Below are positions 1 through 64,000 of a stretch of DNA of 64,000 nucleotides, one piece after another. This stretch comes from Acidimicrobiaceae bacterium. Lineage in GTDB: Bacteria; Actinomycetota; Acidimicrobiia; Acidimicrobiales; RAAP-2. The notes under the pieces were generated by a model. That model saw only the letters and a list, made by a program, of their open reading frames with translations. It ran no database searches and was not told the DNA's origin. Made by a program: the position numbers and the translations under genes. The stretch is taken from contig PMTF01000009.1 of NCBI GenBank assembly GCA_003167415.1, positions 62,001 to 126,000 on the forward strand. The letters run 5' to 3'. How positions within the stretch are numbered: the first letter of the stretch is position 1; the number at the start of each line of letters is the position of its first letter.

Positions 1-1066
1 GCGAGAAACCTTCGTAGAGACTCGGAACAATCGCGACTTCGGCCTCGCCGTAGAGGCGCGCCAACTCTTCGTCACTCACGCCCGAGATGGTGGTCACGAT
101 GTCGGTGAGTCCGAGGCGCTCCAGAGCCGAGGCGACGCGACCCTTGGGCTGGGGTTTGCCGATGACGATGAGGTCGATGTCGCGCTCGGCGCGCAGTTTG
201 GCGATGGCCTCTAAGAGCGGCACGAGACCCTTCATGGGCACGTCACTCGATGAGGTGACCATGAGACGGCCCTTCTTCTTGACCACGTCGTCGTAGGGAC
301 GAAAGACCGTGTGATCGACGCCGACCGGCACGACGGTGAGCCGTTCCAGCGGCACCCGCATCTGCGCGTTGATGTCGATCTTGGAGTTGTGCGAAACCGT
401 GAGGACCGCCGGCAGTTGCTTGACCGTGCGCACCTGCATGCGCAAGAAGCCGAACCAGCGTCGCGTCGTGTAGCGCTTCCAGGCCGTCTCGGCGTGATCG
501 AGCGCGATCGAGCGGTCGACGGTGATGGGGTGATGCAGCGTCTCGAGCAGCGGCCAACCTTCGCGGTGCAACTTCAAGATCCCCGGACCCATGCACTGGT
601 TGTCGTGGATGATGTCGAAGTCGCCACGACGGTGCTTCAGGATCTTCTCGATGCGCAGGGAGTACGCGAGCGGCTCGCCGAACCCGCCGGTCATCATGAC
701 GCCGAACTCCGAGAGGTCTGCCACGGACCGAAATTCCGATATTGCCGGGATACGAAACGGGTCGGGGTCGCGGTAGAGGTCGAGGCCGCGCACGGCGGTA
801 AAGCCGACGCCCTCGTCGAGTTCGGGCCAGGGCGGACCGGAAAATACTTCGACGCTGTGCCCGAGGTTGACCAGTTCGCGCGTTAGGTGTCGGGTGTAGA
901 CGCCCTGACCGCCGCAGCGCGGGTTACCCCGGTAGATCAGGAACGCCACGCGGTACTTGCCCGCCCCCGGCGGTTTCGCACTGACGTGGCCCGGCGTGAC
1001 GATTGTTTTGGAACGGGCCCAGGACGCCTTGGTCTCGTCGATGGTCTGGCGGAGGGTACGGGACAA
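1..1066 (-). CDS. Glycosyltransferase family 4 (GT-B), C-terminus cut by window edge
   Basis: A reading frame on the minus strand runs from a TTG at 1066 off the left edge. The translation opens with a Rossmann-like strand followed by GNPRCGGQGVYTRHL, a glycine-rich loop typical of GT4 sugar transferases. It later has the SLYEGF element, part of the donor-binding E-x7-E region. These enzymes move a nucleotide-sugar residue onto a lipid or glycan acceptor in the cytoplasm. The only upstream in-frame stop lies just before the TTG, so the start is either this TTG or an internal GTG about 50 codons later that begins the conserved core. It is divergent from the acyl-CoA dehydrogenase. Acceptor and sugar are unknown. 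Confidence 0.8.
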   Translation of the reverse strand, partial: MSRTLRQTIDETKASWARSKTIVTPGHVSAKPPGAGKYRVAFLIYRGNPRCGGQGVYTRHLTRELVNLGHSVEVFSGPPWPELDEGVGFTAVRGLDLYRDPDPFRIPAISEFRSVADLSEFGVMMTGGFGEPLAYSLRIEKILKHRRGDFDIIHDNQCMGPGILKLHREGWPLLETLHHPITVDRSIALDHAETAWKRYTTRRWFGFLRMQVRTVKQLPAVLTVSHNSKIDINAQMRVPLERLTVVPVGVDHTVFRPYDDVVKKKGRLMVTSSSDVPMKGLVPLLEAIAKLRAERDIDLIVIGKPQPKGRVASALERLGLTDIVTTISGVSDEELARLYGEAEVAIVPSLYEGFS

Positions 1067-1168
1067 GGGGCAACTTTCACTATCGCGAGTCCTCCATTCT
1101 CGCCGAATTCGCTAAAGGCACACAAATGTCAGGGAACCAATGGGCTGCGGCGTTGTTACATTGTTCGA

Positions 1169-2401
1169 ATGGACCTCACCTACCCCGCCGAGACTGAACC
1201 GTTCCGCAAAGAAGTGCGCTCGTGGCTAGAGGAGAATCTGCCCGACGGCTGGTTCGACGCCGATTTCACGATGAGCGCCGAGGAACGTCGCGTGTTCAAT
1301 GAGAATTGGAACGAGAAGCTCTTCGCCGGTGGCTGGATCTGTGCTGGGTGGCCCGTCGAATACGGCGGCAAGGGACTGACGTTGTTGCAACAGGTGGTCT
1401 TGAATGAAGAGTTCGCCAAGGCCGGGGCGCCCATGCGCGCCGACTTCTTCGGTGACACCCTGGTCGGTCCCACGATCCTGCAGTGGGGCACCGACGAGCA
1501 GAAGCGCGAGTTCATCCCCGGCATACTCCAGGGCAAGATCGCCTGGTGTCAAGGGTTCTCCGAGCCCGACGCCGGTTCGGACTTGGCGAGTCTGAAGACC
1601 AGTGCGGTCTTGGACGGCGATGAGTGGGTCATCAACGGCCAAAAGGTTTGGACGTCCCAGGCCCAGCACGCCGACTACGTCTTCTTGATGGTGCGCACTG
1701 ACCCCGACGCGCCCCAGCACGCCGGCATCAGTTACTTACTTGTCCCGATGCACCAAGCGGGCGTCGAAGTGCGGCCGATTATCCAGGTCGACGGCTCGGG
1801 CGACTTCAATGAGGTCTTCTTCACCAACGCGCGCTGTTCGAAGAACAACGCCGTGGGCGGCGTCAATAACGGCTGGAAGGTCGCCATGACCACGCTCGGC
1901 TTTGAACGCGGTGCGAGTTCCACAACCGGTTATCGGCGATTCCTCAAGGAGTGGGAAGAGATTGTCAAAGAAGCGACGCGACTGGGCAAGAACAACGACC
2001 GACTCGTTCGCGACGGACTCGTGAAGGCCTGGGAGAAGGTGAAGATCATGGAGATCAATGGCTACCGCTCTCTCACCGACTCACTCAACGGCACGCACAA
2101 TACGGCGTTGCTCGGCGCCTGCAACAAGATGTTCTGGTCCGAGTACCATCGCGCGACGATGGAATTGGCCCTCGACGTCCTGGGAATGGAGGCCCAGATC
2201 CTCACCGGCCATGGTCCGAGTGATGGTTCGGTGGCGGGGAGTCGTCGCGGTCGGGCCGATTACCCGGTGTCGGATTTGCAAGGGTGGTTCTTCTTCTCGC
2301 GCTCCGAGACAATCTGGGGCGGCACCGCGGAGATTCAACGCAACATCATCGGCGAGCGTGCGCTCGGACTTCCGAAGGAACCCAAGCCCCCAAAGGTGTA
2401 G
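1169..2401 (+). CDS. Acyl-CoA dehydrogenase (410 aa)
   Basis: A FAD-dependent acyl-CoA dehydrogenase that would introduce the alpha-beta double bond into a CoA thioester in lipid or sterol side-chain breakdown. Visible family signatures are GFSEPDAGSDLASL in the middle domain (flavin and substrate binding), the following EWVINGQKVWTS strand, and the C-terminal GGTAEIQRNIIGERALGLP helix. The length is normal for the FadE group. The frame is open further upstream, but the ATG at 1169 begins the family-typical N-terminus, and residues before it resemble nothing. The substrate cannot be told from sequence. A second member with a different active-site region is at 25161. Confidence 0.9.
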   Translation: MDLTYPAETEPFRKEVRSWLEENLPDGWFDADFTMSAEERRVFNENWNEKLFAGGWICAGWPVEYGGKGLTLLQQVVLNEEFAKAGAPMRADFFGDTLVGPTILQWGTDEQKREFIPGILQGKIAWCQGFSEPDAGSDLASLKTSAVLDGDEWVINGQKVWTSQAQHADYVFLMVRTDPDAPQHAGISYLLVPMHQAGVEVRPIIQVDGSGDFNEVFFTNARCSKNNAVGGVNNGWKVAMTTLGFERGASSTTGYRRFLKEWEEIVKEATRLGKNNDRLVRDGLVKAWEKVKIMEINGYRSLTDSLNGTHNTALLGACNKMFWSEYHRATMELALDVLGMEAQILTGHGPSDGSVAGSRRGRADYPVSDLQGWFFFSRSETIWGGTAEIQRNIIGERALGLPKEPKPPKV

Positions 2402-2422
2402 GTCGCACCATACGTGTGTCAG

Positions 2423-2851
2423 TCATAGCGTCCCTTTCTCTTCGGATGTGGACATAAGAAGTTCGGCGAGCAGATTTCGAACGCGCCGTTCAACGTCGTC
2501 GCGGATCTGACGAACTTGATCGACAGTCTTACCGGCCGGATCAACGAGGTCCCAATCCAAATACCGCTTGCCCGGGTAAACCGGACACGCGTCGCCACAG
2601 CCCATCGTGACAATGACGTCGGCGTTCAGACCCATGTCGTCGGTCAACTTGCGAGGTGCTTCGTTGGAGATGTCAATGCTCTTTTCTTTCATCACTTCGA
2701 CGACCGCCGGATTCAGTTTTTCGCCGGGTGCCGAGCCGGCGGAGTGGACAACGACTTGACTTCCTCCCAGCGCGCGGGCGAATGCCGCCGCCATCTGGGA
2801 CCTCCCGGCGTTGTGCACGCATAGGAAGAGGATTTCGGGACGCTCGGTCAT
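2423..2851 (-). CDS. arsC: Arsenate reductase, low-molecular-weight phosphatase fold
   Basis: Reduces arsenate to arsenite in the cytoplasm so that the neighbouring Acr3 can export it. The P-loop CVHNAGRS begins at the nucleophile Cys11, and further cysteines occur in MGCGDAC (Cys85 and Cys89), followed by the DW-DLVDP acid region. The length of 142 residues fits the family. Whether the electron donor is thioredoxin or mycothiol is not settled: extra cysteines favour a thioredoxin-type shuttle, while actinobacterial relatives often use mycothiol. The start ATG overlaps the acr3 stop by 4 bases (ATGA), so this is the last gene of an arsI-acr3-arsC operon. Confidence 0.92.
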   Translation of the reverse strand: MTERPEILFLCVHNAGRSQMAAAFARALGGSQVVVHSAGSAPGEKLNPAVVEVMKEKSIDISNEAPRKLTDDMGLNADVIVTMGCGDACPVYPGKRYLDWDLVDPAGKTVDQVRQIRDDVERRVRNLLAELLMSTSEEKGTL

Positions 2852-3954
2852 CGAACTCTTTCAGTGGTGACGGTGTCATAGAAACGACGCTTCGCCCACA
2901 ACGAAACGTAGACCAGAGCGACCAGCACCGGCACCTCGATGAGTGGGCCGACCACTCCAGCGAGGGCTTCGCCACTGGTCACCCCGAATACGCCGATGCA
3001 CACTGCGATCGCCAACTCGAAATTGTTGCCGGCAGCGGTGAAGGCGAGCGTGGCGGTTCGGTCATAGGGAAGCCCGAGCGCCCGGCCGAGGGCGAATGAC
3101 CCGAACCACATGATGGCGAAGTAACAGAGCAAAGGGAGGGCGATGCGAGCGACGTCGCTGGGCCGAGAGGTGATGGTGTGTCCCTGCAGAGCGAAGAGGA
3201 TGACGATGGTATAGAGAAGACCGTAGAGAGCGAAGGGGCCAAGGCGAGGCAACAGCCTGGTCTCGTACCACTCTCGACTGCGAAGGCGTTCGCCAATCGT
3301 TCGCGTGAGGTAACCGGCGAGGAGCGGTATCCCGAGAAATATGGCCACGGTCTCGGCGATCTTCCACACCGATAGATGAAGACCCTGCGTGCTCAGCCCG
3401 AGCCATTTGGGAAGAAGTTCCAGATAAAAATATCCGAGCAACGAAAACGCCACGATTTGGAATAGTGAGTTGAGCGCCACGAGCACCGCCGCCGCTTCGC
3501 GATTGCCTCCCGAAAGATCGTTCCAGATCAGCACCATCGCGATGCAGCGCGCCAAGCCCACGATGATGAGCCCAGTCCGATAGGTGGGCAGATCGGGCAG
3601 CAAGAGCCAGGCGAGAGTGAACATGACCACCGGTCCAATGAGCCAATTAAGGACGAGCGACGCAACCAACAGCCTGCGGTCACGGGTAACGGTGCCGAGT
3701 CGGTCGTAGCGCACTTTGGCCAACACGGGATACATCATTACGAGGAGTCCAATGAAGATGGGCAACGACGTTCCCGACGTGACCTGCACGGCGTTGAGGT
3801 GCGTGTTGAGGCTAGGTATGGCTCGCCCGAGGCCGATGCCAACTGCCATCGCCAAGACGATCCACACCGGCAAGAACCGGTCGAGAAAGGAAAGTCGTTT
3901 GATGACCGGGGCGTCCGCGCTCCCCTGGGACAACTCTGAGACGGTGTCGCTCAT
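2848..3954 (-). CDS. acr3: Arsenite efflux permease, Acr3 family
   Basis: A polytopic carrier of 368 residues with about ten hydrophobic segments that exports arsenite using the proton-motive force. Two hallmarks of the Acr3 family are present: the membrane cysteine in GLARCIAMVLIWNDL, and the AAGNNFELAIAVCIGVFG segment carrying the conserved glutamate. The open frame extends upstream to 4050, but that part is arginine and serine rich. The ATG at 3954 begins the usual hydrophilic N-terminus followed by the first helix (FLPVWIVLAMAVGIGLG). It lies 31 bases after arsI and overlaps arsC, indicating co-transcription from the arsI promoter. Confidence 0.92.
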   Translation of the reverse strand: MSDTVSELSQGSADAPVIKRLSFLDRFLPVWIVLAMAVGIGLGRAIPSLNTHLNAVQVTSGTSLPIFIGLLVMMYPVLAKVRYDRLGTVTRDRRLLVASLVLNWLIGPVVMFTLAWLLLPDLPTYRTGLIIVGLARCIAMVLIWNDLSGGNREAAAVLVALNSLFQIVAFSLLGYFYLELLPKWLGLSTQGLHLSVWKIAETVAIFLGIPLLAGYLTRTIGERLRSREWYETRLLPRLGPFALYGLLYTIVILFALQGHTITSRPSDVARIALPLLCYFAIMWFGSFALGRALGLPYDRTATLAFTAAGNNFELAIAVCIGVFGVTSGEALAGVVGPLIEVPVLVALVYVSLWAKRRFYDTVTTERVR

Positions 3955-3985
3955 GATCGTCTCGGAACTGCGATTCGACTCGGAC

Positions 3986-4432
3986 CTAACAGCACGAGGC
4001 GGCGTCGGACTCCGCGAGTGACTCGCTCGCGCAGCACGTCTGGTCGCCACCTACCGATGAAGAGTCATTCGCGTCGGCCAGCACGGTATAAACCTCCCAC
4101 CGCGAGGAATCTGGACCGTCGACCCACACCTTGTCTTGAACCGCGAAGCAGCACGTCGTCTTTTCCTCGATGTCGGTCATGAATCCCTGTTCGGAGAGGT
4201 ACCGAGTGGCGTCTAACACTTCATCGGTCGTAAATACTTCGACCCCGAGGTGATTGATTGTGCCCGGGTCGCCGGAGTTCTCAAAAAGCACCAACTTGAG
4301 CGGCGGTTCCGTGATGGCAAAGTTGGCGTAGCCGGGAAGCAGTTTCGTCGGTTCCGTCTTGAAGAATTTGGAGTAGAAATCCACCGCCTCATCGAGGTTT
4401 GACACATTCAGAGCGAGTTGCAGTCGGGACAC
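3986..4432 (-). CDS. arsI: ArsI-type C-As lyase / CadI-family vicinal-oxygen-chelate enzyme
   Basis: Resembles ArsI, the Fe(II) dioxygenase that cleaves the carbon-arsenic bond of trivalent organoarsenicals. Counting from the GTG, Gln5, His61 and Glu113 match the metal triad, and the adjacent Cys94-Cys95 in KTTCCFAVQDKVW match the arsenic-binding pair. The frame opens earlier at an ATG (4462), but that start lies inside the operator, whereas GTG 4432 has AAAGGAG seven bases upstream and begins with the family's SRLQLALNV. After the family core ends near VYTVLAD there is an added tail with TCC and a terminal SCC, four extra cysteines. First gene of the ars operon. A CadI-like cadmium role is the main alternative. 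Confidence 0.87.
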   Translation of the reverse strand: MSRLQLALNVSNLDEAVDFYSKFFKTEPTKLLPGYANFAITEPPLKLVLFENSGDPGTINHLGVEVFTTDEVLDATRYLSEQGFMTDIEEKTTCCFAVQDKVWVDGPDSSRWEVYTVLADANDSSSVGGDQTCCASESLAESDAASCC

Positions 4433-4447
4433 CTTGATCTCCTTTAA

Positions 4448-4463
4448 ATTGACATCTGTCAAT
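4448..4463. promoter_or_regulatory. ArsR-type operator, perfect palindrome
   Basis: ATTGACATCTGTCAAT has two perfect 7-base arms around a 2-base centre. It lies between the divergent arsI and arsR genes, right at the expected transcription start of the leftward arsI promoter. TTGACA-N2-TGTCAA palindromes are typical of actinobacterial ArsR/SmtB repressor sites. Confidence 0.75.
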
Positions 4464-4467
4464 GAGA

Positions 4468-4496
4468 AGAGTAGTAGTCGAATTGATGTTTGTCAA
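4468..4496 (-). promoter_or_regulatory. Predicted arsI-acr3-arsC promoter
   Basis: Reading leftward, TTGACA (4496-4491) and TACTCT (4473-4468) are separated by exactly 17 bases. The -35 hexamer is part of the right-hand operator and the start point would fall in the left-hand operator, so a bound ArsR would block polymerase twice. Predicted from sequence only. Confidence 0.55.
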
Positions 4497-4497
4497 T
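4482..4497. promoter_or_regulatory. Second, imperfect ArsR-type operator
   Basis: ATTGATGTTTGTCAAT repeats the left operator with a degenerate left arm. The same distal ATTGA and TGTCAAT bases are kept, and its centre is 34 bases from that of the first site, about three helical turns. It immediately precedes arsR, so it would mediate autoregulation. Confidence 0.6.
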
Positions 4498-4512
4498 AGT
4501 ATGATGAAAGAA

Positions 4513-4857
4513 ATGTCACATCCAAAGACCATCACCATCGACGAGAACGTCGTGAGTTGCTGCAGCCCGCTGACGTCCATTGCACTGTCCGAGGTCGAGG
4601 CTGGCGACATCGCTCAGATTTTTGGAGCCCTCAGCGACCCCGTGCGTTTGCGCATGCTGTCACTCGTCGCTGCCGAAAACGAGGTTTGCAGCTGCGCCTT
4701 GGAAGAGCCGCTGGGTAAGAGCCAACCCACGATCTCGCACCACACAAGGATTCTCGCCGAGGCCGGACTCATCGTCGGCGAAAAACGAGGCCGATGGATG
4801 TGGTGGCGAATTGTGCCGGAGCGACTTGGCGAAGTCTCGAGAATTCTGTCTTCATAA
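4513..4857 (+). CDS. arsR: ArsR/SmtB-family metalloregulator
   Basis: A winged-helix repressor that releases DNA on binding arsenite or another metal. The core FGALSDPVRLRMLSLV, the ENEVCSCAL segment and the recognition helix KSQPTISHHTRIL are typical. The cysteines in EVCSC sit in the helix that forms an As(III) site in one ArsR class, and a further CC pair near the N-terminus could be a third ligand set. In-frame ATGs at 4501 and 4504 are possible. I chose 4513 because GAAAGAA precedes it and 4501 lies only 3 bases after the operator. Divergent from arsI, so it should repress both directions. Confidence 0.88.
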   Translation: MSHPKTITIDENVVSCCSPLTSIALSEVEAGDIAQIFGALSDPVRLRMLSLVAAENEVCSCALEEPLGKSQPTISHHTRILAEAGLIVGEKRGRWMWWRIVPERLGEVSRILSS

Positions 4858-4932
4858 GCGTCTACGACAATCAAGCGATTGACATGTATTGGTCGATGCC
4901 GCAGGCACCAAAAGGGCTTTATATTTGGAACT

Positions 4933-4974
4933 CCACGCATCTGATCAACTGGCCTTTTTGATCTCGATGCGTGG
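4933..4974. other. Nested stem-loop between arsR and the 5.1-kb genes
   Basis: An outer perfect 8-base stem (CCACGCAT at 4933 with ATGCGTGG at 4967) encloses an inner perfect 5-base stem (GATCA at 4943 with TGATC at 4959) and an 11-base loop containing CCTTTT. No T-run follows on the plus strand, so it is not a standard terminator, although it could end arsR transcription. Nothing else is recognisable in 4858-5090. Confidence 0.5.
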
Positions 4975-5090
4975 GATCGAGTCCTGAACGGCCCGCTAAT
5001 TCTGCGAACGTCCGGTCACGTGTTGACGAGGCACGGTCAAGAGGTGCATCAAGCTATGGTCCGTCGCGAATTGGCGTATTGCGAATGGCG

Positions 5091-5333
5091 CTATTGACCG
5101 CGACATGCCTTCTTGATCCGGGTCATCAGACTCGGCTTCAGGTAATATCGCTCGCGCTCTTCTTCGCTCATCGAGTCATAGCGGGCGTCCTGCTTTGCGA
5201 GCACCTCGTTGACCTTCTCTTGTTCGAGTGCGGCACTTTTCATCCGTTGCTCCGGACGGGGCGTCGCACTCGTTCTGCGGCCGACAAGTCCGCCCAATCT
5301 GCCCCACAGACCATAACCGAGTGGTCCTCTCAC
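5091..5333 (-). CDS. Small charged hypothetical protein (50-80 aa)
   Basis: Not recognised. The translation ends with a highly charged stretch (SMSEEERERYY) and a basic tail (MTRIKKACRG). Codon choice matches neighbouring real genes. The full frame begins at 5333 with a Gly-rich N-terminus. An internal ATG at 5243 has GGAG seven bases upstream and would give a 50-residue protein. It lies 22 bases downstream of the Nfu gene and is probably co-transcribed with it. There is no signal peptide or membrane segment. It could be a spurious frame, but the codon bias argues against this. Confidence 0.5.
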   Translation of the reverse strand: MRGPLGYGLWGRLGGLVGRRTSATPRPEQRMKSAALEQEKVNEVLAKQDARYDSMSEEERERYYLKPSLMTRIKKACRGQ

Positions 5334-5355
5334 GGGATTGCTTCCAACTGGCTAC

Positions 5356-5688
5356 TCACAACTGCCGATACCGTGGCACGTAGCCGCCCGCGCCGAGCGA
5401 CATCGAGTCTTCGGGATCGATCGAGTCGTCGACTCCGCCGACCACGTCAGTCACCCACGCCAAACGGTCCTTCAAGATCCGGGTGACGCCACCCTGGAGC
5501 GTGTCCGAAGAGATGGCGCAACTCGAGCACGCGCCCTGCAGCTGCACTTCGACGACTCCGGTCTCGACGTCGCAGCGAATGAGAACTAGGTCACCGCCGT
5601 CGGCCTGCACGGACGGGCGCATCAGGTCCAGAAGCGCGTTCAGCGCTTTGAGTCGCGTGGCGCGCTCTTGGTCGGTCAGTTCTTCCAT
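5356..5688 (-). CDS. NifU-like (Nfu) Fe-S cluster scaffold protein
   Basis: A 110-residue protein made almost entirely of the NifU C-terminal domain. The stretch LDLMRPSVQADGGDLVLI is the domain's first helix-strand, and GACSSCAISSDTLQGGV carries the CxxC that holds a 4Fe-4S cluster at a dimer interface. It would deliver clusters to apo-enzymes in the cytoplasm. The P450 gene is divergent from it, 65 bases away. No SUF or ISC genes are nearby, so it probably acts as a stand-alone carrier. The weakly conserved 25-residue C-terminal tail ends in Tyr/Arg-rich sequence. Confidence 0.88.
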   Translation of the reverse strand: MEELTDQERATRLKALNALLDLMRPSVQADGGDLVLIRCDVETGVVEVQLQGACSSCAISSDTLQGGVTRILKDRLAWVTDVVGGVDDSIDPEDSMSLGAGGYVPRYRQL

Positions 5689-5753
5689 ACGTCCAGTCTG
5701 CCGTGAATCCGACGTTCCGTGTCGCAGGTGCCGGGGTCGATACGATTTGGCTC

Positions 5754-7019
5754 ATGGAACCAAATGAGACCTGGGCCGTTGATTCGATCAACCTTACGGA
5801 CATAGAGTTCTGGCGTCGTCCGTGGGGCGAGCGCCACAGCGCCTTCGCCACCTTGCGACATGAACGACCAATCTCGCACTTCGAGGAGCCAGTGATTGAA
5901 GGCACGTCCATCGAGTTCCCTGCGGGCGATGGTTTCTACGCGCTCACGAAGTACCGGGACGTGCAAACGGCGTCTCGCCACCCGGAGGTCTTCCTTTCGG
6001 GCCCCGGAGCGGTATCAACGATGGATCTGCCGAGCGAGATGGTGGAGTACTTTTCAGGCATGATTTCCACGGACGATCCCAAGCACGCGCGACTGCGCCG
6101 AATCGTGTCGAAAGCATTCAATCCCCGAAACGTTCGCGCGGTGGAGGACTCGATCGAGCGCAAGGCCGACGAGATCATCGAACGTTCGCGAACGAGCGGC
6201 ACGGGGGATTTCATTCCCGACATCGCGGCGCCGTTTCCCCTCGAGATCATTTGCGACATGATGGGCGTGCCGCCGAGTGAGTACGCAACGGTGCTGCATC
6301 ACTCGAACATCATCCTTGCCTTCGGCGACCCCGACATCATTCCTGAGGGCCAGGACCCCGTATTGATGTTGCTCGAGTCGGGCGCCGCACTAACGGCGAT
6401 CATGGAGGACTTGGGGAAATACCGGATCGACAACCCCATCGATGACATCACGAGTGCGCTGGTGAACGCCGAGATCGAAACGGAGAAACTGACGCAACAG
6501 GAGTTGGCCTCATTCTTCGTGCTGCTCGTGACGGCCGGTAGCGAGACGACTCGCACGGCCCTCGCTCACGGGCTGCACGCGCTCACCGAACACCCCGATC
6601 AAAAAGCCCGACTCCTGGCCGACTACGAGGGTCTCGCCAAGACCGCTACCGACGAGATCGTGCGTTGGGCTTCACCAGTTATCTGGATGCGCCGCACACT
6701 CGCGCAGGACTATACCCTTTCGGACTTCGATCTGGTAAAGGGCGACAAGGTCCTTCTGTACTACCTTTCGGCGAATCGCGATGAAGACGTCTTTGAGAAC
6801 CCCGATGTCTTCGACGTTGGACGCACGCCCAATGATCACTACGGATTCGGCGCGCCCGGCCCACACTTTTGTCTCGGGGCGCACCTCGCGCGACGCGAGA
6901 TCACGGTGATGATTCGAGAGTTACTTCGTCGAAACCCCGATATCCACTCGACGGGAACGCCGTCACAGTTGGCGTCCAGTTTTCTCAACGGTGTCAAACA
7001 CCTTGCCTACAGCCTCTAG
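5754..7019 (+). CDS. Cytochrome P450 (421 aa)
   Basis: A soluble class I bacterial P450. The I-helix oxygen-binding motif AGSETT, the K-helix ExxR in DEIVRWASP, and the heme loop FGAPGPHFCLG with the thiolate cysteine are all present. N-terminal and I-helix style resemble the CYP124/CYP125/CYP142 group, which hydroxylates sterol or branched isoprenoid chains, but the subfamily cannot be fixed by eye. The frame is open from 5703. The ATG at 5754 is preferred because earlier residues overlap the divergent promoter region. It is followed after 21 bases by a cis-prenyltransferase homologue, suggesting an isoprenoid substrate. No ferredoxin partner is adjacent. Confidence 0.93.
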   Translation: MEPNETWAVDSINLTDIEFWRRPWGERHSAFATLRHERPISHFEEPVIEGTSIEFPAGDGFYALTKYRDVQTASRHPEVFLSGPGAVSTMDLPSEMVEYFSGMISTDDPKHARLRRIVSKAFNPRNVRAVEDSIERKADEIIERSRTSGTGDFIPDIAAPFPLEIICDMMGVPPSEYATVLHHSNIILAFGDPDIIPEGQDPVLMLLESGAALTAIMEDLGKYRIDNPIDDITSALVNAEIETEKLTQQELASFFVLLVTAGSETTRTALAHGLHALTEHPDQKARLLADYEGLAKTATDEIVRWASPVIWMRRTLAQDYTLSDFDLVKGDKVLLYYLSANRDEDVFENPDVFDVGRTPNDHYGFGAPGPHFCLGAHLARREITVMIRELLRRNPDIHSTGTPSQLASSFLNGVKHLAYSL

Positions 7020-7040
7020 GCGTGGCTGAGAGCGCTCGCA

Positions 7041-7700
7041 ATGGCAAACTCTAAGCGACTTCCTCAACACGTGGGCATCATTCCCGACGGCAATCGCCGA
7101 TGGGCTCAAGACCAAGGTTTTGAAAAACAGGACGGCTATCACTTCGGACTACAGCCGGGTCTCGAGTTGTACAGCGAGTGCCTGGCGTTAGGTATCCCCG
7201 AGATCACCTTCTACGGCTTCACCGTCGACAATACGAAACGTCCTGGAGCTCAGATTGAAGCATTTCGCGATGCGTGCGTGGAAGCCGTGGCCGAGTTGGA
7301 GAACAGGGACGCGGATCTGCTGGTGGTGGGCAACACCGAGTCGGCGTTCTTTCCCAAAGAACTCTTGCGCTACACGCAACGGACCCGAATCGGCCAGGGC
7401 CGCATCAAAGTCAACTTCCTCGTGAACTACGGCTGGAACTGGGACCTTAACCACTCGCTCAAGGACGGTAATGCGAGTAAGGGCTATAACGTTGCCGACG
7501 GCATCGCCTCCGCCGAAATTTCAAGGATCGATCTCATCGTGCGCTGGGGCGGTGGTCGGCGACTCAGTGGCTTCTTACCCATTCAGTCGATCTACGCCGA
7601 CTTTTACGTGGTCGATGAACTGTGGCCAGACTTTACACTTGCCCAGTTCCACGAAGCACTGGCCTGGTACCAAGATCAAGACGTCACGCTCGGTGGCTAG
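7041..7700 (+). CDS. Short, atypical cis-prenyltransferase (UppS-like, 219 aa)
   Basis: Homologous to undecaprenyl diphosphate synthase. HVGIIPDGNRRWA keeps the catalytic Asp, and VDLLV-type core, VNYGWNWDL and YADFYVVDELWPDF match the fold. It is shorter than usual (219 against about 240-250). Several conserved positions differ: MDGNGRW is PDGNRRW, FSSEN is FTVDN, and RTGGEHRIS is RWGGGRRLS, losing the glutamate after GG. A housekeeping role in cell-wall lipid carrier synthesis is therefore doubtful. A short-chain or irregular isoprenoid product is more likely. It follows the P450 by 21 bases with only a weak GAGAG ribosome site, so the two are probably translated from one message. Confidence 0.8.
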   Translation: MANSKRLPQHVGIIPDGNRRWAQDQGFEKQDGYHFGLQPGLELYSECLALGIPEITFYGFTVDNTKRPGAQIEAFRDACVEAVAELENRDADLLVVGNTESAFFPKELLRYTQRTRIGQGRIKVNFLVNYGWNWDLNHSLKDGNASKGYNVADGIASAEISRIDLIVRWGGGRRLSGFLPIQSIYADFYVVDELWPDFTLAQFHEALAWYQDQDVTLGG

Positions 7701-7881
7701 GGAGTGAAATGCGCCCGGCTGACTATCCCGGCGCTGGACTCGTGAAGGTCGCATGCGTACCGATTCGTTTCAACCGTCGAGACCGAGATTCAATCGGCCC
7801 CGGTTTCTCGGCTATGTGGTCTCCTCTCCCTGGAATCACTTCAGTCCAATGACTATTGGCCCATAAGCCGGGCGTCAATAC

Positions 7882-7901
7882 CAATCACAACTGCTGTCGC
7901 G
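7882..7901. repeat. 20-base near-copy of the 3' end of the zinc-ribbon gene at 15936
   Basis: This 20-base stretch matches 15937-15956 at 19 of 20 positions. The second copy encodes the end of a 55-residue zinc-ribbon protein. Here no such gene remains. The rest of the 7701-7937 gap shows no coding frame of conviction, only a weak CCAAT/ATTGG repeat near 7848. Confidence 0.3.
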
Positions 7902-7937
7902 TTTCGTCAACGGCATGGAGCCCATGCACTACAACCT

Positions 7938-8288
7938 CTAAACCTTTCTCGCGGCCGCCGCTTCGTCGTAGGCGTGAAGGGCCCTCGGACCCCACACGGT
8001 TCCCGGGCCGCCGTTCAACGCGATAGCCACGCCGATGGCTTCGGCGATCTGTTGGCGGGTGGCGCCCTCGCGCAGCGCACCGCGAGTGTGGGCGACGATG
8101 CAGCCGTCGCATTCGCGAGTGATCGATATGACCATGGCGAGGAGCTCTTTGGTCAATCGAGAGAGCTCGCCTTCGGTTTGTGCGGCTTGAGAAAGAGCGC
8201 CGAAACTCTTCATCACGTCGGGAATCAACTCTCGCAGATCCTGGGCGGGCTGACGCAACTCTTCACGAATATCATCCATACTGTTCAT
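7938..8288 (-). CDS. Carboxymuconolactone decarboxylase / AhpD-like protein
   Basis: A small all-helical protein of 116 residues with the AhpD-type active site CDGCIVAHTRGALREGA. This is a CxxC with a histidine three residues later, preceded by an acidic residue. Such proteins act as thiol-dependent peroxidases or peroxidase adaptors, or as decarboxylases. The CxxC favours the redox role. The start ATG at 8288 is firm, with GGAGGT five bases upstream. It is alone on its strand between the cis-prenyltransferase (convergent) and the CDF-like gene 161 bases upstream, so it is likely a single-gene unit. Confidence 0.87.
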   Translation of the reverse strand: MNSMDDIREELRQPAQDLRELIPDVMKSFGALSQAAQTEGELSRLTKELLAMVISITRECDGCIVAHTRGALREGATRQQIAEAIGVAIALNGGPGTVWGPRALHAYDEAAAARKV

Positions 8289-8449
8289 AACTACCTCCGA
8301 GATTGAGCGTAGCGATTGTGGAATTGACTCCTACGACACCAACAATCACTGGCCGACATGATGCAATCCGTGCATCACGATCACTGGGCGACGAAGTTTG
8401 AGAATGCAATTGCTCATAAAACATTCGAAGCCCCGTACCAGAATTCCAA

Positions 8450-9037
8450 TCAATGTTTGAGTGACCCACGGGCCTCTCGAAGGGCGTAATAGACAATCAC
8501 GTAGCCCGTCACTGGATCGGCCCACCACCACCCGGCGAAGGCATTCAATACGAGGCCGAAGAGCACTGCCGTGGCGAGGATTCCATCGATCATCGTGACG
8601 CGACCCTCGGCCTTCAATACGGGGTTGTCCAGGGCGGTTCCAATTCGGGCTTTTCCTGAAGCGAGTGCGAACATGGCGACGGCGGTTATGGCAGTCCAGA
8701 CGATACCGATTGAACTGTGATGGGGCCGAAAGCCAACTACGAGGACGAAAGTGCTCTGCGCACCTAAGTAGATGGCCAATGCCACAAAAGCGGACCCGAT
8801 CATCCGCAGTGCCTTGATTTGTCGGGCTTGGGCGATGTCAGCGAGTTCCCAGAGTACGACCACTGACGCACCAATCTCAATCACGCTGTCCAAGCCGAAA
8901 CCCGCCAGAGCCACTGACTTGGCTTCAAGAGCGGCGTAGGCGAGAATGAACACCCCCACCACGTTCCAACCAAGCGTGATCACCTCAAGTTGGCGTCCAC
9001 GACGCAGTGCGAGTGCGCCAACGTCGTCGGGTTGCAT
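8450..9037 (-). CDS. CDF-like cation transporter, membrane domain only (195 aa)
   Basis: A membrane protein with about five to six hydrophobic segments and the GFGLDSVIEI motif seen in a short actinobacterial branch of the cation diffusion facilitator family. The C-terminal cytoplasmic metal-sensing domain of full CDF proteins is absent: the chain stops after WADPVTGYVIVYYALREA. The Asp/Glu of LDSVIE and the Asp of MIDGILA are candidate metal ligands in place of the usual HxxxD pairs. The ATG at 9037 was chosen; GTGs at 9043 and 9049 are alternatives. The much longer frame to 9721 is only an extension across the promoter and the divergent carbonic anhydrase. Confidence 0.78.
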   Translation of the reverse strand: MQPDDVGALALRRGRQLEVITLGWNVVGVFILAYAALEAKSVALAGFGLDSVIEIGASVVVLWELADIAQARQIKALRMIGSAFVALAIYLGAQSTFVLVVGFRPHHSSIGIVWTAITAVAMFALASGKARIGTALDNPVLKAEGRVTMIDGILATAVLFGLVLNAFAGWWWADPVTGYVIVYYALREARGSLKH

Positions 9038-9061
9038 GGTCACTTGCACAATGTAATTCGT

Positions 9062-9094
9062 TCGAATTCGAATTCGACGTGACCAATTCGAATT
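9062..9094. promoter_or_regulatory. Two AATTCGAATT palindromes upstream of the CDF-like gene
   Basis: A perfect 16-base palindrome, TCGAATTCGAATTCGA, occupies 9062-9077. A second, AATTCGAATT, is at 9085-9094. They lie 25 to 57 bases before the predicted CDF-like start and inside the region shared with the divergent carbonic anhydrase. The AT-rich repeated boxes look like a repressor operator, but no regulator gene is adjacent. Confidence 0.45.
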
Positions 9095-9232
9095 AATTGC
9101 GTAGTGACGCGTTTCCAGAATCAACGTGATACGAGTGAATCCACGACGCCGAGACAACACTTCGCACGAGACGATGTCGGGTTCCAATGAATGGTGGACC
9201 TCGTACCCCATCATGTTTCCTAGGATTGTCCG

Positions 9233-9733
9233 ATGAGCGTCATCGATGATCTCGTCGCCCACAACCGTGCCTACGTGGAACGTCACGGCCATCGCGAGAT
9301 GCCGACTTCGCCCCAGCTCCATCTGACGGTGTTGACGTGTATGGACTCCCGACTCGACCTCTTCGGCGCCCTCGGGCTCAACCTCGGCGAGGCCCACCTC
9401 ATCCGCAACGCCGGTGGACTGGCGAGCGACGACGCGATACGCTCGCTGCTGCTCAGTCAACGGCTGCTGGGAACCCGAGCCGTGATGGTGATCCACCACA
9501 CGCGCTGCGGCTTGGAGTCCTTCGACGAACAGTCGCTCGCCGACGAGGTCGAAGCCGCCGTCGGTGTCCGACCACCCTTTCGACTGGGCGCCTACCGCGA
9601 CGTCGAAGAGGACGTGCGCTCGACGCTCGAGACGCTGCGGGCCAGTCCCTTCGTGGATTCGACTGAGATCCGCGGCTTCGTGTTCGACGTCGATGACGGC
9701 GACCTGCGCGAGATCAGTCAAAGAACTTCTTGA
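9233..9733 (+). CDS. Beta-class carbonic anhydrase (Rv1284 type)
   Basis: Interconverts carbon dioxide and bicarbonate in the cytoplasm. The zinc site of the beta class is visible: Cys and Asp in TCMDSRLD near residue 36, and His and Cys in VIHHTRCGLESF near residue 90. A length of 166 residues and the N-terminus IDDLVAHNRAYV match the short Mycobacterium Rv1284 branch, not the longer plant-type enzymes. AGGA precedes the ATG by about nine bases. The last 20 bases overlap the convergent acetyltransferase gene. It is divergent from the CDF-like gene. Confidence 0.9.
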   Translation: MSVIDDLVAHNRAYVERHGHREMPTSPQLHLTVLTCMDSRLDLFGALGLNLGEAHLIRNAGGLASDDAIRSLLLSQRLLGTRAVMVIHHTRCGLESFDEQSLADEVEAAVGVRPPFRLGAYRDVEEDVRSTLETLRASPFVDSTEIRGFVFDVDDGDLREISQRTS

Positions 9734-10160
9734 AGCCCCGACTGGTCTGGTCGTAGCCGTTGGCGAGATAGAACCGGTGGGCGTCCTTGCGTACGTTGCG
9801 ACTCGTCAACTGGATGCGGTAGCAGCCGCGTTCCTTCGCCAGCTCTTCGGCGGCGATGAGCAGCTCGGCGCCGATACCGCGACTTCGCATGTCGCTACGT
9901 ACGTGCACGCTTTCGATTTCACAACACCAGCCCGCGGCGTGTTGGAAGTGTTGGAAGATGATGACCTGACAGACGCCGACCACCGCGCCCTCCACCACGG
10001 CGACCACGACGTCGCCTCGTTGACGACGGGTCTCTTCCACGGCCGACCAATAATCGTCGACGCGCAACGCGTCCTCGAACTCCGGCATTAACGATCCGTC
10101 GCGAAGTAAATCGACGGCCGCCGCAACGTCGCCGTAGTCAATCGGGCGGACGAGCGCCAT
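9714..10160 (-). CDS. GNAT-family N-acetyltransferase
   Basis: A single GNAT domain of 148 residues. The acetyl-CoA pyrophosphate-binding motif is RSRGIGAELLIAAEELAKERGC, preceded by the strand EIESVHVRSDM. The C-terminal LTSRNVRKDAHRFYLANGYDQTSRGFKKFF is the common end of the AAC/RimI-like subgroup. The acceptor substrate is unknown. A TTG directly before the ATG (10163) overlaps nothing, while the amidase stop ends at 10164, so the two genes are essentially contiguous and likely co-transcribed. The 3' end overlaps the convergent carbonic anhydrase gene by 20 bases. Confidence 0.88.
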   Translation of the reverse strand: MALVRPIDYGDVAAAVDLLRDGSLMPEFEDALRVDDYWSAVEETRRQRGDVVVAVVEGAVVGVCQVIIFQHFQHAAGWCCEIESVHVRSDMRSRGIGAELLIAAEELAKERGCYRIQLTSRNVRKDAHRFYLANGYDQTSRGFKKFFD

Positions 10161-10163
10161 CAA

Positions 10164-11564
10164 CTATTCGCGGGGGTCGATCGGCGTTAACACGCCGACG
10201 GCACCTTCGATGGCTTCGGCCGCGTCGAGGCAGAGGTCATCGCGAAAGAGCGTCCCCATGACCTGGACCCCGGTCGGCAGCCCGTTCGCGACGCCGGTGG
10301 CGACGCAGGCCGCGGGCAGACCCATCAGGTTGGCCGGCATCACGAAGCGGAACAACTCCACGACCTTCATGGCGGTGTCGCCATCGATGATGTCGTAGCC
10401 GTGTTCGAACGGCGGCTGCGTCCAGACCGGTCCGACGACCAACGGATAGGTCGCCATGAACTCGCGCCACGCCTTTTCCACCTTGTAGCGGCTTTCGTGC
10501 ATCAGGGCCATCGATTCGGGCGTCGCCGGTGGATACTCGATGTTCGTGAGCTCCAAGAATCGTTGACCCTCTTGCCCCATTAACGCCATTAGGAGCGGTT
10601 TTCGCACAGCGAGGCTGGTCATCATCAACTCGGACCACGCCAGGTAGCTCTCGAAGACCATGGGCGGTTCGATCTCTTCGACCTCGTAGCCCGCCGCTTC
10701 GAGGGCCCGGCCCGCGATGCGAACGCCTTCGGCGACGCCGTCGTCGGTGTCGCCGCCGAATGGTTCGGGCACCAACGCCACGCGCTTGGCGACGCTCGGC
10801 CCACCGAGCGGCGCGTCGATGGACTGCGGGTCACGGTGGTGGGCGCCCATGACCGCGCCGAGACCGAGGCGAACGTCTCCGACGGTTCGGGCCAAGACGC
10901 CATTGACCAGCATGATCTGGGCGTTGATCGCCATGTCGATAATCGACGACGGGTTGCCCTGGGCCACGCGACCCCGTGAGGGCTTGATCGACGCGATCCC
11001 GCAGGCGTAGGCCGGGTTACGAAGCGATCCGCCGATGTCGTTGCCCAGTCCGATAGGGCTCATGCCCGAGGCGATAGCGGCCGCTTCCCCACCGGAGGAG
11101 CCGCCGGCCGTGCGCCCGCGCTTCCAGGGATTGTGCGTCGAGCCGTAGAGCGAAGATTCGGAGTTGATGCGCAGTCCGAGGTCGGGCATGTTGGTGCGCG
11201 CGAGGGCGACCGCCCCGGCTCGGCGCATCGATTCGACCGGCGGCGCGTCGGCGTCGGCCATGAAATCCTTCAGCGTCACACAGCCCTCGTTGGTGCTGTA
11301 GCCGGCGACGTCGAGGTTGACTTTGATCGTGAAGGGCACGCCGTGCAACACGCCGAGCGGACCGCCGACCTTTTGCTTGGCGTCGGCGGCGTCGGCCTCG
11401 GCGCGCACTTCATCGGGCCGCACTTCGACGACGGCGTTCACAGCGCCGTTGACCGCGTCGATTCGCTCCAGGTGGGCCTCGATGACCTCGCGCGACGACG
11501 TGGCGCCGCTTCGAATCAAGTTCGCCAGCGATGACGCCGACTCCCGCCACAGTTCCTTTGCCAC
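10164..11564 (-). CDS. Amidase-signature family hydrolase
   Basis: Hydrolyses a carboxylic amide. The Ser-cisSer-Lys triad of the amidase-signature family is complete: Lys in PFTIKVNLD, cis-Ser in the TAGGSSGGEAAAIASG loop, and the nucleophile Ser in GNDIGGSLRNPA. Length is normal at 466 residues from the GTG. That GTG at 11564 follows a G-run (GGGGGG) at good spacing. The ATG at 11609 gives 15 more residues but has no ribosome site. The natural substrate is not predictable. GatA of the glutamyl-tRNA amidotransferase is unlikely because no gatB or gatC is near and the C-terminal half differs. It probably shares a transcript with the acetyltransferase. Confidence 0.88.
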   Translation of the reverse strand: MAKELWRESASSLANLIRSGATSSREVIEAHLERIDAVNGAVNAVVEVRPDEVRAEADAADAKQKVGGPLGVLHGVPFTIKVNLDVAGYSTNEGCVTLKDFMADADAPPVESMRRAGAVALARTNMPDLGLRINSESSLYGSTHNPWKRGRTAGGSSGGEAAAIASGMSPIGLGNDIGGSLRNPAYACGIASIKPSRGRVAQGNPSSIIDMAINAQIMLVNGVLARTVGDVRLGLGAVMGAHHRDPQSIDAPLGGPSVAKRVALVPEPFGGDTDDGVAEGVRIAGRALEAAGYEVEEIEPPMVFESYLAWSELMMTSLAVRKPLLMALMGQEGQRFLELTNIEYPPATPESMALMHESRYKVEKAWREFMATYPLVVGPVWTQPPFEHGYDIIDGDTAMKVVELFRFVMPANLMGLPAACVATGVANGLPTGVQVMGTLFRDDLCLDAAEAIEGAVGVLTPIDPRE

Positions 11565-11621
11565 GAGACCCCCCGTCGAAAACTCTCTGGGTAGTCTGGC
11601 ACGCGCCATGGCGCGTTCGAA

Positions 11622-12461
11622 TCAGCCGAAACGACCGAGGGTGTAGTCCAGCGTTCGAGGGTCGATGGGGTTGTTGAAGATCTTTTCGGTGGTGTCGAAC
11701 TCGATCAGTTCACCGGCGCGGTCCTCGCCCATCAGCAAGAACGCGCAGTCGTCCGAGATGCGAGCGGCCTGTTGCATGTTGTGGGTCACGATGATGACCG
11801 TGACGCGCTTCTTCAACTCGGTCATCAACTCTTCGATCTTCAAGGTCGCGATCGGGTCCAGGGCCGACGTGGGCTCGTCCATCAAGAGCACCTCGGGGTC
11901 CATGGCGAGGGCGCGCGCAATGCACAGGCGCTGCTGCTCGCCCCCGGAGAGGTTCGAGGCCGCGACCTTCAGTCGGCTCTGGACGCTGTCCCAGAGGGCC
12001 GCGGACTTGAGCGACGTCTCGGCCGCCTCGTCGAGGATCGACTTCTTCTTCACGCCGTTGAAGCGCAGTCCGGAGACCGCGTTCTCGTAGATGGACATGG
12101 TGGGGAAGGGATTGGGGCGTTGGAAGACCATGCCCACGCGCGTGCGCAGTTCGGTCACCGTGATGTCGCCGCGGTAGATATCGGTACCCTCGAGCAGGAT
12201 CTGGCCGGCCACCTTGGCGCCGGGCGTCAGGTCGTGCAATCGATTGAGCGCGCGCAGCAACGTGGTCTTACCGGAACCGGACGGTCCGATCAGACTGGTC
12301 ACGCGATTCTTGGTGACGTCGAAGGTGCAATCGCGAACGGCCACGCGACCGTGAAACGACACGGCGACGCCCTTCAGCTGCATCGCGGCGGCCCCGCGTT
12401 CGGGTGACTCGGTCGGCGCTACGACCTTCGTCTCGACTTGTGCCATGAATTCTTGGTCCAT
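11622..12461 (-). CDS. pstB: Phosphate ABC transporter ATPase PstB
   Basis: Energises high-affinity phosphate uptake on the cytoplasmic face. Walker A (GPSGSGKTT), signature (LSGGEQQR) and Walker B with the catalytic glutamate ([13 protein letters not shown]) are present. The segment [23 protein letters not shown] is diagnostic of PstB, as is the end [16 protein letters not shown]. The ATG follows the pstA stop by 3 bases with AAGG overlapping the pstA end, so translation is coupled. The first 25 residues form a non-conserved acidic extension. Last gene of pstSCAB, with no phoU attached. Confidence 0.97.
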
Positions 12462-12464
12462 TGG

Positions 12465-13397
12465 TTACCTTGCCTGTTGCTTTCTCGATGCCCAGATGCG
12501 GGCGCTTAAACTCAAAACAAAAACGAACACAACGAGCACCAGCGCAATACCCCATACTTCGGTACGCAGACTGGGCCATTCCGACTTGGCGTTCTCGTAA
12601 ATCGAGAGCGGCAAAGCAGAAACAGGGTCCAACGGCTTCCAAGAATTAATGTAGCCGCCCCCGATGACCAAGAGCACTGGCGCCGTCTCCCCGATGGCTC
12701 GCGAGATGGCCAAGATGATGCCGGTCACGATTCCAGTCACCGCCGCCGGCAGCACGATCTTCATCGATACTTTGTGGGGCTTGGCTCCGAGCGCCAGTCC
12801 GGCCTCGCGAAGGGTGTGGGGCACGCCGCGCACCGCGATCTCGCTGGAAATCACGATGACCGGGAGCATCAGGACCGCCAAGGCGAAGGACCCGGCGATG
12901 GCCGAGAAGCCGACGTGCAGGTCGCGCACGATGAAGGAGAAGGCGAACAGTCCCATGAGGATCGACGGAGCTCCGGCCATCGTCTGGGAGATCACCCGCA
13001 AGGTCGCCGCCAGTTTCGAGTCGGATTCGGCCAGGTAGACGCCGACCAAGACGCCGACCGGAATCGCCATGACCGAGGCGTACAGCGTGAGCACCAGGGT
13101 GCCCAGAATGGCGTTGGATACGCCGCCGGTCGCATTCGGCGCGATCAACGACGGCGTTTGGGGTAGCTGGGTGTAAAAGCCGATGTGCAAGACCACGGGC
13201 AGGCCGCGGTTGAACAACTGAAACAAGAGCAGCACCAACGGTACGGCGGTGACCAAGAGGGCCAGCGCGCAGAGCACGACCATGATCCTCGAACGCACTT
13301 GTCGCCTCGCGCGCGAGCGCTCCGAGATCGAGCGGATCTCGTCGCGCATCTGATGGCCCGTCTCGACTGGTTCTACGAGTTCGGTCATGTCACTCAT
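12465..13397 (-). CDS. pstA: Phosphate ABC transporter permease PstA
   Basis: Inner-membrane permease, 310 residues, with six predicted helices after a cytoplasmic N-terminal tail of about 35 residues. The EAA loop that contacts PstB is AGLALGAKPHKVSMKIVLPAAVTGIVTGIILAIS by position (about residues 195-230), ending in the RAIGETAPVL segment typical of PstA. The ATG overlaps the pstC stop by 4 bases (ATGA). It works as a heterodimer with PstC. Confidence 0.96.
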   Translation of the reverse strand: MSDMTELVEPVETGHQMRDEIRSISERSRARRQVRSRIMVVLCALALLVTAVPLVLLLFQLFNRGLPVVLHIGFYTQLPQTPSLIAPNATGGVSNAILGTLVLTLYASVMAIPVGVLVGVYLAESDSKLAATLRVISQTMAGAPSILMGLFAFSFIVRDLHVGFSAIAGSFALAVLMLPVIVISSEIAVRGVPHTLREAGLALGAKPHKVSMKIVLPAAVTGIVTGIILAISRAIGETAPVLLVIGGGYINSWKPLDPVSALPLSIYENAKSEWPSLRTEVWGIALVLVVFVFVLSLSARIWASRKQQAR

Positions 13398-14377
13398 ACG
13401 ACCGCCAAGACCTTTCGTTGACGAGATACCAACCCCCGACTGATCAGCGAAAGCCCGAAGTTCACCAGCATCAATAGCACGCCGAGGGCCATCAAGGCCG
13501 CGATCTCATTGCCCTGGGCCTCGCCAAACTCGGTCGCGATCCACGACGCGATGGACGTGCCGGGATAGAGCAGGTGGTACTGCACGTTGGCGACGCCACC
13601 GGCGACCAACGCCACCGCGACGGTCTCGCCGGTCGCTCGCGCCAGGGCGAGGAACGTGGCCCCGAACAGTCCAATCTTGGCCGTCGGAAGGACGACCTCT
13701 CGAATCATCTGCCAGCGAGTGGCGCCGAGGGAAAGACTGGCTTCGATGAGGTCATTGGGGACGACCGAGATGACCTCTCGGCTGATCGCTACGAAGGTCG
13801 GCAGGATCATCACCGCGAGCACGATCGAAGCCAACAACAGTGACTGGCCGTCCTGCTGGCCCGGGTTACCGAACAGCTCCTTGGCGAAAGGCCAGCTATT
13901 GAGCCACGGGATGACGGTCTTCAACATCCACGGGGCCAGTACCAGGAATCCCCAGAGTCCGTAGACGACGCTCGGGACGGCGGCCAGCAGTTCGACGAGC
14001 GTCGCGACGACGTTGCGAAACCGACGCGGCAGGAGAAAGACGATCGAGATCGAGGTGCCCAATCCAATAACGACGGCGATCACTAAGGCAACCACTGACG
14101 TCTCGAGGGTGCCCACGATCATCGCGAGACCGCCGAACGGTCCCGCGGGTGACTGCCAGCCGTTGCCCCCCAGCAGGGTGCCGGTGTGATGCTCAAAATC
14201 CGGCAGGGCGTTCCAGAGAATAGTTCCGATGAAGCCGACGCTCACCGCCGCGAACACGATGCTCGCGAGGATTAACACGTAGTGGTACCACGTACGCGTA
14301 GGAGTGGCGGAGTTGAACTCCGCCCCTCCTGCTTCGTGCGTGGTGAAATCAGGAGGTGGAGGTATGACGATTGACAC
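13394..14377 (-). CDS. pstC: Phosphate ABC transporter permease PstC
   Basis: Inner-membrane permease partner of PstA, 327 residues. Hydrophobic segments begin near residue 32. The pore-region stretch VPSVVYGLWGFLVLAPW and the coupling loop ASLSLGATRWQMIREVVLPTAKIG are typical of PstC, as is LARATGETVAVALV. It begins 45 bases after pstS. No attenuator is obvious in that gap, although an expression step between pstS and pstC is common in such operons. Confidence 0.96.
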   Translation of the reverse strand: MSIVIPPPPDFTTHEAGGAEFNSATPTRTWYHYVLILASIVFAAVSVGFIGTILWNALPDFEHHTGTLLGGNGWQSPAGPFGGLAMIVGTLETSVVALVIAVVIGLGTSISIVFLLPRRFRNVVATLVELLAAVPSVVYGLWGFLVLAPWMLKTVIPWLNSWPFAKELFGNPGQQDGQSLLLASIVLAVMILPTFVAISREVISVVPNDLIEASLSLGATRWQMIREVVLPTAKIGLFGATFLALARATGETVAVALVAGGVANVQYHLLYPGTSIASWIATEFGEAQGNEIAALMALGVLLMLVNFGLSLISRGLVSRQRKVLAVV

Positions 14378-14422
14378 CGCTGCTCTCTACCTCACTTTGT
14401 GGTCGTTACTGCTTCTTTGTAG

Positions 14423-15769
14423 TTACGTCTTTTTGGTGAGCAGGACCGCCGCGCCCGAGGTCACGTTCATCAACTGCTGACGGGAGTAGGCCGCGATCGC
14501 CGCCGGCAAGGGCACGTAGCCCTCGGCTTTGGCGAGTGCACCCTGGGCGAAGTGGGTCTCCCAGTCGAGGTACTTGACGATCGCTTCGCCGGTCGCCTCG
14601 TTGGTCTGGTTCTTGGCCACGATGGCCCAGCTGTAGGTCGCGAGCGGCCACACGTTATTACCAGGTTGGTTGACGATCGAGAAGGCGTCGGGCGTGATGT
14701 TCGTACCGGCGGCGGCGGCCGCGGCCGCGATGTTCGTCAATGTGGGCTGGAGCCACTGACCATTTCGGTCCTGCAGCGACGCCGTCTGAATGGCGGCGTT
14801 GCCGGGGATCAACAGGTAGCTGTACTCCACGTAGCCAATGGAGCCGGGGTTCGAGTTGATGTCGGTGGCCAAGGCTGCGTTGTTCGCCGCCGCCAAGATG
14901 TTCGGGGCGTGCCAGAGGTTGCCGCTACCTTCCATCACGTTGCCGCTCGGAGTGTGCGCCGAGCCGCCGGCGGAGTGCAGCCAGTCCGTGAAGGCGTAGG
15001 TCGTGCCCGAGCTCGCGGCGCGGTAGATGACCTTGATCGTGTTGGATGGTGAGTTCGAGGTGTAGAGCGCCTGGAGCGCCTTACCGGTCGTCGAGGAGGC
15101 GCCACCGTTGGTGGCGATGATCGCGGGGTTCGACCACGTGGTGATCGCGCCGTCGTAGATCTGGGCGACCTCGCTGCTCGTCAAACGGACGGTCGAGAGA
15201 CCCGAGCCGGCGAGGTTGTAGCCGACGACCGCGCCACCGAGGATGTACGGAACCTGGACGAAGTTCGCCTCCACCGCGCCCGTCGGCAGGGTGCCCGCCG
15301 AGGGCGTCATGGGCTGGTCGGAGAATCCGATGTTGACGCTGCCGTTGACGATCGTGGTACGACCGGTGCCGGATCCGGCGGCCGGGTACGAGCTGAAGTG
15401 CACCTTGCCACCGGCGCTATACGCGGTCGAGCCGCTGGTCGTTGCACCGACCATAGGAGCATCAAAGGACGAGCCGTTGATAGCCAGAGAGACCGAGCTC
15501 GGTACCACGAGGTCAATGTCACCGGACTTGTTGGTTCCCTGGAGTCCGCCCGAAGCCGGCTTGGGCTTGGGCTTGTGCTTCGACCAACCCTTAGGGCACA
15601 CGCCGCCCTTGGTCACGTAGCGCTTGGCTTGGACCTTGTTGGACCTAAGGCGGTAGCAGACCACCGACTTCTTATGTGAGGTTCCGGCACTGGCGGGTGC
15701 TGACACGACGGCGAGCAGACCGGCAACGGCCAGCGCAACTGCCGCGAGCGACCTGAATAGATTCTTCAT
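14423..15769 (-). CDS. pstS: Secreted phosphate-binding protein PstS with extra N-terminal Cys module
   Basis: Captures phosphate outside the membrane for PstCAB. A Sec signal peptide (MKNLFRSLAAVALAVAGLL) ends at an AxA site (APASA). There is no lipobox cysteine, so lipid anchoring is not evident. Before the binding domain there is an unusual module of about 35 residues with VVCYRL and GVCPKGW, rich in Lys, then a KPKPKP linker. The phosphate-binding fold follows from about residue 85 (GSSFDAPMVGAT, AAGSGTG, GFSDQPM). ATG 15769 has AGGAGG ten bases upstream. The open frame to 15823 is not used. First gene of the operon, behind a PHO-box. Confidence 0.94.
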   Translation of the reverse strand: MKNLFRSLAAVALAVAGLLAVVSAPASAGTSHKKSVVCYRLRSNKVQAKRYVTKGGVCPKGWSKHKPKPKPASGGLQGTNKSGDIDLVVPSSVSLAINGSSFDAPMVGATTSGSTAYSAGGKVHFSSYPAAGSGTGRTTIVNGSVNIGFSDQPMTPSAGTLPTGAVEANFVQVPYILGGAVVGYNLAGSGLSTVRLTSSEVAQIYDGAITTWSNPAIIATNGGASSTTGKALQALYTSNSPSNTIKVIYRAASSGTTYAFTDWLHSAGGSAHTPSGNVMEGSGNLWHAPNILAAANNAALATDINSNPGSIGYVEYSYLLIPGNAAIQTASLQDRNGQWLQPTLTNIAAAAAAAGTNITPDAFSIVNQPGNNVWPLATYSWAIVAKNQTNEATGEAIVKYLDWETHFAQGALAKAEGYVPLPAAIAAYSRQQLMNVTSGAAVLLTKKT

Positions 15770-15814
15770 TCTGAACTTTCCTCCTAAAGAAAGTGATTCA
15801 TGAGCGACGCGACG

Positions 15815-15829
15815 GTTCGACATTCGAAC
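15815..15829. promoter_or_regulatory. Inverted repeat in the pstS leader
   Basis: GTTCGACATTCGAAC has perfect 6-base arms around CAT. It lies 46 bases upstream of the pstS start, between the PHO-box and the ribosome site, so it could be a second control site or a leader stem. A similar GTTCGA-N6-TCGAAC repeat precedes mscL at 26435. Confidence 0.35.
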
Positions 15830-15855
15830 GTTTTGCCACTACGAAACCTACGAAT

Positions 15856-15877
15856 CGAAGGTAAACAGAATGTGAGC
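15856..15877 (-). promoter_or_regulatory. PHO-box upstream of pstS
   Basis: On the pst strand two 11-base units follow each other directly: GCTCACATTCT and GTTTACCTTCG. They match the GTTCACC-like direct repeat bound by PhoP in actinobacteria. The end of the box is 87 bases before the pstS start. This predicts induction of pstSCAB by phosphate starvation. No phoR-phoP pair is in the window. Confidence 0.6.
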
Positions 15878-15935
15878 GGATGGGTCGTTCAGAGTGAAAA
15901 ATTAAGGATTTCTGAAAAACTTCTTGGCGCGGTAA

Positions 15936-16103
15936 TCAATCACAACAGCTGTCGCGCCAACCGCACGACGAGCACTTGAAGTGCGCGTGCTCGGGGTTGA
16001 GAGACCCACCGCAGTGAGGGCATTCGGAGAAGATGGCAAACCGGTTGGCGCACTCGAGTACCGGAATGAACTGGTCACCGTGTTGATTGAGTATCTCGGT
16101 CAT
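15936..16103 (-). CDS. 55-residue double-CxxC zinc-ribbon protein
   Basis: A small gene read from ATG 16103 to TGA 15936. The product begins MTEILNQHGDQFIPVLEC and contains CPHC and, 17 residues on, CSSCGW, giving a four-cysteine zinc ribbon. It then ends in DSCCD. The spacing between the CxxC pairs and the GGSLNPEHAHFKCSSCGWRD context are those of rubredoxin-like or zinc-ribbon small proteins. Codon usage is normal for the region. The start has only a weak GGGTGG upstream. It lies 51 bases downstream of the grpB-like stop and could be the third gene of a tdk-grpB transcript. Function unknown. An RNA-, DNA- or protein-binding adaptor is plausible. Confidence 0.7.
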   Translation of the reverse strand: MTEILNQHGDQFIPVLECANRFAIFSECPHCGGSLNPEHAHFKCSSCGWRDSCCD

Positions 16104-16154
16104 CCACCCATTGTGGTTTCTCGACCGTGACGGCGCGGTGATAGCTAACCGAGT

Positions 16155-16706
16155 TCAGCCGAGATCGGGCTCCCAATAGGCCACCGGCTCCATTCCACGG
16201 GCGAGCCGGGCCTCGGTCAACACCTCGGCCACGAAGGCCGCCTTCAGCGCGACGTAGCGCTCGATATCGTCGCCCACGAGGTCGGCGTTCTCGCGCTTGA
16301 TCCGGGCGTAGCGATCAATCAAGTGGGAATTGTCAATCAACGCCTCACGGAGCAGCCAGTGATCGCAGTGCGCGCGATTGTTGATAACCACCAAATAAAG
16401 GTGATGCTGCGGTAGTCGCGGCGTCTCAGGCGCGTCGAAGGCGTCGCGACCTTCAACGTCCAAGTCGCCGACCCACTGGTAGCCGGCCTCTTCGATCAGG
16501 CTCAGCGCCTCGGGCCGCTGAGCCTCGTCGGCCACCACGACGTCAATGTCGATGATCGGCTTGGCCGCGAGGCCTGGCACGGAGGTCGATCCCACGTGTT
16601 CGATGCGCACGATAAATGCTTCGACGAACGGCGAGAGGAACGCCACGATCTTTTCGAACTGCGTCGGCCATTCGGGATCGTCGTCCACGACCATGACGCG
16701 GTCCAT
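16155..16706 (-). CDS. GrpB/UPF0157 family protein (nucleotidyltransferase fold)
   Basis: A 183-residue member of the GrpB family. The core RIEHVGSTSVPGLAAKPIIDIDVVV has the GS motif and the spaced aspartates of the polymerase-beta-like nucleotidyltransferase fold. HHLYLVV follows, with an HWLLREALI region. Family members are often fused or adjacent to dephospho-CoA kinase. Here the partner is thymidine kinase, whose TAA stop is directly followed by this ATG (TAAATG), so translation is coupled. The biochemical role of the family is unproven. Confidence 0.85.
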   Translation of the reverse strand: MDRVMVVDDDPEWPTQFEKIVAFLSPFVEAFIVRIEHVGSTSVPGLAAKPIIDIDVVVADEAQRPEALSLIEEAGYQWVGDLDVEGRDAFDAPETPRLPQHHLYLVVINNRAHCDHWLLREALIDNSHLIDRYARIKRENADLVGDDIERYVALKAAFVAEVLTEARLARGMEPVAYWEPDLG

Positions 16707-17300
16707 TTAGGCCTCGGCGCGAAGTTGACCCGAGCGGTAGTGCGTTCGACATAGCACCTGATAGTGCACCACGCCCTCGTTGACGTCCCCGGTGAAGAAC
16801 TGATTGCCCTCGCGCGCGACCACGCCGTCGACCACGCGGGCGTTGCAGCGACCCTTCTGTCCGCACCAGCACGTCGAAGTGAGGGGCAGTTCGTGCGCCC
16901 AGTCCGAAATGGCGAACAGTCGAGCCGAACCCGGGAACAGATTGAGGAGGAAGTCGGCCGAAAGACCAAACGCGTGGACGTCGATCGCGAGGTCGTCGAC
17001 GATCCGCGCGAGAGCGTCGATCTGTTCGACGCTCGCAAACTGAGCCTCGTCGATCACGAGGACGTTGATTCCGTCACGACGGAGCCGTTCAATATGTGGC
17101 GCGAGATCACTACCCGGTGCGACGGCCTCGGCACTGGCCTCGATGCCGATCCGACTGGTCACCATTCCGGCGTCGCTGCGATCGCCGAAGGTCCACAGCG
17201 CGACGTCACTGCGACCTTGGCGCAACTGCCAGCACAGTTGCAACGCCAGCGTCGATTTGCCCGCCGCCATCGTTCCGTAAGTGAAGGTCAGTTCTGGCAT
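16707..17300 (-). CDS. tdk: Thymidine kinase (type II)
   Basis: Phosphorylates thymidine in pyrimidine salvage. The P-loop is TYGTMAAGKST at residues 7-17, and the Walker B-like DEAQF contains the catalytic glutamate. The C-terminal zinc-bearing lasso domain has CWCGQKGRCNAR and CRTHY, giving four ligands. At 197 residues it is the usual length. The ATG follows a GAGAGGCCC stretch. It heads a tight tdk-grpB unit and is divergent from trmO. Confidence 0.93.
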   Translation of the reverse strand: MPELTFTYGTMAAGKSTLALQLCWQLRQGRSDVALWTFGDRSDAGMVTSRIGIEASAEAVAPGSDLAPHIERLRRDGINVLVIDEAQFASVEQIDALARIVDDLAIDVHAFGLSADFLLNLFPGSARLFAISDWAHELPLTSTCWCGQKGRCNARVVDGVVAREGNQFFTGDVNEGVVHYQVLCRTHYRSGQLRAEA

Positions 17301-17407
17301 GGGCCTCTCGTGGTTGACTCGAACGACCCACGATACCCTTACGTTGAATTGGTCCGTGGACCGAGTTCGAGCTCGGCGTCGATTTCGCCACTCAGTAGAT
17401 TGATGAC

Positions 17408-17866
17408 GTGGACTACAGCGTTCGACCAGTCGCCTACATACGCAATGAGCGCAGTGAGGCGCTCGACGACAACTGGGACGACGTCATCAGCACGGTCGAA
17501 CTCGCCCAGGACGTCCCGAGCGAGGCGCTCCGCGGTCTCGAGGAGTTCTCTCACGTCGAGCTCGTCTTCTTCGCCGACTGGGCCGAGGAGGTTCCTCCCG
17601 GTCCGTGGCACCGTCGTCCCCGCGGCAATTCGCGGTGGCCGGACGTCGGCGTGTTCGCTCAGCGCAATAAGGACCGACCGAATCGCCTTCTGCTTTCGAC
17701 GATTGCTATCGACGAACTTTCAGAGCGTTCCTTCATCGTGCGCGGACTCGATGGCATCGACGGCACACCAGTGCTCGACATCAAGCCGGTCTTTCGTTGG
17801 AGTATGCCCCGTGGCGAACTTCGTGTCGCCTCCTGGAGCGAAGAGCTCGGCGAGAATTACTTCTGA
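17408..17866 (+). CDS. trmO: TrmO/TsaA-family tRNA N6-methyltransferase
   Basis: A member of the TrmO family, which methylates the threonylcarbamoyl-adenosine at position 37 of some tRNAs using S-adenosylmethionine. The beta-barrel family motif VGVFAQRNKDRPNRLLLS and the preceding RPRG stretch are present, and GLDGIDGTPVLDIKPV is the conserved distal strand. It is 152 residues long. The GTG start at 17408 begins with the family YSVRPVAYIRNERSEA segment, and no strong ribosome site precedes it. Some relatives lack proven tRNA activity, so the specific substrate is an inference. Confidence 0.82.
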   Translation: MDYSVRPVAYIRNERSEALDDNWDDVISTVELAQDVPSEALRGLEEFSHVELVFFADWAEEVPPGPWHRRPRGNSRWPDVGVFAQRNKDRPNRLLLSTIAIDELSERSFIVRGLDGIDGTPVLDIKPVFRWSMPRGELRVASWSEELGENYF

Positions 17867-17936
17867 TTCCCGGTAATACATTCGCTCAGAACCCCGGCCA
17901 TCGGACCGTTCGCAGGTCACCGCACGGCATCGTCGA

Positions 17937-18869
17937 TTACGACGAGCGCCGGATCATGGCCGAGACGACGTCACGGTCGGGACACGACGCCGGACCGAGG
18001 ACCGAGATCGCCACCGCCGAAGCCGCGTTCCCTCGTTGGGCTGCTTCGAGGACGTCGGTACCGCGCGCCAACTCGGCGAGGAAGACGCCGGAGTGCGTGT
18101 CGCCCGCACCGTTGGTGTCGACGACCGTAGTCTCGTAGGCGGCCACGCGTATGGGATGTGAGTTCTTAGTCAGTACCGTGCAGCCACTGGCGCCGTGGCG
18201 CACGACGACGCCTCGTCTTCCCGTGGCCTGGGCGAGGGCCACGACCGATTCGCGCAGCGAATCCTTGCCGGTGAGTAACGATGCTTCGGTCTCGTTGCAG
18301 AGCGTCCAATCGGCACGATCGAAGACGGCGCGCAGGTTCTCCTCCGGTATGTCCATCACGCGGTTACTCGGGTCGAATGCCACTATGACGTCGTTGGCAA
18401 GATTCGAGAGCCACTCGAGGACGATTGGCCCCGACTCCGGATACATCACGTTGTAACCCGACACCAGGACATAATCGCTACCTTGCACGTCGAGCGACGC
18501 TAGGTGAGAGAGCCGCAGTGACCCTTCGGACCCGGGCGACGTTATGAATGTCCGCTCCCCACCGTCGTCGATCATCGCGACACAGAATCCGGCGTCATAT
18601 CTATCGTCCGCTTCGAAGGGTTCAACGATATCGTCGTGGGCCAACGACGAACGAGCGACGGACGATAAAGGACCTTGACCGAGTCGACCGGCGTAGATCG
18701 CCGAGACGCCCTGACGCGCGCAGGCGCTCATGGCGTTGTAGCCACCGCCGCAGGTGATCAGATGCTCCGACGCCAGGACGTCGCCGCCACTCTCCGGGAC
18801 TCGGGCAATCTTCACGACGATGTCGATCATGACCGAGTCGAGACAGAAGAGACGTGACGCAACACTCAC
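17937..18869 (-). CDS. PfkB-family sugar/nucleoside kinase, copy 1
   Basis: A ribokinase-fold kinase of 310 residues. The N-terminal GGGYNAMSACARQG matches the first PfkB signature region, and VVDTNGAGDTHSGVF is the second signature with the anion-hole GAGD and its catalytic aspartate. The substrate-lid residues give no clear sugar type. It is divergent from an NCS1 permease 121 bases away and resembles the second copy at 21669. The similarity to E. coli YegV, found with a nucleoside permease and an ADP-ribosylglycohydrolase, suggests a nucleoside or ribosyl substrate (inference). Start GTG at 18869. Confidence 0.88.
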   Translation of the reverse strand: MSVASRLFCLDSVMIDIVVKIARVPESGGDVLASEHLITCGGGYNAMSACARQGVSAIYAGRLGQGPLSSVARSSLAHDDIVEPFEADDRYDAGFCVAMIDDGGERTFITSPGSEGSLRLSHLASLDVQGSDYVLVSGYNVMYPESGPIVLEWLSNLANDVIVAFDPSNRVMDIPEENLRAVFDRADWTLCNETEASLLTGKDSLRESVVALAQATGRRGVVVRHGASGCTVLTKNSHPIRVAAYETTVVDTNGAGDTHSGVFLAELARGTDVLEAAQRGNAASAVAISVLGPASCPDRDVVSAMIRRSS

Positions 18870-18990
18870 CCGTTCACCCTAACGACCGTCCCGGTCGCCA
18901 TCGTGTGCATTTGTGGCACTTGGTTTCGACGAAGCTCGTGACTTGCGTACAATCGTCGCAAGCGACGCGCGGTGTCGCGGAGGAGGCACG

Positions 18991-20478
18991 GTGAGCGAAA
19001 TCTCTGAAGCACTCGGTACGGGCAGCGCAAATGCGATGCGCATCGAGGAGAACGGCATCAACGTCATTACCGAGGGCGAGCGCAAGGGCCAGCCCCGCGA
19101 ACTCTTCTGGCCCTGGTTCGGGGCCAACGTGTCGGTCCTCGGACTCAGTTATGGCGCCTACATCTTGGGATTCGGCATCTCGTTCTGGCAGGCCCTCATA
19201 GTGGGACTCATCGGCATCATCGTCAGTTTCGTCCTGTGTGGCATCATCGCGACCGCCGGCAAGCGTGGATCGGCACCGACGATGGTGCTCAGCCGCGCCG
19301 CCTACGGCGTTCGGGGCAACCGCCTGCCGTCGGGCATCTCGTGGTTGCTCTGCGTGGGGTGGGAGACCGTGCTCACCGTTATCGCGGTGCTCGCGACTTC
19401 GACGGTCTTCACTCGCCTCGGATGGGGCGGCGGCAACGGCGTCAAGGCCGTCGCGATGGTCGTCATCGCGGCGCTGATCATCGCCGGTGGGGTGATGGGA
19501 TTCGACCTGATCATGCGGATGCAGGCCGTCATCACCGTGGTGACCGGTGTCCTCACCGTCTTCTTCATCGTTCTCACGTTCAAGCACGTGAGCTGGCACG
19601 TCGTGTCCCACGTGCACAGCGGACATCCCCAGGCCCTCATTGGCGCCCTCGTCTTCGTGATGACGGGATTCGGGTTGGGATGGGTAAACGCGGCCGCCGA
19701 CTACTCGCGTTACCTGCCGCGCAAGGCGTCGACCAGTGGCGTCGTGTGGTGGACGACGTTCGGATCCTCGGTCGCGCCCGTCATCCTCGTCTTCTTCGGC
19801 CTCCTCTTGGCAGGCTCGTCGTCAACGCTCAGTTCGGCGATCGGCAACGACCCCGTCGGAGCGTTGGCCACCCTCTTGCCCACGTGGTTCCTCGTCCCCT
19901 TCGTGATCGTGGCGGTCCTCGGTCTCGTCGGTGGCGCGGTGCTCGACATCTACTCCTCGGGCCTCTCGCTGCTGTCGGCCGGAATACGGATCCCGCGCTA
20001 CGCCGCGGCCGGTGTCGACGGCGCGGTGATGGTAATCGGCACGATCTACATCGTCTTCTTCAAGAACAACTTCCTCTTTCAGTTCGAAGGATTCTTAATC
20101 ACCGTGGGCGTACTGATCGCGGCGTGGTGCGGTGTCTTCCTCGGTGACATGGTCCTGCGAAAGAAGGACTACGTCGACGCCGACCTCTTCCGCAACTCCG
20201 GTCGCTACGGCGACATTCGACTCATTCCGGTCGTCACGACGATCGTCGCGAGTTTCATCGGCTGGGGTCTGGTGACCAACACCGGCGCCAACTGGCTGAC
20301 GTGGCAGGGGTACCTGCTCGGACCACTCCACCTCGGGGGCAAGAGCGGCGATTGGGCCTTCGCCAACCTCGGCGTCTTCGCCGCGTTAGCGCTGAGCTTC
20401 CTCGCCACCGTCCTCTTGACGGGCGGCCAGGTTCGCCAGCAAGAGGACGTCGGAGCGACTCCCGTTCCAGCGTCCTGA
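18991..20478 (+). CDS. NCS1-family nucleobase/purine-cytosine permease
   Basis: A 495-residue carrier with about twelve hydrophobic segments, in the family that imports cytosine, purines, allantoin, hydantoins or thiamine with protons or sodium. The N-terminal PRELFWPWFGANVSVLGLSYGAYILGFG (by position, residues 29-56) and the WVNAAADYSRYLPR segment in helix 6-7 are family hallmarks. GTG 18991 is firm: GGAGGAGG ends five bases upstream. The frame opens earlier without a ribosome site. It is divergent from the PfkB kinase and upstream of phosphofructokinase, so transported nucleobases or ribosides may feed the adjacent kinases. The true substrate is unknown. Confidence 0.88.
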   Translation: MSEISEALGTGSANAMRIEENGINVITEGERKGQPRELFWPWFGANVSVLGLSYGAYILGFGISFWQALIVGLIGIIVSFVLCGIIATAGKRGSAPTMVLSRAAYGVRGNRLPSGISWLLCVGWETVLTVIAVLATSTVFTRLGWGGGNGVKAVAMVVIAALIIAGGVMGFDLIMRMQAVITVVTGVLTVFFIVLTFKHVSWHVVSHVHSGHPQALIGALVFVMTGFGLGWVNAAADYSRYLPRKASTSGVVWWTTFGSSVAPVILVFFGLLLAGSSSTLSSAIGNDPVGALATLLPTWFLVPFVIVAVLGLVGGAVLDIYSSGLSLLSAGIRIPRYAAAGVDGAVMVIGTIYIVFFKNNFLFQFEGFLITVGVLIAAWCGVFLGDMVLRKKDYVDADLFRNSGRYGDIRLIPVVTTIVASFIGWGLVTNTGANWLTWQGYLLGPLHLGGKSGDWAFANLGVFAALALSFLATVLLTGGQVRQQEDVGATPVPAS

Positions 20479-20640
20479 CCTCGTACAACGGGCGTCGGTC
20501 GGCGCACGCAACAATGAACCTTGCGGACAGAATCCTCGGGATCGATTCATGGCGACCGTGGGATATTCGAGTCGTCAATGCGATGAAGGTCCACAAAATC
20601 ACTGCGTAGACTTGGGGCGGTTGGGTTCTGAGGAGTTGCA

Positions 20641-21672
20641 TTGCGTATCGGTGTTCTCACGGCGGGTGGCGACGCGCCCGGCCTCAACGCGGCCATTCGA
20701 GCCATTGGTCAGATAGCGCTGCGTGACGGACACGAAGTAATTGGCATCGCCAATGGCTGGGCCGGACTGGCCAGCGAATACGCCGGGCGTCCGCTCGTCG
20801 CCAGCGATTTTCAAGGCGTCATCGCCCAGGGCGGGACGTTGCTCGGCACGGCGCGCTACAACCTCGATGACCCCGCGGGCGGTCGAGAACGAGTGCTGGC
20901 CGCGATCGATGAGCACCTCGACGGATTGATCTCCATCGGCGGCGACGGCACGCACCGAATTTCCACCTGGCTGGCCGATCACGGTGCGCCCATCGTCGGC
21001 GTGCCCAAAACCCTCGACAACGACCTGCTCGGCACCGACTATTGCATCGGCTTTGATACCGCCATCAGCATCGTGGCCGAATCGATTGACCGGCTCTACA
21101 CGACGGCCGCGTCGCATCACCGCGTCATGGTCGTCGAGACGATGGGACGTCTGACCGGCTGGGTCGCCGCGATGGGCGGACTGGCCGGCGGCGCCGACAT
21201 GATCGTGATACCGGAGTTTCCGGTCACGATGGACGACATCATGAAGCACCTCGAACGCCGCGTCGAGGCCGGTTTGGCCTTCTCCATCGTCGTGGTCGCC
21301 GAGGGCATAAATCTCTCGACGCTCGGCGGCACCGAGAAGGGCGAACTCTCGACCGAGGGCGTCGGCGGCGTGCGCCTGGCGACGCGGGGCGTGGGTCAGT
21401 TCGTCGCGTCGAAAATTGAAGAGCACACGGACATCGAAGTTCGCACCACGGTCCTCGGTCACCTGCAGCGCGGCGGCAGCCCGACGGCGCACGACCGCAT
21501 CTGGGCCACGCGCGTCGGTGCCGGCGCCTACGACGCCGTGACGTCGGGCAAGTTCGGAACGATCTCCGTGGTGCGCGACAACACCGTCGTCCTCAGTCCA
21601 ATCTCGTCGGTGATCGGCGGACAGCGACAGGTGCCGCGCGAGATTTACGAGCTCTGCTCGGTCTTCTTCTAA
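20641..21672 (+). CDS. pfkA: 6-phosphofructokinase, group III (Gly104/Lys124 type)
   Basis: Phosphorylates fructose 6-phosphate. GGDGTHR has the glycine that favours ATP over pyrophosphate, while PKTLDNDL has the lysine found in the mixed or pyrophosphate-type clade. This combination is known from Streptomyces ATP-dependent enzymes. TLGHLQRGGSPTAHDR is the conserved substrate site. It is 343 residues long. The start is TTG at 20641, with GAGGAG eight bases upstream, and it begins MRIGVLTAGGDAPGLNAAIR as relatives do. The stop overlaps that of the convergent kinase by 4 bases. The 162-base gap upstream shows no clear gene. Confidence 0.93.
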   Translation: MRIGVLTAGGDAPGLNAAIRAIGQIALRDGHEVIGIANGWAGLASEYAGRPLVASDFQGVIAQGGTLLGTARYNLDDPAGGRERVLAAIDEHLDGLISIGGDGTHRISTWLADHGAPIVGVPKTLDNDLLGTDYCIGFDTAISIVAESIDRLYTTAASHHRVMVVETMGRLTGWVAAMGGLAGGADMIVIPEFPVTMDDIMKHLERRVEAGLAFSIVVVAEGINLSTLGGTEKGELSTEGVGGVRLATRGVGQFVASKIEEHTDIEVRTTVLGHLQRGGSPTAHDRIWATRVGAGAYDAVTSGKFGTISVVRDNTVVLSPISSVIGGQRQVPREIYELCSVFF

Positions 21673-22592
21673 CGCAGGAACTCTTCCAGTTCGGGCGTCG
21701 TGGGACCAGTCGCGGGACCGCGCTTCGTGACTGACATCGCCGCGGCCGCGTTGGCCCAGCGCGCCGCCTCCAACGCGGGGCGACCGTGCGCCAACTGAGC
21801 GGCGAACGCTCCGACGTGGCAATCCCCCGCACCATTGGAATCGACACTCTCCACGCGAAAGCCCGCTACCACTTCGCTGGAACCTTCCGATTCGGCGACG
21901 ACACAACCTTCGGCCCCCACTCGCACGATGGCAGCTCCATGATTCAGGCGTCCGCGCAGAAGGCGCGCCGCTTCTTCGGCGTCCGAGGAGTCCGTCAGCA
22001 GGCGCGCCTCGCGAGCGTTACACGAGAACCAATCGACGCGGTCGAAGACCGCCTCGAGCAGGGCGTCGGGAATTTCATCGACGATCGGACCGGGATCGAA
22101 GAGAAAGCACGTCGCGGCGGGGATCCGCTTCAGAAACAACAGCAGCGCTCGAGCGTTGCTGTCGTGCAAGAGCGCGTAGCCCGAGAAGTAGACGAAGTCA
22201 CGTTCGGTCACGTCCAGTTCGTCGAGTTGAGCGGTGGAAAGCGTGGCTTCGGCGCCGGTGCTGGTCAGAAACGTCCGTTCGCCATTATCTTCGACGATGG
22301 CAACTACGAAGCCGGTGTCGACGTCATCGTTCGGGGCCGTCGCGACCACGATGTTCTCCTCGCGCATCGCCTCTTGAGCGATCGTGGCGAACGGTCCGAG
22401 TCCGACGACACCGCCGTAGACCGAAGCGAGTCCCAGTCGCGACGCGGCCGCCATGACGTTGAATCCACCGCCGGCGAAGGAGTCACTTCGTTCGACCAAC
22501 GTGTCCGAGCCGCGTTCCGGCAACGCGTCGACGTTCAACACGACATCCACGACGACGCTGTCGACGAGGATCAGACGCGGCGCGTCGCTCAC
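21669..22592 (-). CDS. PfkB-family sugar/nucleoside kinase, copy 2
   Basis: Paralogue of the kinase at 17937, with the same order of motifs: GGGFNVMAAASRLG near the N-terminus, a central FDPG and AVFDRVDWFSCNAREARLLT segment, and VDSNGAGDCHVGAF with the catalytic Asp. It has 307 residues from the GTG at 22592, which overlaps the stop of the ADP-ribosylglycohydrolase gene (GTGA). The longer frame to 22715 is discarded because it overlaps that gene and is arginine rich. Coupling to the glycohydrolase implies sequential action on one substrate, for example phosphorylating a released ribosyl compound (inference). Confidence 0.88.
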   Translation of the reverse strand: MSDAPRLILVDSVVVDVVLNVDALPERGSDTLVERSDSFAGGGFNVMAAASRLGLASVYGGVVGLGPFATIAQEAMREENIVVATAPNDDVDTGFVVAIVEDNGERTFLTSTGAEATLSTAQLDELDVTERDFVYFSGYALLHDSNARALLLFLKRIPAATCFLFDPGPIVDEIPDALLEAVFDRVDWFSCNAREARLLTDSSDAEEAARLLRGRLNHGAAIVRVGAEGCVVAESEGSSEVVAGFRVESVDSNGAGDCHVGAFAAQLAHGRPALEAARWANAAAAMSVTKRGPATGPTTPELEEFLR

Positions 22593-23614
22593 GCGGCGCT
22601 TTGTACGGGGCCGTTTCGCAGTTCGAGGAGTCGTCGCGCCATCTCGTCCAGCTCTAGGCCGTTCACTCGAGACACGGTCTCTCGCGCCGCGAGAGGAAAG
22701 ACGTTGATGCCGCATCGCGATCCGACGATCGCACCGGTCATCGCGGCAATGGTGTCACTGTCGCCACCGAGCGACGCGGCCACGCGACAGGCCAACCACG
22801 GTTCCTCGCGGAAGGCACTGGCGACGGCGAAGGCCGCCGGGACGGACTCCCAGGTCGCCAAGCTGGTGCCGACCAAAATCGGCAACAGGTCGACGACGCC
22901 CTCGGCGTCGAGTCCGTGGACCAGATCGATGGCCCACCGGATTCGCACCGCGACGTCGGCTCCGGCGATCCAGTGGCCTCGTCGAGATCCGCGCACCGCC
23001 GCCTCGCAGGCGGTGTCGATCATCACGTCGAACGTGAGGCCTTCGACGCCGGCACTCACCGCGCCGGCGACGGCGGCCGCGCCGGCGAGCGCCACGCTCG
23101 TATTGTGCGTGAGTCGACTGGCCTGCGCAACGCTGGTGACGAGTTCATCGAGATCGAGCGATCGAACCGCGATGGCGACCGGAGTGATGCGCATCGCCGC
23201 GCCGTTGGTGTCACCGCGACGGCCCACCTCTTCGGGATCCCCACCGGCCATGAGCGCGTTGATGGCCCGCTTGGTCGATGGTCCCAGCAGATCGAGAGAT
23301 CCCTTCGCCTTCATCGACTCTTCCCAGTTGATGAGGGTGTCGGCCCAACTTTGAATATTGACTTCACCGTGACCCGCGATGAGTTCGGTCGCCAATAGCA
23401 CGGCCTGTTCGGTGTCGTCGGTGATTCGTCCGGCCGTCATGCCTTCGGCGATGGGGTGATCGGTCGGCGCCGGTTCAAAATCGACGAGCAGTGTGCCAAA
23501 GACACTGACGACCTCGTCTCTCGACATCATCTGCGTCGGCATTCCGAGCGCGTCACCGATGGCGAGGCCGTAGAGGGCGCCGGCGGCACGATCGAACTGG
23601 GTCACGGACTCCAC
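22589..23614 (-). CDS. ADP-ribosylglycohydrolase-family enzyme (YegU-like)
   Basis: An all-helical binuclear magnesium enzyme. The first metal motif is GRITDDTEQAVLLA and the second is GGDSDTIAAMTGAI, separated by the usual distance in 341 residues. YGLAIGDALGMPTQMM at the N-terminus is typical. Family members remove ADP-ribose from proteins (DraG), process other N-ribosides, or have unknown targets. No nitrogenase genes are here, so a DraG role is unlikely. Coupling with a PfkB kinase and proximity to an NCS1 permease mirror E. coli yegTUV. It is divergent from the NAD(P)HX repair gene, another NAD-linked enzyme. Confidence 0.9.
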   Translation of the reverse strand: MESVTQFDRAAGALYGLAIGDALGMPTQMMSRDEVVSVFGTLLVDFEPAPTDHPIAEGMTAGRITDDTEQAVLLATELIAGHGEVNIQSWADTLINWEESMKAKGSLDLLGPSTKRAINALMAGGDPEEVGRRGDTNGAAMRITPVAIAVRSLDLDELVTSVAQASRLTHNTSVALAGAAAVAGAVSAGVEGLTFDVMIDTACEAAVRGSRRGHWIAGADVAVRIRWAIDLVHGLDAEGVVDLLPILVGTSLATWESVPAAFAVASAFREEPWLACRVAASLGGDSDTIAAMTGAIVGSRCGINVFPLAARETVSRVNGLELDEMARRLLELRNGPVQSAA

Positions 23615-23748
23615 CCCCTCAGCCTATGAAGCGGGCTCGTGATTTCCTACCATTGCCCGGTTCGACCGCGAAGAAATCGATTCGTTTAAGGTTGTCTGCG
23701 CATGGAAACGTGGCCACCATTTCTTCAGGCATCAATCGAGACCGACGC

Positions 23749-25059
23749 GTGATCCCGATACTCTCCGCGTCGAAGATGCGCGAGGCCGACGCCCTCGCGG
23801 TGCAGGCGCGCGGGAGCGACGCCCTGGTCGAGGCGGCCGGCACCGCCGTAGCGCTCGAAGCCCAATCGATGCTGGGCTCGTGCTACGGAGCGCGCGTCGC
23901 CGTGCTCGTCGGACCGGGCCTCAACGGCGCCGACGGTCGAGTCGCGGCCGCGTGGCTCCGGTCCCGAGGCGCCAAGGTTGACGTCATCGAGACGACGCAC
24001 CAGCCCACGGAACTCCGGGGCTTCAATCTGGTGATCGACGCGGCCTTCGGTCTCGGTTGCTCGCGTCCCTATGGTGCGCCCATCGTCTCCGGCGAGACGC
24101 TGGTGCTCGCGGTCGACCTACCCTCGGGCGTCGACGTCGATAGCGGCGAACTCCTCGGTCACCCGATGCCAGCCGACGTCACCGTCGCCCTGGGAGCGAT
24201 GAAGCCGGCTCACGTCGACGGACCGGCGGCCGCGCTCTGCGGTCAGCTTCGATTCGCCGGACTTGACATCGTGCAGCACTTCGATGACGGTCTGGTCGAG
24301 GACCGTGATCTCGACGCCTTGATTCAACGCGACACGAGCGACCACAAATGGACGCACGCGATTCAGGTGCTCGCGGGTTCATCCCTGATGCCCGGCGCCG
24401 CCGACCTCGTCGTGCGCGGGGCGTTGGCGGCCGGCGCGTCCATGATCCGCCTGACGAGTCGCGGCGACGTCGCCGAATTGATCGACCTGCCGGCCGAAGT
24501 CGTGCGCAGCGATGATCCGGTCGTCGAGAAGCGCAGCCGCTGCGTAGTGGCCGGTCCCGGTCTCGGGACCGACAGCATTGACTGGCTTCGCGAACGACTG
24601 GCCGACGTGTCCGTGCCGGTCGTCCTCGACGCCGACGGACTGGATCGTTCGTTGATTCGCCACGACACTGAGAGTGAGCGACGTTGGGTCCTCACGCCCC
24701 ACGAAGGCGAGTTCGTGCGACTCACGGGTGAGCCTCTGCCCTCCAATCGCCTCGAAGCCGTGCGTTCGCTCGCGCGCGCCACCGGCTGCGTCGTACTGCT
24801 CAAGGGCGCGACGACACTCATTGCCGATCGCGACGGCCGGTTCCGCGTGGTTCGTTCGGGCACGCCCACGCTCGCCACGGCGGGCAGCGGCGACGTACTT
24901 TCCGGGGTTATCGGCGCCACCATCGCCCGGGGCCACGACCCGCTCGACGCCGCCGCACTCGGCGCCCACCTGCACGGTCGGGCGGGCGCCGCGTTGCCGG
25001 TTTACGCCAGCGCCTCCGATATCCCGGCGGCCATTGCTGACATCATCGCGGCGTTGTAA
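23749..25059 (+). CDS. nnr: Bifunctional NAD(P)HX epimerase/dehydratase
   Basis: Repairs hydrated NADH and NADPH. The N-terminal YjeF_N epimerase domain (residues 1 to about 200) has VLVGPGLNGADGRVAA and the AFGLGCSRPY segment. The C-terminal ribokinase-like dehydratase domain has GPGLGTDS, VLDADGL, LTPHEGEFVRL and the anion-hole TAGSGDVLSGVIGA. Total length is 436 residues, slightly shorter than many. GTG 23749 gives the family start MIPILSASKMREADALA. The frame upstream to 23626 is unlike the family. The usual GNNGGDG of the epimerase is LNGADG here, so epimerase activity deserves a check. Confidence 0.9.
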   Translation: MIPILSASKMREADALAVQARGSDALVEAAGTAVALEAQSMLGSCYGARVAVLVGPGLNGADGRVAAAWLRSRGAKVDVIETTHQPTELRGFNLVIDAAFGLGCSRPYGAPIVSGETLVLAVDLPSGVDVDSGELLGHPMPADVTVALGAMKPAHVDGPAAALCGQLRFAGLDIVQHFDDGLVEDRDLDALIQRDTSDHKWTHAIQVLAGSSLMPGAADLVVRGALAAGASMIRLTSRGDVAELIDLPAEVVRSDDPVVEKRSRCVVAGPGLGTDSIDWLRERLADVSVPVVLDADGLDRSLIRHDTESERRWVLTPHEGEFVRLTGEPLPSNRLEAVRSLARATGCVVLLKGATTLIADRDGRFRVVRSGTPTLATAGSGDVLSGVIGATIARGHDPLDAAALGAHLHGRAGAALPVYASASDIPAAIADIIAAL

Positions 25060-25160
25060 ATTACTCGCGCCATTTGCTTGCGAATAGTTGCCCTTCTTCG
25101 TGGACCATTGCGACGGTCAGCGAATGAGACGACGAGAGTACGGTAGTTAGGGAGGTAGTG

Positions 25161-26366
25161 ATGAAGAAGTCGCCGGAGGCGCTGCTCGAGCACGAAGAAG
25201 AGGGCCGAGGACTCCTCGCACCGATGACGGTGTCGATCGATGACGACGGACTTGACGAGAACGACCCGCGGCGCGTCGCGATTCGCCAATGGCTCAGCGC
25301 GCACCCTGACCCCACGCCCGTTCAACTCGCCGAGGCCGGACTGGTCGCGCCCCACTTGCCGAGACCCTGGGGTCTCGGCGCCGACGCCGACCACCAACTG
25401 CTCATTGACGACGAACTCAAGCGCGCCAACGTGCGACTGCCCATCAATCCCATTGGCATCGGGTGGGCCGGCCCGACGATTCTGTACGCCGGCACCGAAG
25501 AGCAACAGAAACGCTGGCTCCCGAAACTGCTGAGCGGTGAGGAGTTCTGGTGCCAGCTCTTCAGCGAGCCCAACGCCGGTAGCGACCTCGCCTCGCTGAG
25601 GACGAGTGCCCAGCGCGACGGTGACGAATGGATCATCTCCGGCCAAAAGGTGTGGACCAGCTACGCCCACTTGGCGACCTGGGGCATCATGCTCGCGCGC
25701 ACGTCCAACGAAGGTGCTGCGCAAAAGGGCATCAGCTACTTCATCTGTCCGATGAACGCGCCCGGCGTCACCATTCGCCCGATCATCGACATCACCGGCG
25801 ACCACGCCTTCAACGAGGTCTTCCTCGACGAGGTTCGGCTTCCGGCCGACTATCTGATCGGCGAAGTGAACGACGGATGGCGACTGGCCAAGGTCACCCT
25901 GGGCAACGAACGAGTTTCTCTTTCGGGCGAAGGCGTGCTCTGGGGGCGCGGACCAACGGCCGCGGACTTGGTCGAGCTGGTGCGCACCTCGTCCATTCCT
26001 CACGACGCCCTCGAACGCGACGAACTCGTCAAGTGTTGGTCGCACGGGGAGATTCTCCGGTTGCTGCGACTGCGACTCGTCGCCGCGGCACAGGCCGGAC
26101 GGGAACCGGGTCCCGAAGCCAGCGTGCGCAAGGCGCTCGCCGATGACCACGGCCAAGAAGTCATGACGCTCGCCAATCGCCTCGCGGGTTCGGCGGGGAT
26201 GCTCGAAGGCCGTGGGCCGGGAGGCATGGACGGCGCCGACGGGAGTGCGTGGGCCTTCGGTTTTCTTTACTCCCAAGCGCTCACGATCGGCGGGGGCACC
26301 TCGGCGGTGCAGCGCAACATCATCGGCGAACGCGTACTCGGCCTGCCCAAGGATCCGGCGAGCTAA
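25161..26366 (+). CDS. Acyl-CoA dehydrogenase, second type (401 aa)
   Basis: Another FAD-linked acyl-CoA dehydrogenase, recognisable by QLFSEPNAGSDLASLRTSA, EWIISGQKVWTSYA and the terminal GGGTSAVQRNIIGERVLGLP. The acidic residue found in the GGTxEIQR position of the first enzyme (1169) is replaced by Ser-Ala-Val, so the catalytic-base arrangement may differ. Such divergence occurs in heteromeric FadE pairs of actinobacteria. The ATG at 25161 has GGGAGG six bases upstream. It stands alone between nnr and mscL, and the substrate is unknown. Confidence 0.9.
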   Translation: MKKSPEALLEHEEEGRGLLAPMTVSIDDDGLDENDPRRVAIRQWLSAHPDPTPVQLAEAGLVAPHLPRPWGLGADADHQLLIDDELKRANVRLPINPIGIGWAGPTILYAGTEEQQKRWLPKLLSGEEFWCQLFSEPNAGSDLASLRTSAQRDGDEWIISGQKVWTSYAHLATWGIMLARTSNEGAAQKGISYFICPMNAPGVTIRPIIDITGDHAFNEVFLDEVRLPADYLIGEVNDGWRLAKVTLGNERVSLSGEGVLWGRGPTAADLVELVRTSSIPHDALERDELVKCWSHGEILRLLRLRLVAAAQAGREPGPEASVRKALADDHGQEVMTLANRLAGSAGMLEGRGPGGMDGADGSAWAFGFLYSQALTIGGGTSAVQRNIIGERVLGLPKDPAS

Positions 26367-26434
26367 ACGTCCGCGGCGAATTCGCAGCATTCACCATGCG
26401 TTCCGCGTCATTGACAAGAATCGTGACGAGAAGA

Positions 26435-26452
26435 GTTCGAATTCGCTCGAAC
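26435..26452. promoter_or_regulatory. Inverted repeat upstream of mscL
   Basis: GTTCGA and TCGAAC arms are separated by six bases, 18 bases before the mscL start. A TTGACA at 26411 could be the matching -35 element, but no convincing -10 follows at the right distance. It shares its arm sequence with the repeat before pstS. Confidence 0.3.
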
Positions 26453-26469
26453 ACGTCAAAGGAGTCACG

Positions 26470-26883
26470 ATGAAGGGTTTCAAGAGTTTCCTGATGCAAG
26501 GTGAGTTGATTGTGATCGCCGTGGGCCTCGTGGTCGCGCTGGCCTTCAGTACGCTCATCAAGGCGTTTTCGGACAACATCATCACGCCGCTGATCAACTC
26601 GTTCGCCGGCGGCGGCGCTTCGGGTAAGGGCCTCGGCTGGACGCTGAACGGACAACGCATCAACATGGGTGCCTTCATCTCGGCGATCGTCTACTTCGTG
26701 GTCTTCATGGTTGTCGTCTACTTCATCATCGTGGTGCCGTATCGTAACTACATGAAGCGCCGGGGCACGACGGTCTTCGGCGCACCGGTGGCGACGAAAG
26801 AATGCCCGAGTTGCCTGTCGGGGGGACTGCCCTTGGCCGCTACGAAGTGCAAGTTCTGTTCGAGCGACGTCCCCGTCGACTGA
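26470..26883 (+). CDS. mscL: Large-conductance mechanosensitive channel with C-terminal zinc ribbon
   Basis: An emergency osmotic release channel. The N-terminal MKGFKSFLMQGELIVIAVGLVVALAF is the amphipathic helix plus TM1 by position (residues 1-26). A glycine-rich periplasmic loop (GGGASGKG) and TM2 (IVYFVVFMVVVYFIIVV) follow. After the usual cytoplasmic helix start (YMKRRG) the tail has CPSC and CKFC, a four-cysteine ribbon in place of the plain helical bundle. It is 137 residues long. The ATG at 26470 follows AAAGGAG closely. The much longer upstream frame overlaps the dehydrogenase gene and is rejected. Confidence 0.9.
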   Translation: MKGFKSFLMQGELIVIAVGLVVALAFSTLIKAFSDNIITPLINSFAGGGASGKGLGWTLNGQRINMGAFISAIVYFVVFMVVVYFIIVVPYRNYMKRRGTTVFGAPVATKECPSCLSGGLPLAATKCKFCSSDVPVD

Positions 26884-26902
26884 TCGACGTTTGTCGACTC
26901 GC

Positions 26903-27346
26903 CTAGTGGTCCCGGGCGAGTTTCTCCAGGGCCGGCAACGCCAATACCACTCGGGACCTCTCGGCGGGGCTGAGTCGTTCGAGACGAGAGCTGAGTCCAA
27001 TGGTGCGTTCACTCCAGAGGGATTCCAGCACGCGGCGTCCGTGCTCCGAGAGTTCGACCAGCGAAGCCCGCTTGTCCTCGGGGTCATCGGTTCGCTTCAA
27101 TAGGTCCAGTTCTTCGAGGCTCGCCACAACACGCGTCGCTACCGGGGCGCTGACCGATTCGAGCGCCGCCAAGGCACTGATGCGAAGTGGTCCGAACTCA
27201 TCGACGCTGGCCAGCGCCGAGACCTGCGAGGGCGACAACGCCGCGCTGGCTTGGTGGCGGAGGGCTCGGGCCAGGCGCAGCATCACCAGTCGCAACCTCG
27301 CGGCCGTGTCCAACGACCGTTCTGAATCGATCACCACCGACTTCAT
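26903..27346 (-). CDS. MarR-family regulator
   Basis: A 147-residue winged-helix protein. The order [32 protein letters not shown] (recognition helix region, by position about residues 53-84) followed by [16 protein letters not shown] is the MarR wing with its conserved DxR. The start ATG overlaps the stop of the upstream efflux gene by four bases, so the two are one operon. It probably represses that operon at the palindrome at 29136, relieved by a small hydrophobic ligand (inference). Confidence 0.92.
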
Positions 27347-29112
27347 TGCACCACCTCGCTCTCGAGGGCGATCTCGCCCGGCACCGCACTCGACGTCGCC
27401 GCGGCGTCACCGAGGTGTTCGAGCATCGACTGGTCTTCGTGGACGTAGCGCTTGCCGCGCAGCGCCGAGGCGAGCGCTCCGACGACCGACATCGCTACGG
27501 CCGCACCGAAGACGATCACCAGACCGTGGTGGAACGAACTCTCGATGAGGTCGGGGAAGAAGTGCTTGCCCGTGAGCACCAGCCAGTTGGCGTGATTGAC
27601 GTGCGCCGTTGCCTGTGATCCCAGCAAGTTCTTGAGGGGATTCTTTCCGAGGAACGCGGAGAAGAGGCTGCCCACCGGCGGCAGATTGGCGATTGAATGC
27701 GCTTGGACCGCGCCCACGCCGTGCGCGCTGAGTCCCTTGAACATCGCCTTGGGCAGCGTGTTCGTGAGTCCCACGATCATCAACGAGAAGAAGACGCCGA
27801 TGGAGAGGACGAAGCCGGTGTTCAAAAAGGCCGCCTGGATGCCGGCCGCTCCCCCGCGTTCTTCCGCGGGCACGCTGTTCATGATCGCAGCGGCATTGGG
27901 CGCGGAGAACATCCCACCGCCGACGCCGTTGAGGAACACCATGATCGCGAACACCCAGTAACTGAAGTTCGTGGGTACGAGCAGTAGTCCAATGAAGCTC
28001 GCGCCGAAGAGCAAGAGGCCCGACGTCGAGAGGATTCGCGCGCCGTGGCGATCGGAAAGGTAGCCCGAGAGTGGTCCGGCGAACAAGAACCCGGTCGTGA
28101 GCGGCAACAGGTAGATGCCGGCCCACAGCGGCGTCGCGGAGTAGGCGTAACCGTGCAACGGCAACCAGATCCCTTGGAGCCAGATGATGAGCATGAACTG
28201 CAAGCCACCCCGCGAGATCGACGCCAAGAATCCGGCCGCGCTGCCGGTGGAGAAGGCGCGCACCTTGAAGAGTCGTAGGTTGAACATCGGCGACTCGACG
28301 CGGTTCTCGATGATGAAGAACGCGACCAGGAAGACGACGCCGATGAGAAAGGCGGCGAGCACGCGCGGCGACGTCCATCCCATGGCGTGGTGCAGGTACG
28401 GCTGGATGCCGTAGACGATGCCGACGAGAATCGAGGTGAGTCCCACCGCGAAGGTGAGGTTGCCCCACCAGTCGATGGTGGCCGAGGCGCGCTTGCCGTT
28501 GTCGCGCAGGCTGTGATAGCCCCAGACCGTGCCGATAATGCCGAAGGGTACCGAAACCCAGAACACGAGTCGCCAGTCGACGACTGAAAGCAGTCCTCCG
28601 GCGATCAGACCGATGAACGAGCCCCCGATCGCCGCGACCTGATTGATGCCCATCGCCATGCCTCGTTGGTCCGACGGGAACGCGTCGACCAGAATGGCGC
28701 TCGAGTTCGCGAAGAGCATGGCGCCACCCACCCCCTGCACGAGGCGCCACAGGACGAGCCATAAAGCTCCCGAGCCGCCGCTATAAGGATCGAGCGCGAG
28801 AAGTACTGAGGCGAAGGAGAAGACGGCGAAGCCCAGGTTGTAGATGCGAACTCGCCCCATGATGTCGCCAAGACGACCGAGACTGATCACCAGCACCGCG
28901 GTGACGAGGAGGTAACCCTGCAAGAGCCACAACAGGTAGCCCACGTTGCCGGCCGAGAGCGGATTGATCCCGATGCCCCGGAAGATCGCCGGCAAGGAGA
29001 TCAGGATGATCGACGAGTTGATGGTCGCCATGAAGACGCCCAAGGTGGTGTTGGTGAGGGCGATCCATTTGTAGCGATCGCCGTGTTCCGCGTCCAATAG
29101 TTTGGGGGCCAT
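27343..29112 (-). CDS. MFS drug-efflux-type permease, 14-helix DHA2 group
   Basis: A 589-residue proton antiporter with about fourteen hydrophobic segments. TM1 contains [21 protein letters not shown], the classic DHA2 motif around a membrane-buried residue pair. The loop 2-3 motif is [32 protein letters not shown] is motif C of antiporters. A large loop near residues 455-505 lies before the last helices. It exports an unknown hydrophobic compound. First gene of a two-gene unit with the MarR regulator. ATG 29112 lies 23 bases downstream of the operator. Confidence 0.92.
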
Positions 29113-29135
29113 ACGTCCACTTCTGCGCTATTTAG

Positions 29136-29153
29136 TTGCTTGACTGCAAGCAA
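29136..29153. promoter_or_regulatory. MarR-type operator
   Basis: TTGCTTG-ACTG-CAAGCAA has perfect 7-base arms. On the minus strand it starts just after TATACT (29159-29154), a good -10 element, so bound repressor would cover the transcription start. The TTGC/GCAA arms match common MarR-family sites. It should be controlled by the MarR gene at the end of the same operon. Confidence 0.65.
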
Positions 29154-29274
29154 GTATAACGGGCACTCCCGACCGCGACACCCCCCGACGAACGTCACGA
29201 CTCTCTCGATCGCGCACGTCGAGCGGGCGGGCGTCGTAAGTTGGCTACGAGAACTTGACGAAGAAGGGCACCGC

Positions 29275-29553
29275 ATGGCACACGCGAAACTCACCGGACA
29301 TCACCTGGTAACGGCCGAGAAAATTCTGAACCACCCCACCAGTCACAACATCGAGTGGCACGACGCGGCCGCCCTCATAGTCGAAGTGGGCTCCATCACC
29401 GAGGGCAGCAACGGTCGCTACACCGTGACGCTCGGCGACGAGACCCAGGTCTTCGACCGGCCCCGCGGTAAGGACCTCGATACCCAGCAGGTGGTCGACC
29501 TTCGAAAAATGCTGCACGCTTCGGGCTTCACCCTCGAGAGCATTCACGAATAG
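29275..29553 (+). CDS. HicA-like small protein (92 aa), no antitoxin nearby
   Basis: A small protein with the order helix-strand-strand-helix suggested by HNIEWHDAAALIVEVGSI, GRYTVTLGDETQVFDRP and QQVVDLRKMLHASGF. This pattern recurs in actinobacterial hypothetical proteins that resemble the HicA mRNA-interferase fold (double-stranded-RNA-binding-like). The catalytic histidine position of HicA is not clearly present and there is no hicB next to it, so a toxin role is doubtful. ATG 29275 has AAGGG nine bases upstream. It is divergent from the efflux operon and convergent with the acyltransferase gene. Confidence 0.65.
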   Translation: MAHAKLTGHHLVTAEKILNHPTSHNIEWHDAAALIVEVGSITEGSNGRYTVTLGDETQVFDRPRGKDLDTQQVVDLRKMLHASGFTLESIHE

Positions 29554-29579
29554 TCGCTGCCCAACGCTCCGATTGCGTC

Positions 29580-30722
29580 TTACGAATCATCATCGACACA
29601 CAGTCCGACGATGGCGTCTCGAACCCGATCGCGCATCACGACGCGGTCACTGAATTCGTTGCCCGCGGGCAGCACCGGTTCACCAACAGTGATGCGCACT
29701 GCTCCGTGGTGGGGCCGAAAGCTTCCGGGACGCAACACTTCGCGCGATCCACGGATGCCCACCGGCACGACCGGACAGTTCGACGAGGCGGCCGCTTCGA
29801 ACGCGCCCAGACGAAAGACGCGCAGTCCCGGTTGCGCGCTGATCGAACCTTCCGGGAAGATAAGCAGATGAAGCCCGGCGCGGATGGTATTCACCAGTTG
29901 ATCTACCGAAGCGGCGCTGCGCTCGGCTCGTCCCCGATCGACGAACACGCAACCGAAACCCCTCATGATGCGACCCACCAGGAACTGGTGTTCCATGTCC
30001 GTGCTCGAGACGAATGTGAGTGGTTGGTCTAAGTACACGTAGAGCATCAGGCCGTCGATGAAGCTCGAATGGTTGGCGGCGATCACGGACGGTCGTTCCG
30101 ACGTCGGCAACTCTCCGTCGACGCGTACCGAGAGACCCAAGGCTCGACACGTGCCACGAGCGACCGCCCGACCGGCGCTTCGGCGTTGAGGCAACGTCAT
30201 CGGCAAGACCGCTAGCGACCAAATCGCGAGGACGAACGGGATGAGTAGCGCCCAGGCGTAGAGCGCATAAAGGATCGATCCGGCGCCCGACGATGGACTG
30301 TTCGAAACGGCCCGACCGACACGAGCATCACGGGACGCCCGGCCCGTCACCATGGACCACATCCGTTTTGAAATGGCGATGAACCGTTCGGACGTCGACG
30401 TTGGCCCTTGCGGTGCTGCGCCCGATGATGCGTCGACGTCGCGAACTGACGGAGCTCCTCCACGAGCCCCCGTGACGGCCTCCAACCAATGTTGGGGTGT
30501 CGTCGCGGTGAGAAAGACTTCGTCCGGGAGCGACACCTCGAAGGTTCGTTCCAACTGGTCACAGAGTTCGACCAGCGCAAGGCTGTCGACGCCGAGATCT
30601 TCGGCGAGATTGCTCTGCATCGTGAGCGAGCGCTCCCGATCCAACTGCAACTGATCGAGCAGCGCTCGAATGTCGCGAAGGATGAGTTCCTCGTCGCGGG
30701 ACGAATTCGCGTCGCTCGTCAT
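29580..30722 (-). CDS. Acyl carrier protein-PlsC acyltransferase fusion
   Basis: A 380-residue two-domain protein. Residues 1 to about 80 are an acyl carrier protein with the phosphopantetheine serine (Ser47) in LGVDSLALVEL. A linker and a hydrophobic segment (YALYAWALLIPFVLAIWSLAVL by position, residues 145-170) follow. A PlsC-type glycerolipid acyltransferase then has NHSSFIDG (catalytic H-x4-D) and FPEGS. It would move an acyl chain, perhaps loaded on its own carrier domain, onto a lysophospholipid or other membrane acceptor. ATG 30722 has GAGGGCG upstream; GTG 30758 is possible. This domain order differs from Aas, where the transferase comes first. Confidence 0.85.
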   Translation of the reverse strand: MTSDANSSRDEELILRDIRALLDQLQLDRERSLTMQSNLAEDLGVDSLALVELCDQLERTFEVSLPDEVFLTATTPQHWLEAVTGARGGAPSVRDVDASSGAAPQGPTSTSERFIAISKRMWSMVTGRASRDARVGRAVSNSPSSGAGSILYALYAWALLIPFVLAIWSLAVLPMTLPQRRSAGRAVARGTCRALGLSVRVDGELPTSERPSVIAANHSSFIDGLMLYVYLDQPLTFVSSTDMEHQFLVGRIMRGFGCVFVDRGRAERSAASVDQLVNTIRAGLHLLIFPEGSISAQPGLRVFRLGAFEAAASSNCPVVPVGIRGSREVLRPGSFRPHHGAVRITVGEPVLPAGNEFSDRVVMRDRVRDAIVGLCVDDDS

Positions 30723-30948
30723 GATGGCGTCGCCCTCGGGCACGGTGTCCGTTGGCACGTTCTACGGATATCGACTTTGTCGCGCTCTTGTCGTGGAGTC
30801 ATCATGATCCTCTCGGACGACCTCGCTATCTCAATGATGCTGCACGATCCCCATCGTTGTCGAGCGACACGCCAAAGTTTCAATCGTGGTTGAAAACTAT
30901 GGCTCCCCGTCTCCGATCCGGCGGACAACACTGCTAGACACGAATGAA

Positions 30949-31680
30949 ATGGGAGAGTTCAACGCCACGATTTCCGCCGGGCCCTATTGGTTGAGCGTGG
31001 CCGCCCTGGCACTTGGCTGCGTGATCCTCTGCACGTGGGCCCGGCTTCGTCCGGGGCGCTGGAGCCCGCGCGCGGCCAAGGTCATCGGCGTGGTCTTGAT
31101 ATCGGACGCCGTCGTCGATACGGTGCGTCAGCTCGTGGACGGCACCTGGACGCTCCGGTCATCATTGCCCCTCGCACTCTGCAACTTCGCCCTGATCGCC
31201 GCTGCCGCGGCGTGTTGGTGGCGGATCCGCCAGTTGGTCGAGCTCACGTACTTCTGGGCGCTCGCCGGAACCGTGCAGGGACTGCTTACCCCTGATCTGA
31301 ACGTCCCCTTTCCCCACCTCGAGTTCTTCGAGTACGTGATCGGTCATACGCTCATCATCGTGGCGGCGCTCTTTCTCGTCGTGGGTATGCGAATCGAACC
31401 ACGGCAAGGTTCCGTCGTACGGGCGTCGATCATCACGTATATATACGTCGCGCTCGTCGGCCTGGTCGACGCCCTGATCGGCGCCAATTACATGTTCCTT
31501 CGCCACGCGCCTCATCAGTGGACGCTCCTACGACTTATGGGACCGTATCCCTGGTACCTGGTGACCGGCGTTGCCATCGTTCCTCTGTTCTTTGCCCTGC
31601 TTTACAGCCCGTTCTGGTTCGCCCGTCGTCGAAACGACTCCGGCGTTCGCCCCATGAGTGCGTCACTGCGAACGCGCTGA
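30949..31680 (+). CDS. TIGR02206/YwaF-family membrane protein
   Basis: An integral membrane protein of 243 residues with about seven hydrophobic segments. The family features are LPLALCNFALI in the third segment, YFWALAGTVQGLLTPDL, a histidine near the middle (EYVIGHTLII), and the NYMFLR followed by LMGPYPWY end. The role of the family is unknown. The ATG at 30949 lies within the frame open from 30886; no strong ribosome site marks either. Its TGA stop overlaps the ATG of the next gene by one base (TGATG), so it is translationally coupled to an MFS carrier. It is divergent from the ACP-PlsC fusion. Confidence 0.82.
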   Translation: MGEFNATISAGPYWLSVAALALGCVILCTWARLRPGRWSPRAAKVIGVVLISDAVVDTVRQLVDGTWTLRSSLPLALCNFALIAAAAACWWRIRQLVELTYFWALAGTVQGLLTPDLNVPFPHLEFFEYVIGHTLIIVAALFLVVGMRIEPRQGSVVRASIITYIYVALVGLVDALIGANYMFLRHAPHQWTLLRLMGPYPWYLVTGVAIVPLFFALLYSPFWFARRRNDSGVRPMSASLRTR

Positions 31681-32957
31681 TGTCCCAGTCGCCCGATCCC
31701 GCGTCTACGCGCACGCCGCGACTGCACAAGTGGAACGACCGCGTCGTCCTGGGTGCCGTCCTCGCGTCCTTCGCCTCGGGATTCGGACAGTTCGGCGTCG
31801 TCACGGCCCTGGGCAGCGTGGCTCGAACCTTCGGCCACCTGGTGCACGGGGCCACGCTGGCCGACCAGGCCGGACTCTCGGGAACGAAACTCGGTGTCGG
31901 CCTCGCCATAATCCGACTGGCGTCACTCGGCGGCCTGCCCCTGACGGCGATGGCCGACCGATTCGGTCGCCACCGCATGCTGATTACGACGGTGGGGCTC
32001 GGACTCGCCGCCACGGTACTCGCGGCAGCGAGTCCCGGTTACTGGTGGTTCGTGGTGATCTTCGCCTGTGGTCGACCGCTCCTCAGTGCCACGAACGCGC
32101 TCTCCGAAGTGATCGCCGCCGAACAGACCGACTCGGCGAGCCGGGCCAAGGCCCTCGCACTCGTGGCCGCCGGTTACGGGATCGGCGCCGGGTTGACCGC
32201 GATCATCCACAGTCTGGCGTCGAAGACCCTGGGGTTTCGAGGACTATTCCTCTTGGCCGTCGTTCCCCTGGCGCTGTTGCCACTCATCAGCCGCTGGGCC
32301 ACCGAACCGGACCGCTTCGCCATCGCCGGTGCGGCCCCCGACCACGTCGTGCCCGTCCTCGGTGCCGTGGGACCGGCGTTTCGCCGCCGACTGGTCCTGC
32401 TCTCGACGATGGCCTTCGCCCTTTCGTTCATCACCGGACCGGCGAACAGTTTCATTTTCCTCTTCGCCCAGAACATCGACCATCTCTCGGGCGTCGCGAC
32501 GGCGCTCATGGTCGTGGGCGCCGGGGCGACGGGTCTCGCCGGACTGTTGATTGGCCGTTGGATGGCCGATCGATTCGGACGTCGCATCACCGGAGCGCTC
32601 GGCATGGTCGGCCTCGCGCTCTTCGGGGTGCTCTCCTACGCCGGCCCACGCGTCGACTTGATCGCCGGCTACGTGATGGGCGTCATGTTCGGATCGATTT
32701 TCGCGCCGGCGGTCGGCTCGCTCGTGAACGAACTCTTTCCGACGTCCGTTCGGGCGTCGGCGTCGGGCTGGTTCCTCGCCGCCGGAGTTCTCGGCGCCGT
32801 TATCGGACTGGTCGTGTTCGGCGCCATCGCCGATATCGGCAATCGATTCGCGTTGGCCGCCGACCTGACCTTCCTGCCCGCCATGACCGTTGCTGCGCTT
32901 TTCTGGACGTTGCCGGAGACGAAAGGTCGCGAATTGGAGGACATTTGGACTAATTGA
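31680..32957 (+). CDS. MFS transporter (12 helices, sugar-porter-like end)
   Basis: A 425-residue carrier. The loop 2-3 motif is MADRFGRHRMLI, and the symmetric motif in the second half is GRWMADRFGRRITGALG, marking two six-helix halves. The end LPETKGRELEDI is typical of the sugar-porter and metabolite:H+ symporter branches. The substrate is unknown. It starts at 31680, overlapping the YwaF-like gene's stop. The frame upstream to 31518 is an artefact of that overlap. A compact hairpin at 32961 ends the unit. Confidence 0.88.
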   Translation: MSQSPDPASTRTPRLHKWNDRVVLGAVLASFASGFGQFGVVTALGSVARTFGHLVHGATLADQAGLSGTKLGVGLAIIRLASLGGLPLTAMADRFGRHRMLITTVGLGLAATVLAAASPGYWWFVVIFACGRPLLSATNALSEVIAAEQTDSASRAKALALVAAGYGIGAGLTAIIHSLASKTLGFRGLFLLAVVPLALLPLISRWATEPDRFAIAGAAPDHVVPVLGAVGPAFRRRLVLLSTMAFALSFITGPANSFIFLFAQNIDHLSGVATALMVVGAGATGLAGLLIGRWMADRFGRRITGALGMVGLALFGVLSYAGPRVDLIAGYVMGVMFGSIFAPAVGSLVNELFPTSVRASASGWFLAAGVLGAVIGLVVFGAIADIGNRFALAADLTFLPAMTVAALFWTLPETKGRELEDIWTN

Positions 32958-32960
32958 TCG

Positions 32961-32978
32961 GCCGCTCAGTTGAGCGGC
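32961..32978. terminator. Bidirectional hairpin between convergent genes
   Basis: GCCGCTCA-GT-TGAGCGGC is a perfect 8-base inverted repeat placed four bases after the MFS stop and over the stop codon of the convergent peptidase-like gene. It lacks a T-run on either side, so termination, if real, would be of the GC-hairpin type common in actinobacteria. Confidence 0.5.
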
Positions 32979-33685
32979 GTGGTGATACTCGTTCCGCTGA
33001 CGATCTGTTCGCGTCCGTCATCGCTGAGTCGCCACGCCGACGAACGGCCCTTCACGGTCCAGTAGCTGGGACCGCCGACGATGGCGGTCTCCTCGTCGAT
33101 TCCCAATACTGCGATCGACGGGTCGTGGGGCAAGAGGAATCGCGTCACCATGTCGGGGATTCGCGACGCGAACGCGTCGAAGTGCGGGATGACCCGAAGG
33201 TGCGGCAACAAACCAAGTCCTTCGGTGCCGCCCTCGCGAGGATGACGAAGCGAGGGCACCCACGACGAGAACGCCATGGCGCCCGCGCTACATCCGGCCA
33301 GGGCCGAACCGGCGCGCCAGGCGGCGACGATGGCATCCCACAACAACGTGCCGCGCAGGGTCTCGGCCAAATAGGCGGGATGGCCGCCGGAGAGATAGAC
33401 CAAGCCGGCACCTTGCACCTGAGCGGCGATGGTCGCGTCCTCAGCGTCGTGGCGATCGTTGACGTCCAAAATCACGGCCTCCACGCCAAGGCGCTCGGCC
33501 TGCTCTCGACCCAAGTTGTGCCACCGCTCGACGACGGGCGGTCCGTCGGGCACCGACGCCGTTGCCAATTGCACGTAGCGAGGCGGGCGACCGGCGATGA
33601 GCCCGCCTTCGATGTCGGCCATCTGGGGCAGATACTCACCCGAACCGACCAGGGCCAACGGGCCCGGGCCCTGATTATCGCTCAT
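32966..33685 (-). CDS. Peptidase S51 / cyanophycinase-like hydrolase
   Basis: A class I glutamine-amidotransferase-like serine hydrolase of 239 residues. The nucleophile elbow is AGCSAGAMAFSSW, preceded by GAGLVYLSGGHPAYLAETL, both typical of the PepE/cyanophycinase family. The stretch HFDAFASRIP carries a plausible catalytic histidine. Substrate is open: aspartyl dipeptides, cyanophycin-derived peptides or others. ATG 33685 is preferred over GTG 33703 because GGGGAT lies five bases upstream. A hairpin with arms ACTACG/CGTAGT (33721-33740) precedes the gene. Confidence 0.83.
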   Translation of the reverse strand: MSDNQGPGPLALVGSGEYLPQMADIEGGLIAGRPPRYVQLATASVPDGPPVVERWHNLGREQAERLGVEAVILDVNDRHDAEDATIAAQVQGAGLVYLSGGHPAYLAETLRGTLLWDAIVAAWRAGSALAGCSAGAMAFSSWVPSLRHPREGGTEGLGLLPHLRVIPHFDAFASRIPDMVTRFLLPHDPSIAVLGIDEETAIVGGPSYWTVKGRSSAWRLSDDGREQIVSGTSITTPLN

Positions 33686-33868
33686 TGCATCCCCAGTGGT
33701 CACGAATCACGGACTTCTCAACTACGGACCGACACGTAGTCCGTCCATTGCTTGATTCGATTCACAATAATGGCGAGCCCCTCGCGCACGGCGCATCCAA
33801 ATCGCGACGTCGGCTGTCCCCGAACTGCCGGTCTCGTTTAATCGGCGCTCAACGTCGGCTCCGAGGGT

Positions 33869-34411
33869 TCAGGATCCGAAAACGGGCACGATCTGGGCTC
33901 GAGCAATCGCGTGGAAGCGCAAGTTGAAGCCGGCGATGGCGGCCGACGAGTCGGCCTCCACGTCAAGTCGTTCGACGTCGAGTGCGTGGACCGTGTGCAC
34001 GTAGCGGTGCGCGGTGTCGCCGGGCGGCGGCGCCGAGCCCACGTAGCCCTTGGTCCCGGCGTCGTTGCGCAGTTGCACGACGCCGTCGGGCAGGTGGTCG
34101 GAACCTTCCGAACCAGCGCCGGCCGAGAGGTCGGTGATCTCAACCGGGATGTTCACCGCGAGCCAGTGCCAGAAGCCGCTCCCGGTGGGTGCGTCGGGGT
34201 CGTGCACGGTGATCGCGAAGCTCTTGGTCTCGGCGGGAAAGCCCCGCCACGACAGTTGCGGCGAAAGGTTCTCTCCGCCGTAACCCATGATGTTCGCGAC
34301 CTGGGCGTTGGCCAACATCTCGCCATCGGCGATGTCGTCACTCGTCACCTCGAAGGTGGCGACGTCCGGGAAGAAAGCAAAGGTGAGGGGCGGTCGATTG
34401 GAATCAGTCAT
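33869..34411 (-). CDS. YbhB/YbcL-family PEBP protein
   Basis: A phosphatidylethanolamine-binding-protein fold of 180 residues. The ligand-site motifs are VHDPDAPTGSGFWHWLAVNIP (by position, residues 68-88) and the GYVGSAPPPGDTAHRYVHTVHAL segment, with conserved DPDAP and the HRY histidine. Bacterial members bind small anionic ligands and their roles are unclear. The start is firm, with AGGAGGTCATC immediately before ATG 34411. It is a single-gene unit convergent with nothing and divergent from the PAS kinase across 242 bases in which I see no further gene. Confidence 0.9.
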   Translation of the reverse strand: MTDSNRPPLTFAFFPDVATFEVTSDDIADGEMLANAQVANIMGYGGENLSPQLSWRGFPAETKSFAITVHDPDAPTGSGFWHWLAVNIPVEITDLSAGAGSEGSDHLPDGVVQLRNDAGTKGYVGSAPPPGDTAHRYVHTVHALDVERLDVEADSSAAIAGFNLRFHAIARAQIVPVFGS

Positions 34412-34653
34412 GATGACCTCCTAATGATTGGATCAGTGTCCCTCGACTGTAGCCACGTTCGTCGAACACGAGATTGTCGATGACGGTACCGAATCAATCG
34501 CGCTTTCCGCCGGTATTCATACGCTTTCTAGACGCGAACCGATAGGTTGTGTCGTGTGGCCCAAGATGATTGATCACGGGACGGTCCGAACCGTGTACCC
34601 CTTGCGCACCACCGAGCATTTCTCGAAGATTCGCCCAGCACTGGCGTCGTCGA

Positions 34654-36906
34654 ATGTCGGTTGAATCCCAACCCAGTCCCGATCTCAGTGAGTACTTTAG
34701 GAACTCCGCCGACCTGCTTTCGGTCTACAAGATCGGTGGCAAATTCGGACTCCTAAACCCTTCGTGGCAGAGGGTGCTCGGTTGGAGCCCGGAGGAACTC
34801 GAGGGCCGGGACTTCATCGAATTCGTCCACCCCGACGACGTCGATCGGACCATCGCCGACAACGCCTCGGAATGGCGCGATGAATCGACCACTCGCGCCG
34901 GATTCGAGAATCGACTCCGCTGTCACGACGGAACCTACCGCTGGTTCGAATGGACCTCGCAGCGACGCGGTGACCTGATTTACGCCACCGGTCGAAACGT
35001 GACCGAACGCAACGCGAAGTTGGCCGAATTGGCCACCAACGTTGAAATGACCAAGGCCATTTTCGCCGCCGCGGCCGACCTCATCGTTATCGTCGACCGC
35101 GACTTGGTGATAGCGCTCAACAGCCCTCGCGGGCAGAATTTCTTCGGCTACGACGACGACGACGCGATGGGAGCAAGTGTCTTTCAACTCATGCATCCGG
35201 ACGACCGGCCGGCCGTCAAATCAACTCTCGAGCGAATGTTCAAGGAGAGTTCCGATGAGACCGTGACAGTCCGGTACCGTGCACAGCACGCGGACGGTCA
35301 CTGGATGGTGGTGGAATCTCGAGGTCACACGCTGAGCGTCGACGGCGGCCCTGCGGCTCAGGCCGTCTTCATTGCTCGTGACCTCACCGAAAGCATTACG
35401 GTCGAAGCACAGTTGGCCGAAAGTCGTGAAACCACTCGGGCCATCCTCGACGCCGCGATTGACTCCATCATCGTCATCGACCGAGACCTCACGATCCTCG
35501 AAGCCAATCCCGGAACCCAGAGCTTCCACGGCGTGGCCGCCGAAGACCGCGTCGGTCGCGACGTGACCGAACTGGTGTACGCCGATGATCGCGGATTCGT
35601 GGCAAACGCATTCCGCGCGGCGTTCGACACTGATGGTTCGGTCGAATTTCGCACCCGGATGAACCACGTCGATGGTCGCATCGTGACGATCGAAGTACGC
35701 GGGAGGACGCTCCGCGATTCGGACGGAGCGCCAACGAGATTGGTGTTTATCTCTCGCGACGTCACGGAATCCGTGGCGTGGGAGTCGGCCCTCGCCCGGA
35801 GCTTCGCCAAGACGCAAGCGATCCTCGACGCGGCACCGGACTCGATCGTCGTCATCGACCAAGACCTCATGATCAGCGAAGCGAGTCCGGGAACCGAACG
35901 AATCTATGGCTATCCGAAGGAAGAGCGGATTGACCACAGCGCGCTGAGCATCATGCACCCGGACGACCAACCCTTCGTCACCGCGGAACTCGAGCGGATG
36001 TTTGCCAAAGAGAGCGACGAATTAGTAAGTTACCGCTTTCGGGCCCGTCACGCCGATGGGCACTGGCTGATCATTGAGACCCACGGCCGTTTGCTGGACG
36101 ACGTGGACGGACAGACCCGTCGCGCGGTGCTCGTTTCTCGCGACGTCACCGAAGCCGCGGCCTTCGAAGAGGCGTTGGCGGCCGCCAAGGAAGAGGCCGA
36201 GCGCGCCAACGCCGCGAAGAGTGAGTTCATGTCACGCATGAGCCATGAACTGCGGACTCCTCTGAACTCGGTACTCGGCTTCGCGCAAATACTTCAAATG
36301 GAGCTCGAGTCCAAAGAGGACCTCGAACTCGTCGATCACGTGTTCAAGTCCGGTCAACATCTACTGACCTTGATCAACGAGGTACTCGACATCTCGCGAG
36401 TGGAATCGGGCAACATCGGCCTGGCCCCGGAGCCGGTTCACCTCCAGGGACTGGTGCTCGAATGCCTCGACATCATCGGCCCGCAGGCCAAGGAACGAGA
36501 GGTCGGCATCACTTACGACGATTCATTCGACTACGTGGTAATGGCCGACCACCTTCGTCTGAAACAGGTGATCTTGAATCTCTTGTCCAACGCGATCAAG
36601 TTCAACCGAAGCCACGGCAGCGTGACGCTCCGCTGCGAGATACGGTCACTTTGCGTTCGATTCTCTGTGGCCGACACCGGTTTTGGAATCGCGCCGGAGT
36701 TGCGAGAGCGGCTCTTCACCGCGTTCGATCGACTTGACGCTGAGTCGCGCGGGATCGAAGGGACCGGGCTCGGACTGACATTGTCCAAGACGCTCATCGA
36801 AGCCATGGGGGGCACTTTGGGATTCGAGACGGTCGTCGACAAGGGCTCGATGTTCTGGTTCGAATTGTCATTGTCCGATACCGCGGCGGGGGCCTCACTA
36901 GTATGA
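34654..36906 (+). CDS. Soluble histidine kinase with four PAS domains
   Basis: A 750-residue sensor kinase without membrane segments. Four PAS/PAC units follow each other (about residues 10-125, 135-255, 260-380 and 385-505). Each ends in a DVTE- or DLTE-type PAC motif, and units 2 to 4 are clearly repeats of one another (DSIIVIDRDL, DSIVVIDQDL). The dimerisation helix has the phospho-acceptor His531 in MSHELRTPLNS. The ATPase domain has NLLSNAIKF (N box), DTGFGI (G1) and GTGLGLTLS (G2). ATG 34654 was chosen; the frame opens at 34570. A single-domain receiver follows 35 bases later. The signal is unknown; no clear heme or flavin motif was found. Confidence 0.9.
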   Translation: MSVESQPSPDLSEYFRNSADLLSVYKIGGKFGLLNPSWQRVLGWSPEELEGRDFIEFVHPDDVDRTIADNASEWRDESTTRAGFENRLRCHDGTYRWFEWTSQRRGDLIYATGRNVTERNAKLAELATNVEMTKAIFAAAADLIVIVDRDLVIALNSPRGQNFFGYDDDDAMGASVFQLMHPDDRPAVKSTLERMFKESSDETVTVRYRAQHADGHWMVVESRGHTLSVDGGPAAQAVFIARDLTESITVEAQLAESRETTRAILDAAIDSIIVIDRDLTILEANPGTQSFHGVAAEDRVGRDVTELVYADDRGFVANAFRAAFDTDGSVEFRTRMNHVDGRIVTIEVRGRTLRDSDGAPTRLVFISRDVTESVAWESALARSFAKTQAILDAAPDSIVVIDQDLMISEASPGTERIYGYPKEERIDHSALSIMHPDDQPFVTAELERMFAKESDELVSYRFRARHADGHWLIIETHGRLLDDVDGQTRRAVLVSRDVTEAAAFEEALAAAKEEAERANAAKSEFMSRMSHELRTPLNSVLGFAQILQMELESKEDLELVDHVFKSGQHLLTLINEVLDISRVESGNIGLAPEPVHLQGLVLECLDIIGPQAKEREVGITYDDSFDYVVMADHLRLKQVILNLLSNAIKFNRSHGSVTLRCEIRSLCVRFSVADTGFGIAPELRERLFTAFDRLDAESRGIEGTGLGLTLSKTLIEAMGGTLGFETVVDKGSMFWFELSLSDTAAGASLV

Positions 36907-36941
36907 CGCCTGACGACTGAGACGAGGATGGGCGACCCATC

Positions 36942-37343
36942 ATGGCAACGATCCTTTACATCGAAGACAATCTCTACAACGTGCAATTGGTTGAGCGTCT
37001 CTTGCTGCAACGGCCCAATATCCAGCTCCTCACCTCGGTTCAGGGAAGCCCGGGAATCAGTATCGCCCAGGTCCGACACCCAGATCTCATACTCCTCGAC
37101 GTGCACCTACCCGACATCAACGGCTTCGACGTCCTGGAACGTCTTCGCCTCGACCCCGCGACCGCCAATATCCCGATCGTCGTCCTGTCGGCCGACGCGA
37201 CGCCGGGTCAGATTCGACGATTCCGCGACGCCGGGGCGAACGAGTACCTCACCAAACCGCTGGACCTGAAGCTGCTCCTCACCCTCATTGACAACTACTT
37301 GGGCGAGAACGACTCGCCCGAGGAGCCCGCCGTCGAGAGCTGA
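36942..37343 (+). CDS. Single-domain response regulator (CheY-like)
   Basis: A receiver domain of 133 residues with no output domain. The acidic pocket is IEDN, the phospho-acceptor is Asp53 in LILLDVHLPD, the switch Ser is in VVLSAD, and Lys105 is in YLTKPLD. It ends with a short acidic tail. It follows the four-PAS kinase by 35 bases and is almost certainly its partner. Signalling must go on to another protein by a phosphorelay or direct contact. Confidence 0.92.
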   Translation: MATILYIEDNLYNVQLVERLLLQRPNIQLLTSVQGSPGISIAQVRHPDLILLDVHLPDINGFDVLERLRLDPATANIPIVVLSADATPGQIRRFRDAGANEYLTKPLDLKLLLTLIDNYLGENDSPEEPAVES

Positions 37344-37495
37344 CGATTTCGTCGTTTCCCATATAGCTCGGTGGAACTGACGCAGGCAAAAAAGTGAGGC
37401 GTACTCTTCGGCTTCGAACGACGGGTGAGTCGATCTCGCTCGATGAGTGAGACAGCCGAATTAGGCTCGGGCGTGATGGGCCGAAGGGATTCACC

Positions 37496-38287
37496 GTGCC
37501 GCAGTCATTCCAATTCATCCTCAGCGAGCGTCAACGCGACACCATCACGATTTGGTTGAATCACCCCGAGCGTCTCAACGTCCTCTCACTCGCGCTCATG
37601 AAAGAACTCACGCAAGCGTTCCTTGACGCCGGTGAAAGTGACGCCACCGGCGTCATTCTGGCCGCCAAGGGACGACTCTTCAGCGCCGGACACGACTTCG
37701 CCGAGATGGCCAATCAGGATCTCAACTCCGTTCGACACCTCTTCGGCGTATGCACCGCGATGATGCAGACCATCCAATCGATTCCCCAGCCGGTCGTGGC
37801 CCGCGTTCACGGCCTGGCGACGGGCGGCGGATGTCAGTTAGTGGCGACCGCCGATCTCGCGGTCGCCGCGGAGGAGGCGACCTTCTGCACGCCGGGTGGC
37901 AAGGGCGGGCTCTTTTGCACGACGCCCATGGTCGCCGTGGGCCGCACGATCGGACGAAAGCGCGCGCTCGAGATGGCCATGAGCGGTGACGCCATTGACG
38001 CTCGAACGGCCGAAGCGTGGGGACTCGTCAATCTCGTCGTGCCGATGAACGAACTCGACGACGCCAGTACTCGACTGCTCCGTCGCGCCACCCGCGGTAG
38101 CGCGGTCTCCAAGGGGATCGGCAAGCGCGCGTTTTACGAGCAGATCGCCATGAATCAGAGTGACGCCTACGCCTACGCCACCGAGGTGATGGCGGCCGCA
38201 AGCCTGATGCCCGACGCTCAGGAATCCATCGCCGCCTTCATCGAGAAGCGCCAACCGAAGTTCAAATCCCCTTCGACGAGGAATTAG
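37496..38287 (+). CDS. Enoyl-CoA hydratase/isomerase-like protein lacking catalytic glutamates
   Basis: A crotonase-fold protein of 263 residues. The oxyanion-hole segments are FSAGHDF and HGLATGGGCQLVATADLAVA. The two glutamates that activate water in true hydratases are replaced: the GGCEL position is Gln, and the QPE position is within TPGGKGG. This pattern, with GLFCTTPMVA, resembles the ECHDC3-like branch. It may bind an acyl-CoA and act as an isomerase, hydrolase or non-enzymatic partner. GTG 37496 has AAGGGA seven bases upstream. The stop overlaps that of the convergent gene by 4 bases. Confidence 0.88.
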   Translation: MPQSFQFILSERQRDTITIWLNHPERLNVLSLALMKELTQAFLDAGESDATGVILAAKGRLFSAGHDFAEMANQDLNSVRHLFGVCTAMMQTIQSIPQPVVARVHGLATGGGCQLVATADLAVAAEEATFCTPGGKGGLFCTTPMVAVGRTIGRKRALEMAMSGDAIDARTAEAWGLVNLVVPMNELDDASTRLLRRATRGSAVSKGIGKRAFYEQIAMNQSDAYAYATEVMAAASLMPDAQESIAAFIEKRQPKFKSPSTRN

Positions 38288-38976
38288 AAACCATCGACCT
38301 CGATGACGTCCACCGGCTGCGGGATGAAGAAGCCGTCGCTGTAGAGCGAATCGAGAACGGGCGTCGGGTCACTGCCCCACCCGAGCGCTTCGGCTTGGCG
38401 GCGGCTCATTCGTCCGGTGGTCATGCGCATGAAGGAATACCGTGAGGTCTCGAGCTCGACCGGTGACGCTCCCCCTTCGGCGAGGTTGGTGCCGTCCTCG
38501 GTGGTGACGCGCACCCCCGGAGCCGCTCCTTCAGTGAGCATCGAACTCATTCGACCGAGGGCTCGATCGGCGCCGACGCGCACTGAATCGGTTGAACGGT
38601 CACCAGCGATGCCGAGCGCTTGATAGAGGTCGAACTCGTGGGTCACCGCATCGAAGGAGAGCGAGGCCATCGACGGCGGCGCGTCGACGCTCGCTTCGGC
38701 AACTTCATTCCAGGTCTCCAGAATCGATCCGATCGGTTTGTCGCGGTGACGAGCGACCTGAGCGGCGGTCCAATCGTTGAACGATCCCGTGGGCATGTTG
38801 CCATCTCGTCGGTCTTCGAGGACGCCGGTGAGGTGAGCGATGAGGTCCTGGACGCTCCACAGGGGGCAGCACGTCACCACGGTCGCCAACTGTTCGCGGT
38901 TGAGGGTTCGAACGAGGGCGTCGATGCGGTCGTGTGATGCTCGATAGGCGTCGGTCTGTTCTTCGGTGGTGGCCAT
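38284..38976 (-). CDS. Maleylpyruvate-isomerase-like (MDMPI/DinB fold) protein
   Basis: A 230-residue protein of the mycothiol-dependent maleylpyruvate isomerase superfamily. The N-terminal CPLWSVQDLIAHLTGVLED is the standard helix with the metal-binding His. A second His is in FDAVTHEFDLYQALG, where the DinB-fold HxxxD/E motif is expected. Members use a divalent metal and mycothiol, or are uncharacterised. There are no gentisate-pathway genes nearby, so the substrate is open. It is convergent with the crotonase-like gene. Confidence 0.83.
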   Translation of the reverse strand: MATTEEQTDAYRASHDRIDALVRTLNREQLATVVTCCPLWSVQDLIAHLTGVLEDRRDGNMPTGSFNDWTAAQVARHRDKPIGSILETWNEVAEASVDAPPSMASLSFDAVTHEFDLYQALGIAGDRSTDSVRVGADRALGRMSSMLTEGAAPGVRVTTEDGTNLAEGGASPVELETSRYSFMRMTTGRMSRRQAEALGWGSDPTPVLDSLYSDGFFIPQPVDVIEVDGF

Positions 38977-39054
38977 TGCGCCAATGTACTTGCGACACCA
39001 GAGCTTTTCAACGCCTCATTCGCTGGCACGAGCGAGAGTCCGAACGGCGCCGCT

Positions 39055-39138
39055 CTATCGGAGTTCTGGAAGCACCATGATCACCACGAGAACCGCGAGG
39101 ACGACCAAGGAACCGGCTCCGTTGGACGACGACTGCAT
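39055..39138 (-). CDS. Possible 27-residue single-helix membrane peptide
   Basis: ATG 39138 to TAG 39055 encodes a peptide with a short polar start (MQSSSNGAG), a run of 14 hydrophobic residues (SLVVLAVLVVIMVLP) and a charged end (ELR). AAGG lies eight bases upstream at good spacing. It occupies the 38977-39280 gap, which holds no other gene I can see. Small membrane peptides of this type are easily missed, and just as easily arise by chance. Confidence 0.35.
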   Translation of the reverse strand: MQSSSNGAGSLVVLAVLVVIMVLPELR

Positions 39139-39280
39139 CAAACGACCTTAACGTCCACCTATTAGCGCGACGAACGAAAGGTCTCCACACTCTGAACCCA
39201 TCAGCATGTGCGTGGTCGTGAGGCCGTCACGCACCACAAAGTTGACAAGGGGTGCGTCCGTCGGTGCGAGAATCATTGCG

Positions 39281-39844
39281 ATGAACAACGTCCCTCAATC
39301 CAGTGAAGTCTCGTCGCTTCGCGGACCAGAGGCGCAACGCATCGGTGGCCGGTTTTGGTTCGCCACCGGCGCACTTCTGCTGACCGCTTTCGCCGTTGTC
39401 ATCATCGTGAGTTTCATCTCCGCGACGAACGACAACTCTCGCATCGACCGGTTAAAGACCCGGGGCGTGTCGGTCGTGGTCACGGTGACCAACTGCGTCG
39501 GGAATATTGGCGGGAGTGGCAGCAACGCCTCGGGGTACACCTGCCACGGTGCGTACCGCGTTAAGGACGTGAGATATCAAGAGATCATCGGATCGAAATC
39601 GACGCTCTCATCCGTGGGGAGCAACGTACAGGGAATCGCCGATCCTGCCCATCCGAGCACGATCGAACTGGCCTCCGCCGTCGCACGGTCGTCGACATCG
39701 CCCTCGGTCTACGTCGTCCCGAGCGTTCTGACACTTCTCTTGGTCGCTCTGACTCTCCTCTTTCTTCGTCGCCTTCGCTCCTCTCGATTGCGACCACCGA
39801 AATCACTGGCGGAGTCGCCGCAACCTGCAATGCCCCCGAACTGA
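39281..39844 (+). CDS. DUF3592-like membrane protein
   Basis: Two membrane segments (about residues 28-50 and 142-162) flank a soluble domain outside the cytoplasm. That domain has the DUF3592-like order RGVSVVVTVTNC, GYTCHGAYRVKDVRYQEIIG and VQGIADPAHPSTIEL, with one cysteine on each strand that could pair (Cys in TNC and YTC). The C-terminus is basic and proline rich. Function unknown. ATG 39281 is preferred over the frame start at 39206, where no ribosome site is seen. Confidence 0.75.
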   Translation: MNNVPQSSEVSSLRGPEAQRIGGRFWFATGALLLTAFAVVIIVSFISATNDNSRIDRLKTRGVSVVVTVTNCVGNIGGSGSNASGYTCHGAYRVKDVRYQEIIGSKSTLSSVGSNVQGIADPAHPSTIELASAVARSSTSPSVYVVPSVLTLLLVALTLLFLRRLRSSRLRPPKSLAESPQPAMPPN

Positions 39845-39928
39845 AAGCGCGAGACCAATAGCGGATATTCAGTCAACGACGGATGCGGGGCGCGGCGTTT
39901 CAGACTGTATGAACACTTGGTCACAAAG

Positions 39929-40000
39929 TGCCCCCGGCAGGATTCGAACCTGCGCTCACGGTTTAGGAAACCGATGCTCTATCCCCTGAGCTACGGGAGC
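39929..40000 (-). tRNA. tRNA-Arg (anticodon CCT)
   Basis: On the minus strand the acceptor stem GCTCCCG pairs with CGGGGGC (one G-T pair). The D-arm is GCTC-AGGGGATA-GAGC, the anticodon loop is TTCCTAA, and the T-arm is GCAGG-TTCGAAT-CCTGC. The discriminator base is A, and CCA is not encoded. CCT reads the rare AGG codon. Upstream and downstream gaps (to 39844 and 40153) show no other gene. Confidence 0.93.
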
Positions 40001-40152
40001 GTTACCTCTCTGTACCAATCTTGCTCCAAACTTTCGAGAGGTCTAGATAGCGAACAAAGAGACACTCTGATGATATGTCTCATCATTGGGAGCGTCCGGG
40101 CTCCTCTCGCGTCGAAGGCGACGGCGCTGTTTTGATGCGCCTTGCGACAAGC

Positions 40153-41304
40153 TCAATCAGCTGTTAGCAGGGGTCCATACGGCGCGTCGACGTCAAGAAT
40201 GGCCACCTCTTTGCGCGGGGCAAGCAAGACGTCGCGCGCCACGATGCGCGGCTGGACGCGGGTGCCGAGTTCGATGTCCGAGCCGACGTCACTTCGCACG
40301 TCGACGCGCACCGAGAGATCGCCGACTTGGACCACGAGGCGCGTCATGGCTCCAAGAAAGCTCTTTCGCGTGACGAAACCTGTCCCGTCCGCACTGACCT
40401 CGATGGCAATATCTTCAGGTCGCAGCAACGCGTCCGCGGCGCCCGTCACAGAACTCGACTCACCACTGCGCACCGGACAGCGTTGGTCAAAGATGACGAC
40501 CTCTTGACCTGACAGTTTCACCGGGACGCGACTGGAGATGCCCACGAACTGCGCCACGAAAGCGGTCGAAGGTCGGGCGTAGATCTCGGCTGGCGTGGCG
40601 ACCTGTTCGATGTGCCCGCGCGACATAACGCAGACCCGGTCGGCCATGGAGAGCACCTCTTCCTGGTCGTGGGTGACGAAGACGGTCGTAATGGCGAGGC
40701 GCTGTTGCAACTGACGAATCTGATCACGCAGTTCAACGCGTACCATCGCGTCGAGGGCCGAAAGTGGCTCATCGAGCAACAACACTCGAGGTTCAATTGC
40801 GAGGGCTCGTGCGAGGGCAATTCGCTGTTGTTGGCCACCGGACATCTGGTGGGGGTACTTGGCCGCCTGGTCGGCGAGGCCGACCATTTCCAAGAGTTCC
40901 CTCGCCTTCTTTTGACGAACTGATCGTGACTGCTTTCGCATTCGAAGACCGAAGGCCACGTTGTTGAGCGCGTTCATGTTGGGAAAAAGCGAGTAGCTCT
41001 GGAACACCATCCCCATGTCGCGTTTGCGAGCATTCACGTTGGAAAGATCGACACCTTCGACTACTACACGGCCGCTGTCGAGGATCTCGAAGCCAGCGAG
41101 CACGCGCAGTGCCGTGGTCTTTCCGCAGCCTGACGGCCCGAGCAACGCCATGAACTCGCCGGGCTCAATCTTGAGCGAGAAGCCGTCAAGAGCGCGCACG
41201 GAACCGAACGTGCGTACCAAATTCTCGAGACTCACGGCAGCACCTGGGCTGGGCGACGCTGTTGGAAGCAAACTGGACATGGTGGTCTCTTTCATTAGCG
41301 TCAC
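40153..41304 (-). CDS. ABC importer ATPase, PotA/FbpC-like
   Basis: ATPase of the importer encoded at 40.1-44.3 kb. Walker A is LGPSGCGKTT, the signature is MSGGQQQRIAL, Walker B is LLLDEPLSALD and the switch is THDQEE. A C-terminal extension of about 120 residues with the LLRPEDIAIEV strand forms a TOBE-type regulatory domain, as in polyamine, iron or phosphonate systems. GTG 41304 overlaps the permease stop (GTGA). Internal ATGs at 41295 and 41280 are alternatives, the last having AAAGAG upstream. Last gene of the operon. Confidence 0.9.
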   Translation of the reverse strand: MTLMKETTMSSLLPTASPSPGAAVSLENLVRTFGSVRALDGFSLKIEPGEFMALLGPSGCGKTTALRVLAGFEILDSGRVVVEGVDLSNVNARKRDMGMVFQSYSLFPNMNALNNVAFGLRMRKQSRSVRQKKARELLEMVGLADQAAKYPHQMSGGQQQRIALARALAIEPRVLLLDEPLSALDAMVRVELRDQIRQLQQRLAITTVFVTHDQEEVLSMADRVCVMSRGHIEQVATPAEIYARPSTAFVAQFVGISSRVPVKLSGQEVVIFDQRCPVRSGESSSVTGAADALLRPEDIAIEVSADGTGFVTRKSFLGAMTRLVVQVGDLSVRVDVRSDVGSDIELGTRVQPRIVARDVLLAPRKEVAILDVDAPYGPLLTAD

Positions 41305-42155
41305 GACGCGCCTAATTTTTTGCGGTTGCGACGAGACTGCGATCGATCAATCGATACCACGACCATCAGCAGGACCCACGTGCCAACTAGTCCCATCATC
41401 GACGCCGCCACCTGAATGGGACCATCGTTGGACACTTGGAACTGGGCAATCCACACGGGAATGGTTTGCCAGAGGTCGAGTTGCGCCATTGTGTACTCGC
41501 CAAACACGAGCGCCAATGTGAGTACCGTGGCCGATAGCAAAGCGGGACGAATGTTCGGCAGTATTACCCGCCACATCGTTTTGCTCCAATTGCCGCCGAG
41601 CGAACGTGACGCCTCGGTCAACGTCTTTAAGTCAATTGCACCGATACCAGCGTCCAGCGATCGGTAGACGAACGGCATAGCGAGAATCACGTACATGAAG
41701 CTCAATAGATATGGTGACGACTTGGCCCACAACGGAAACACGCCCAGAACCCCGGTGATGAGCACGATGGGAGGAATCACGATTGGGAGCACCGTAACGA
41801 CGTCGAGCACCCGACGAAGTCGAGGCAACCTGACGTGTACGTAAATGGCGGTCGGCACCATTAAGAGCGTCGAAACCACCATTGTGACAAAAGCAATCTT
41901 CAATGAAAGTGTCAGGGCCGCAGTGAAGCCTGGAGCTGAGGGGAGTTTCTCGTAGGCCTGGAACGAAAAGTGGCCCTCAGTGTTTTGCAGAGAAAACTTA
42001 ATGCCCGCGTAGATGGGAATTAGGAAGAACGCGCCGGTGAGCACGAGTACGACTCCGCGCCACCACCGCACACGCCGTCGCCGCTTCGACGACCCCGTGG
42101 AAAAGTTGGGGACGACTTCATTCTCCGCCTCTGCCACTTCGACTAACGGAGCCAT
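41301..42155 (-). CDS. ABC importer permease, PotC-like
   Basis: An inner-membrane permease of 284 residues with six predicted helices after a basic N-terminal stretch (SSKRRRRVRWW). The EAA-type loop is LTEASRSLGGNWSKTMWRVILPNIRPA by position (about residues 185-211). ATG 42155 follows AAGGAGG at eight bases and lies inside the previous permease gene by 13 bases, showing strong translational coupling. Forms the channel together with the other permease. Confidence 0.9.
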   Translation of the reverse strand: MAPLVEVAEAENEVVPNFSTGSSKRRRRVRWWRGVVLVLTGAFFLIPIYAGIKFSLQNTEGHFSFQAYEKLPSAPGFTAALTLSLKIAFVTMVVSTLLMVPTAIYVHVRLPRLRRVLDVVTVLPIVIPPIVLITGVLGVFPLWAKSSPYLLSFMYVILAMPFVYRSLDAGIGAIDLKTLTEASRSLGGNWSKTMWRVILPNIRPALLSATVLTLALVFGEYTMAQLDLWQTIPVWIAQFQVSNDGPIQVAASMMGLVGTWVLLMVVVSIDRSQSRRNRKKLGAS

Positions 42156-43090
42156 TTCGACGCCCTCCTTCGAACGAGGCTGTAGAAGATCATGGTGATC
42201 GAGAGGATGACGAGCATACCGAAGGCAATCGCGTCACCAACGTGAGTCTGTCCAGCGATGACGTTACCGTTCAAGTAGTTACCGATCTGGATTGGCGAGA
42301 GCGAAATTAGACCGAGTGTGAGTGTCTCGGCCGTGGCGTACGCCGCGAAGGCACTACCAAAGAGCAGGAGCATGCCGCCGAGAATCGAGGGCAACAACAC
42401 GGGGATGCCGACGCGGAGCCAGTACTGCCAACTCGAAGCGCCCAAATTCTCCGCCGCTTCGCGCCAGGACGCGCGAAGGCCACCGAGGGCCGGTGTCACG
42501 ACGAGCACCATCAGCGGGAGTTGGAAGTACATGTACACGACGAGTACCCCGGAAAACGTGTAGAGGTTGAATCCGATATTGGAGAGATTGATGCCAATGT
42601 CCGCGAGCCAGTAGGTCAGAATTCCGGTCGAACCCAAGGTCGCGATGAACATGAAAGTCAGGTTGATGCCACCGAAGTTGGCAAGCACGCCGGCCGCGGT
42701 CGTCGTGATGCGACGAAGAATATTACTTTTCGACGTTTGAATCGCGTACGCGATGAAGACACCAAGAATCCCTGGGATCACTGCCGAGAGAAGCCCTAGC
42801 TTGATGCTGTTCTCAAAGCCGACGAGAAAGACGTGCTTCTCGCCGGTCAACATGAAGTGGATGTTGGAGAACGTCCATCCGCCCTTTTCCTTCTGAAAGG
42901 CGTAGTACGTAACCGCGATCGCAGGAATGCCGAGACCGAGAAAGGAAAAAATAATGAACGGCGCGATGCCAAGCACGGGCACGCTTCGACGAAGTAACTT
43001 GCGCAGCCCTGAGATTCGATGGTACGTCACGGCGTCGGACCCGAGCACCAACGTACCCGGGTCCGACGCCGTGACCTCACTATTAGACAT
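42143..43090 (-). CDS. ABC importer permease, PotB-like
   Basis: The partner permease, 315 residues with six to seven predicted helices. Its coupling loop is WREAAENLGASSWQYWLRVGIPVLLPS by position (about residues 215-241). The segment IVTYYAF-type helix 1 with GGWTFSNIHFMLTGE in the periplasmic loop resembles polyamine and iron-type permeases. It starts 23 bases after the binding-protein gene, with only a weak ribosome site. Confidence 0.9.
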   Translation of the reverse strand: MSNSEVTASDPGTLVLGSDAVTYHRISGLRKLLRRSVPVLGIAPFIIFSFLGLGIPAIAVTYYAFQKEKGGWTFSNIHFMLTGEKHVFLVGFENSIKLGLLSAVIPGILGVFIAYAIQTSKSNILRRITTTAAGVLANFGGINLTFMFIATLGSTGILTYWLADIGINLSNIGFNLYTFSGVLVVYMYFQLPLMVLVVTPALGGLRASWREAAENLGASSWQYWLRVGIPVLLPSILGGMLLLFGSAFAAYATAETLTLGLISLSPIQIGNYLNGNVIAGQTHVGDAIAFGMLVILSITMIFYSLVRRRASKWLR

Positions 43091-43113
43091 GAGCGAACTC
43101 TGTCAGTGCTTGG

Positions 43114-44265
43114 TTACTTACCCACCTGTGCGGCCCACGAAGTGTTAACCACGGTCGCCGCGGCGGTAATCTGAGCCGTCGTGGGGAACAGTGGAGTTTG
43201 ACCCGCTGGTAATGCGGGCAACTTCGCCACCAATGTCTTGTTCGCCGTGCCGTGGGTCTGCATGTACGCCAGCTCCGCGGGACGGGCCCCCCCAGCGAGC
43301 CACAGGTTCTGACCGGTCACCGAGTACAAGTACTCCTCCCAGAGCCGCGCGGCTGCAGGGTTCGGAGCGGCGGAGTTAATGCCCTGGGTGTAGTACTCAC
43401 CCAACAGCACGTCACTCGGAAGGACGACCTTCCAACCCGGCACGCTGATGCCACCGTTCGCCTGGAGGTAGTCCCACCAGATGATGACGTTCGTCGTTCC
43501 GCTTTGCGCCGTCGTGGCGTCTGCGATCGTGTTCACGAAGGCACCGTTCTTGTTCAGCGTCGCGAAGAACTTCACGCCCGGGGCGACATTGCTGAGCGAT
43601 CCACCGTTCACAACCGCGGCTGCTTCCACGGCCGCTAATGCCGAGTTCGACGTCAGTGGGCTGTTGTTGAGGCCGATCTTGTACTTGGGACCCTTCTCGG
43701 TCAACATGGCCTTCAACGACGTGGGACAGACCTTGACGGTCTTCGTGTTGCAACCAATCGCGACGTAGCCGCCGTAGTCATCGAACCAATATCCACCCGA
43801 CTGCTTCAGGCCGGCGGGAATTTCACTCCACGTCGACACCTTGTACGGAGTAAGCAGTCCTTGGGTCTTAGCCGTTACCGCGTAACTCGTACCCACGTCA
43901 ATGACATCGGGGTCCGAGGAACGTCCCTTGTCCGACGTCAGGGCTTGGATCTCTTCGGCGCTCGAACCCTCAGGGTTCTCGGAGGTGATCTTGATGCCGT
44001 ACTTCTTCTCGAAACCATTGATGATGTTGCCGTAGTTCGCCCAGTTCTTCGGCAACGCAACTACGTTCAACTTCCCTTCCTTCTTGGCGGCAGTCACCAG
44101 CGCTGCCATCGAAGTTGAACCCGACTTGGTGAGGTGCGTCACCTTCGCCCAGTTCACACTCGTCGCTCCGCTGGCGGCCAATGAATTAGCGGAGATACCA
44201 ACGGCTACCAAACTGGCAACTGTTGCCCCGGCTAAAAGTGCCGCCTTGATCTTCTTCAGTGCCAT
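43114..44265 (-). CDS. Secreted extracellular solute-binding protein, family 1-like
   Basis: Captures the substrate of the importer. A Sec signal peptide (MALKKIKAALLAGATVASL) is followed by an Ala-Ser region, with no lipobox. The domain start GKLNVVALPKNWANYGNIINGFEKKYGIKI resembles binding proteins of polyamine, iron(III) or 2-aminoethylphosphonate systems. SSDPDVIDVGTSYA and WWDYLQANGG continue that pattern. The ligand cannot be read from sequence. ATG 44265 has GGGAGG eight bases upstream; the GTG at 44271 is too close to that site. First gene of a four-gene operon. The 44266-44512 gap shows no gene. Confidence 0.88.
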   Translation of the reverse strand: MALKKIKAALLAGATVASLVAVGISANSLAASGATSVNWAKVTHLTKSGSTSMAALVTAAKKEGKLNVVALPKNWANYGNIINGFEKKYGIKITSENPEGSSAEEIQALTSDKGRSSDPDVIDVGTSYAVTAKTQGLLTPYKVSTWSEIPAGLKQSGGYWFDDYGGYVAIGCNTKTVKVCPTSLKAMLTEKGPKYKIGLNNSPLTSNSALAAVEAAAVVNGGSLSNVAPGVKFFATLNKNGAFVNTIADATTAQSGTTNVIIWWDYLQANGGISVPGWKVVLPSDVLLGEYYTQGINSAAPNPAAARLWEEYLYSVTGQNLWLAGGARPAELAYMQTHGTANKTLVAKLPALPAGQTPLFPTTAQITAAATVVNTSWAAQVGK

Positions 44266-44512
44266 AAGCACATCCTCCCTGAATTCAAAGCCACCGCTTT
44301 AGCAGCTCGGCGAAAGACTATCGGCTCACGTCCCGGCTTGGCAATCACTTCACGATGAGTTCACCTTACGGTTGAAGCGTGTTGTGGACATACGAGAACT
44401 GGGTATACAAGTACGCGCGGGGGTACACCGAAACGGCTGTGCGCATTGCGATGTCGGCCGGGGTTCTCACGGCGTTGGCACCAGCCATGCCGGCGGCGTG
44501 CGCATTGGTGCG

Positions 44513-45757
44513 TCAGTCGTTCGAAATCGACCAATGTTCTGGCCAGGGTGACGATGACATGGTGGACGGCCTGCCAAGTAGGAAGCCCTGTCCCCATTCG
44601 CATCCGAGCTCCGTTAAGGTCTCAAGTTCGTCAATTCTCACGATCCCCTCACCGATAACAGTGGCTCCAATGTCTCGCGCGAACAGAACTAGTGCGGCGG
44701 CCATCGCTCGCTTCACAGGATCGCTATCAATGCCGGCGACCAACGTGCGATCCAGTTTGATCACATCAGGACGCAGGCGGACCAGAAACTCAAGCCCAGC
44801 GAATCCCGCACCGGCGTCGTCGACCGCAATCCTGATTCCCAGACTCCTGAATCTCTTCAGGTTCTCAATGATGGCGGGGAAATCGTCCGCTGGACTGTGT
44901 TCAGTTAATTCGACGACGACCCGCCGAGGGTCGACAGAACAAAGCGAGATGAACTTTGGTTCCATCGTCACAGCAGGGGAAGCGTTAACTGACATGAAGT
45001 GCTTCATTGGCATAAATTGTAGGAAATCGAGGGCTTTGCTTAACGCTAAAAGTTCCAGTTCCGCGCCCAATCCCACTGCGGCAGCGTCCGCAAACCACCT
45101 ATCAGGAGATCGTTGTGTTTCTTCGGTGAATCGGGACAGCGATTCAAAGCCCACGATCCGATTCGATCCGAGCTCACAAATCGGTTGAAACACGATGGAC
45201 AGCGCGTCGTTGACAAGGACTTGTTCAATTCTTTCGTGCTGCTCCCTTGTTCGCGCTCCTTGCTCTCGCTCAGAGATAGTCCTGTCCTCAATGAATCCCT
45301 GCAGGAACGAATTGCGTTCGCTAACCGTCTTGTAGAACTGCGCGGTTTCCAGTGTGTTACGGACGCGAAAGACGACCTCGAACCGATCGAGGGGCTTGGT
45401 GAGGAAGTCCTTCGCACCCGCGGCCAGGACTCGACGTTTCGTCTTTGTTGTGACGTCACCCGATATGACAATTATGGGGAGAAAGACATCGTGAGCAAGC
45501 CGATCATGGAGTTGCTCGAGAAAGGAGAATCCGTCCATATGAGGCATATGAAGGTCTAGTAACAACAGATCCGGAGGCGACACGAGGCAGCTCTCCAGCG
45601 CCGCCTTCGGGTCCGTGAATGTATCGACTCTCTTCCAACCAGCGCTCACAAGGATCCGCCGTAAAAGTGTGAGGTTCAATTCGACGTCGTCGACGATCAC
45701 AATTCTCGAGGATGCCAGGGTTAAGTTAGCCTTCCCGCTGTCAGCGGTGTTGTGCAC
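44513..45757 (-). CDS. Receiver-EAL protein, predicted c-di-GMP phosphodiesterase
   Basis: Two domains in 414 residues. The receiver (1 to about 135) has VDDVE, the phospho-acceptor Asp68 in LLLLDLHMPH and Lys in FLTKPLD. A coiled linker (about 135-170, rich in Glu, Arg and Gln) follows. The EAL domain starts near 175 with GFESLSRF in place of EAL, and keeps the further metal and catalytic residues: Asn in SVNAS, Glu in VELTEH, DD in AVDDAGAG, Lys in VIKLDR and Glu in IGEGI. It is probably an active hydrolase of cyclic-di-GMP switched by phosphorylation. No kinase is adjacent. GTG 45757 is the start. Confidence 0.9.
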   Translation of the reverse strand: MHNTADSGKANLTLASSRIVIVDDVELNLTLLRRILVSAGWKRVDTFTDPKAALESCLVSPPDLLLLDLHMPHMDGFSFLEQLHDRLAHDVFLPIIVISGDVTTKTKRRVLAAGAKDFLTKPLDRFEVVFRVRNTLETAQFYKTVSERNSFLQGFIEDRTISEREQGARTREQHERIEQVLVNDALSIVFQPICELGSNRIVGFESLSRFTEETQRSPDRWFADAAAVGLGAELELLALSKALDFLQFMPMKHFMSVNASPAVTMEPKFISLCSVDPRRVVVELTEHSPADDFPAIIENLKRFRSLGIRIAVDDAGAGFAGLEFLVRLRPDVIKLDRTLVAGIDSDPVKRAMAAALVLFARDIGATVIGEGIVRIDELETLTELGCEWGQGFLLGRPSTMSSSPWPEHWSISND

Positions 45758-45806
45758 GCAACCAGCCTACTTTCACCATTCGGATCCATCGATGCCGGGG
45801 CGTTCG

Positions 45807-46448
45807 CTAACGCTCGGTGTGGTCCGGTTGTTCCTCGCGAAGCCATCGTGCGGCGTGGCGCTCGGCCCAGCTTCGGCTCACCCGGCCGTTAAAGATTGAG
45901 CGCAACGTATCGCGGTGGGTGAGAGCCATGACAATATGACCTACGACCACGAAGGAGATCGCGTACGCGAAGAGGTCGTGGACGAAGGTCGCTCCGGATC
46001 GCCACGGCACGGGAAAGAACCTGAACCACTGCAACATCGCTCCCGTGACGAGCATCACGAATATTGACGCACCCACGAAGATGGCGTTGAGCTTTTGGCC
46101 GGGGTTGAACTTGTCGGCCTCGAGCCTCGACCTGCCGAGCGTGCGCATCCAACGAATCTCCTCCCGGGTCCAATAGTTGATTCGTCGAACGTCGCGACGC
46201 ATCGCTTTGCCCCACGGTCCAATCCACGAAATGATGATCGGCAGCGGTAGCGCGAGACCGCTCCAAAGATGAATCATTTCAATCAAATGCCGCGGCAACA
46301 CGATGCCAAAGAATGAACCAAAGTAGAGCGGAATCGCTGTGAACATCAGTGAAAAGAACAGCAGCGCGTTCGCCCAGTGGGCGTCGCGCTGAACTCGGTC
46401 AAAACGCAACACTCGAAGAGACGTGGCCGGGGCTTGGGCGATCGACAT
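45807..46448 (-). CDS. Membrane cytochrome b partner of the molybdoenzyme
   Basis: A 213-residue protein with four main hydrophobic segments, resembling the b561 or formate-dehydrogenase gamma-type cytochromes. Candidate heme ligands are the histidines in RDAHWANALLF, EMIHLWSGL, FVHDLFAY and VVVGHIVMALTH, paired as two hemes across the membrane. It begins one base after the stop of the molybdoenzyme gene, so the two form a complex. It would pass electrons between the quinone pool and the enzyme outside. It is not a clear MsrQ (YedZ) homologue. Confidence 0.82.
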   Translation of the reverse strand: MSIAQAPATSLRVLRFDRVQRDAHWANALLFFSLMFTAIPLYFGSFFGIVLPRHLIEMIHLWSGLALPLPIIISWIGPWGKAMRRDVRRINYWTREEIRWMRTLGRSRLEADKFNPGQKLNAIFVGASIFVMLVTGAMLQWFRFFPVPWRSGATFVHDLFAYAISFVVVGHIVMALTHRDTLRSIFNGRVSRSWAERHAARWLREEQPDHTER

Positions 46449-46449
46449 T

Positions 46450-47205
46450 TCAGGTCAGACCGGGATCGGGATTGTTCGGACCGGTCGTGCCGTCCAGCCA
46501 ACCATTCACCGGGTAGCCATTTTGCTCCCAAAAGCCGGGTTCAATCGCGTCGACCACTCGAATACCCGAGAGCCACTTCAGTGACTTGTAACCAAACATC
46601 GGCGCGACGTAGAGACGCACGGGTCCGCCGTGTTCGGTCGTGACGGGAGCACCAAGCATCGAATAGGCCACGATCACGTCCGGCAAATGAGCCTGTTCCA
46701 ACGTGAGGCTCTCTGTGTCGGCATTGTCGTACGAATCGAAACTCACCGCGACCGCACCCGACTTAACTCCCACGCGATCCAAGAGGTCCGACAGCTTGAC
46801 TCCCTCCCAGTGCACGTCAGGCACTCGCCATCCCGTCACGCACTGAAAGGCCTTGGTGAACGAAGTCTTCGGCATTGACTGAAGGTCGGCAAGGGTGAAG
46901 GTCGTCGGATGATCGACGAGTCCGCTCACTTTCAAGCGATACTTATCCCTTTTGATCTTCGGATAGGTGCCGGTGATCGAGTAAATGCGGAAGCGATCGC
47001 CGCCGGGCAACAGCCCTCCCAGGCCCGAGCCGACGGCATCACCGACGAAGTTGTGGACGCTATTGCCAAACGCCACACCCAACGCACCAAGTGCCGCGAG
47101 GCCCAGAAACACCCGTCGTCCAACGTTGACTCCGTTCTGAGGTTCTTTGGGGGCTCCGCGATGAGACTCAACCGACATCGATATCGCTCGATTCCGATCT
47201 GCCAT
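46450..47205 (-). CDS. Tat-exported sulfite-oxidase-fold molybdoenzyme
   Basis: A 251-residue enzyme of the sulfite oxidase/MsrP (YedY) superfamily. GRRVFLGLAALGALG near residue 30 is a twin-arginine-type signal or anchor. The molybdenum cysteine is in KAFQCVTGW. HGGPVRLYVAPMFGYKSLKWLSGI is the family's cofactor-binding end region. It would act outside the membrane, with the overlapping cytochrome b as electron partner, possibly on sulfoxides, sulfite or another oxyanion. ATG 47205 has AGGG just upstream; ATG 47178 is the alternative. It lies at the edge of the molybdenum-cofactor island that would supply its cofactor. Confidence 0.86.
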   Translation of the reverse strand: MADRNRAISMSVESHRGAPKEPQNGVNVGRRVFLGLAALGALGVAFGNSVHNFVGDAVGSGLGGLLPGGDRFRIYSITGTYPKIKRDKYRLKVSGLVDHPTTFTLADLQSMPKTSFTKAFQCVTGWRVPDVHWEGVKLSDLLDRVGVKSGAVAVSFDSYDNADTESLTLEQAHLPDVIVAYSMLGAPVTTEHGGPVRLYVAPMFGYKSLKWLSGIRVVDAIEPGFWEQNGYPVNGWLDGTTGPNNPDPGLT

Positions 47206-47257
47206 GTTCCCTAGGAAGCAACTCCGGTGCACGCCGCGTACGAAGCATTATCTCAAG

Positions 47258-47290
47258 TCTGACGTGTCCGGTGAACGAAGACACGTCAGA
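47258..47290. other. Long inverted repeat upstream of the molybdoenzyme
   Basis: TCTGACGTGTC and GACACGTCAGA are perfect 11-base arms around an 11-base spacer. It sits 53 bases upstream of the molybdoenzyme start, in the 485-base gap separating it from moaC. There is no T-run, so an operator or a leader stem is more likely than a terminator. Confidence 0.5.
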
Positions 47291-47374
47291 TACGACGCCC
47301 GGAACCAGCGCGCTGTCGGACTGGGTCATTCGCTTCCTTTCTGAGTCATCATCATTGATGAAATTCGCTTGACG

Positions 47375-47395
47375 CGTGACGCCTTATCCGTCACG
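47375..47395. other. Second inverted repeat in the molybdoenzyme-moaC gap
   Basis: CGTGACG and CGTCACG form a 7-base stem with a 7-base loop (CCTTATC). The TGACG core is shared with the repeat at 47258. The rest of the 47206-47690 gap holds no convincing open frame. I could not fit a molybdenum-cofactor riboswitch fold to it by eye. Confidence 0.4.
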
Positions 47396-47690
47396 AGCCC
47401 CGCGCCACCGAGTTACACGTCGAGTTTGGTACCCGTAGTTCACCACTACCGTCTTACGCGGGGAGAAAGCGTTACGGGCAATGCGGCAATTCTTTGAACG
47501 TCGTCTTGATTTCACGCCGACGACGGCTTTAGGAGTCGAATTGTGGAATCAACGAACCACTCGGCGACCCAAAGTCGCCAAGTACACTTCCTGTCAATAC
47601 GAACAACGCGCACGGGCCTGGTGACTCGAGCGTCTGTCCGAAACCCGAAATGGCATTTGCCGTTCAGTTTGGCGGAGGGAGATGAACATC

Positions 47691-48194
47691 ATGGAACGTG
47701 AGTTCTCCCACATCAACGCCATGGGAAAACTGCGTATGGTCGACGTCACCAGCAAACGCATCACGCGACGTTCAGCCATGGCTCGGTGTCTGGTTGTTAC
47801 CTCGGCGGACATCGGCGCTCTCGAACCACGAGAGGACGAAATCGATCCCGTGATTTGTGCGCGTATAGCGGGCGTCTCAGCCGCCAAGAGGACGTCGGAA
47901 CTTATACCTTTGTGCCACACACTTAACTTGAACGACGTCAACGTCGAGTTGACTCCTCATGACCGAGGCATTGAAGTGACGACAACGGTCACCGCCACCC
48001 AACGCACGGGCGTGGAAATGGAAGCCCTGACCGCCTGCGCGTTCGCTGCTCTCAGTATCTTGAACACCCTTCTAATAGCGGATCCCATCGCGTTGATCGA
48101 TGAACTCGAGTTGTTGAAGAAAGAGGGCGGTAAGTCGGGCAACTGGGGACGCCTCGTGGAGGATGCCGACAAGAAGCCCTCCCCTAGCGCTTAA
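47691..48194 (+). CDS. moaC: Cyclic pyranopterin monophosphate synthase MoaC
   Basis: Converts the MoaA product to cyclic pyranopterin monophosphate, the first stable molybdopterin precursor. The order FSHINAMGKLRMVDVTSKRIT, IPLCHTLNLNDV, GVEMEALTACAFAALS and KSGNW follows the family closely. LCHPL is LCHTL here, and the usual KSGG is KSGN. It has 167 residues. GGAGGGAG lies 12 bases before ATG 47691; the ATG at 47682 is too close to that site. First gene of the plus-strand part of the molybdenum island. Confidence 0.93.
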   Translation: MEREFSHINAMGKLRMVDVTSKRITRRSAMARCLVVTSADIGALEPREDEIDPVICARIAGVSAAKRTSELIPLCHTLNLNDVNVELTPHDRGIEVTTTVTATQRTGVEMEALTACAFAALSILNTLLIADPIALIDELELLKKEGGKSGNWGRLVEDADKKPSPSA

Positions 48195-48325
48195 GACTCC
48201 TAGTCATTTGCAAAGCGACGTCGAAGGCGCCCCCGATTTGCCAACGAGCCGCCATTAAGGTGATGTTCCGTGGAGCACGTTGAGATTCAATGCATTGACT
48301 TCGGGTACCGACCCGGAGCGTGCGC

Positions 48326-49426
48326 GTGACTCCCTTGAACGAGAACGCTCCAAAACCAGTCTTCGTCTCGGTGCGGCCACACCTCCGAGGTTCTGGGAGC
48401 GGCGATTCGCCCCAGAGCAGCGAACCGCTTGTCATGCCCGAGAGCGGCCCGTTGGTCGATCGTTACGATCGCATCCACAACGACCTTCGCATTTCGGTTA
48501 CCGACCGATGCAACCTGCGCTGCGTCTACTGCATGCCCGAAGTGGGCATGACATTCCAGCCCCGTGACGCTCTATTGACCTTCGAAGAAATGGTGCGGGT
48601 GGCGCGCGTCGCTCGCGAACTGGGCGTCACTGCTCTGCGCCTCACGGGCGGCGAACCACTCGTTCGAAAGAATCTGCCGACGCTGGTCCAACAACTGTCG
48701 GCGCTGGGCTTCGATGATTTGGCCCTTACGACCAACGCCATGTTGCTGGCGCCAATGGTGCGGTCGCTCAAAAACGCCGGACTGAAGAGAGTCAACATCA
48801 GTTGCGACTCGTTGATACCGGAGCGATTCAACTCGATTCGCCGTCGGGGCAACCTCAAGACGGTCCTCGAGGCCATGGACGTCGCCGAAGCCGCGGGACT
48901 CACACCGCTTAAGTTGAACGTGGTCATCCTGCGGGGGCAAAACGACGACGAGATCTTGGACTTCGCCGCGTTCGCCCGTGACACGGGCCGCGTCGTTCGA
49001 TTCATCGAATTCATGCCCCTTGACGCGCAAGGTCAATGGGACCACTCCCAACTCGTGGCGGGACGAGAGATCTTCGAACTGATTTCGGCGCGTTGGCCGC
49101 TCGAAGCCATCGACACCCACAGCTCGGCGCCCGCCGAACGCTTTAGGTTCGTCGACGGTCAAGGGGAGATCGGTCTCATCTCCAGCGTCACGCAACCTTT
49201 CTGTGGCACGTGTAATCGGCTTCGACTCACGGCCGATGGCGCAATACGAAACTGTCTGTTCTCAGATGACGAACATTCGTTACGAGACTTGATGCGCGCC
49301 GGAGCCGACGACGACGTGATCGCGCTCGCGCTTCGAAGCGCCGTATGGGATAAGTACCCCGGCCACGCAATCAACGAACCCGGGTTCCTAAAACCCTCTC
49401 GCTCGATGTCCATGATCGGTGGGTGA
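48326..49426 (+). CDS. moaA: GTP 3',8-cyclase MoaA (radical SAM)
   Basis: Starts molybdopterin synthesis by rearranging GTP. The N-terminal cluster motif is CNLRCVYCMP (C-x3-C-x2-C), LTGGEP is the SAM-binding strand, and CGTCNRLRLTADGAIRNC is the second cluster site. The chain ends with the double glycine needed for activity. GTG 48326 follows GGAG by seven bases and gives a 36-residue non-conserved leader. The ATG at 48434 would give the usual length of about 330 residues. Which one is used is uncertain. Confidence 0.93.
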   Translation: MTPLNENAPKPVFVSVRPHLRGSGSGDSPQSSEPLVMPESGPLVDRYDRIHNDLRISVTDRCNLRCVYCMPEVGMTFQPRDALLTFEEMVRVARVARELGVTALRLTGGEPLVRKNLPTLVQQLSALGFDDLALTTNAMLLAPMVRSLKNAGLKRVNISCDSLIPERFNSIRRRGNLKTVLEAMDVAEAAGLTPLKLNVVILRGQNDDEILDFAAFARDTGRVVRFIEFMPLDAQGQWDHSQLVAGREIFELISARWPLEAIDTHSSAPAERFRFVDGQGEIGLISSVTQPFCGTCNRLRLTADGAIRNCLFSDDEHSLRDLMRAGADDDVIALALRSAVWDKYPGHAINEPGFLKPSRSMSMIGG

Positions 49427-49525
49427 GTCGTCGATTCGAAGGGAGCCTTTCCAACGTGCACTTCATCGTGGTCGTACCCTTTCAACTCCCCGGCTCTCGA
49501 TCGGGCTCATGGCTAGTCTTTGACC

Positions 49526-49927
49526 ATGGCGACGTACCGCACCGCGCAGGCGGCTGAGTTGCTCGGCGTGAGCCCTGACACGATGCGGCGCTGGGCCGAA
49601 TCGGGACGCTTGGCCTCAACCATCGGAGAAGACGGTCGACGCTATTTCGACGGTGAAGACCTGGCCGAGATCGCGGTCGCCACCTCGGCCAGCGCGAAGC
49701 CCAAGAGTCCGCGCGCGCAGTCCACTCGAAATCGTTTCGTCGGCATCGTCACCAAGGTCGTCAAGGACAAAGTCGTCGCGCAGATCGAGATTCAAGCTGG
49801 TCCCCACCGATTCGTCTCGCTCATCACCCGTGAAGCGGCCGACGAACTCGAGCTCGCCCCCGGTGTCGTCGTTGACGCCGTCATTAAGGCCACGAGTGTC
49901 AGCGTGGAGATTCCCGACAGGTTCTAG
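49526..49927 (+). CDS. HTH-TOBE protein, candidate molybdate sensor
   Basis: A 133-residue protein with a MerR/excisionase-like helix-turn-helix (YRTAQAAELLGVSPDTMRRWAESG, by position residues 3-26). A short Ala/Lys/Pro linker follows, then a single Mop/TOBE domain (about residues 68-133: NRFVGIVTKVV through SVEIPDR). The same pairing of DNA-binding helix and oxyanion-binding domain is used by ModE-like regulators, though ModE has a different HTH and two TOBE units. Two such chains could assemble a molybdate site. It is convergent with modBC and 99 bases after moaA, so it probably controls uptake or cofactor genes (inference). Confidence 0.82.
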   Translation: MATYRTAQAAELLGVSPDTMRRWAESGRLASTIGEDGRRYFDGEDLAEIAVATSASAKPKSPRAQSTRNRFVGIVTKVVKDKVVAQIEIQAGPHRFVSLITREAADELELAPGVVVDAVIKATSVSVEIPDRF

Positions 49928-49960
49928 GGCGTCTTTCCCAGTGACATCGAGTACGGGCGA

Positions 49961-51838
49961 CTAGTGCGTGGCAGCGGCGATGACTGAGCGTCCGGTGAGA
50001 TCACTCGGCGCTTCCCAAAGTGAGATGGCGGATCGGTCTAATTCGATACGGCATCGTGAGCCGACCTCGACCTCGAGCGCCCCCCTGGTGCGCGCCAGCA
50101 CCTCCACGCCGTCGACCACATGGACGAAGATGTCGTAGGTGGATCCCATGTCCGCCACGTCGACGACGGTGCCCAGTAGCGCATCGGCCGTGTCACTTGA
50201 CGGGTCATCGACCACCGATGACACTCGAACGCGTTCGGGCGCGATGCTCCACCACACCGCCGCACCCACGGCGATCTCGGTGACGGGAACTGGCAACAGT
50301 CCCCCACCCACGTCGATCGTGCTCGACGTGCTCATAGTTGCGACGTTCATATTCTCTACCCCGAGCAGCCTCGCGACTTCCGCCGACGCCGGTCGGGAAA
50401 AGACCGATCGGCTCGATCCCGATTGCAACACGGCGCCATCGGCGAGAACAATCAATTCGTCGGACAAGAACGCGGCCTCTTCGGGATCGTGCGTTACCAG
50501 AACGGTCGCCAGTCCGGTCTCTTTTTGGAGACGACGAAGTTCGCGACGCAATTCGAGTCGTACCGGCATGTCCAGGGCGGAGAACGGCTCATCGAGCAAC
50601 AGCACTTTGGGCGAGGAGCAGAGCACTTGTGCCAGACCGACTCGTTGGCGCTGTCCCCCGGATAGATCGGCCGGGAGTCGGTCTTCGAGTCCCTGTAAAC
50701 GGAGGTGTTCGATCCAGTAGGCACTCAGCTCGGGCGTGGCGCCGGCAAACGTCATGTGTCGCCACACCGACATTCGCGGGTATAGCGAAAAACCCTGGGC
50801 CACGTAGCCGACGCCTCGGCGCTCGACGGGCACGTGTTGCATCATCTCGTCGCCGTACCAAACGGGTCCCGGGCTGGCTCCATTAAGACCGGCGAGGCAA
50901 CGCAGCAACGCGGTCTTCCCGGAACCGGAGGGTCCGAGAATCCCCAGGTGCGTCGTGGCCGACTCGCGCGCGAGAGCGAGATGGAACGTTCCCAGGTGAT
51001 GGTCGATGTCGAAGCGCACGGGCCTTGGGGTCACCGTCTCGGGCGCGCGGGGCTCGGGCACACTCGGGCGACGAGACGCGGGCCTGGCGACCTGGACCCG
51101 GCTGAGGAGTACGACGATGACGGCGACCCCCAGCGCCAGCGCCGTGGGTGCCAACGTCGTGGGTAGACCTCGGCCACTGAACTGGTTTTCGGTGTAGATC
51201 GGCAACGACGCGGGGTTGTAGGCCAAGATTACGACGGCCCCGTACTCCCCAAAGGCGCGAAGCCACGTCAGCAGCATGCCCGCCCGTATCCCGTGTCCGG
51301 CCGTCGGTATTGCCACGCGCACAAAGCGTGACGCGTCGGTGTGTCCAAGGGTCGCGGCGACGTCGAGCATTCCCGTATCGAGCGAGGCGAAGGCCGCACG
51401 TGACGCGACAATTAAGAACGGCGAAGATACGAAGGACATGGCAATGACGACGCCCACGAACGAATCCGTGAGATGCTCGCCGAAGAGCTGTCCCAAGAAC
51501 GTGTACGGGCCAATGAGATAGACCAGCACGATGCCACTCATCAGCGGAGGCAACGCTAAGGGAATCTGCACGATCGTGCCCACGATCGTCGCGATCGGTC
51601 CCGACGAGCGCGCCAGGAGGTACGCCAGTGGCACGCCGAGGACCGTGACGATCGCCAGAGAAACGGTGGCGCCGCTCACCGAAATCCAAAGGGCCGGAAA
51701 AAGTCCCGGCACGTGAAAGCCCCGTTGAGGCGACGTGATGAATCGAACGACGAAAGCGACGAGGGGATAGCCCAGATAGACCACCAGTAATCCGCCCAAC
51801 CAGAGGAGGGGGCTTTTGTGGGCCCTCGAGAATGTCAC
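49961..51838 (-). CDS. modBC: Fused molybdate ABC permease-ATPase (ModB-ModC)
   Basis: A 625-residue fusion. Residues 1 to about 260 are the ModB permease with six helices and the loop AATLGHTDASRFVRVAIPTAGHGI (by position about 161-184). After a Pro/Arg linker (about 263-280) comes ModC, with Walker [10 protein letters not shown], signature LSGGQRQRVGL, Walker B LLLDEPFSALD and switch THDPEE, then a C-terminal TOBE-like region. Each subunit therefore carries both pore and motor. ATG 51838 overlaps the modA stop by four bases (ATGA). Substrate molybdate is supported by the surrounding molybdopterin genes; sulfate or tungstate is possible. Confidence 0.9.
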   Translation of the reverse strand: MTFSRAHKSPLLWLGGLLVVYLGYPLVAFVVRFITSPQRGFHVPGLFPALWISVSGATVSLAIVTVLGVPLAYLLARSSGPIATIVGTIVQIPLALPPLMSGIVLVYLIGPYTFLGQLFGEHLTDSFVGVVIAMSFVSSPFLIVASRAAFASLDTGMLDVAATLGHTDASRFVRVAIPTAGHGIRAGMLLTWLRAFGEYGAVVILAYNPASLPIYTENQFSGRGLPTTLAPTALALGVAVIVVLLSRVQVARPASRRPSVPEPRAPETVTPRPVRFDIDHHLGTFHLALARESATTHLGILGPSGSGKTALLRCLAGLNGASPGPVWYGDEMMQHVPVERRGVGYVAQGFSLYPRMSVWRHMTFAGATPELSAYWIEHLRLQGLEDRLPADLSGGQRQRVGLAQVLCSSPKVLLLDEPFSALDMPVRLELRRELRRLQKETGLATVLVTHDPEEAAFLSDELIVLADGAVLQSGSSRSVFSRPASAEVARLLGVENMNVATMSTSSTIDVGGGLLPVPVTEIAVGAAVWWSIAPERVRVSSVVDDPSSDTADALLGTVVDVADMGSTYDIFVHVVDGVEVLARTRGALEVEVGSRCRIELDRSAISLWEAPSDLTGRSVIAAATH

Positions 51839-52767
51839 GACGTGGTCGTGGTCACGGAAGAGGTGGTCGTTGTGCTCGTGGTACTCGACGCCTTCGTCAC
51901 GACCGGCGGAACCACCGGCGTGACGCCGTACTTCTTCAGAATCGATCGACCGGCCGAACTGAGCAAGAACTTCACGAACGCTTTCGCCGCGGCCTGGTGC
52001 GGGGCCCGGTTAAGGATCACCACCGTGTACTGAGCAAACAGGTCGGTTCCCGTAAGGGGCACCGTCTTGAGGCGGGCCGCCGCGGCTTCCACGCCGTAGA
52101 AGAATCCGGCGTCGAGTTGGCCCGCTTGGAGGTCACCTACGAGCGCGGTCTCGGGAAAGACGTTCGACGTCGACGTGGCGAGGGCGTTGAGCGCCGGGAT
52201 GTTGTGCGTCAACGCGGTGCCCTCCAGGGCGTCGACCGCGAGCACGCCCTTGGGATCGGTGGCGGGGTCAGTCCGGCCGAGCAAGAATCCCGGAAGGTCC
52301 ACGACGTTGAACCATGTTTTCGTTTGGAGATCTTTCGCGAACTTCGACTTCGCGTAGTAGCCAAGTACGAGTGGAGATATTCCAAATTCGCGGTACGACG
52401 AAACCCAGTTGCCATTGCTCGCGCCCTCGAGCGAAGCGTTCACCGTCGGTGAGGCGCTGATAAAGACGTCTCCCACTATCGTCTTTCCGGCAATTTCGCT
52501 CGCGAGGGCCGAAGAGCCAGCCGAATAGCCACTCACCGTATAGCCCGTCGCCTTGTGGAAGGCCGGGCTCAGATGTTGCTCCATCAGATCGAGAAAGGAA
52601 CCGGCGTAGAGAACATTGACGGTGCCCGACGCCTTCTTCGTGTTCGCGGCGCCCGTCACGCCCGCGAGCGGGACAACGAGACCGGCCCCAACCATCGACG
52701 CGACGAGGAGGCGCGCGACGACCTTGGGACCACGATGGACTCTGGAATGAACAGAATTGCGTGACAC
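51835..52767 (-). CDS. modA: Molybdate/tungstate-binding protein ModA/WtpA-like
   Basis: A secreted binding protein of 310 residues. A hydrophobic signal segment (LLVASMVGAGLVVPLAGVTG, by position about 20-39) follows a basic start. The mature part starts with VNVLYAGSFLDLMEQHLSPAF, typical of the WtpA/ModA branch, and YSAGSSALASEI carries the oxyanion-binding serines. After the folded domain the chain ends in a long Ser/Thr tail of about 20 residues, which could be a glycosylated or wall-spanning spacer. GTG 52767 has GGGGGAG six bases upstream. No lipobox is seen. Confidence 0.86.
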   Translation of the reverse strand: MSRNSVHSRVHRGPKVVARLLVASMVGAGLVVPLAGVTGAANTKKASGTVNVLYAGSFLDLMEQHLSPAFHKATGYTVSGYSAGSSALASEIAGKTIVGDVFISASPTVNASLEGASNGNWVSSYREFGISPLVLGYYAKSKFAKDLQTKTWFNVVDLPGFLLGRTDPATDPKGVLAVDALEGTALTHNIPALNALATSTSNVFPETALVGDLQAGQLDAGFFYGVEAAAARLKTVPLTGTDLFAQYTVVILNRAPHQAAAKAFVKFLLSSAGRSILKKYGVTPVVPPVVTKASSTTSTTTTSSVTTTTS

Positions 52768-52968
52768 TATCGCTCCCCCAGTACGTTGCGAATACAGTAC
52801 TCGTGCGCACTATTCGACGTGAATATTGTCATACAAGGCCAGTTTCCCCGTGAATGCGTCCTGAGATGTCTTGCGAATTAGTACCGATACGACGTTCGCC
52901 AAACGCAGAGCGATCGACGCGATGAGGTCGACTCGGTTGATTCTCGACTCGACAATAGGATGTGGCGA

Positions 52969-53433
52969 ATGTCGTCGGCTCCAACTTCTGACTGGATTTC
53001 GATCACGGAGCACCCGTTGTCGACCGACGAACTTTCCAATTGGGTCGTTCGTCCCAACTGCGGAGCCGTCGTGACCTTCTCCGGCATCGTCCGAGATCAT
53101 TCGAGTTCCCGAGAGAACGTGATCGCGCTCGAGTACGAAACCAACGCCGCCATGGCGCAGCAGCGCCTCCAAGACGTCGTCGATGAGGCGCGGAAACGTT
53201 GGCCCGCACTCGAACGAGTCGCCGTCCACCACCGAATAGGCCGAGTTGAACTCTCGGTGTCGACGGTCGTGGTGGCGGTATCGGCGCCGCACCGTGACGT
53301 GGCGTTCGAGGCTGCTCGCTTTTGCATCGATGCATTGAAAGCCAGCGTGCCGATGTGGAAACGAGAACTGTGGGAAGGCGGATCGGCCTGGAGTGACGAG
53401 ACGTCCCCCATCGTCAAGGCTCGCGACCAATGA
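52969..53433 (+). CDS. moaE: Molybdopterin synthase large subunit MoaE
   Basis: Forms molybdopterin synthase with MoaD, adding two sulfurs to the pyranopterin. CGAVVTFSGIVRDHS, ALEYETNAAMAQQRLQ, HHRIGRVELSVSTVVVAVSAPHR (by position) and the lysines of KASVPMWKRELWEGGSAW are family features. 154 residues. AGGA precedes ATG 52969 by nine bases; the ATG at 52960 is an alternative. Divergent from modA across 201 bases in which no other gene is seen. Confidence 0.93.
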   Translation: MSSAPTSDWISITEHPLSTDELSNWVVRPNCGAVVTFSGIVRDHSSSRENVIALEYETNAAMAQQRLQDVVDEARKRWPALERVAVHHRIGRVELSVSTVVVAVSAPHRDVAFEAARFCIDALKASVPMWKRELWEGGSAWSDETSPIVKARDQ

Positions 53434-53473
53434 CAATGCAACCGTGGACGATAAACCGAACGAGGGCCGGTCA

Positions 53474-54709
53474 ATGATCTCGTACGACGAAGCCCGTGAA
53501 TATGTCCTCAAGGACCTACGGCCACTCGCGCCGACGGAATTCGAACTCAAAGACGCTCTCGGATTGGTGATCGCGAGCGTGGTGCGCGCGCGCGAACCCT
53601 CGCCCCGCTTCGCGAACTCCTCGATGGACGGCTTCGCCTTGCGCGCCGAGGACACCGCGAACGGCGAGGTCCGTCTCGAGATTGTGGACACCATCTTCGC
53701 CGGTGACGTAGCCACTACGGCGGTAGAAACGGGTGAGGCGGCGCGCATCATGACGGGCGCGCCACTGCCCGACGGCGCCGACAGCGTCTGCATGAGAGAA
53801 GAAGCTTCGGTCGATACCGAGGGAAAAACCGTACTAATTCAAAGAACGGTAAAACTCGGCGAGTACGTGCATCTCGTGGGCGACGACGTGAACGTTGGTC
53901 AAGAACTCGTCGGAATCGGGACCGTCATTGGACCGGCGTTGTTAGGCGTGCTCGCCAGTCAGGGCATTGCGTCGGTCTTCGCGCATCCGCGACCGCGCGT
54001 GGGCGTCCTTTCCACCGGTAACGAACTCTCGGATTCCTACGACGACCTCGGAGCCGGGATGATCCGAGACGCCAATCGCCCTTCTCTTCTCGCCTCGCTC
54101 GCGCGGTCCGGATTCACGCCCGTAGACCTGGGCATCGCCGGGGACACGCCCGGCGACATTACCGAGGCCCTCGGGCGCGGTCTACGCACGTGTGACGCGA
54201 TCGTTTCCACTGGGGGCGTGAGTGTCGGCGACGCCGACTTCGTCAAGTCGGTGCTGGCGGACCTCGTCGGTGACAGTGCTCGATCGATGCAAGTGGCGAT
54301 TAGACCCGGGAAGCCCTTCGCGTTCGCCATCGACCCCACGTCGGGCACGCCATTTTTTGGCCTCGCCGGCAATCCGGTCTCGACCCTCGTAGGTTTCGAA
54401 CTGTTCGTGCGACCGGCACTGCGCCGGCTCGCCGGGCAGAGTGAGTTGGACCGTCCGACCGCATCGATGATTCTCGATTGTCCCCTGCCCCGGCGTCGTG
54501 ACGGCAAACTCAATCTCGTTCACGTGACCGCCCAATTGGAAGGTGACGGACGACTGCACGTGAAGAGCGTCAGTCGCCTAGGGTCTCACCTTCTTAACGC
54601 CATCGCCGACGCCAACGCCATCGCCGTGGTTCCCGACGGCGACGGTCTCGAAACGGGACAAGAGGTGGCCGCGATGATCATCGACACCGATCGCCTGAAC
54701 GGAGTGTGA
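53474..54709 (+). CDS. moeA: Molybdopterin molybdenumtransferase MoeA
   Basis: Inserts molybdate into adenylated molybdopterin. PSPRFANSSMDGFAL (by position, the substrate-site loop with the conserved SSMDGFA), GAPLPDGADSV, GVLSTGNEL, STGGVSVGDADFV and FGLAGNPVS are all canonical. 411 residues. ATG 53474 gives the usual MIS-EA start. The frame opens at 53393 inside moaE and its leader is not conserved. One base separates its stop from moaD, so moaE, moeA and moaD are likely one message. Confidence 0.94.
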   Translation: MISYDEAREYVLKDLRPLAPTEFELKDALGLVIASVVRAREPSPRFANSSMDGFALRAEDTANGEVRLEIVDTIFAGDVATTAVETGEAARIMTGAPLPDGADSVCMREEASVDTEGKTVLIQRTVKLGEYVHLVGDDVNVGQELVGIGTVIGPALLGVLASQGIASVFAHPRPRVGVLSTGNELSDSYDDLGAGMIRDANRPSLLASLARSGFTPVDLGIAGDTPGDITEALGRGLRTCDAIVSTGGVSVGDADFVKSVLADLVGDSARSMQVAIRPGKPFAFAIDPTSGTPFFGLAGNPVSTLVGFELFVRPALRRLAGQSELDRPTASMILDCPLPRRRDGKLNLVHVTAQLEGDGRLHVKSVSRLGSHLLNAIADANAIAVVPDGDGLETGQEVAAMIIDTDRLNGV

Positions 54710-54710
54710 C

Positions 54711-54947
54711 ATGGCCAAGCTCATTCTGCTCGGCCCCGCTCACGAAGCGGCCGGAAAACGCGAAGACAACTTCGATGGCCCGACGCTGGGCGATGTTCTT
54801 CAAGAGGCTGTCACTCGATACGGAGCGGAATTCAGGGCACTTCTTGAAATCAGTCAGGTCTGGCTCAACGGCGAGCCCGCCGCACCAACCACCCTGGTCG
54901 ATTCTCACGACGAAATTATGGTGCTCCCACCGGTCTCCGGAGGATGA
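54711..54947 (+). CDS. moaD: Molybdopterin synthase sulfur carrier MoaD
   Basis: A beta-grasp sulfur carrier of 78 residues that ends in VSGG, the double glycine that becomes a thiocarboxylate and donates sulfur in the MoaE complex. VWLNGEPA and SHDEIMVLPPVSGG match the family. It starts one base after the moeA stop. Its last 43 bases overlap the convergent mog gene, so the two transcripts collide. A second, longer carrier-like protein is at 55506. Confidence 0.92.
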   Translation: MAKLILLGPAHEAAGKREDNFDGPTLGDVLQEAVTRYGAEFRALLEISQVWLNGEPAAPTTLVDSHDEIMVLPPVSGG

Positions 54948-55411
54948 GGCGAGGCCTCTCCTTGGAGTAGTTCAAGAGCGTGGGGCAAGACGTCCAGTAT
55001 CGATTCGAGGCACTCAATCGCTCCCTTCGGTGAACCAGGGCAGTTCACGACCACGCTGCGACCTGCGGTGCCGGCTCGCGCACGAGAGAGTCGACCGAGC
55101 GGATTGACCAGTCGCATGGCTTCGCTGAATCCTGGCGCTTCGCGGTCGATGACTCGCAACGTCGCCTCGGGAGTGAGATCTCGCGGTGAGAAGCCCGTTC
55201 CCCCTGAAGTCACGACGACTCCGCAGAAATCTTGAACCATGGCTCGAAGAGCGCTCTCCACTGACGGCACTCCGTCGCCCACGATTTTTACTTCGGCCAC
55301 GTCGAATCCAGCGTCGATGAGTCGCGTCCGCAGTAGCGGCCCCGCCAAATCCGCTCGCGTTCCGGCCGCCGCCGAATCCGAGACGATCAGGATCTTGGCC
55401 GCGAGCTCCAT
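54905..55411 (-). CDS. mog: Molybdopterin adenylyltransferase (MogA/MoaB family)
   Basis: Adenylates molybdopterin before MoeA inserts the metal. AKILIVSDSAAAGTRADLAGPLL and VVTSGGTGFSPRDLTPEAT contain the family SD and GGTG-DLTPE motifs. SVVVNCPGSPKGAIECLESIL is the conserved end. 168 residues from ATG 55411; the frame extends to 55528 without conserved sequence. It is on the opposite strand from moeA and moaD and overlaps moaD at the 3' end. Confidence 0.92.
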   Translation of the reverse strand: MELAAKILIVSDSAAAGTRADLAGPLLRTRLIDAGFDVAEVKIVGDGVPSVESALRAMVQDFCGVVVTSGGTGFSPRDLTPEATLRVIDREAPGFSEAMRLVNPLGRLSRARAGTAGRSVVVNCPGSPKGAIECLESILDVLPHALELLQGEASPHPPETGGSTIISS

Positions 55412-55505
55412 TCCATCGAGCGTAGGGGATTGAAATTTGACGCGTCGTCTCTCATTTGGAGCCGTACTTTGCGGATTGGCCCATTCGCTGACGGACACCA
55501 CGCCA

Positions 55506-55802
55506 CTAGCCGCCCGCCATTGCCCCAATCACGAAAAACGGTTCGTCTCCCGAGACCACGGCAGCCGGGAGCGGTGCTTCGGGATCATCGTGAGAAATGT
55601 CTTCTTCGCAGGCGAAGAAACGAACGAAGGGGCGACGCCTCTTGGTAGTGGGGTCTCGAATCGTTCCCAGCAATACCGGGTAGCGACTTTCCAGAGCGTC
55701 GACCACCGAACGTTGGCTGGCGACGCCATCGACCTCGAGCTGGACCTCGCTTCGTACATTCACGAGGGTCTTCAAATGTGCTGGTAAGACGACTCGAATC
55801 AT
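55506..55802 (-). CDS. MoaD/ThiS-like ubiquitin-fold protein ending in GG
   Basis: A 98-residue beta-grasp protein. It starts [16 protein letters not shown], a typical first hairpin. [17 protein letters not shown] helix is present, and the chain ends GAMAGG, a C-terminal diglycine as in sulfur carriers. It is longer than MoaD (78 residues) because of a basic insertion ([19 protein letters not shown], by position about 52-70). It overlaps the upstream beta-propeller gene by four bases (ATGA), so it belongs with that gene rather than with molybdopterin synthase. The target of the carrier is unknown. Confidence 0.8.
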
Positions 55803-56914
55803 GCCAGCGTCTGGACCTCGACCGACAAGACCGCGGGCAGGTCACGAACGATCGCTTCCCAGCTGTCGCCTTCGTCGTTCGATGCGTAGACCTGACCACC
55901 GGTCGTGCCGAAGTAGAGGCCGCAGCGATCCAGCGAGTCCACGCTCATCGCGTCGCGCAACACGTCGACGTAACAGTTGCTTTGTGGGAGACCCTTGGTA
56001 AGGGGCTCCCACTCGTTGCCACCGCTTCGACTTCGGTACACGCGAAGCTGCCCGTCGAGAGGATAGTGCTCGGAGTCGCTCTTGATCGGTACGACGTACA
56101 CCGTCTCGGGTTCGTGGGCGTGGACGTCGATCGCGAATCCAAAGTCCGTCGGCAGATTGCCACTGATCTCCACCCACGAATCGCCCGCGTTGTCGGTTCG
56201 CATCACGTCCCAGTGCTTTTGCATGAACAACGTGTCGGGCTTTGAGGGGTGCATCGTGATGTGGTGAACGCAGTGCCCGACCTCGGCGTCCTCGTCGGGA
56301 ATGCCCTCGGAGTGCAGACCCTTGTTGATCGGACGCCAACTCTTGCCACCGTCGTCGGTGCGAAAGGCCCCCGCGGAAGAAATCGCCACGAAGATTCGAT
56401 CCGGATCCTTCGGACTCACGATGATCGAGTGCAGACACATCCCGCCGGCTCCGGGCTGCCACGACGGACCGGAGTCTTGGTTGCGTAAGCCGGACAGTTC
56501 GCTCCAGATCTGTCCACCATCAGTTGATTGAAAGAGTGCGGCGTCCTCGACGCCGGCCAACACGGCGTCGGGATCTGTCAACGACGGTTCGAGATGCCAG
56601 ACCCTCGCGAACTCCCACGGGTGAGGTGTGCCGTCGTACCACTGGTGTGTGCCGGGCACGCCGTCGTAGTTGAACTGATTGCCGACCGGCTCCCACGTCA
56701 CTCCACCATCGTTTGAACGTTGAATGAGTTGACCGAACCAGCTCGTCGTCTGGGACGCGTAAATCCGATTCGGGTCGACGGGCGAACCCTTGATGTGATA
56801 CATCTCCCAGCCGCCGAAGAATGGGCCGCTGACGTCCCAATCCTTGCGTAGACCATCCGACCGCAATACGAAGGCACCTTTTCGGGTTCCTACCAGTACT
56901 CGCACGCCACTCAT
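55799..56914 (-). CDS. Beta-propeller (BNR/sialidase-like repeat) protein of unknown role
   Basis: A 371-residue protein made of repeated SxDGGxxW-type blades: [32 protein letters not shown] and SNDEGDSW. These Asp-box repeats are shared by sialidases, Ycf48 and sortilin-like propellers. There is no signal peptide, and the arginine triad and other catalytic residues of sialidases are not evident, so sialidase activity is doubtful. The N-terminus [16 protein letters not shown] is typical of a widespread cytoplasmic family. Coupled to the diglycine protein behind it. Confidence 0.83.
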
Positions 56915-57389
56915 GTCTCCACCTTTCCGCGCTGCGTGAACGTCCTTCTATTTGTCAAAGAGTAGCGCTCGCGTCGCGATCCAGCGTTGAATTTTTTCAA
57001 CATGGTTCTACCGAAAATACCGATCCACTCCACCAATACCGCTTCGTTACCAGACCGAATTCGAACGTCATCTTTTGGGCCGCATTAAAGAAGGGCGAGG
57101 GAACCGATGTTCTACTCCCGCATTAAAGGAACGCCTCGCTGCCTTAAGGATCGTTTCATTCCTTTGAAAGGGATCCGAATGACAGCGAGACGTACTTAGA
57201 GTACAACCAGACTCGTCACATGCAATCGGGAAAATGGAGTCGCCAACAACGCAACGATCCCCGACGACTGAGACGCAGAAGAACTTGCTCATACGAAGGT
57301 CTTTAAGCAGTTCGTAAGTATTGCCATTGCGATATCAAGGCTGACTCGAAATCCATGACTCAAATCGAACAATCGATTTTTGATTTCAT
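56915..57389. other. 475-base intergenic region with repeats and weak stems
   Basis: No convincing gene. It contains an 11-base direct repeat (CCGCATTAAAG at 57080 and 57118) and a possible stem GCGAGG/CCTCGC around the second copy. It also holds TCATTC/GAATGA (57156 and 57177) enclosing CCTTTGAAAGG. It is more AT-rich than its surroundings and lies upstream of the ubiA operon, so it may hold that operon's promoter and leader. Confidence 0.4.
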
Positions 57390-58367
57390 ATGGGCGCGTG
57401 GTCGAAAGTGCTGTTGTCCCGGAGGGCTCTCCAGGACCCACTAGTAGCGTTGACGGTCGTGACAACTTCTCTCACGCCGAAGCGTCGATCGCTGCGAGCG
57501 CTCGTCTCCGCAATGCGGCCCACCCAGTGGGTAAAAAATGGTCTCATCGCCGTCGCCCCGGCGGCGGCACACAGCTTGACGCACGCTGACGTGTTCTGGC
57601 GCACGGCGACCGCTTTCGTCGCCTTTTGCTTCATGGCGTCGGGAATTTATCTCATCAATGACGTTCGTGACGCTCCATCGGATCGCCTCCATCCCACCAA
57701 GCGCCTTCGTGCCATTGCATCGAATGAACTGTCGACGAGAGTGGCCCTGACGAGTGCCCTGGTACTCATCGTCGTCGCCTTCGCCATTGCCTTCGCGCTG
57801 TCGCGTCCTCAGGGATTACTCCTCGTCCTGGGGCTGTATTTCGTCATCTCCATTAGCTATTCGCTTTGGTTGAAGAACCTGGCGATCATTGAAATGGGCG
57901 TGGTGGCCAGCGGATTTTTCCTACGCGCCTATGGCGGGGCCGTCACGTCACACATCACCGTCTCGACGTGGTTCCTCGTCGTCATCTCCTTCGGAGCGCT
58001 TTTCTTGGTGGTGGGAAAACGGACCAGCGAATTGAAGTACGTGGGCGTGAACGGCACTCGACCGGTGCTGGCCGAGTACACCCCGGAGTTCCTGCACTCC
58101 GCGCTTACTTTGAGCGCTACCGTGGTCGTCACCGGTTACTGCTTGTGGGCGTTCGACACCTCGGCGACCGGTCTCTCCGCGAACTACAACGACTTCCTAC
58201 CCGTTCGTCTGTCGGTCGTCCCGGTCGTCTTCGCCGTACTCTTCATCATGCGCTCCGCGGAGGCCGGCGACGGCGCCGCCCCCGAGGAACTGCTCCTGCA
58301 CAATCGCACCGTCCAGGCGCTCACCTTGATCTGGGTGCTGTTGATCGCCTGGGGAGTCTACGGATGA
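57390..58367 (+). CDS. ubiA: Decaprenyl-phosphate phosphoribosyltransferase (UbiA superfamily)
   Basis: Makes decaprenylphosphoryl-5-phosphoribose, the first step to the arabinose donor. An integral membrane protein of 325 residues with about eight or nine helices. RPTQWVKNGLI precedes the first helix, and the Mg-binding motif is NDVRDAPSDRLHPTKRLRAIAS (by position, residues 90-111), where RPIA of relatives is RAIA. A second acidic motif is not evident by eye. About 40 N-terminal residues are not conserved, so the true start may lie downstream. Its stop overlaps the dprE1 start (ATGA). Confidence 0.9.
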   Translation: MGAWSKVLLSRRALQDPLVALTVVTTSLTPKRRSLRALVSAMRPTQWVKNGLIAVAPAAAHSLTHADVFWRTATAFVAFCFMASGIYLINDVRDAPSDRLHPTKRLRAIASNELSTRVALTSALVLIVVAFAIAFALSRPQGLLLVLGLYFVISISYSLWLKNLAIIEMGVVASGFFLRAYGGAVTSHITVSTWFLVVISFGALFLVVGKRTSELKYVGVNGTRPVLAEYTPEFLHSALTLSATVVVTGYCLWAFDTSATGLSANYNDFLPVRLSVVPVVFAVLFIMRSAEAGDGAAPEELLLHNRTVQALTLIWVLLIAWGVYG

Positions 58368-59695
58368 GCCGCGTCACCCTTCGCGGATGGGGTCGCACCA
58401 CGCCGGGTGTCGCCACCGTGCGTCATGCGTCGAACGAGTCGGAGATCACCGCGACGCTCGAGTCCTCACGCGCTCTCATCGCTCGAGGACTCGGGCGCAG
58501 CTACGGTGACGCCGCCCAGGTGAGCGGTGGCACCGTGCTCGTAAGTGACATCAGTGACGTGGGACCCGTCGACGACGAGGGCGTGCTCGACATAGGGGCG
58601 GGCGCCTCCCTCGATCAACTCCTCACCCAGTGCATCCCCCAAGGCTGGTTCCTACCAGTCACGCCCGGTACCCGCCAGGTCACGATCGGCGGCGCGATCG
58701 CCGCCGACGTGCACGGAAAGAACCATCACCTCGACGGCTCATTCGCGCGCCACGTCCTCGAGATGCGCATCGTGACCCCCAGCGGCCCGGCGACGATATC
58801 CCCGGATCTCGACGGTGAACTGTTCTGGGCGACCATGGGTGGCATGGGACTGACGGGTGTCGTCAGCAGCGTGACGCTCAAGTTACTCAAGATCGAAACC
58901 GATAAGGTGCTGGTCGACACGCAGCGGTTTTCCAATCTCGACGAGGTCATGAGCGAGATGACGAGCGGCGACGAGAACTTTCGTTACTCGGTGGCTTGGG
59001 TCGACTGCATGACTCGCGGCGCGAACATGGGGCGCGCGGTACTCACTCGAGGTGACCACGCCCGAGCGAACGACGTCAGTCCGGCTTCGTTACGCGCACC
59101 CGCCCCAGCGAGGCTCACCGTACCCTTCGACGCTCCGAGCGGTCTGCTCAACCGGTTTACCGTGCAGGCCTTCAATGAGGCCTGGTTCCGATCGTCGCCG
59201 CGACGCCAGCTCGCCAAGCCCGAATCGATCTCATCGTTTTTCCATCCACTCGACGGCATCCGAAACTGGAACCGTCTTTACGGTCGCCGCGGCTTTGTGC
59301 AGTACCAGTTCTGCGTGCCCGAAGAATCCAGCGACACCGTGCGCCACGCGATCGAACACCTCTCCTCTTCGGGCGTCGCCAGCTTTCTGGCCGTGTTGAA
59401 ACGTTTCGGCCCGGCGAACCCCGGCCCGCTCTCGTTCCCCTTGCCGGGCTGGACCCTGGCGCTCGACCTGCCGGTCGGCCCCGCGTCACTGCCGCAACTC
59501 CTCGACGACCTCGACGAGATGATCGTGTCAGCGGGTGGACGAATCTATCTCGCGAAGGATGCGCGACTAAGTCCCGAGAAGATGCGGGCCATGTATCCCA
59601 AGCTCGACGCCTTTCTCGAAGTCAAGAATCGAGTGGATCCTGAGCACCAATTAACGAGCGACCTCGCGCGACGACTCGATCTCGTGGGAGCGTGA
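58364..59695 (+). CDS. dprE1: Decaprenylphosphoryl-ribose 2-oxidase DprE1
   Basis: A FAD enzyme that oxidises decaprenylphosphoryl-ribose. The vanillyl-oxidase-type FAD domain has GLGRSYGDAAQ and TIGGAIAADVHGKNHH, with the key histidine. The C-terminal YLAKDARLSPEKMRAMYP has the catalytic lysine (K of AKD). At the site equivalent to Mycobacterium Cys387 (in the xxC/AVDFP strand) the sequence reads TLALDLP, an alanine. 443 residues. ATG 58364 overlaps the ubiA stop. The longer frame from 57968 is an artefact. Confidence 0.93.
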   Translation: MSRVTLRGWGRTTPGVATVRHASNESEITATLESSRALIARGLGRSYGDAAQVSGGTVLVSDISDVGPVDDEGVLDIGAGASLDQLLTQCIPQGWFLPVTPGTRQVTIGGAIAADVHGKNHHLDGSFARHVLEMRIVTPSGPATISPDLDGELFWATMGGMGLTGVVSSVTLKLLKIETDKVLVDTQRFSNLDEVMSEMTSGDENFRYSVAWVDCMTRGANMGRAVLTRGDHARANDVSPASLRAPAPARLTVPFDAPSGLLNRFTVQAFNEAWFRSSPRRQLAKPESISSFFHPLDGIRNWNRLYGRRGFVQYQFCVPEESSDTVRHAIEHLSSSGVASFLAVLKRFGPANPGPLSFPLPGWTLALDLPVGPASLPQLLDDLDEMIVSAGGRIYLAKDARLSPEKMRAMYPKLDAFLEVKNRVDPEHQLTSDLARRLDLVGA

Positions 59696-59696
59696 T

Positions 59697-60473
59697 GTGA
59701 AGAACGCCTTTGGACTACCGCAGCGCGTCGTCGTGCTCGCCGGGAGTTCCGACATTGCACGCGCCATCACCAAGAGACTCTGCGCGGCGCGCGCCCACAC
59801 CGTCGTGCTCGCCGGTCGAAATCAGCAACTGCTAGAGGAGGCGAGCACCGAAGCGCTCGCCTTCGGCGCGAGTCACGTCGAAACAGTGATTTTCGACGCC
59901 CGCGACCCTTCGAACGCCGAGCGCACCGTGACCACGTCATTCGAAAAGGGGGGCGGTGCCGTGGACTTGGTGGTGGTCGCGGTGGGAATGCTCGGTGATC
60001 AGGAGCGGTTCCAAGACGACCCGGCCCTGGCGGCGGAGATGGCCACGGTGAACTTCACGTGGCCCGTCGCCGCACTCGCGCGAGTGCGCAGTCTTTTAGT
60101 GGCCCAGGGCAGCGGGCGGATCCTGGTCATCTCGTCGGTCGCTGGCGTTCGGGTACGGCGCGCCAAGTATCTCTACGGCGGAGCCAAAGCCGGCCTCGAC
60201 CGTCTCTGCGTCGGTCTCGCTGATTCCCTCGAGGGCACCGGCGTCTCGATGCACATCATGCGACCAGGCCACGTTCGCTCGCGAATGACGATCGGAGAAA
60301 AGGAACCGCCGTTCGCCACCGGGGTCGAAGACGTGGCCGACGACGTCATGAGGGGACTGGCCGATCGAAGTCCGATCATCTGGAGTCCCCCGATCTTGCG
60401 CTATGTCTTTTCCGTGTTACGACACTTGCCCGCTCCGCTGTGGCGCACGGTCACCGATTCGATGGGCCGTTAG
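59697..60473 (+). CDS. dprE2: Decaprenylphosphoryl-keto-erythro-pentose reductase DprE2
   Basis: A short-chain dehydrogenase that completes the epimerisation begun by DprE1. The nucleotide-binding strand is VVVLAGSSDIARAI, ILVISSVAG has the catalytic serine, and YGGAKAGLDRL has the Tyr-x3-Lys. 258 residues, as in mycobacteria. GTG 59697 begins two bases after the dprE1 stop. The C-terminal 40 residues are hydrophobic, consistent with membrane attachment near its lipid substrate. Confidence 0.92.
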   Translation: MKNAFGLPQRVVVLAGSSDIARAITKRLCAARAHTVVLAGRNQQLLEEASTEALAFGASHVETVIFDARDPSNAERTVTTSFEKGGGAVDLVVVAVGMLGDQERFQDDPALAAEMATVNFTWPVAALARVRSLLVAQGSGRILVISSVAGVRVRRAKYLYGGAKAGLDRLCVGLADSLEGTGVSMHIMRPGHVRSRMTIGEKEPPFATGVEDVADDVMRGLADRSPIIWSPPILRYVFSVLRHLPAPLWRTVTDSMGR

Positions 60474-60519
60474 TGGGCTTGGTGCTGCGTCCGCGGGCAC
60501 GCCACGACGGTGGTACGAA

Positions 60520-61188
60520 GTGAGAATTCTCGTCGCGGAAGATGACCGCACACTCCGAGAGGTCCTCCAGCGAGGACTGCGAGAGGCCGGCTACGTGGTC
60601 GACGTGGTGGCTGACGGTGAAGCGGCGACCACGATGCTGAAGGACCACGAGTACGAAGTAGCGATCTTGGACTGGCGAATGCCCAAGCGCAGTGGCATAG
60701 AGACCTTGGGGCTGGTTCGAAAGCTGGGCGTCACGACGCCGATCCTCATGTTGACCGCTCGCGACGCGCCGCTCGATCGCGTCGAGGGGCTCAACACCGG
60801 CGCGGACGACTACCTGGTAAAACCTTTCGACTTCGGCGAGCTGGTCGCTCGACTGCAGGCCCTACAGCGACGACCGGCGCTGAGATTCAACGAGGAGATC
60901 CGCTGCGGTGATCTTTCGTTCGACGCGGCGACTCGCGAATTACGCGCCGGCGGGAAGGACATTGATCTCACGTCGACCGAGCGCCTCCTCATAGAACTCC
61001 TACTGCGTAGGAGTCCCGCCGCCGTCTCTCGACGCACCATCGCCAATCAGGTGTGGAGCGATCAAGCCGACGTCGTGAGTTCCAACACCATTGAGGTGCA
61101 CGTCGCTCGAATCCGCTCCAAGATCGCCGGGTGCGAGGCGAAGATCGAGACCATCCGGGGGTTCGGCTATCGAGTGGTCGCGTCGTGA
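60520..61188 (+). CDS. OmpR/PhoB-type response regulator
   Basis: A 222-residue two-domain regulator. The receiver has AEDDRTLRE, phospho-acceptor Asp51 in AILDWRMPK, Thr in LMLTARD and Lys in YLVKPFD. The winged-helix DNA-binding domain (about 125-222) has LTSTERLLIELLLR, SSNTIEVHVARIRSKI and the GFGYRV hairpin end. GTG 60520 begins the conserved MRILVAEDD. It overlaps the kinase gene start by four bases (GTGA). Targets unknown; possibly cell-envelope genes nearby. Confidence 0.94.
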   Translation: MRILVAEDDRTLREVLQRGLREAGYVVDVVADGEAATTMLKDHEYEVAILDWRMPKRSGIETLGLVRKLGVTTPILMLTARDAPLDRVEGLNTGADDYLVKPFDFGELVARLQALQRRPALRFNEEIRCGDLSFDAATRELRAGGKDIDLTSTERLLIELLLRRSPAAVSRRTIANQVWSDQADVVSSNTIEVHVARIRSKIAGCEAKIETIRGFGYRVVAS

Positions 61189-62465
61189 AGACCGAGCGAT
61201 CCGAACGCGTTCGAGCGGCCAAGGTCGCGGTGGTGGCCACCGCGATCGGCATGGGCGTCTACGTGCTGATCGCGTTCATCTTCAACTTCTCCTTGACCAG
61301 CCACTTGACGTCACAGGTCGACGTTCGACTCAGCCAACGATTGGCCCTCGCGGTGAAGGAAGGCGGCCAACGAGAAGCGTCCATTGACGGAGCCGCCGAC
61401 AACAAGTCCGGAGATCTCGACAACGATGACGCGCCAATCTTCGTGTGGAAAGTTGCGTCAGGTGGCGCCGCCACCTCGTTAACGGTTGGCGCACCGCGAC
61501 TTCCCTCGTTGCAATGGGTCGCGGGCGACGGCTCGTTACACATCGATGGCTCCACGTTCGGCGTGCGCGCGGAGTCGTTTGGCGCGGGCTGGTTGGTGGC
61601 GGGAGAAAGCCTGGCCGACGTCGAGCGGGTTCGAGATTCGCTGATCAACGCCGAACTGATCTTCGGCGCCGGGTTGCTCGTCTTGATCTATGGCGCCTTG
61701 TTCGTCGTGGGCATGCGCGCCCTGACGCCCATCGCTCGCGCGCAACGTCGCCAGAGAGAGTTCACCGCTGACGCCTCGCACGAATTGCGGACGCCACTCA
61801 GCGTCATCGAAGCCGAAGTATCGATCGCGCTGAGCAAAGAAAGAGACGCGTCGTCGTACCGGTCGGCGCTCGAACGCATTGGCGGGGAAGGCCTTCGGTT
61901 GCAACGTATCGTCGACGACCTATTGTGGCTCGCCCGTTTTGACGAGGAGCGCACGCAACAGATTGAAGAGACCGCTGACCTTGAAGTCATTGCCTTGGCG
62001 TGCACGCAGAGATTCCAGATCGTGGCCGAGACGTCGCAGCTTCGTCTCACCTTCCGGAAGTTCGGCGATGAAGAAGCAATCGTACGGGCGCCGCGCGACT
62101 CCCTCGACCGCTTAGTCGGCGTCCTAATCGACAACGCGTGCAAGTTCTCCGGCTCCGGAGGTCGGGTGGAGGTGATCGTCGCTACCCAAGTCAACACGGT
62201 CACCCTCGAAGTCGACGACAGCGGACCGGGAATCGACCCTCAAGAACGCGACCTCATATTCGACCGATTTCATCGCTCGTCTACGCCGGCGGGCGGGACT
62301 GGTCTCGGGCTGGCGATCGCCGATTCGATCATTCGCGCGACGCAGGCACACTGCACGATCAGTACGGCGTCAATTGGCGGCGCAAAGTTCGAAATCACTT
62401 GGCGCCTCGCCGCCGCGAAGTCGAGCAGTGAACGCTTCACCGACGACGACGGTAATGACGCGTGA
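61185..62465 (+). CDS. Membrane-bound sensor histidine kinase
   Basis: A 426-residue kinase with two membrane helices (about 13-35 and 150-172). These frame an external domain of about 110 residues. A short linker without an obvious HAMP lies before the dimerisation helix. The phospho-acceptor His199 is in DASHELRTPLS, followed by NACKFS (N box), DDSGPGI (G1) and GGTGLGLAIA (G2). The short spacing after the second helix is unusual. GTG 61185 is coupled to the regulator stop. The sensed signal is unknown. Confidence 0.92.
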   Translation: MKTERSERVRAAKVAVVATAIGMGVYVLIAFIFNFSLTSHLTSQVDVRLSQRLALAVKEGGQREASIDGAADNKSGDLDNDDAPIFVWKVASGGAATSLTVGAPRLPSLQWVAGDGSLHIDGSTFGVRAESFGAGWLVAGESLADVERVRDSLINAELIFGAGLLVLIYGALFVVGMRALTPIARAQRRQREFTADASHELRTPLSVIEAEVSIALSKERDASSYRSALERIGGEGLRLQRIVDDLLWLARFDEERTQQIEETADLEVIALACTQRFQIVAETSQLRLTFRKFGDEEAIVRAPRDSLDRLVGVLIDNACKFSGSGGRVEVIVATQVNTVTLEVDDSGPGIDPQERDLIFDRFHRSSTPAGGTGLGLAIADSIIRATQAHCTISTASIGGAKFEITWRLAAAKSSSERFTDDDGNDA

Positions 62466-62697
62466 ACCGGTGCTAACGCACCTTTCAACTAATTGAAGCA
62501 GATACTGCGTTCGACGTCGCTCACGAGTGAATGTAAGAATTGGTGAAGAGTCGAAAGCCCTTAATGAGGCTGTAAGGTTTGCTCTTTAGCATTAAATGCA
62601 TGCCGAGCACTGGCCCCAGCAGCCGCGCGTTCAAAAGCTCCCTCGTAAGTGTCGCCGGGAGCGGTGCTTCGCAGTCGCTCGAGAACTGGGCGGCACG

Positions 62698-63345
62698 ATG
62701 ACGATGGATGGCCAGACGGTCTTCGAGCGTCGCCCGAGCCCATCGCACGTACGAGGAGTACAACGCGCGCGCCATTTAGGGACCAAAGCGAACGCGCGAC
62801 TCACCAGTTCCACCGCGCTCGTCCTCTTGGTGCTGCTCGCGATCGAAGGCGTCACCGTCGTACGAGTCGGGTCATTGCTCACACTGCACGTCTTCATCGG
62901 AATGCTGTTGGTACCCCCGGTACTCGTGAAAATGGCGAGCACCTTCTGGCGATTCGCCAAGTACTACACCGGCTCGCACGAGTACCGAGAGAAAGGTCCG
63001 CCGCCGGTGGTGCTTCGATTGCTAGGCCCGTTCGTCGCGATCACGACGATCATTCTCTTCGCGTCGGGTATCGTGCTCTTGCTGGGACCGACGGCCTGGC
63101 GCGGCGACATGTCGTTGTTGCACAAGGCGAGTTTCGTCGTGTGGTTCGCCTGCATGACGGTCCACGTGCTTGGCCATTTCAAAGAGACGAGGCAACTGTC
63201 CACCAAGGACTGGGTCCGTCGCACCAGGGCTCGCGTCGCCGGTTCGCGCTCGCGCCGCCTCGTGATAACGACGAGCCTGGCGAGCGGTGTGCTGCTCGCC
63301 TTCGCGACGATTCCGTCCGTGGGCCATTGGTTGGGAGCCCGGTGA
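62698..63345 (+). CDS. Four-to-five-helix membrane protein with conserved histidines
   Basis: A 215-residue membrane protein. Hydrophobic segments begin near residues 43, 70, 108 and 140, and a last one near 190. Histidines lie in LLTLHVFIGM, SLLHKASFVVW and MTVHVLGHFKE, suggestive of a b-type heme protein of the DUF4405 or cytochrome b561-like kind, but the assignment is tentative. ATG 62698 has GGGCGG eight bases upstream; the frame opens at 62596. In the 62466-62697 gap I see only a short palindrome (GCATTAAATGC). Confidence 0.65.
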   Translation: MTMDGQTVFERRPSPSHVRGVQRARHLGTKANARLTSSTALVLLVLLAIEGVTVVRVGSLLTLHVFIGMLLVPPVLVKMASTFWRFAKYYTGSHEYREKGPPPVVLRLLGPFVAITTIILFASGIVLLLGPTAWRGDMSLLHKASFVVWFACMTVHVLGHFKETRQLSTKDWVRRTRARVAGSRSRRLVITTSLASGVLLAFATIPSVGHWLGAR

Positions 63346-63351
63346 TTATCC

Positions 63352-64000
63352 ATGGTTGAATCAACTGTCAATCGGCACAGGCCGCCGATCCAAGAAGCGC
63401 GCGGCCCTCGCCACGCCTTAAGGCGAAACCGGCGCCGATTCTTCCGGCGACACCGACGCGATATTGCCGTCATTGGGCTCGCCTTCGCCGTGGTCTTCAC
63501 GTGGTTGGCGTTCTCCCTCGGCGGCGCACTTTTGAATCCCGCGCTCGGCAGCTCCTTCAGTTCGCGATTCGCCGAGTGGGCCCGCGGCCATGGCGGTGCC
63601 AGCGTCGTCAATTGGGCGGAGAACGAGTGGTACAAACACCACCCGCCACCGATCGGCGGCACGTTGCCACCCGGTTCGATCCACAATCCCCCATCGAACT
63701 CGCAGACCATCTCGACGTCGGTGCAGTACCTGCCCACGCCAAAGGCCATGGTTCCCTTCGCGTCGCCGATACTTCCCGGTGAAGGCGCGTGGCGTCCCGT
63801 CGGTCGCCGCGTCGATGGCATTCCGGCGATTTACGAAACCACTCTTCGCCCCGACAGCGTGCACACGAGTTACGTGGCCGGCGTCGCGTGGATCGACACG
63901 AAACTCCTACGCGCGTCGCTCTACTCGGGCAGCTCGATACCTGGCGGCGGCCCCTTTCCACAGTCGGCTCCGATCAAGACCTCAGCGGCGCGAACCCTCG
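63352..64000 (+). CDS. Phosphodiester-glycosidase-like protein, 3' end outside window
   Basis: Starts at ATG 63352, seven bases after the upstream gene, and runs off the right edge (216 codons seen). An arginine-rich cytoplasmic start (RRNRRRFFRRHRR) is followed by one membrane segment (IAVIGLAFAVVFTWLAFSLGGA, by position about 38-60) and an external region. EGAWRPVGR, GIPAIYETTLRPDSVHTSYVAGVAWID and LYSGSSIPGGGP resemble the N-terminus of actinobacterial phosphodiester glycosidase (NAGPA/DUF2233) family proteins. The catalytic part lies mostly beyond the window. Confidence 0.7.
   Translation, partial: MVESTVNRHRPPIQEARGPRHALRRNRRRFFRRHRRDIAVIGLAFAVVFTWLAFSLGGALLNPALGSSFSSRFAEWARGHGGASVVNWAENEWYKHHPPPIGGTLPPGSIHNPPSNSQTISTSVQYLPTPKAMVPFASPILPGEGAWRPVGRRVDGIPAIYETTLRPDSVHTSYVAGVAWIDTKLLRASLYSGSSIPGGGPFPQSAPIKTSAARTL

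Follow-up and report, generated by a model that had tools for sequence, protein, structure and literature searches.

A predicted MA1831/MM_0014-type cis-prenyltransferase beside a cytochrome P450 in an Acidimicrobiaceae bacterium

The enzyme described here is, in our assessment, probably a cis-prenyltransferase of the MA1831/MM_0014 type that the genome has in addition to its housekeeping enzyme, with the chemistry set out in the Discussion and encoded by a solo gene that adjoins a cytochrome P450 gene by accident. It is encoded within a 64,000-nucleotide stretch of DNA from an Acidimicrobiaceae bacterium, which we refer to as the window. Judged by its sequence, the protein (P0001) is a member of the MA1831/MM_0014 subfamily of versatile cis-prenyltransferases; both the subfamily and its unusual chemistry are already known from archaea. 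The gene and the motifs of its product lie in the window as follows.

7041..7700, + strand: cis-prenyltransferase gene, MA1831/MM_0014 type (P0001), 219 aa
7083..7106, + strand: PDGNRRWA motif, residues 15-22, the same in 81 of 81 subfamily rows
7218..7244, + strand: FTVDNTKRP motif, residues 60-68; Thr63 and Asn66 of MM_0014 correspond to its T61 and N64
7542..7571, + strand: RWGGGRRLSG motif, residues 168-177, with Gly at position 172
7686..7697, + strand: C-terminal TLGG in place of RXG, from the alignment of the subfamily

Results

An intact gene in a genome with an ordinary UppS

The enzyme gene starts with ATG and its translated open reading frame is free of internal stops. A Pfam search detected the PF01255 domain in P0001 at 140.5 bits (cut-off, 27), and the UppS model TIGR00055 scored 105.9 bits, just below its curated cut-off of 109.55. 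The P450 frame ends in the stop codon TAG at 7017-7019, leaving a 21-base spacer (7020-7040) before the enzyme gene on the same strand. PF01255, PF00067 and the translation agree with an initial annotation of this DNA, which had described a 219-residue UppS homologue with PDGNRRW, FTVDN and RWGGG motifs 21 bases after a P450.

The genome of the window (2.66 Mb in 29 contigs, 96.6% complete) contains two PF01255 matches: P0001 and an ordinary UppS at C5:89570-90223 (140 versus 275 bits). The latter is encoded on another contig. P0001 is therefore not the sole UppS of the genome, in agreement with the interpretation in the initial annotation. One match to PF00348, the family of trans-type polyprenyl synthases, is present, so an allylic donor for P0001 would be available in principle. 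Searching the genome with the enzyme gene and its 3' flank returned no further copy besides the gene itself, and the conserved 3' flank gave no sign of structured RNA (z-score -0.07).

Placement within the cis-prenyltransferases

The proteins of solved structure that P0001 matched best were MA1831 (310 bits) and MM_0014 (301 bits) of Methanosarcina. E. coli UppS followed at 91 bits, and LPPS, CLDS and isosesquilavandulyl diphosphate synthase scored 54, 49 and 38 bits. Over aligned columns, identity was 60.3% to MA1831 and 57.9% to MM_0014 (214 columns), with values of 30.6% to E. coli UppS (1jp3) and 25.2% to the UppS of the same genome (C5).

We constructed a maximum-likelihood tree of 88 rows, in which P0001, 78 loci, MA1831 and MM_0014 form one clade with 100/100 support. 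This 81-row clade stands apart from UppS, from Rv1086-type enzymes and from Streptomyces cis-geranylfarnesyl diphosphate synthase; the reference branches are long, and the root serves for drawing only. MA1831 and MM_0014 branch together with a clostridial row. The Acidimicrobiaceae rows constitute one group, which also takes in a record titled Acidobacteria and another titled Actinobacteria. The fork holding the window and ten others lacks resolution, and L028 and L036 were left out as incomplete. The initial annotation had proposed a tree with CLDS, LPPS and the housekeeping UppS; ours separates P0001 from housekeeping UppS and joins it to MA1831/MM_0014, while CLDS and isosesquilavandulyl synthase are absent from it and CLDS was compared by bit scores and fold Z.

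An AlphaFold2 model of P0001, built from 40 aligned sequences, reached a pLDDT of 87 and a pTM of 0.85, with the last three residues poor. VIA-align returned Z scores of 31.0-32.4 to ten MM_0014/MA1831 entries and of at most 24.5 to the others among the matches listed; the best structural match was 7cav_F (Z 32.4, rmsd 1.7, 215 residues aligned).

Many genomes of the genus also encode paralogues of approximately 35% identity. We considered these as a second branch of the subfamily and rejected the idea: all four that were read have ordinary RTSGE motifs, and the one searched found Rv1086 as its best match. Rv1086-like short-chain cis-prenyltransferases of this kind (~35% identity; L111, L144, L145 and L146) are common in the genus, some alongside the enzyme gene. 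No Rv1086-like third PF01255 match occurs in the window's genome.

Altered motifs fixed across the subfamily

We aligned the window protein with 80 relatives, the best 80 of 150 loci. P15-W21, F60, T61, D63, N64, R67, R168, W169 and G170 are invariant in all 81 rows. At the positions that we take to be catalytic in UppS, alignment with the E. coli enzyme showed D16, N64, R67, R168, R174 and S176 of P0001 to be identical, and Y33, G172 and D187 to replace His, Glu and Glu, respectively. P0001 ends in QDVTLGG without an RXG motif; the UppS of its own genome has RRFGG. Among the complete rows of this set (the window and the best 80 of 150 loci), 78 of 79 end in TLGG and all 79 in LGG; in the AlphaFold2 model, the TLGG of P0001 has low confidence. 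By this alignment, the altered motifs of P0001 are a fixed signature of the subfamily, and P0001 is not a degenerate UppS.

Position 172 varies: Arg occupies it in 52 of the 81 subfamily rows and Gly in 26, with one Lys, one Met and one gap. The Gly172 rows are the Actinomycetota and Dormibacterota that reach this position, together with the record titled Acidobacteria; MA1831 has Arg. Given Gly172, the acceptor preference of P0001 may differ from that of MA1831.

Distribution and neighborhoods

Scanning genome contigs, we found relatives of P0001 encoded in 150 places and analyzed the best 80 of these. Acidimicrobiaceae sequences come first within this set (76-95% identity), followed by others down to 58% from Clostridia, Carnobacteriaceae, other Actinomycetota, Dormibacterota and a few more. 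Within the genus of the window, 23 of 99 genomes, many of them incomplete, contained the enzyme gene in whole or in part; across the 73 genomes of other genera in a 150-genome sample of the family, a match of this type was found in none. Seven comparisons within the window's group gave dN/dS values of 0.06-0.19 for the enzyme gene, which points clearly to purifying selection there. A literature search, mainly outside subscription papers, returned no assay or study of a bacterial subfamily member among the matches listed.

We compared the gene order of 80 loci, namely that of the window and 79 of the 80 from the scan (L022 had no matching frame), and sought a neighbor common to the family; none occupies a fixed place. 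The widest neighbor cluster covers 17 loci and includes pstB genes (ABC ATPases). A guanylate kinase-like gene is constant in 12 Carnobacteriaceae loci and a CCA-adding-enzyme-like gene recurs in 6 clostridial loci; we take both to be housekeeping genes.

Phage and plasmid records contained no match of at least 60% identity, the top-ranked matches being 35.8% in plasmids and 34.2% in phages. Three loci matched in a collection of viral contigs, and two of these, L169 (3001-3654) and L170 (3001-3627), look like subfamily members at 64 and 55% identity; the viral origin of their contigs is putative. In L036, L028 and L136, the assemblies break inside the enzyme gene, which could stem from near-identical copies in several strains of one sample. 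Separately, a Streptomyces clavuligerus plasmid (L149, 96-6127) carries a cis-geranylfarnesyl diphosphate synthase-like gene near a terpene synthase and a P450, a layout resembling the prenyltransferase/P450 arrangement that the initial annotation had imagined for the window.

The neighboring P450 belongs to a block of its own

The P450 (P0002), whose nearest solved relative is CYP124A1 (~396 bits, residues 11-418), sits in a conserved block with the order NifU - P450 - CMD - carbonic anhydrase - GNAT - amidase - pst. The features of the window that bear on this block are the following.

5356..5688, - strand: NifU-like gene, the left border of the conserved block by gene-order comparison
5754..7019, + strand: cytochrome P450, 421 aa (P0002), PF00067
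7885..7941, + strand: possible remnant of a second P450 copy, from its C-terminal end (SQLLSRFVNGMEPMHYNL, followed by a stop); weak, E 0.01 in a very small set
7938..8288, - strand: carboxymuconolactone decarboxylase family gene (CMD), which adjoins the P450 where the enzyme gene is absent between them

Two further observations concern the surroundings. A long minus-strand frame at 8450-9721 overlaps the carbonic anhydrase gene (9233-9733, + strand), and its true start is probably further in. The genes at 2423-4857, which we take to be an arsenic resistance set, lie between the acyl-CoA dehydrogenase gene and NifU in G000, G090 and G119 and beside NifU in G103, and have no match in G146 or G113.

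We picked 20 stretches from the P450 matches, 7 of them from genomes that carry the enzyme gene or fragments elsewhere and 2 from other genera. In 17 of these, the P450 is followed immediately by CMD and the enzyme gene does not intervene; of the remaining three, one stops at a contig end, another has a broken CMD at a distance of 0.9 kb and the third shows no CMD. P450 matches (E 1e-90 or better) occur in 73 of the 99 genus genomes, namely in 19 of the 23 carriers of the enzyme gene and 54 of the 76 others (Fisher p = 0.42; many genomes are incomplete). Among 82 loci, relatives of P0002 (E 1e-6) were found only in those of the window's own group.

Gene order was counted in 22 carriers, G122 being left out as it holds 3' fragments only; loci were assigned to genomes by contig coordinates. 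The P450 and the enzyme gene stand in tandem on the same strand in six of the 22 (G000, G146, G103, G090, G113 and G119), with a spacer of between 7 and about 213 bases (21 in both the window and L003). The P450s of these genomes are 85-97% identical to that of the window, those of other genomes 80% or less. The tandem therefore looks like a single event in one clade, although the unresolved fork of the enzyme tree falls short of proving it.

In a further five carriers, the gene lies within or beside the block without forming the tandem: between the carbonic anhydrase gene and GNAT in L010 and L014, beside GNAT in L013, between carbonic anhydrase and CMD in L016, and in L020 (5565-7154) between CMD and NifU, the usual place of the P450, on the strand opposite to the one that the P450 would occupy. 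The P450 match of the L020 genome is on another contig. The flanks of the other 11 carriers contain no block gene, six of these carriers having short or one-sided flanks (L009, L011, L012, L018, L028 and L136); gene-order rows below 45% identity (40% in a later table) were dropped, and an amidase-like neighbor of L018 is hence uncounted. In 11 of 22 carriers, then, the enzyme gene lies inside the block or at its border, with at least four different positions among them, an association that could be read as a functional tie of the gene to the block.

Signs of independent gene movement

We computed dS against the window gene by gene (NG86), a measure that saturates near 1 and above. The enzyme gene was not computable in G159, G126 offered no neighbor for comparison, and the gene in G119 is cut by the contig end. 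In G103, G090, G119, G107, G081, G121 and G160, dS was 0.27-0.51 for the enzyme gene and 0.68-2.33 for the P450; G113 gave 0.68 and 1.09. The two genes agree in G146 (0.14 and 0.11). Where the enzyme gene is in or beside the block (G147, G111, G158 and G150), its dS was 0.97-1.42 and that of the P450 1.43-1.73, so the enzyme gene is not generally slow at synonymous sites. Overall, its dS fell below two thirds of the P450's in 8 of the 13 carriers with both values, which suggests separate transfer of the two genes. Against this, other genes in G090 also have low values (pstB, 0.39; acyl-CoA dehydrogenase, 0.52), and in L013, L014, L010 and L016 the dS of the enzyme gene is not much lower than that of other block genes, so that separate transfer rests on the remaining carriers.

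Copies of the enzyme gene at unrelated sites share approximately 20-60 bases on its 5' side and up to ~180 bases on its 3' side. In L004, L005 and L036, pieces of the N-terminus of a second P450 lie between the P450 and the enzyme gene (E between 1e-9 and 1e-13, with very few sequences in the search set), at 5788-5921 in L004, about 5799-5936 in L005 and 5792-5966 in L036. L004 also has a C-terminal P450 piece beyond the enzyme gene (6651-6929), although the first part of this match overlaps the end of the enzyme gene and is doubtful. The C-terminal trace is short and weak in L003 and the window, and L017 has none. The enzyme gene therefore appears to be embedded in what is left of a second, decayed P450 copy.

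Isolated 3' fragments of the enzyme gene, beginning at about residue 154, are present in L135 (1333-1530) and L134 (4223-4402 and 1906-2031). The 3' fragments in the genomes G107 and G122 adjoin the same 286-residue neighbor and look like relics of an enzyme-gene copy at another site. Taken together, the enzyme gene seems to move on its own.

Discussion

The proposed chemistry of P0001 follows that of its characterized relatives. The report on MM_0014 (PMC8131916) describes an enzyme that converts FPP and IPP to C25-40 prenyl diphosphates and FPP and DMAPP to geranyllavandulyl diphosphate, IPP being much the better acceptor. At high concentration it O-prenylates small alcohols, a reaction whose physiological role its authors consider unlikely. 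MM_0014 ends in TLGG and lacks the RXG of other homodimeric enzymes, to which the authors tie its loose choice of acceptor; Thr63 and Asn66 are near the acceptor, and head-to-middle chemistry is common to MM_0014 and the CLDS, LPPS and isosesquilavandulyl synthases. In the same source, the cellular role is stated to be unclear and a carrier-lipid role is left open (PMC8131916).

By homology, P0001 would take an allylic donor, for example FPP or GGPP, bind a second prenyl diphosphate via Mg2+ and join it to the donor. With IPP as acceptor, short Z,E-prenyl diphosphates (C25-40) would result; with DMAPP, a branched diphosphate of the geranyllavandulyl type. The missing RXG arginine would leave the choice of acceptor loose. 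The gene itself would stand alone, being passed between and moved within genomes, and would have come beside the P450 in one clade by accident of position. Homology to these relatives supports a non-standard prenyl diphosphate as the product. The initial annotation had likewise expected an atypical product; that part gains from the nearest characterized relatives, which make short or irregular (head-to-middle) diphosphates, whereas the kinship with CLDS and LPPS that it drew on is not supported, with 49 and 54 bits against 310 for MA1831.

The initial annotation had gone further and read the two genes as a small isoprenoid pathway with a non-standard prenyl diphosphate and an oxidized product. 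In such a pathway, the CYP124-like P450 would hydroxylate the alcohol or lipid derived from a short or irregular prenyl diphosphate that P0001 makes. The same-strand tandem in six genomes and the presence of the enzyme gene in or beside the same block in five further genomes speak for this, but the linkage is not conserved among relatives: the tandem is confined to the 6 of 22 carriers with the P450s nearest that of the window, and among 82 loci relatives of this P450 lay only in those of the window's own group. Because the tandem is restricted to what looks like one clade, the block exists independently of the enzyme gene (CMD directly following the P450 in most of the chosen stretches, including those from genomes with the gene or fragments elsewhere), co-occurrence shows no excess and synonymous divergences mostly differ, such a pathway is not supported, and we judge it improbable. 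A broader reading is also unlikely, if slightly less so. In it, a self-contained single-gene trait that moves horizontally and occurs in Clostridia, Carnobacteriaceae, Acidimicrobiaceae and other bacteria would make an irregular or O-prenyl isoprenoid with its fixed alternative active site, and the window's clade would have recruited the CYP124-like P450 next to the gene to oxidize the product.

Two alternatives concern the enzyme rather than its neighbor. P0001 could be an accessory chain-length variant that supplies ordinary glycosyl carrier lipid with a shorter counterpart to undecaprenyl phosphate. The strong preference of MM_0014 for IPP over DMAPP, its C25-40 products and the role left open by its authors are in keeping with this, but the genome has a housekeeping uppS, occurrence in 23 of 99 genus genomes (many incomplete) suits a dispensable function, and the RXG-less end is fixed across the subfamily; we regard this role as possible, though doubtful. 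A dedicated irregular monoterpene synthase of the CLDS or LPPS type, which short length and altered motifs would fit, is very improbable: bit scores are 38 to 54 against 310 for MA1831, the modeled fold gives structural Z scores of 22-24 to the CLDS-, LPPS- and isosesquilavandulyl-type synthases versus 32 to MM_0014/MA1831, and P0001 aligns Asn (N18) with His78 of LPPS (the position of UppS Asn28), a residue that LPPS needs (PMC7839719).

A solo, second cis-prenyltransferase of the MA1831/MM_0014 type is thus the reading that we prefer. Enzymes of the MM_0014 type with fixed altered motifs occur in many bacteria, mostly without a constant neighbor. The fixed motifs, the spread over many bacteria, the few constant neighbors and the purifying selection in the window's group suggest that the active site, with its loose specificity, is maintained because it serves some purpose; the bacterial carriers are hosts in which to look for the missing isoprenoid. 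The window also illustrates how what looks like a tidy two-gene pathway can be an accident of gene position.

Among known systems, P0001 shares its altered motifs, TLGG end and fold with MM_0014 and MA1831, and differs from them in being bacterial and in having Gly172 where MA1831 has Arg. With housekeeping UppS it has the PF01255 family, the fold and core positions in common, but it lacks RXG and falls below the TIGR00055 cut-off. CLDS, LPPS and isosesquilavandulyl diphosphate synthase have the same fold and match P0001 at only 38-54 bits; CLDS and isosesquilavandulyl synthase keep the RXG (PMC8131916) that is absent from P0001.
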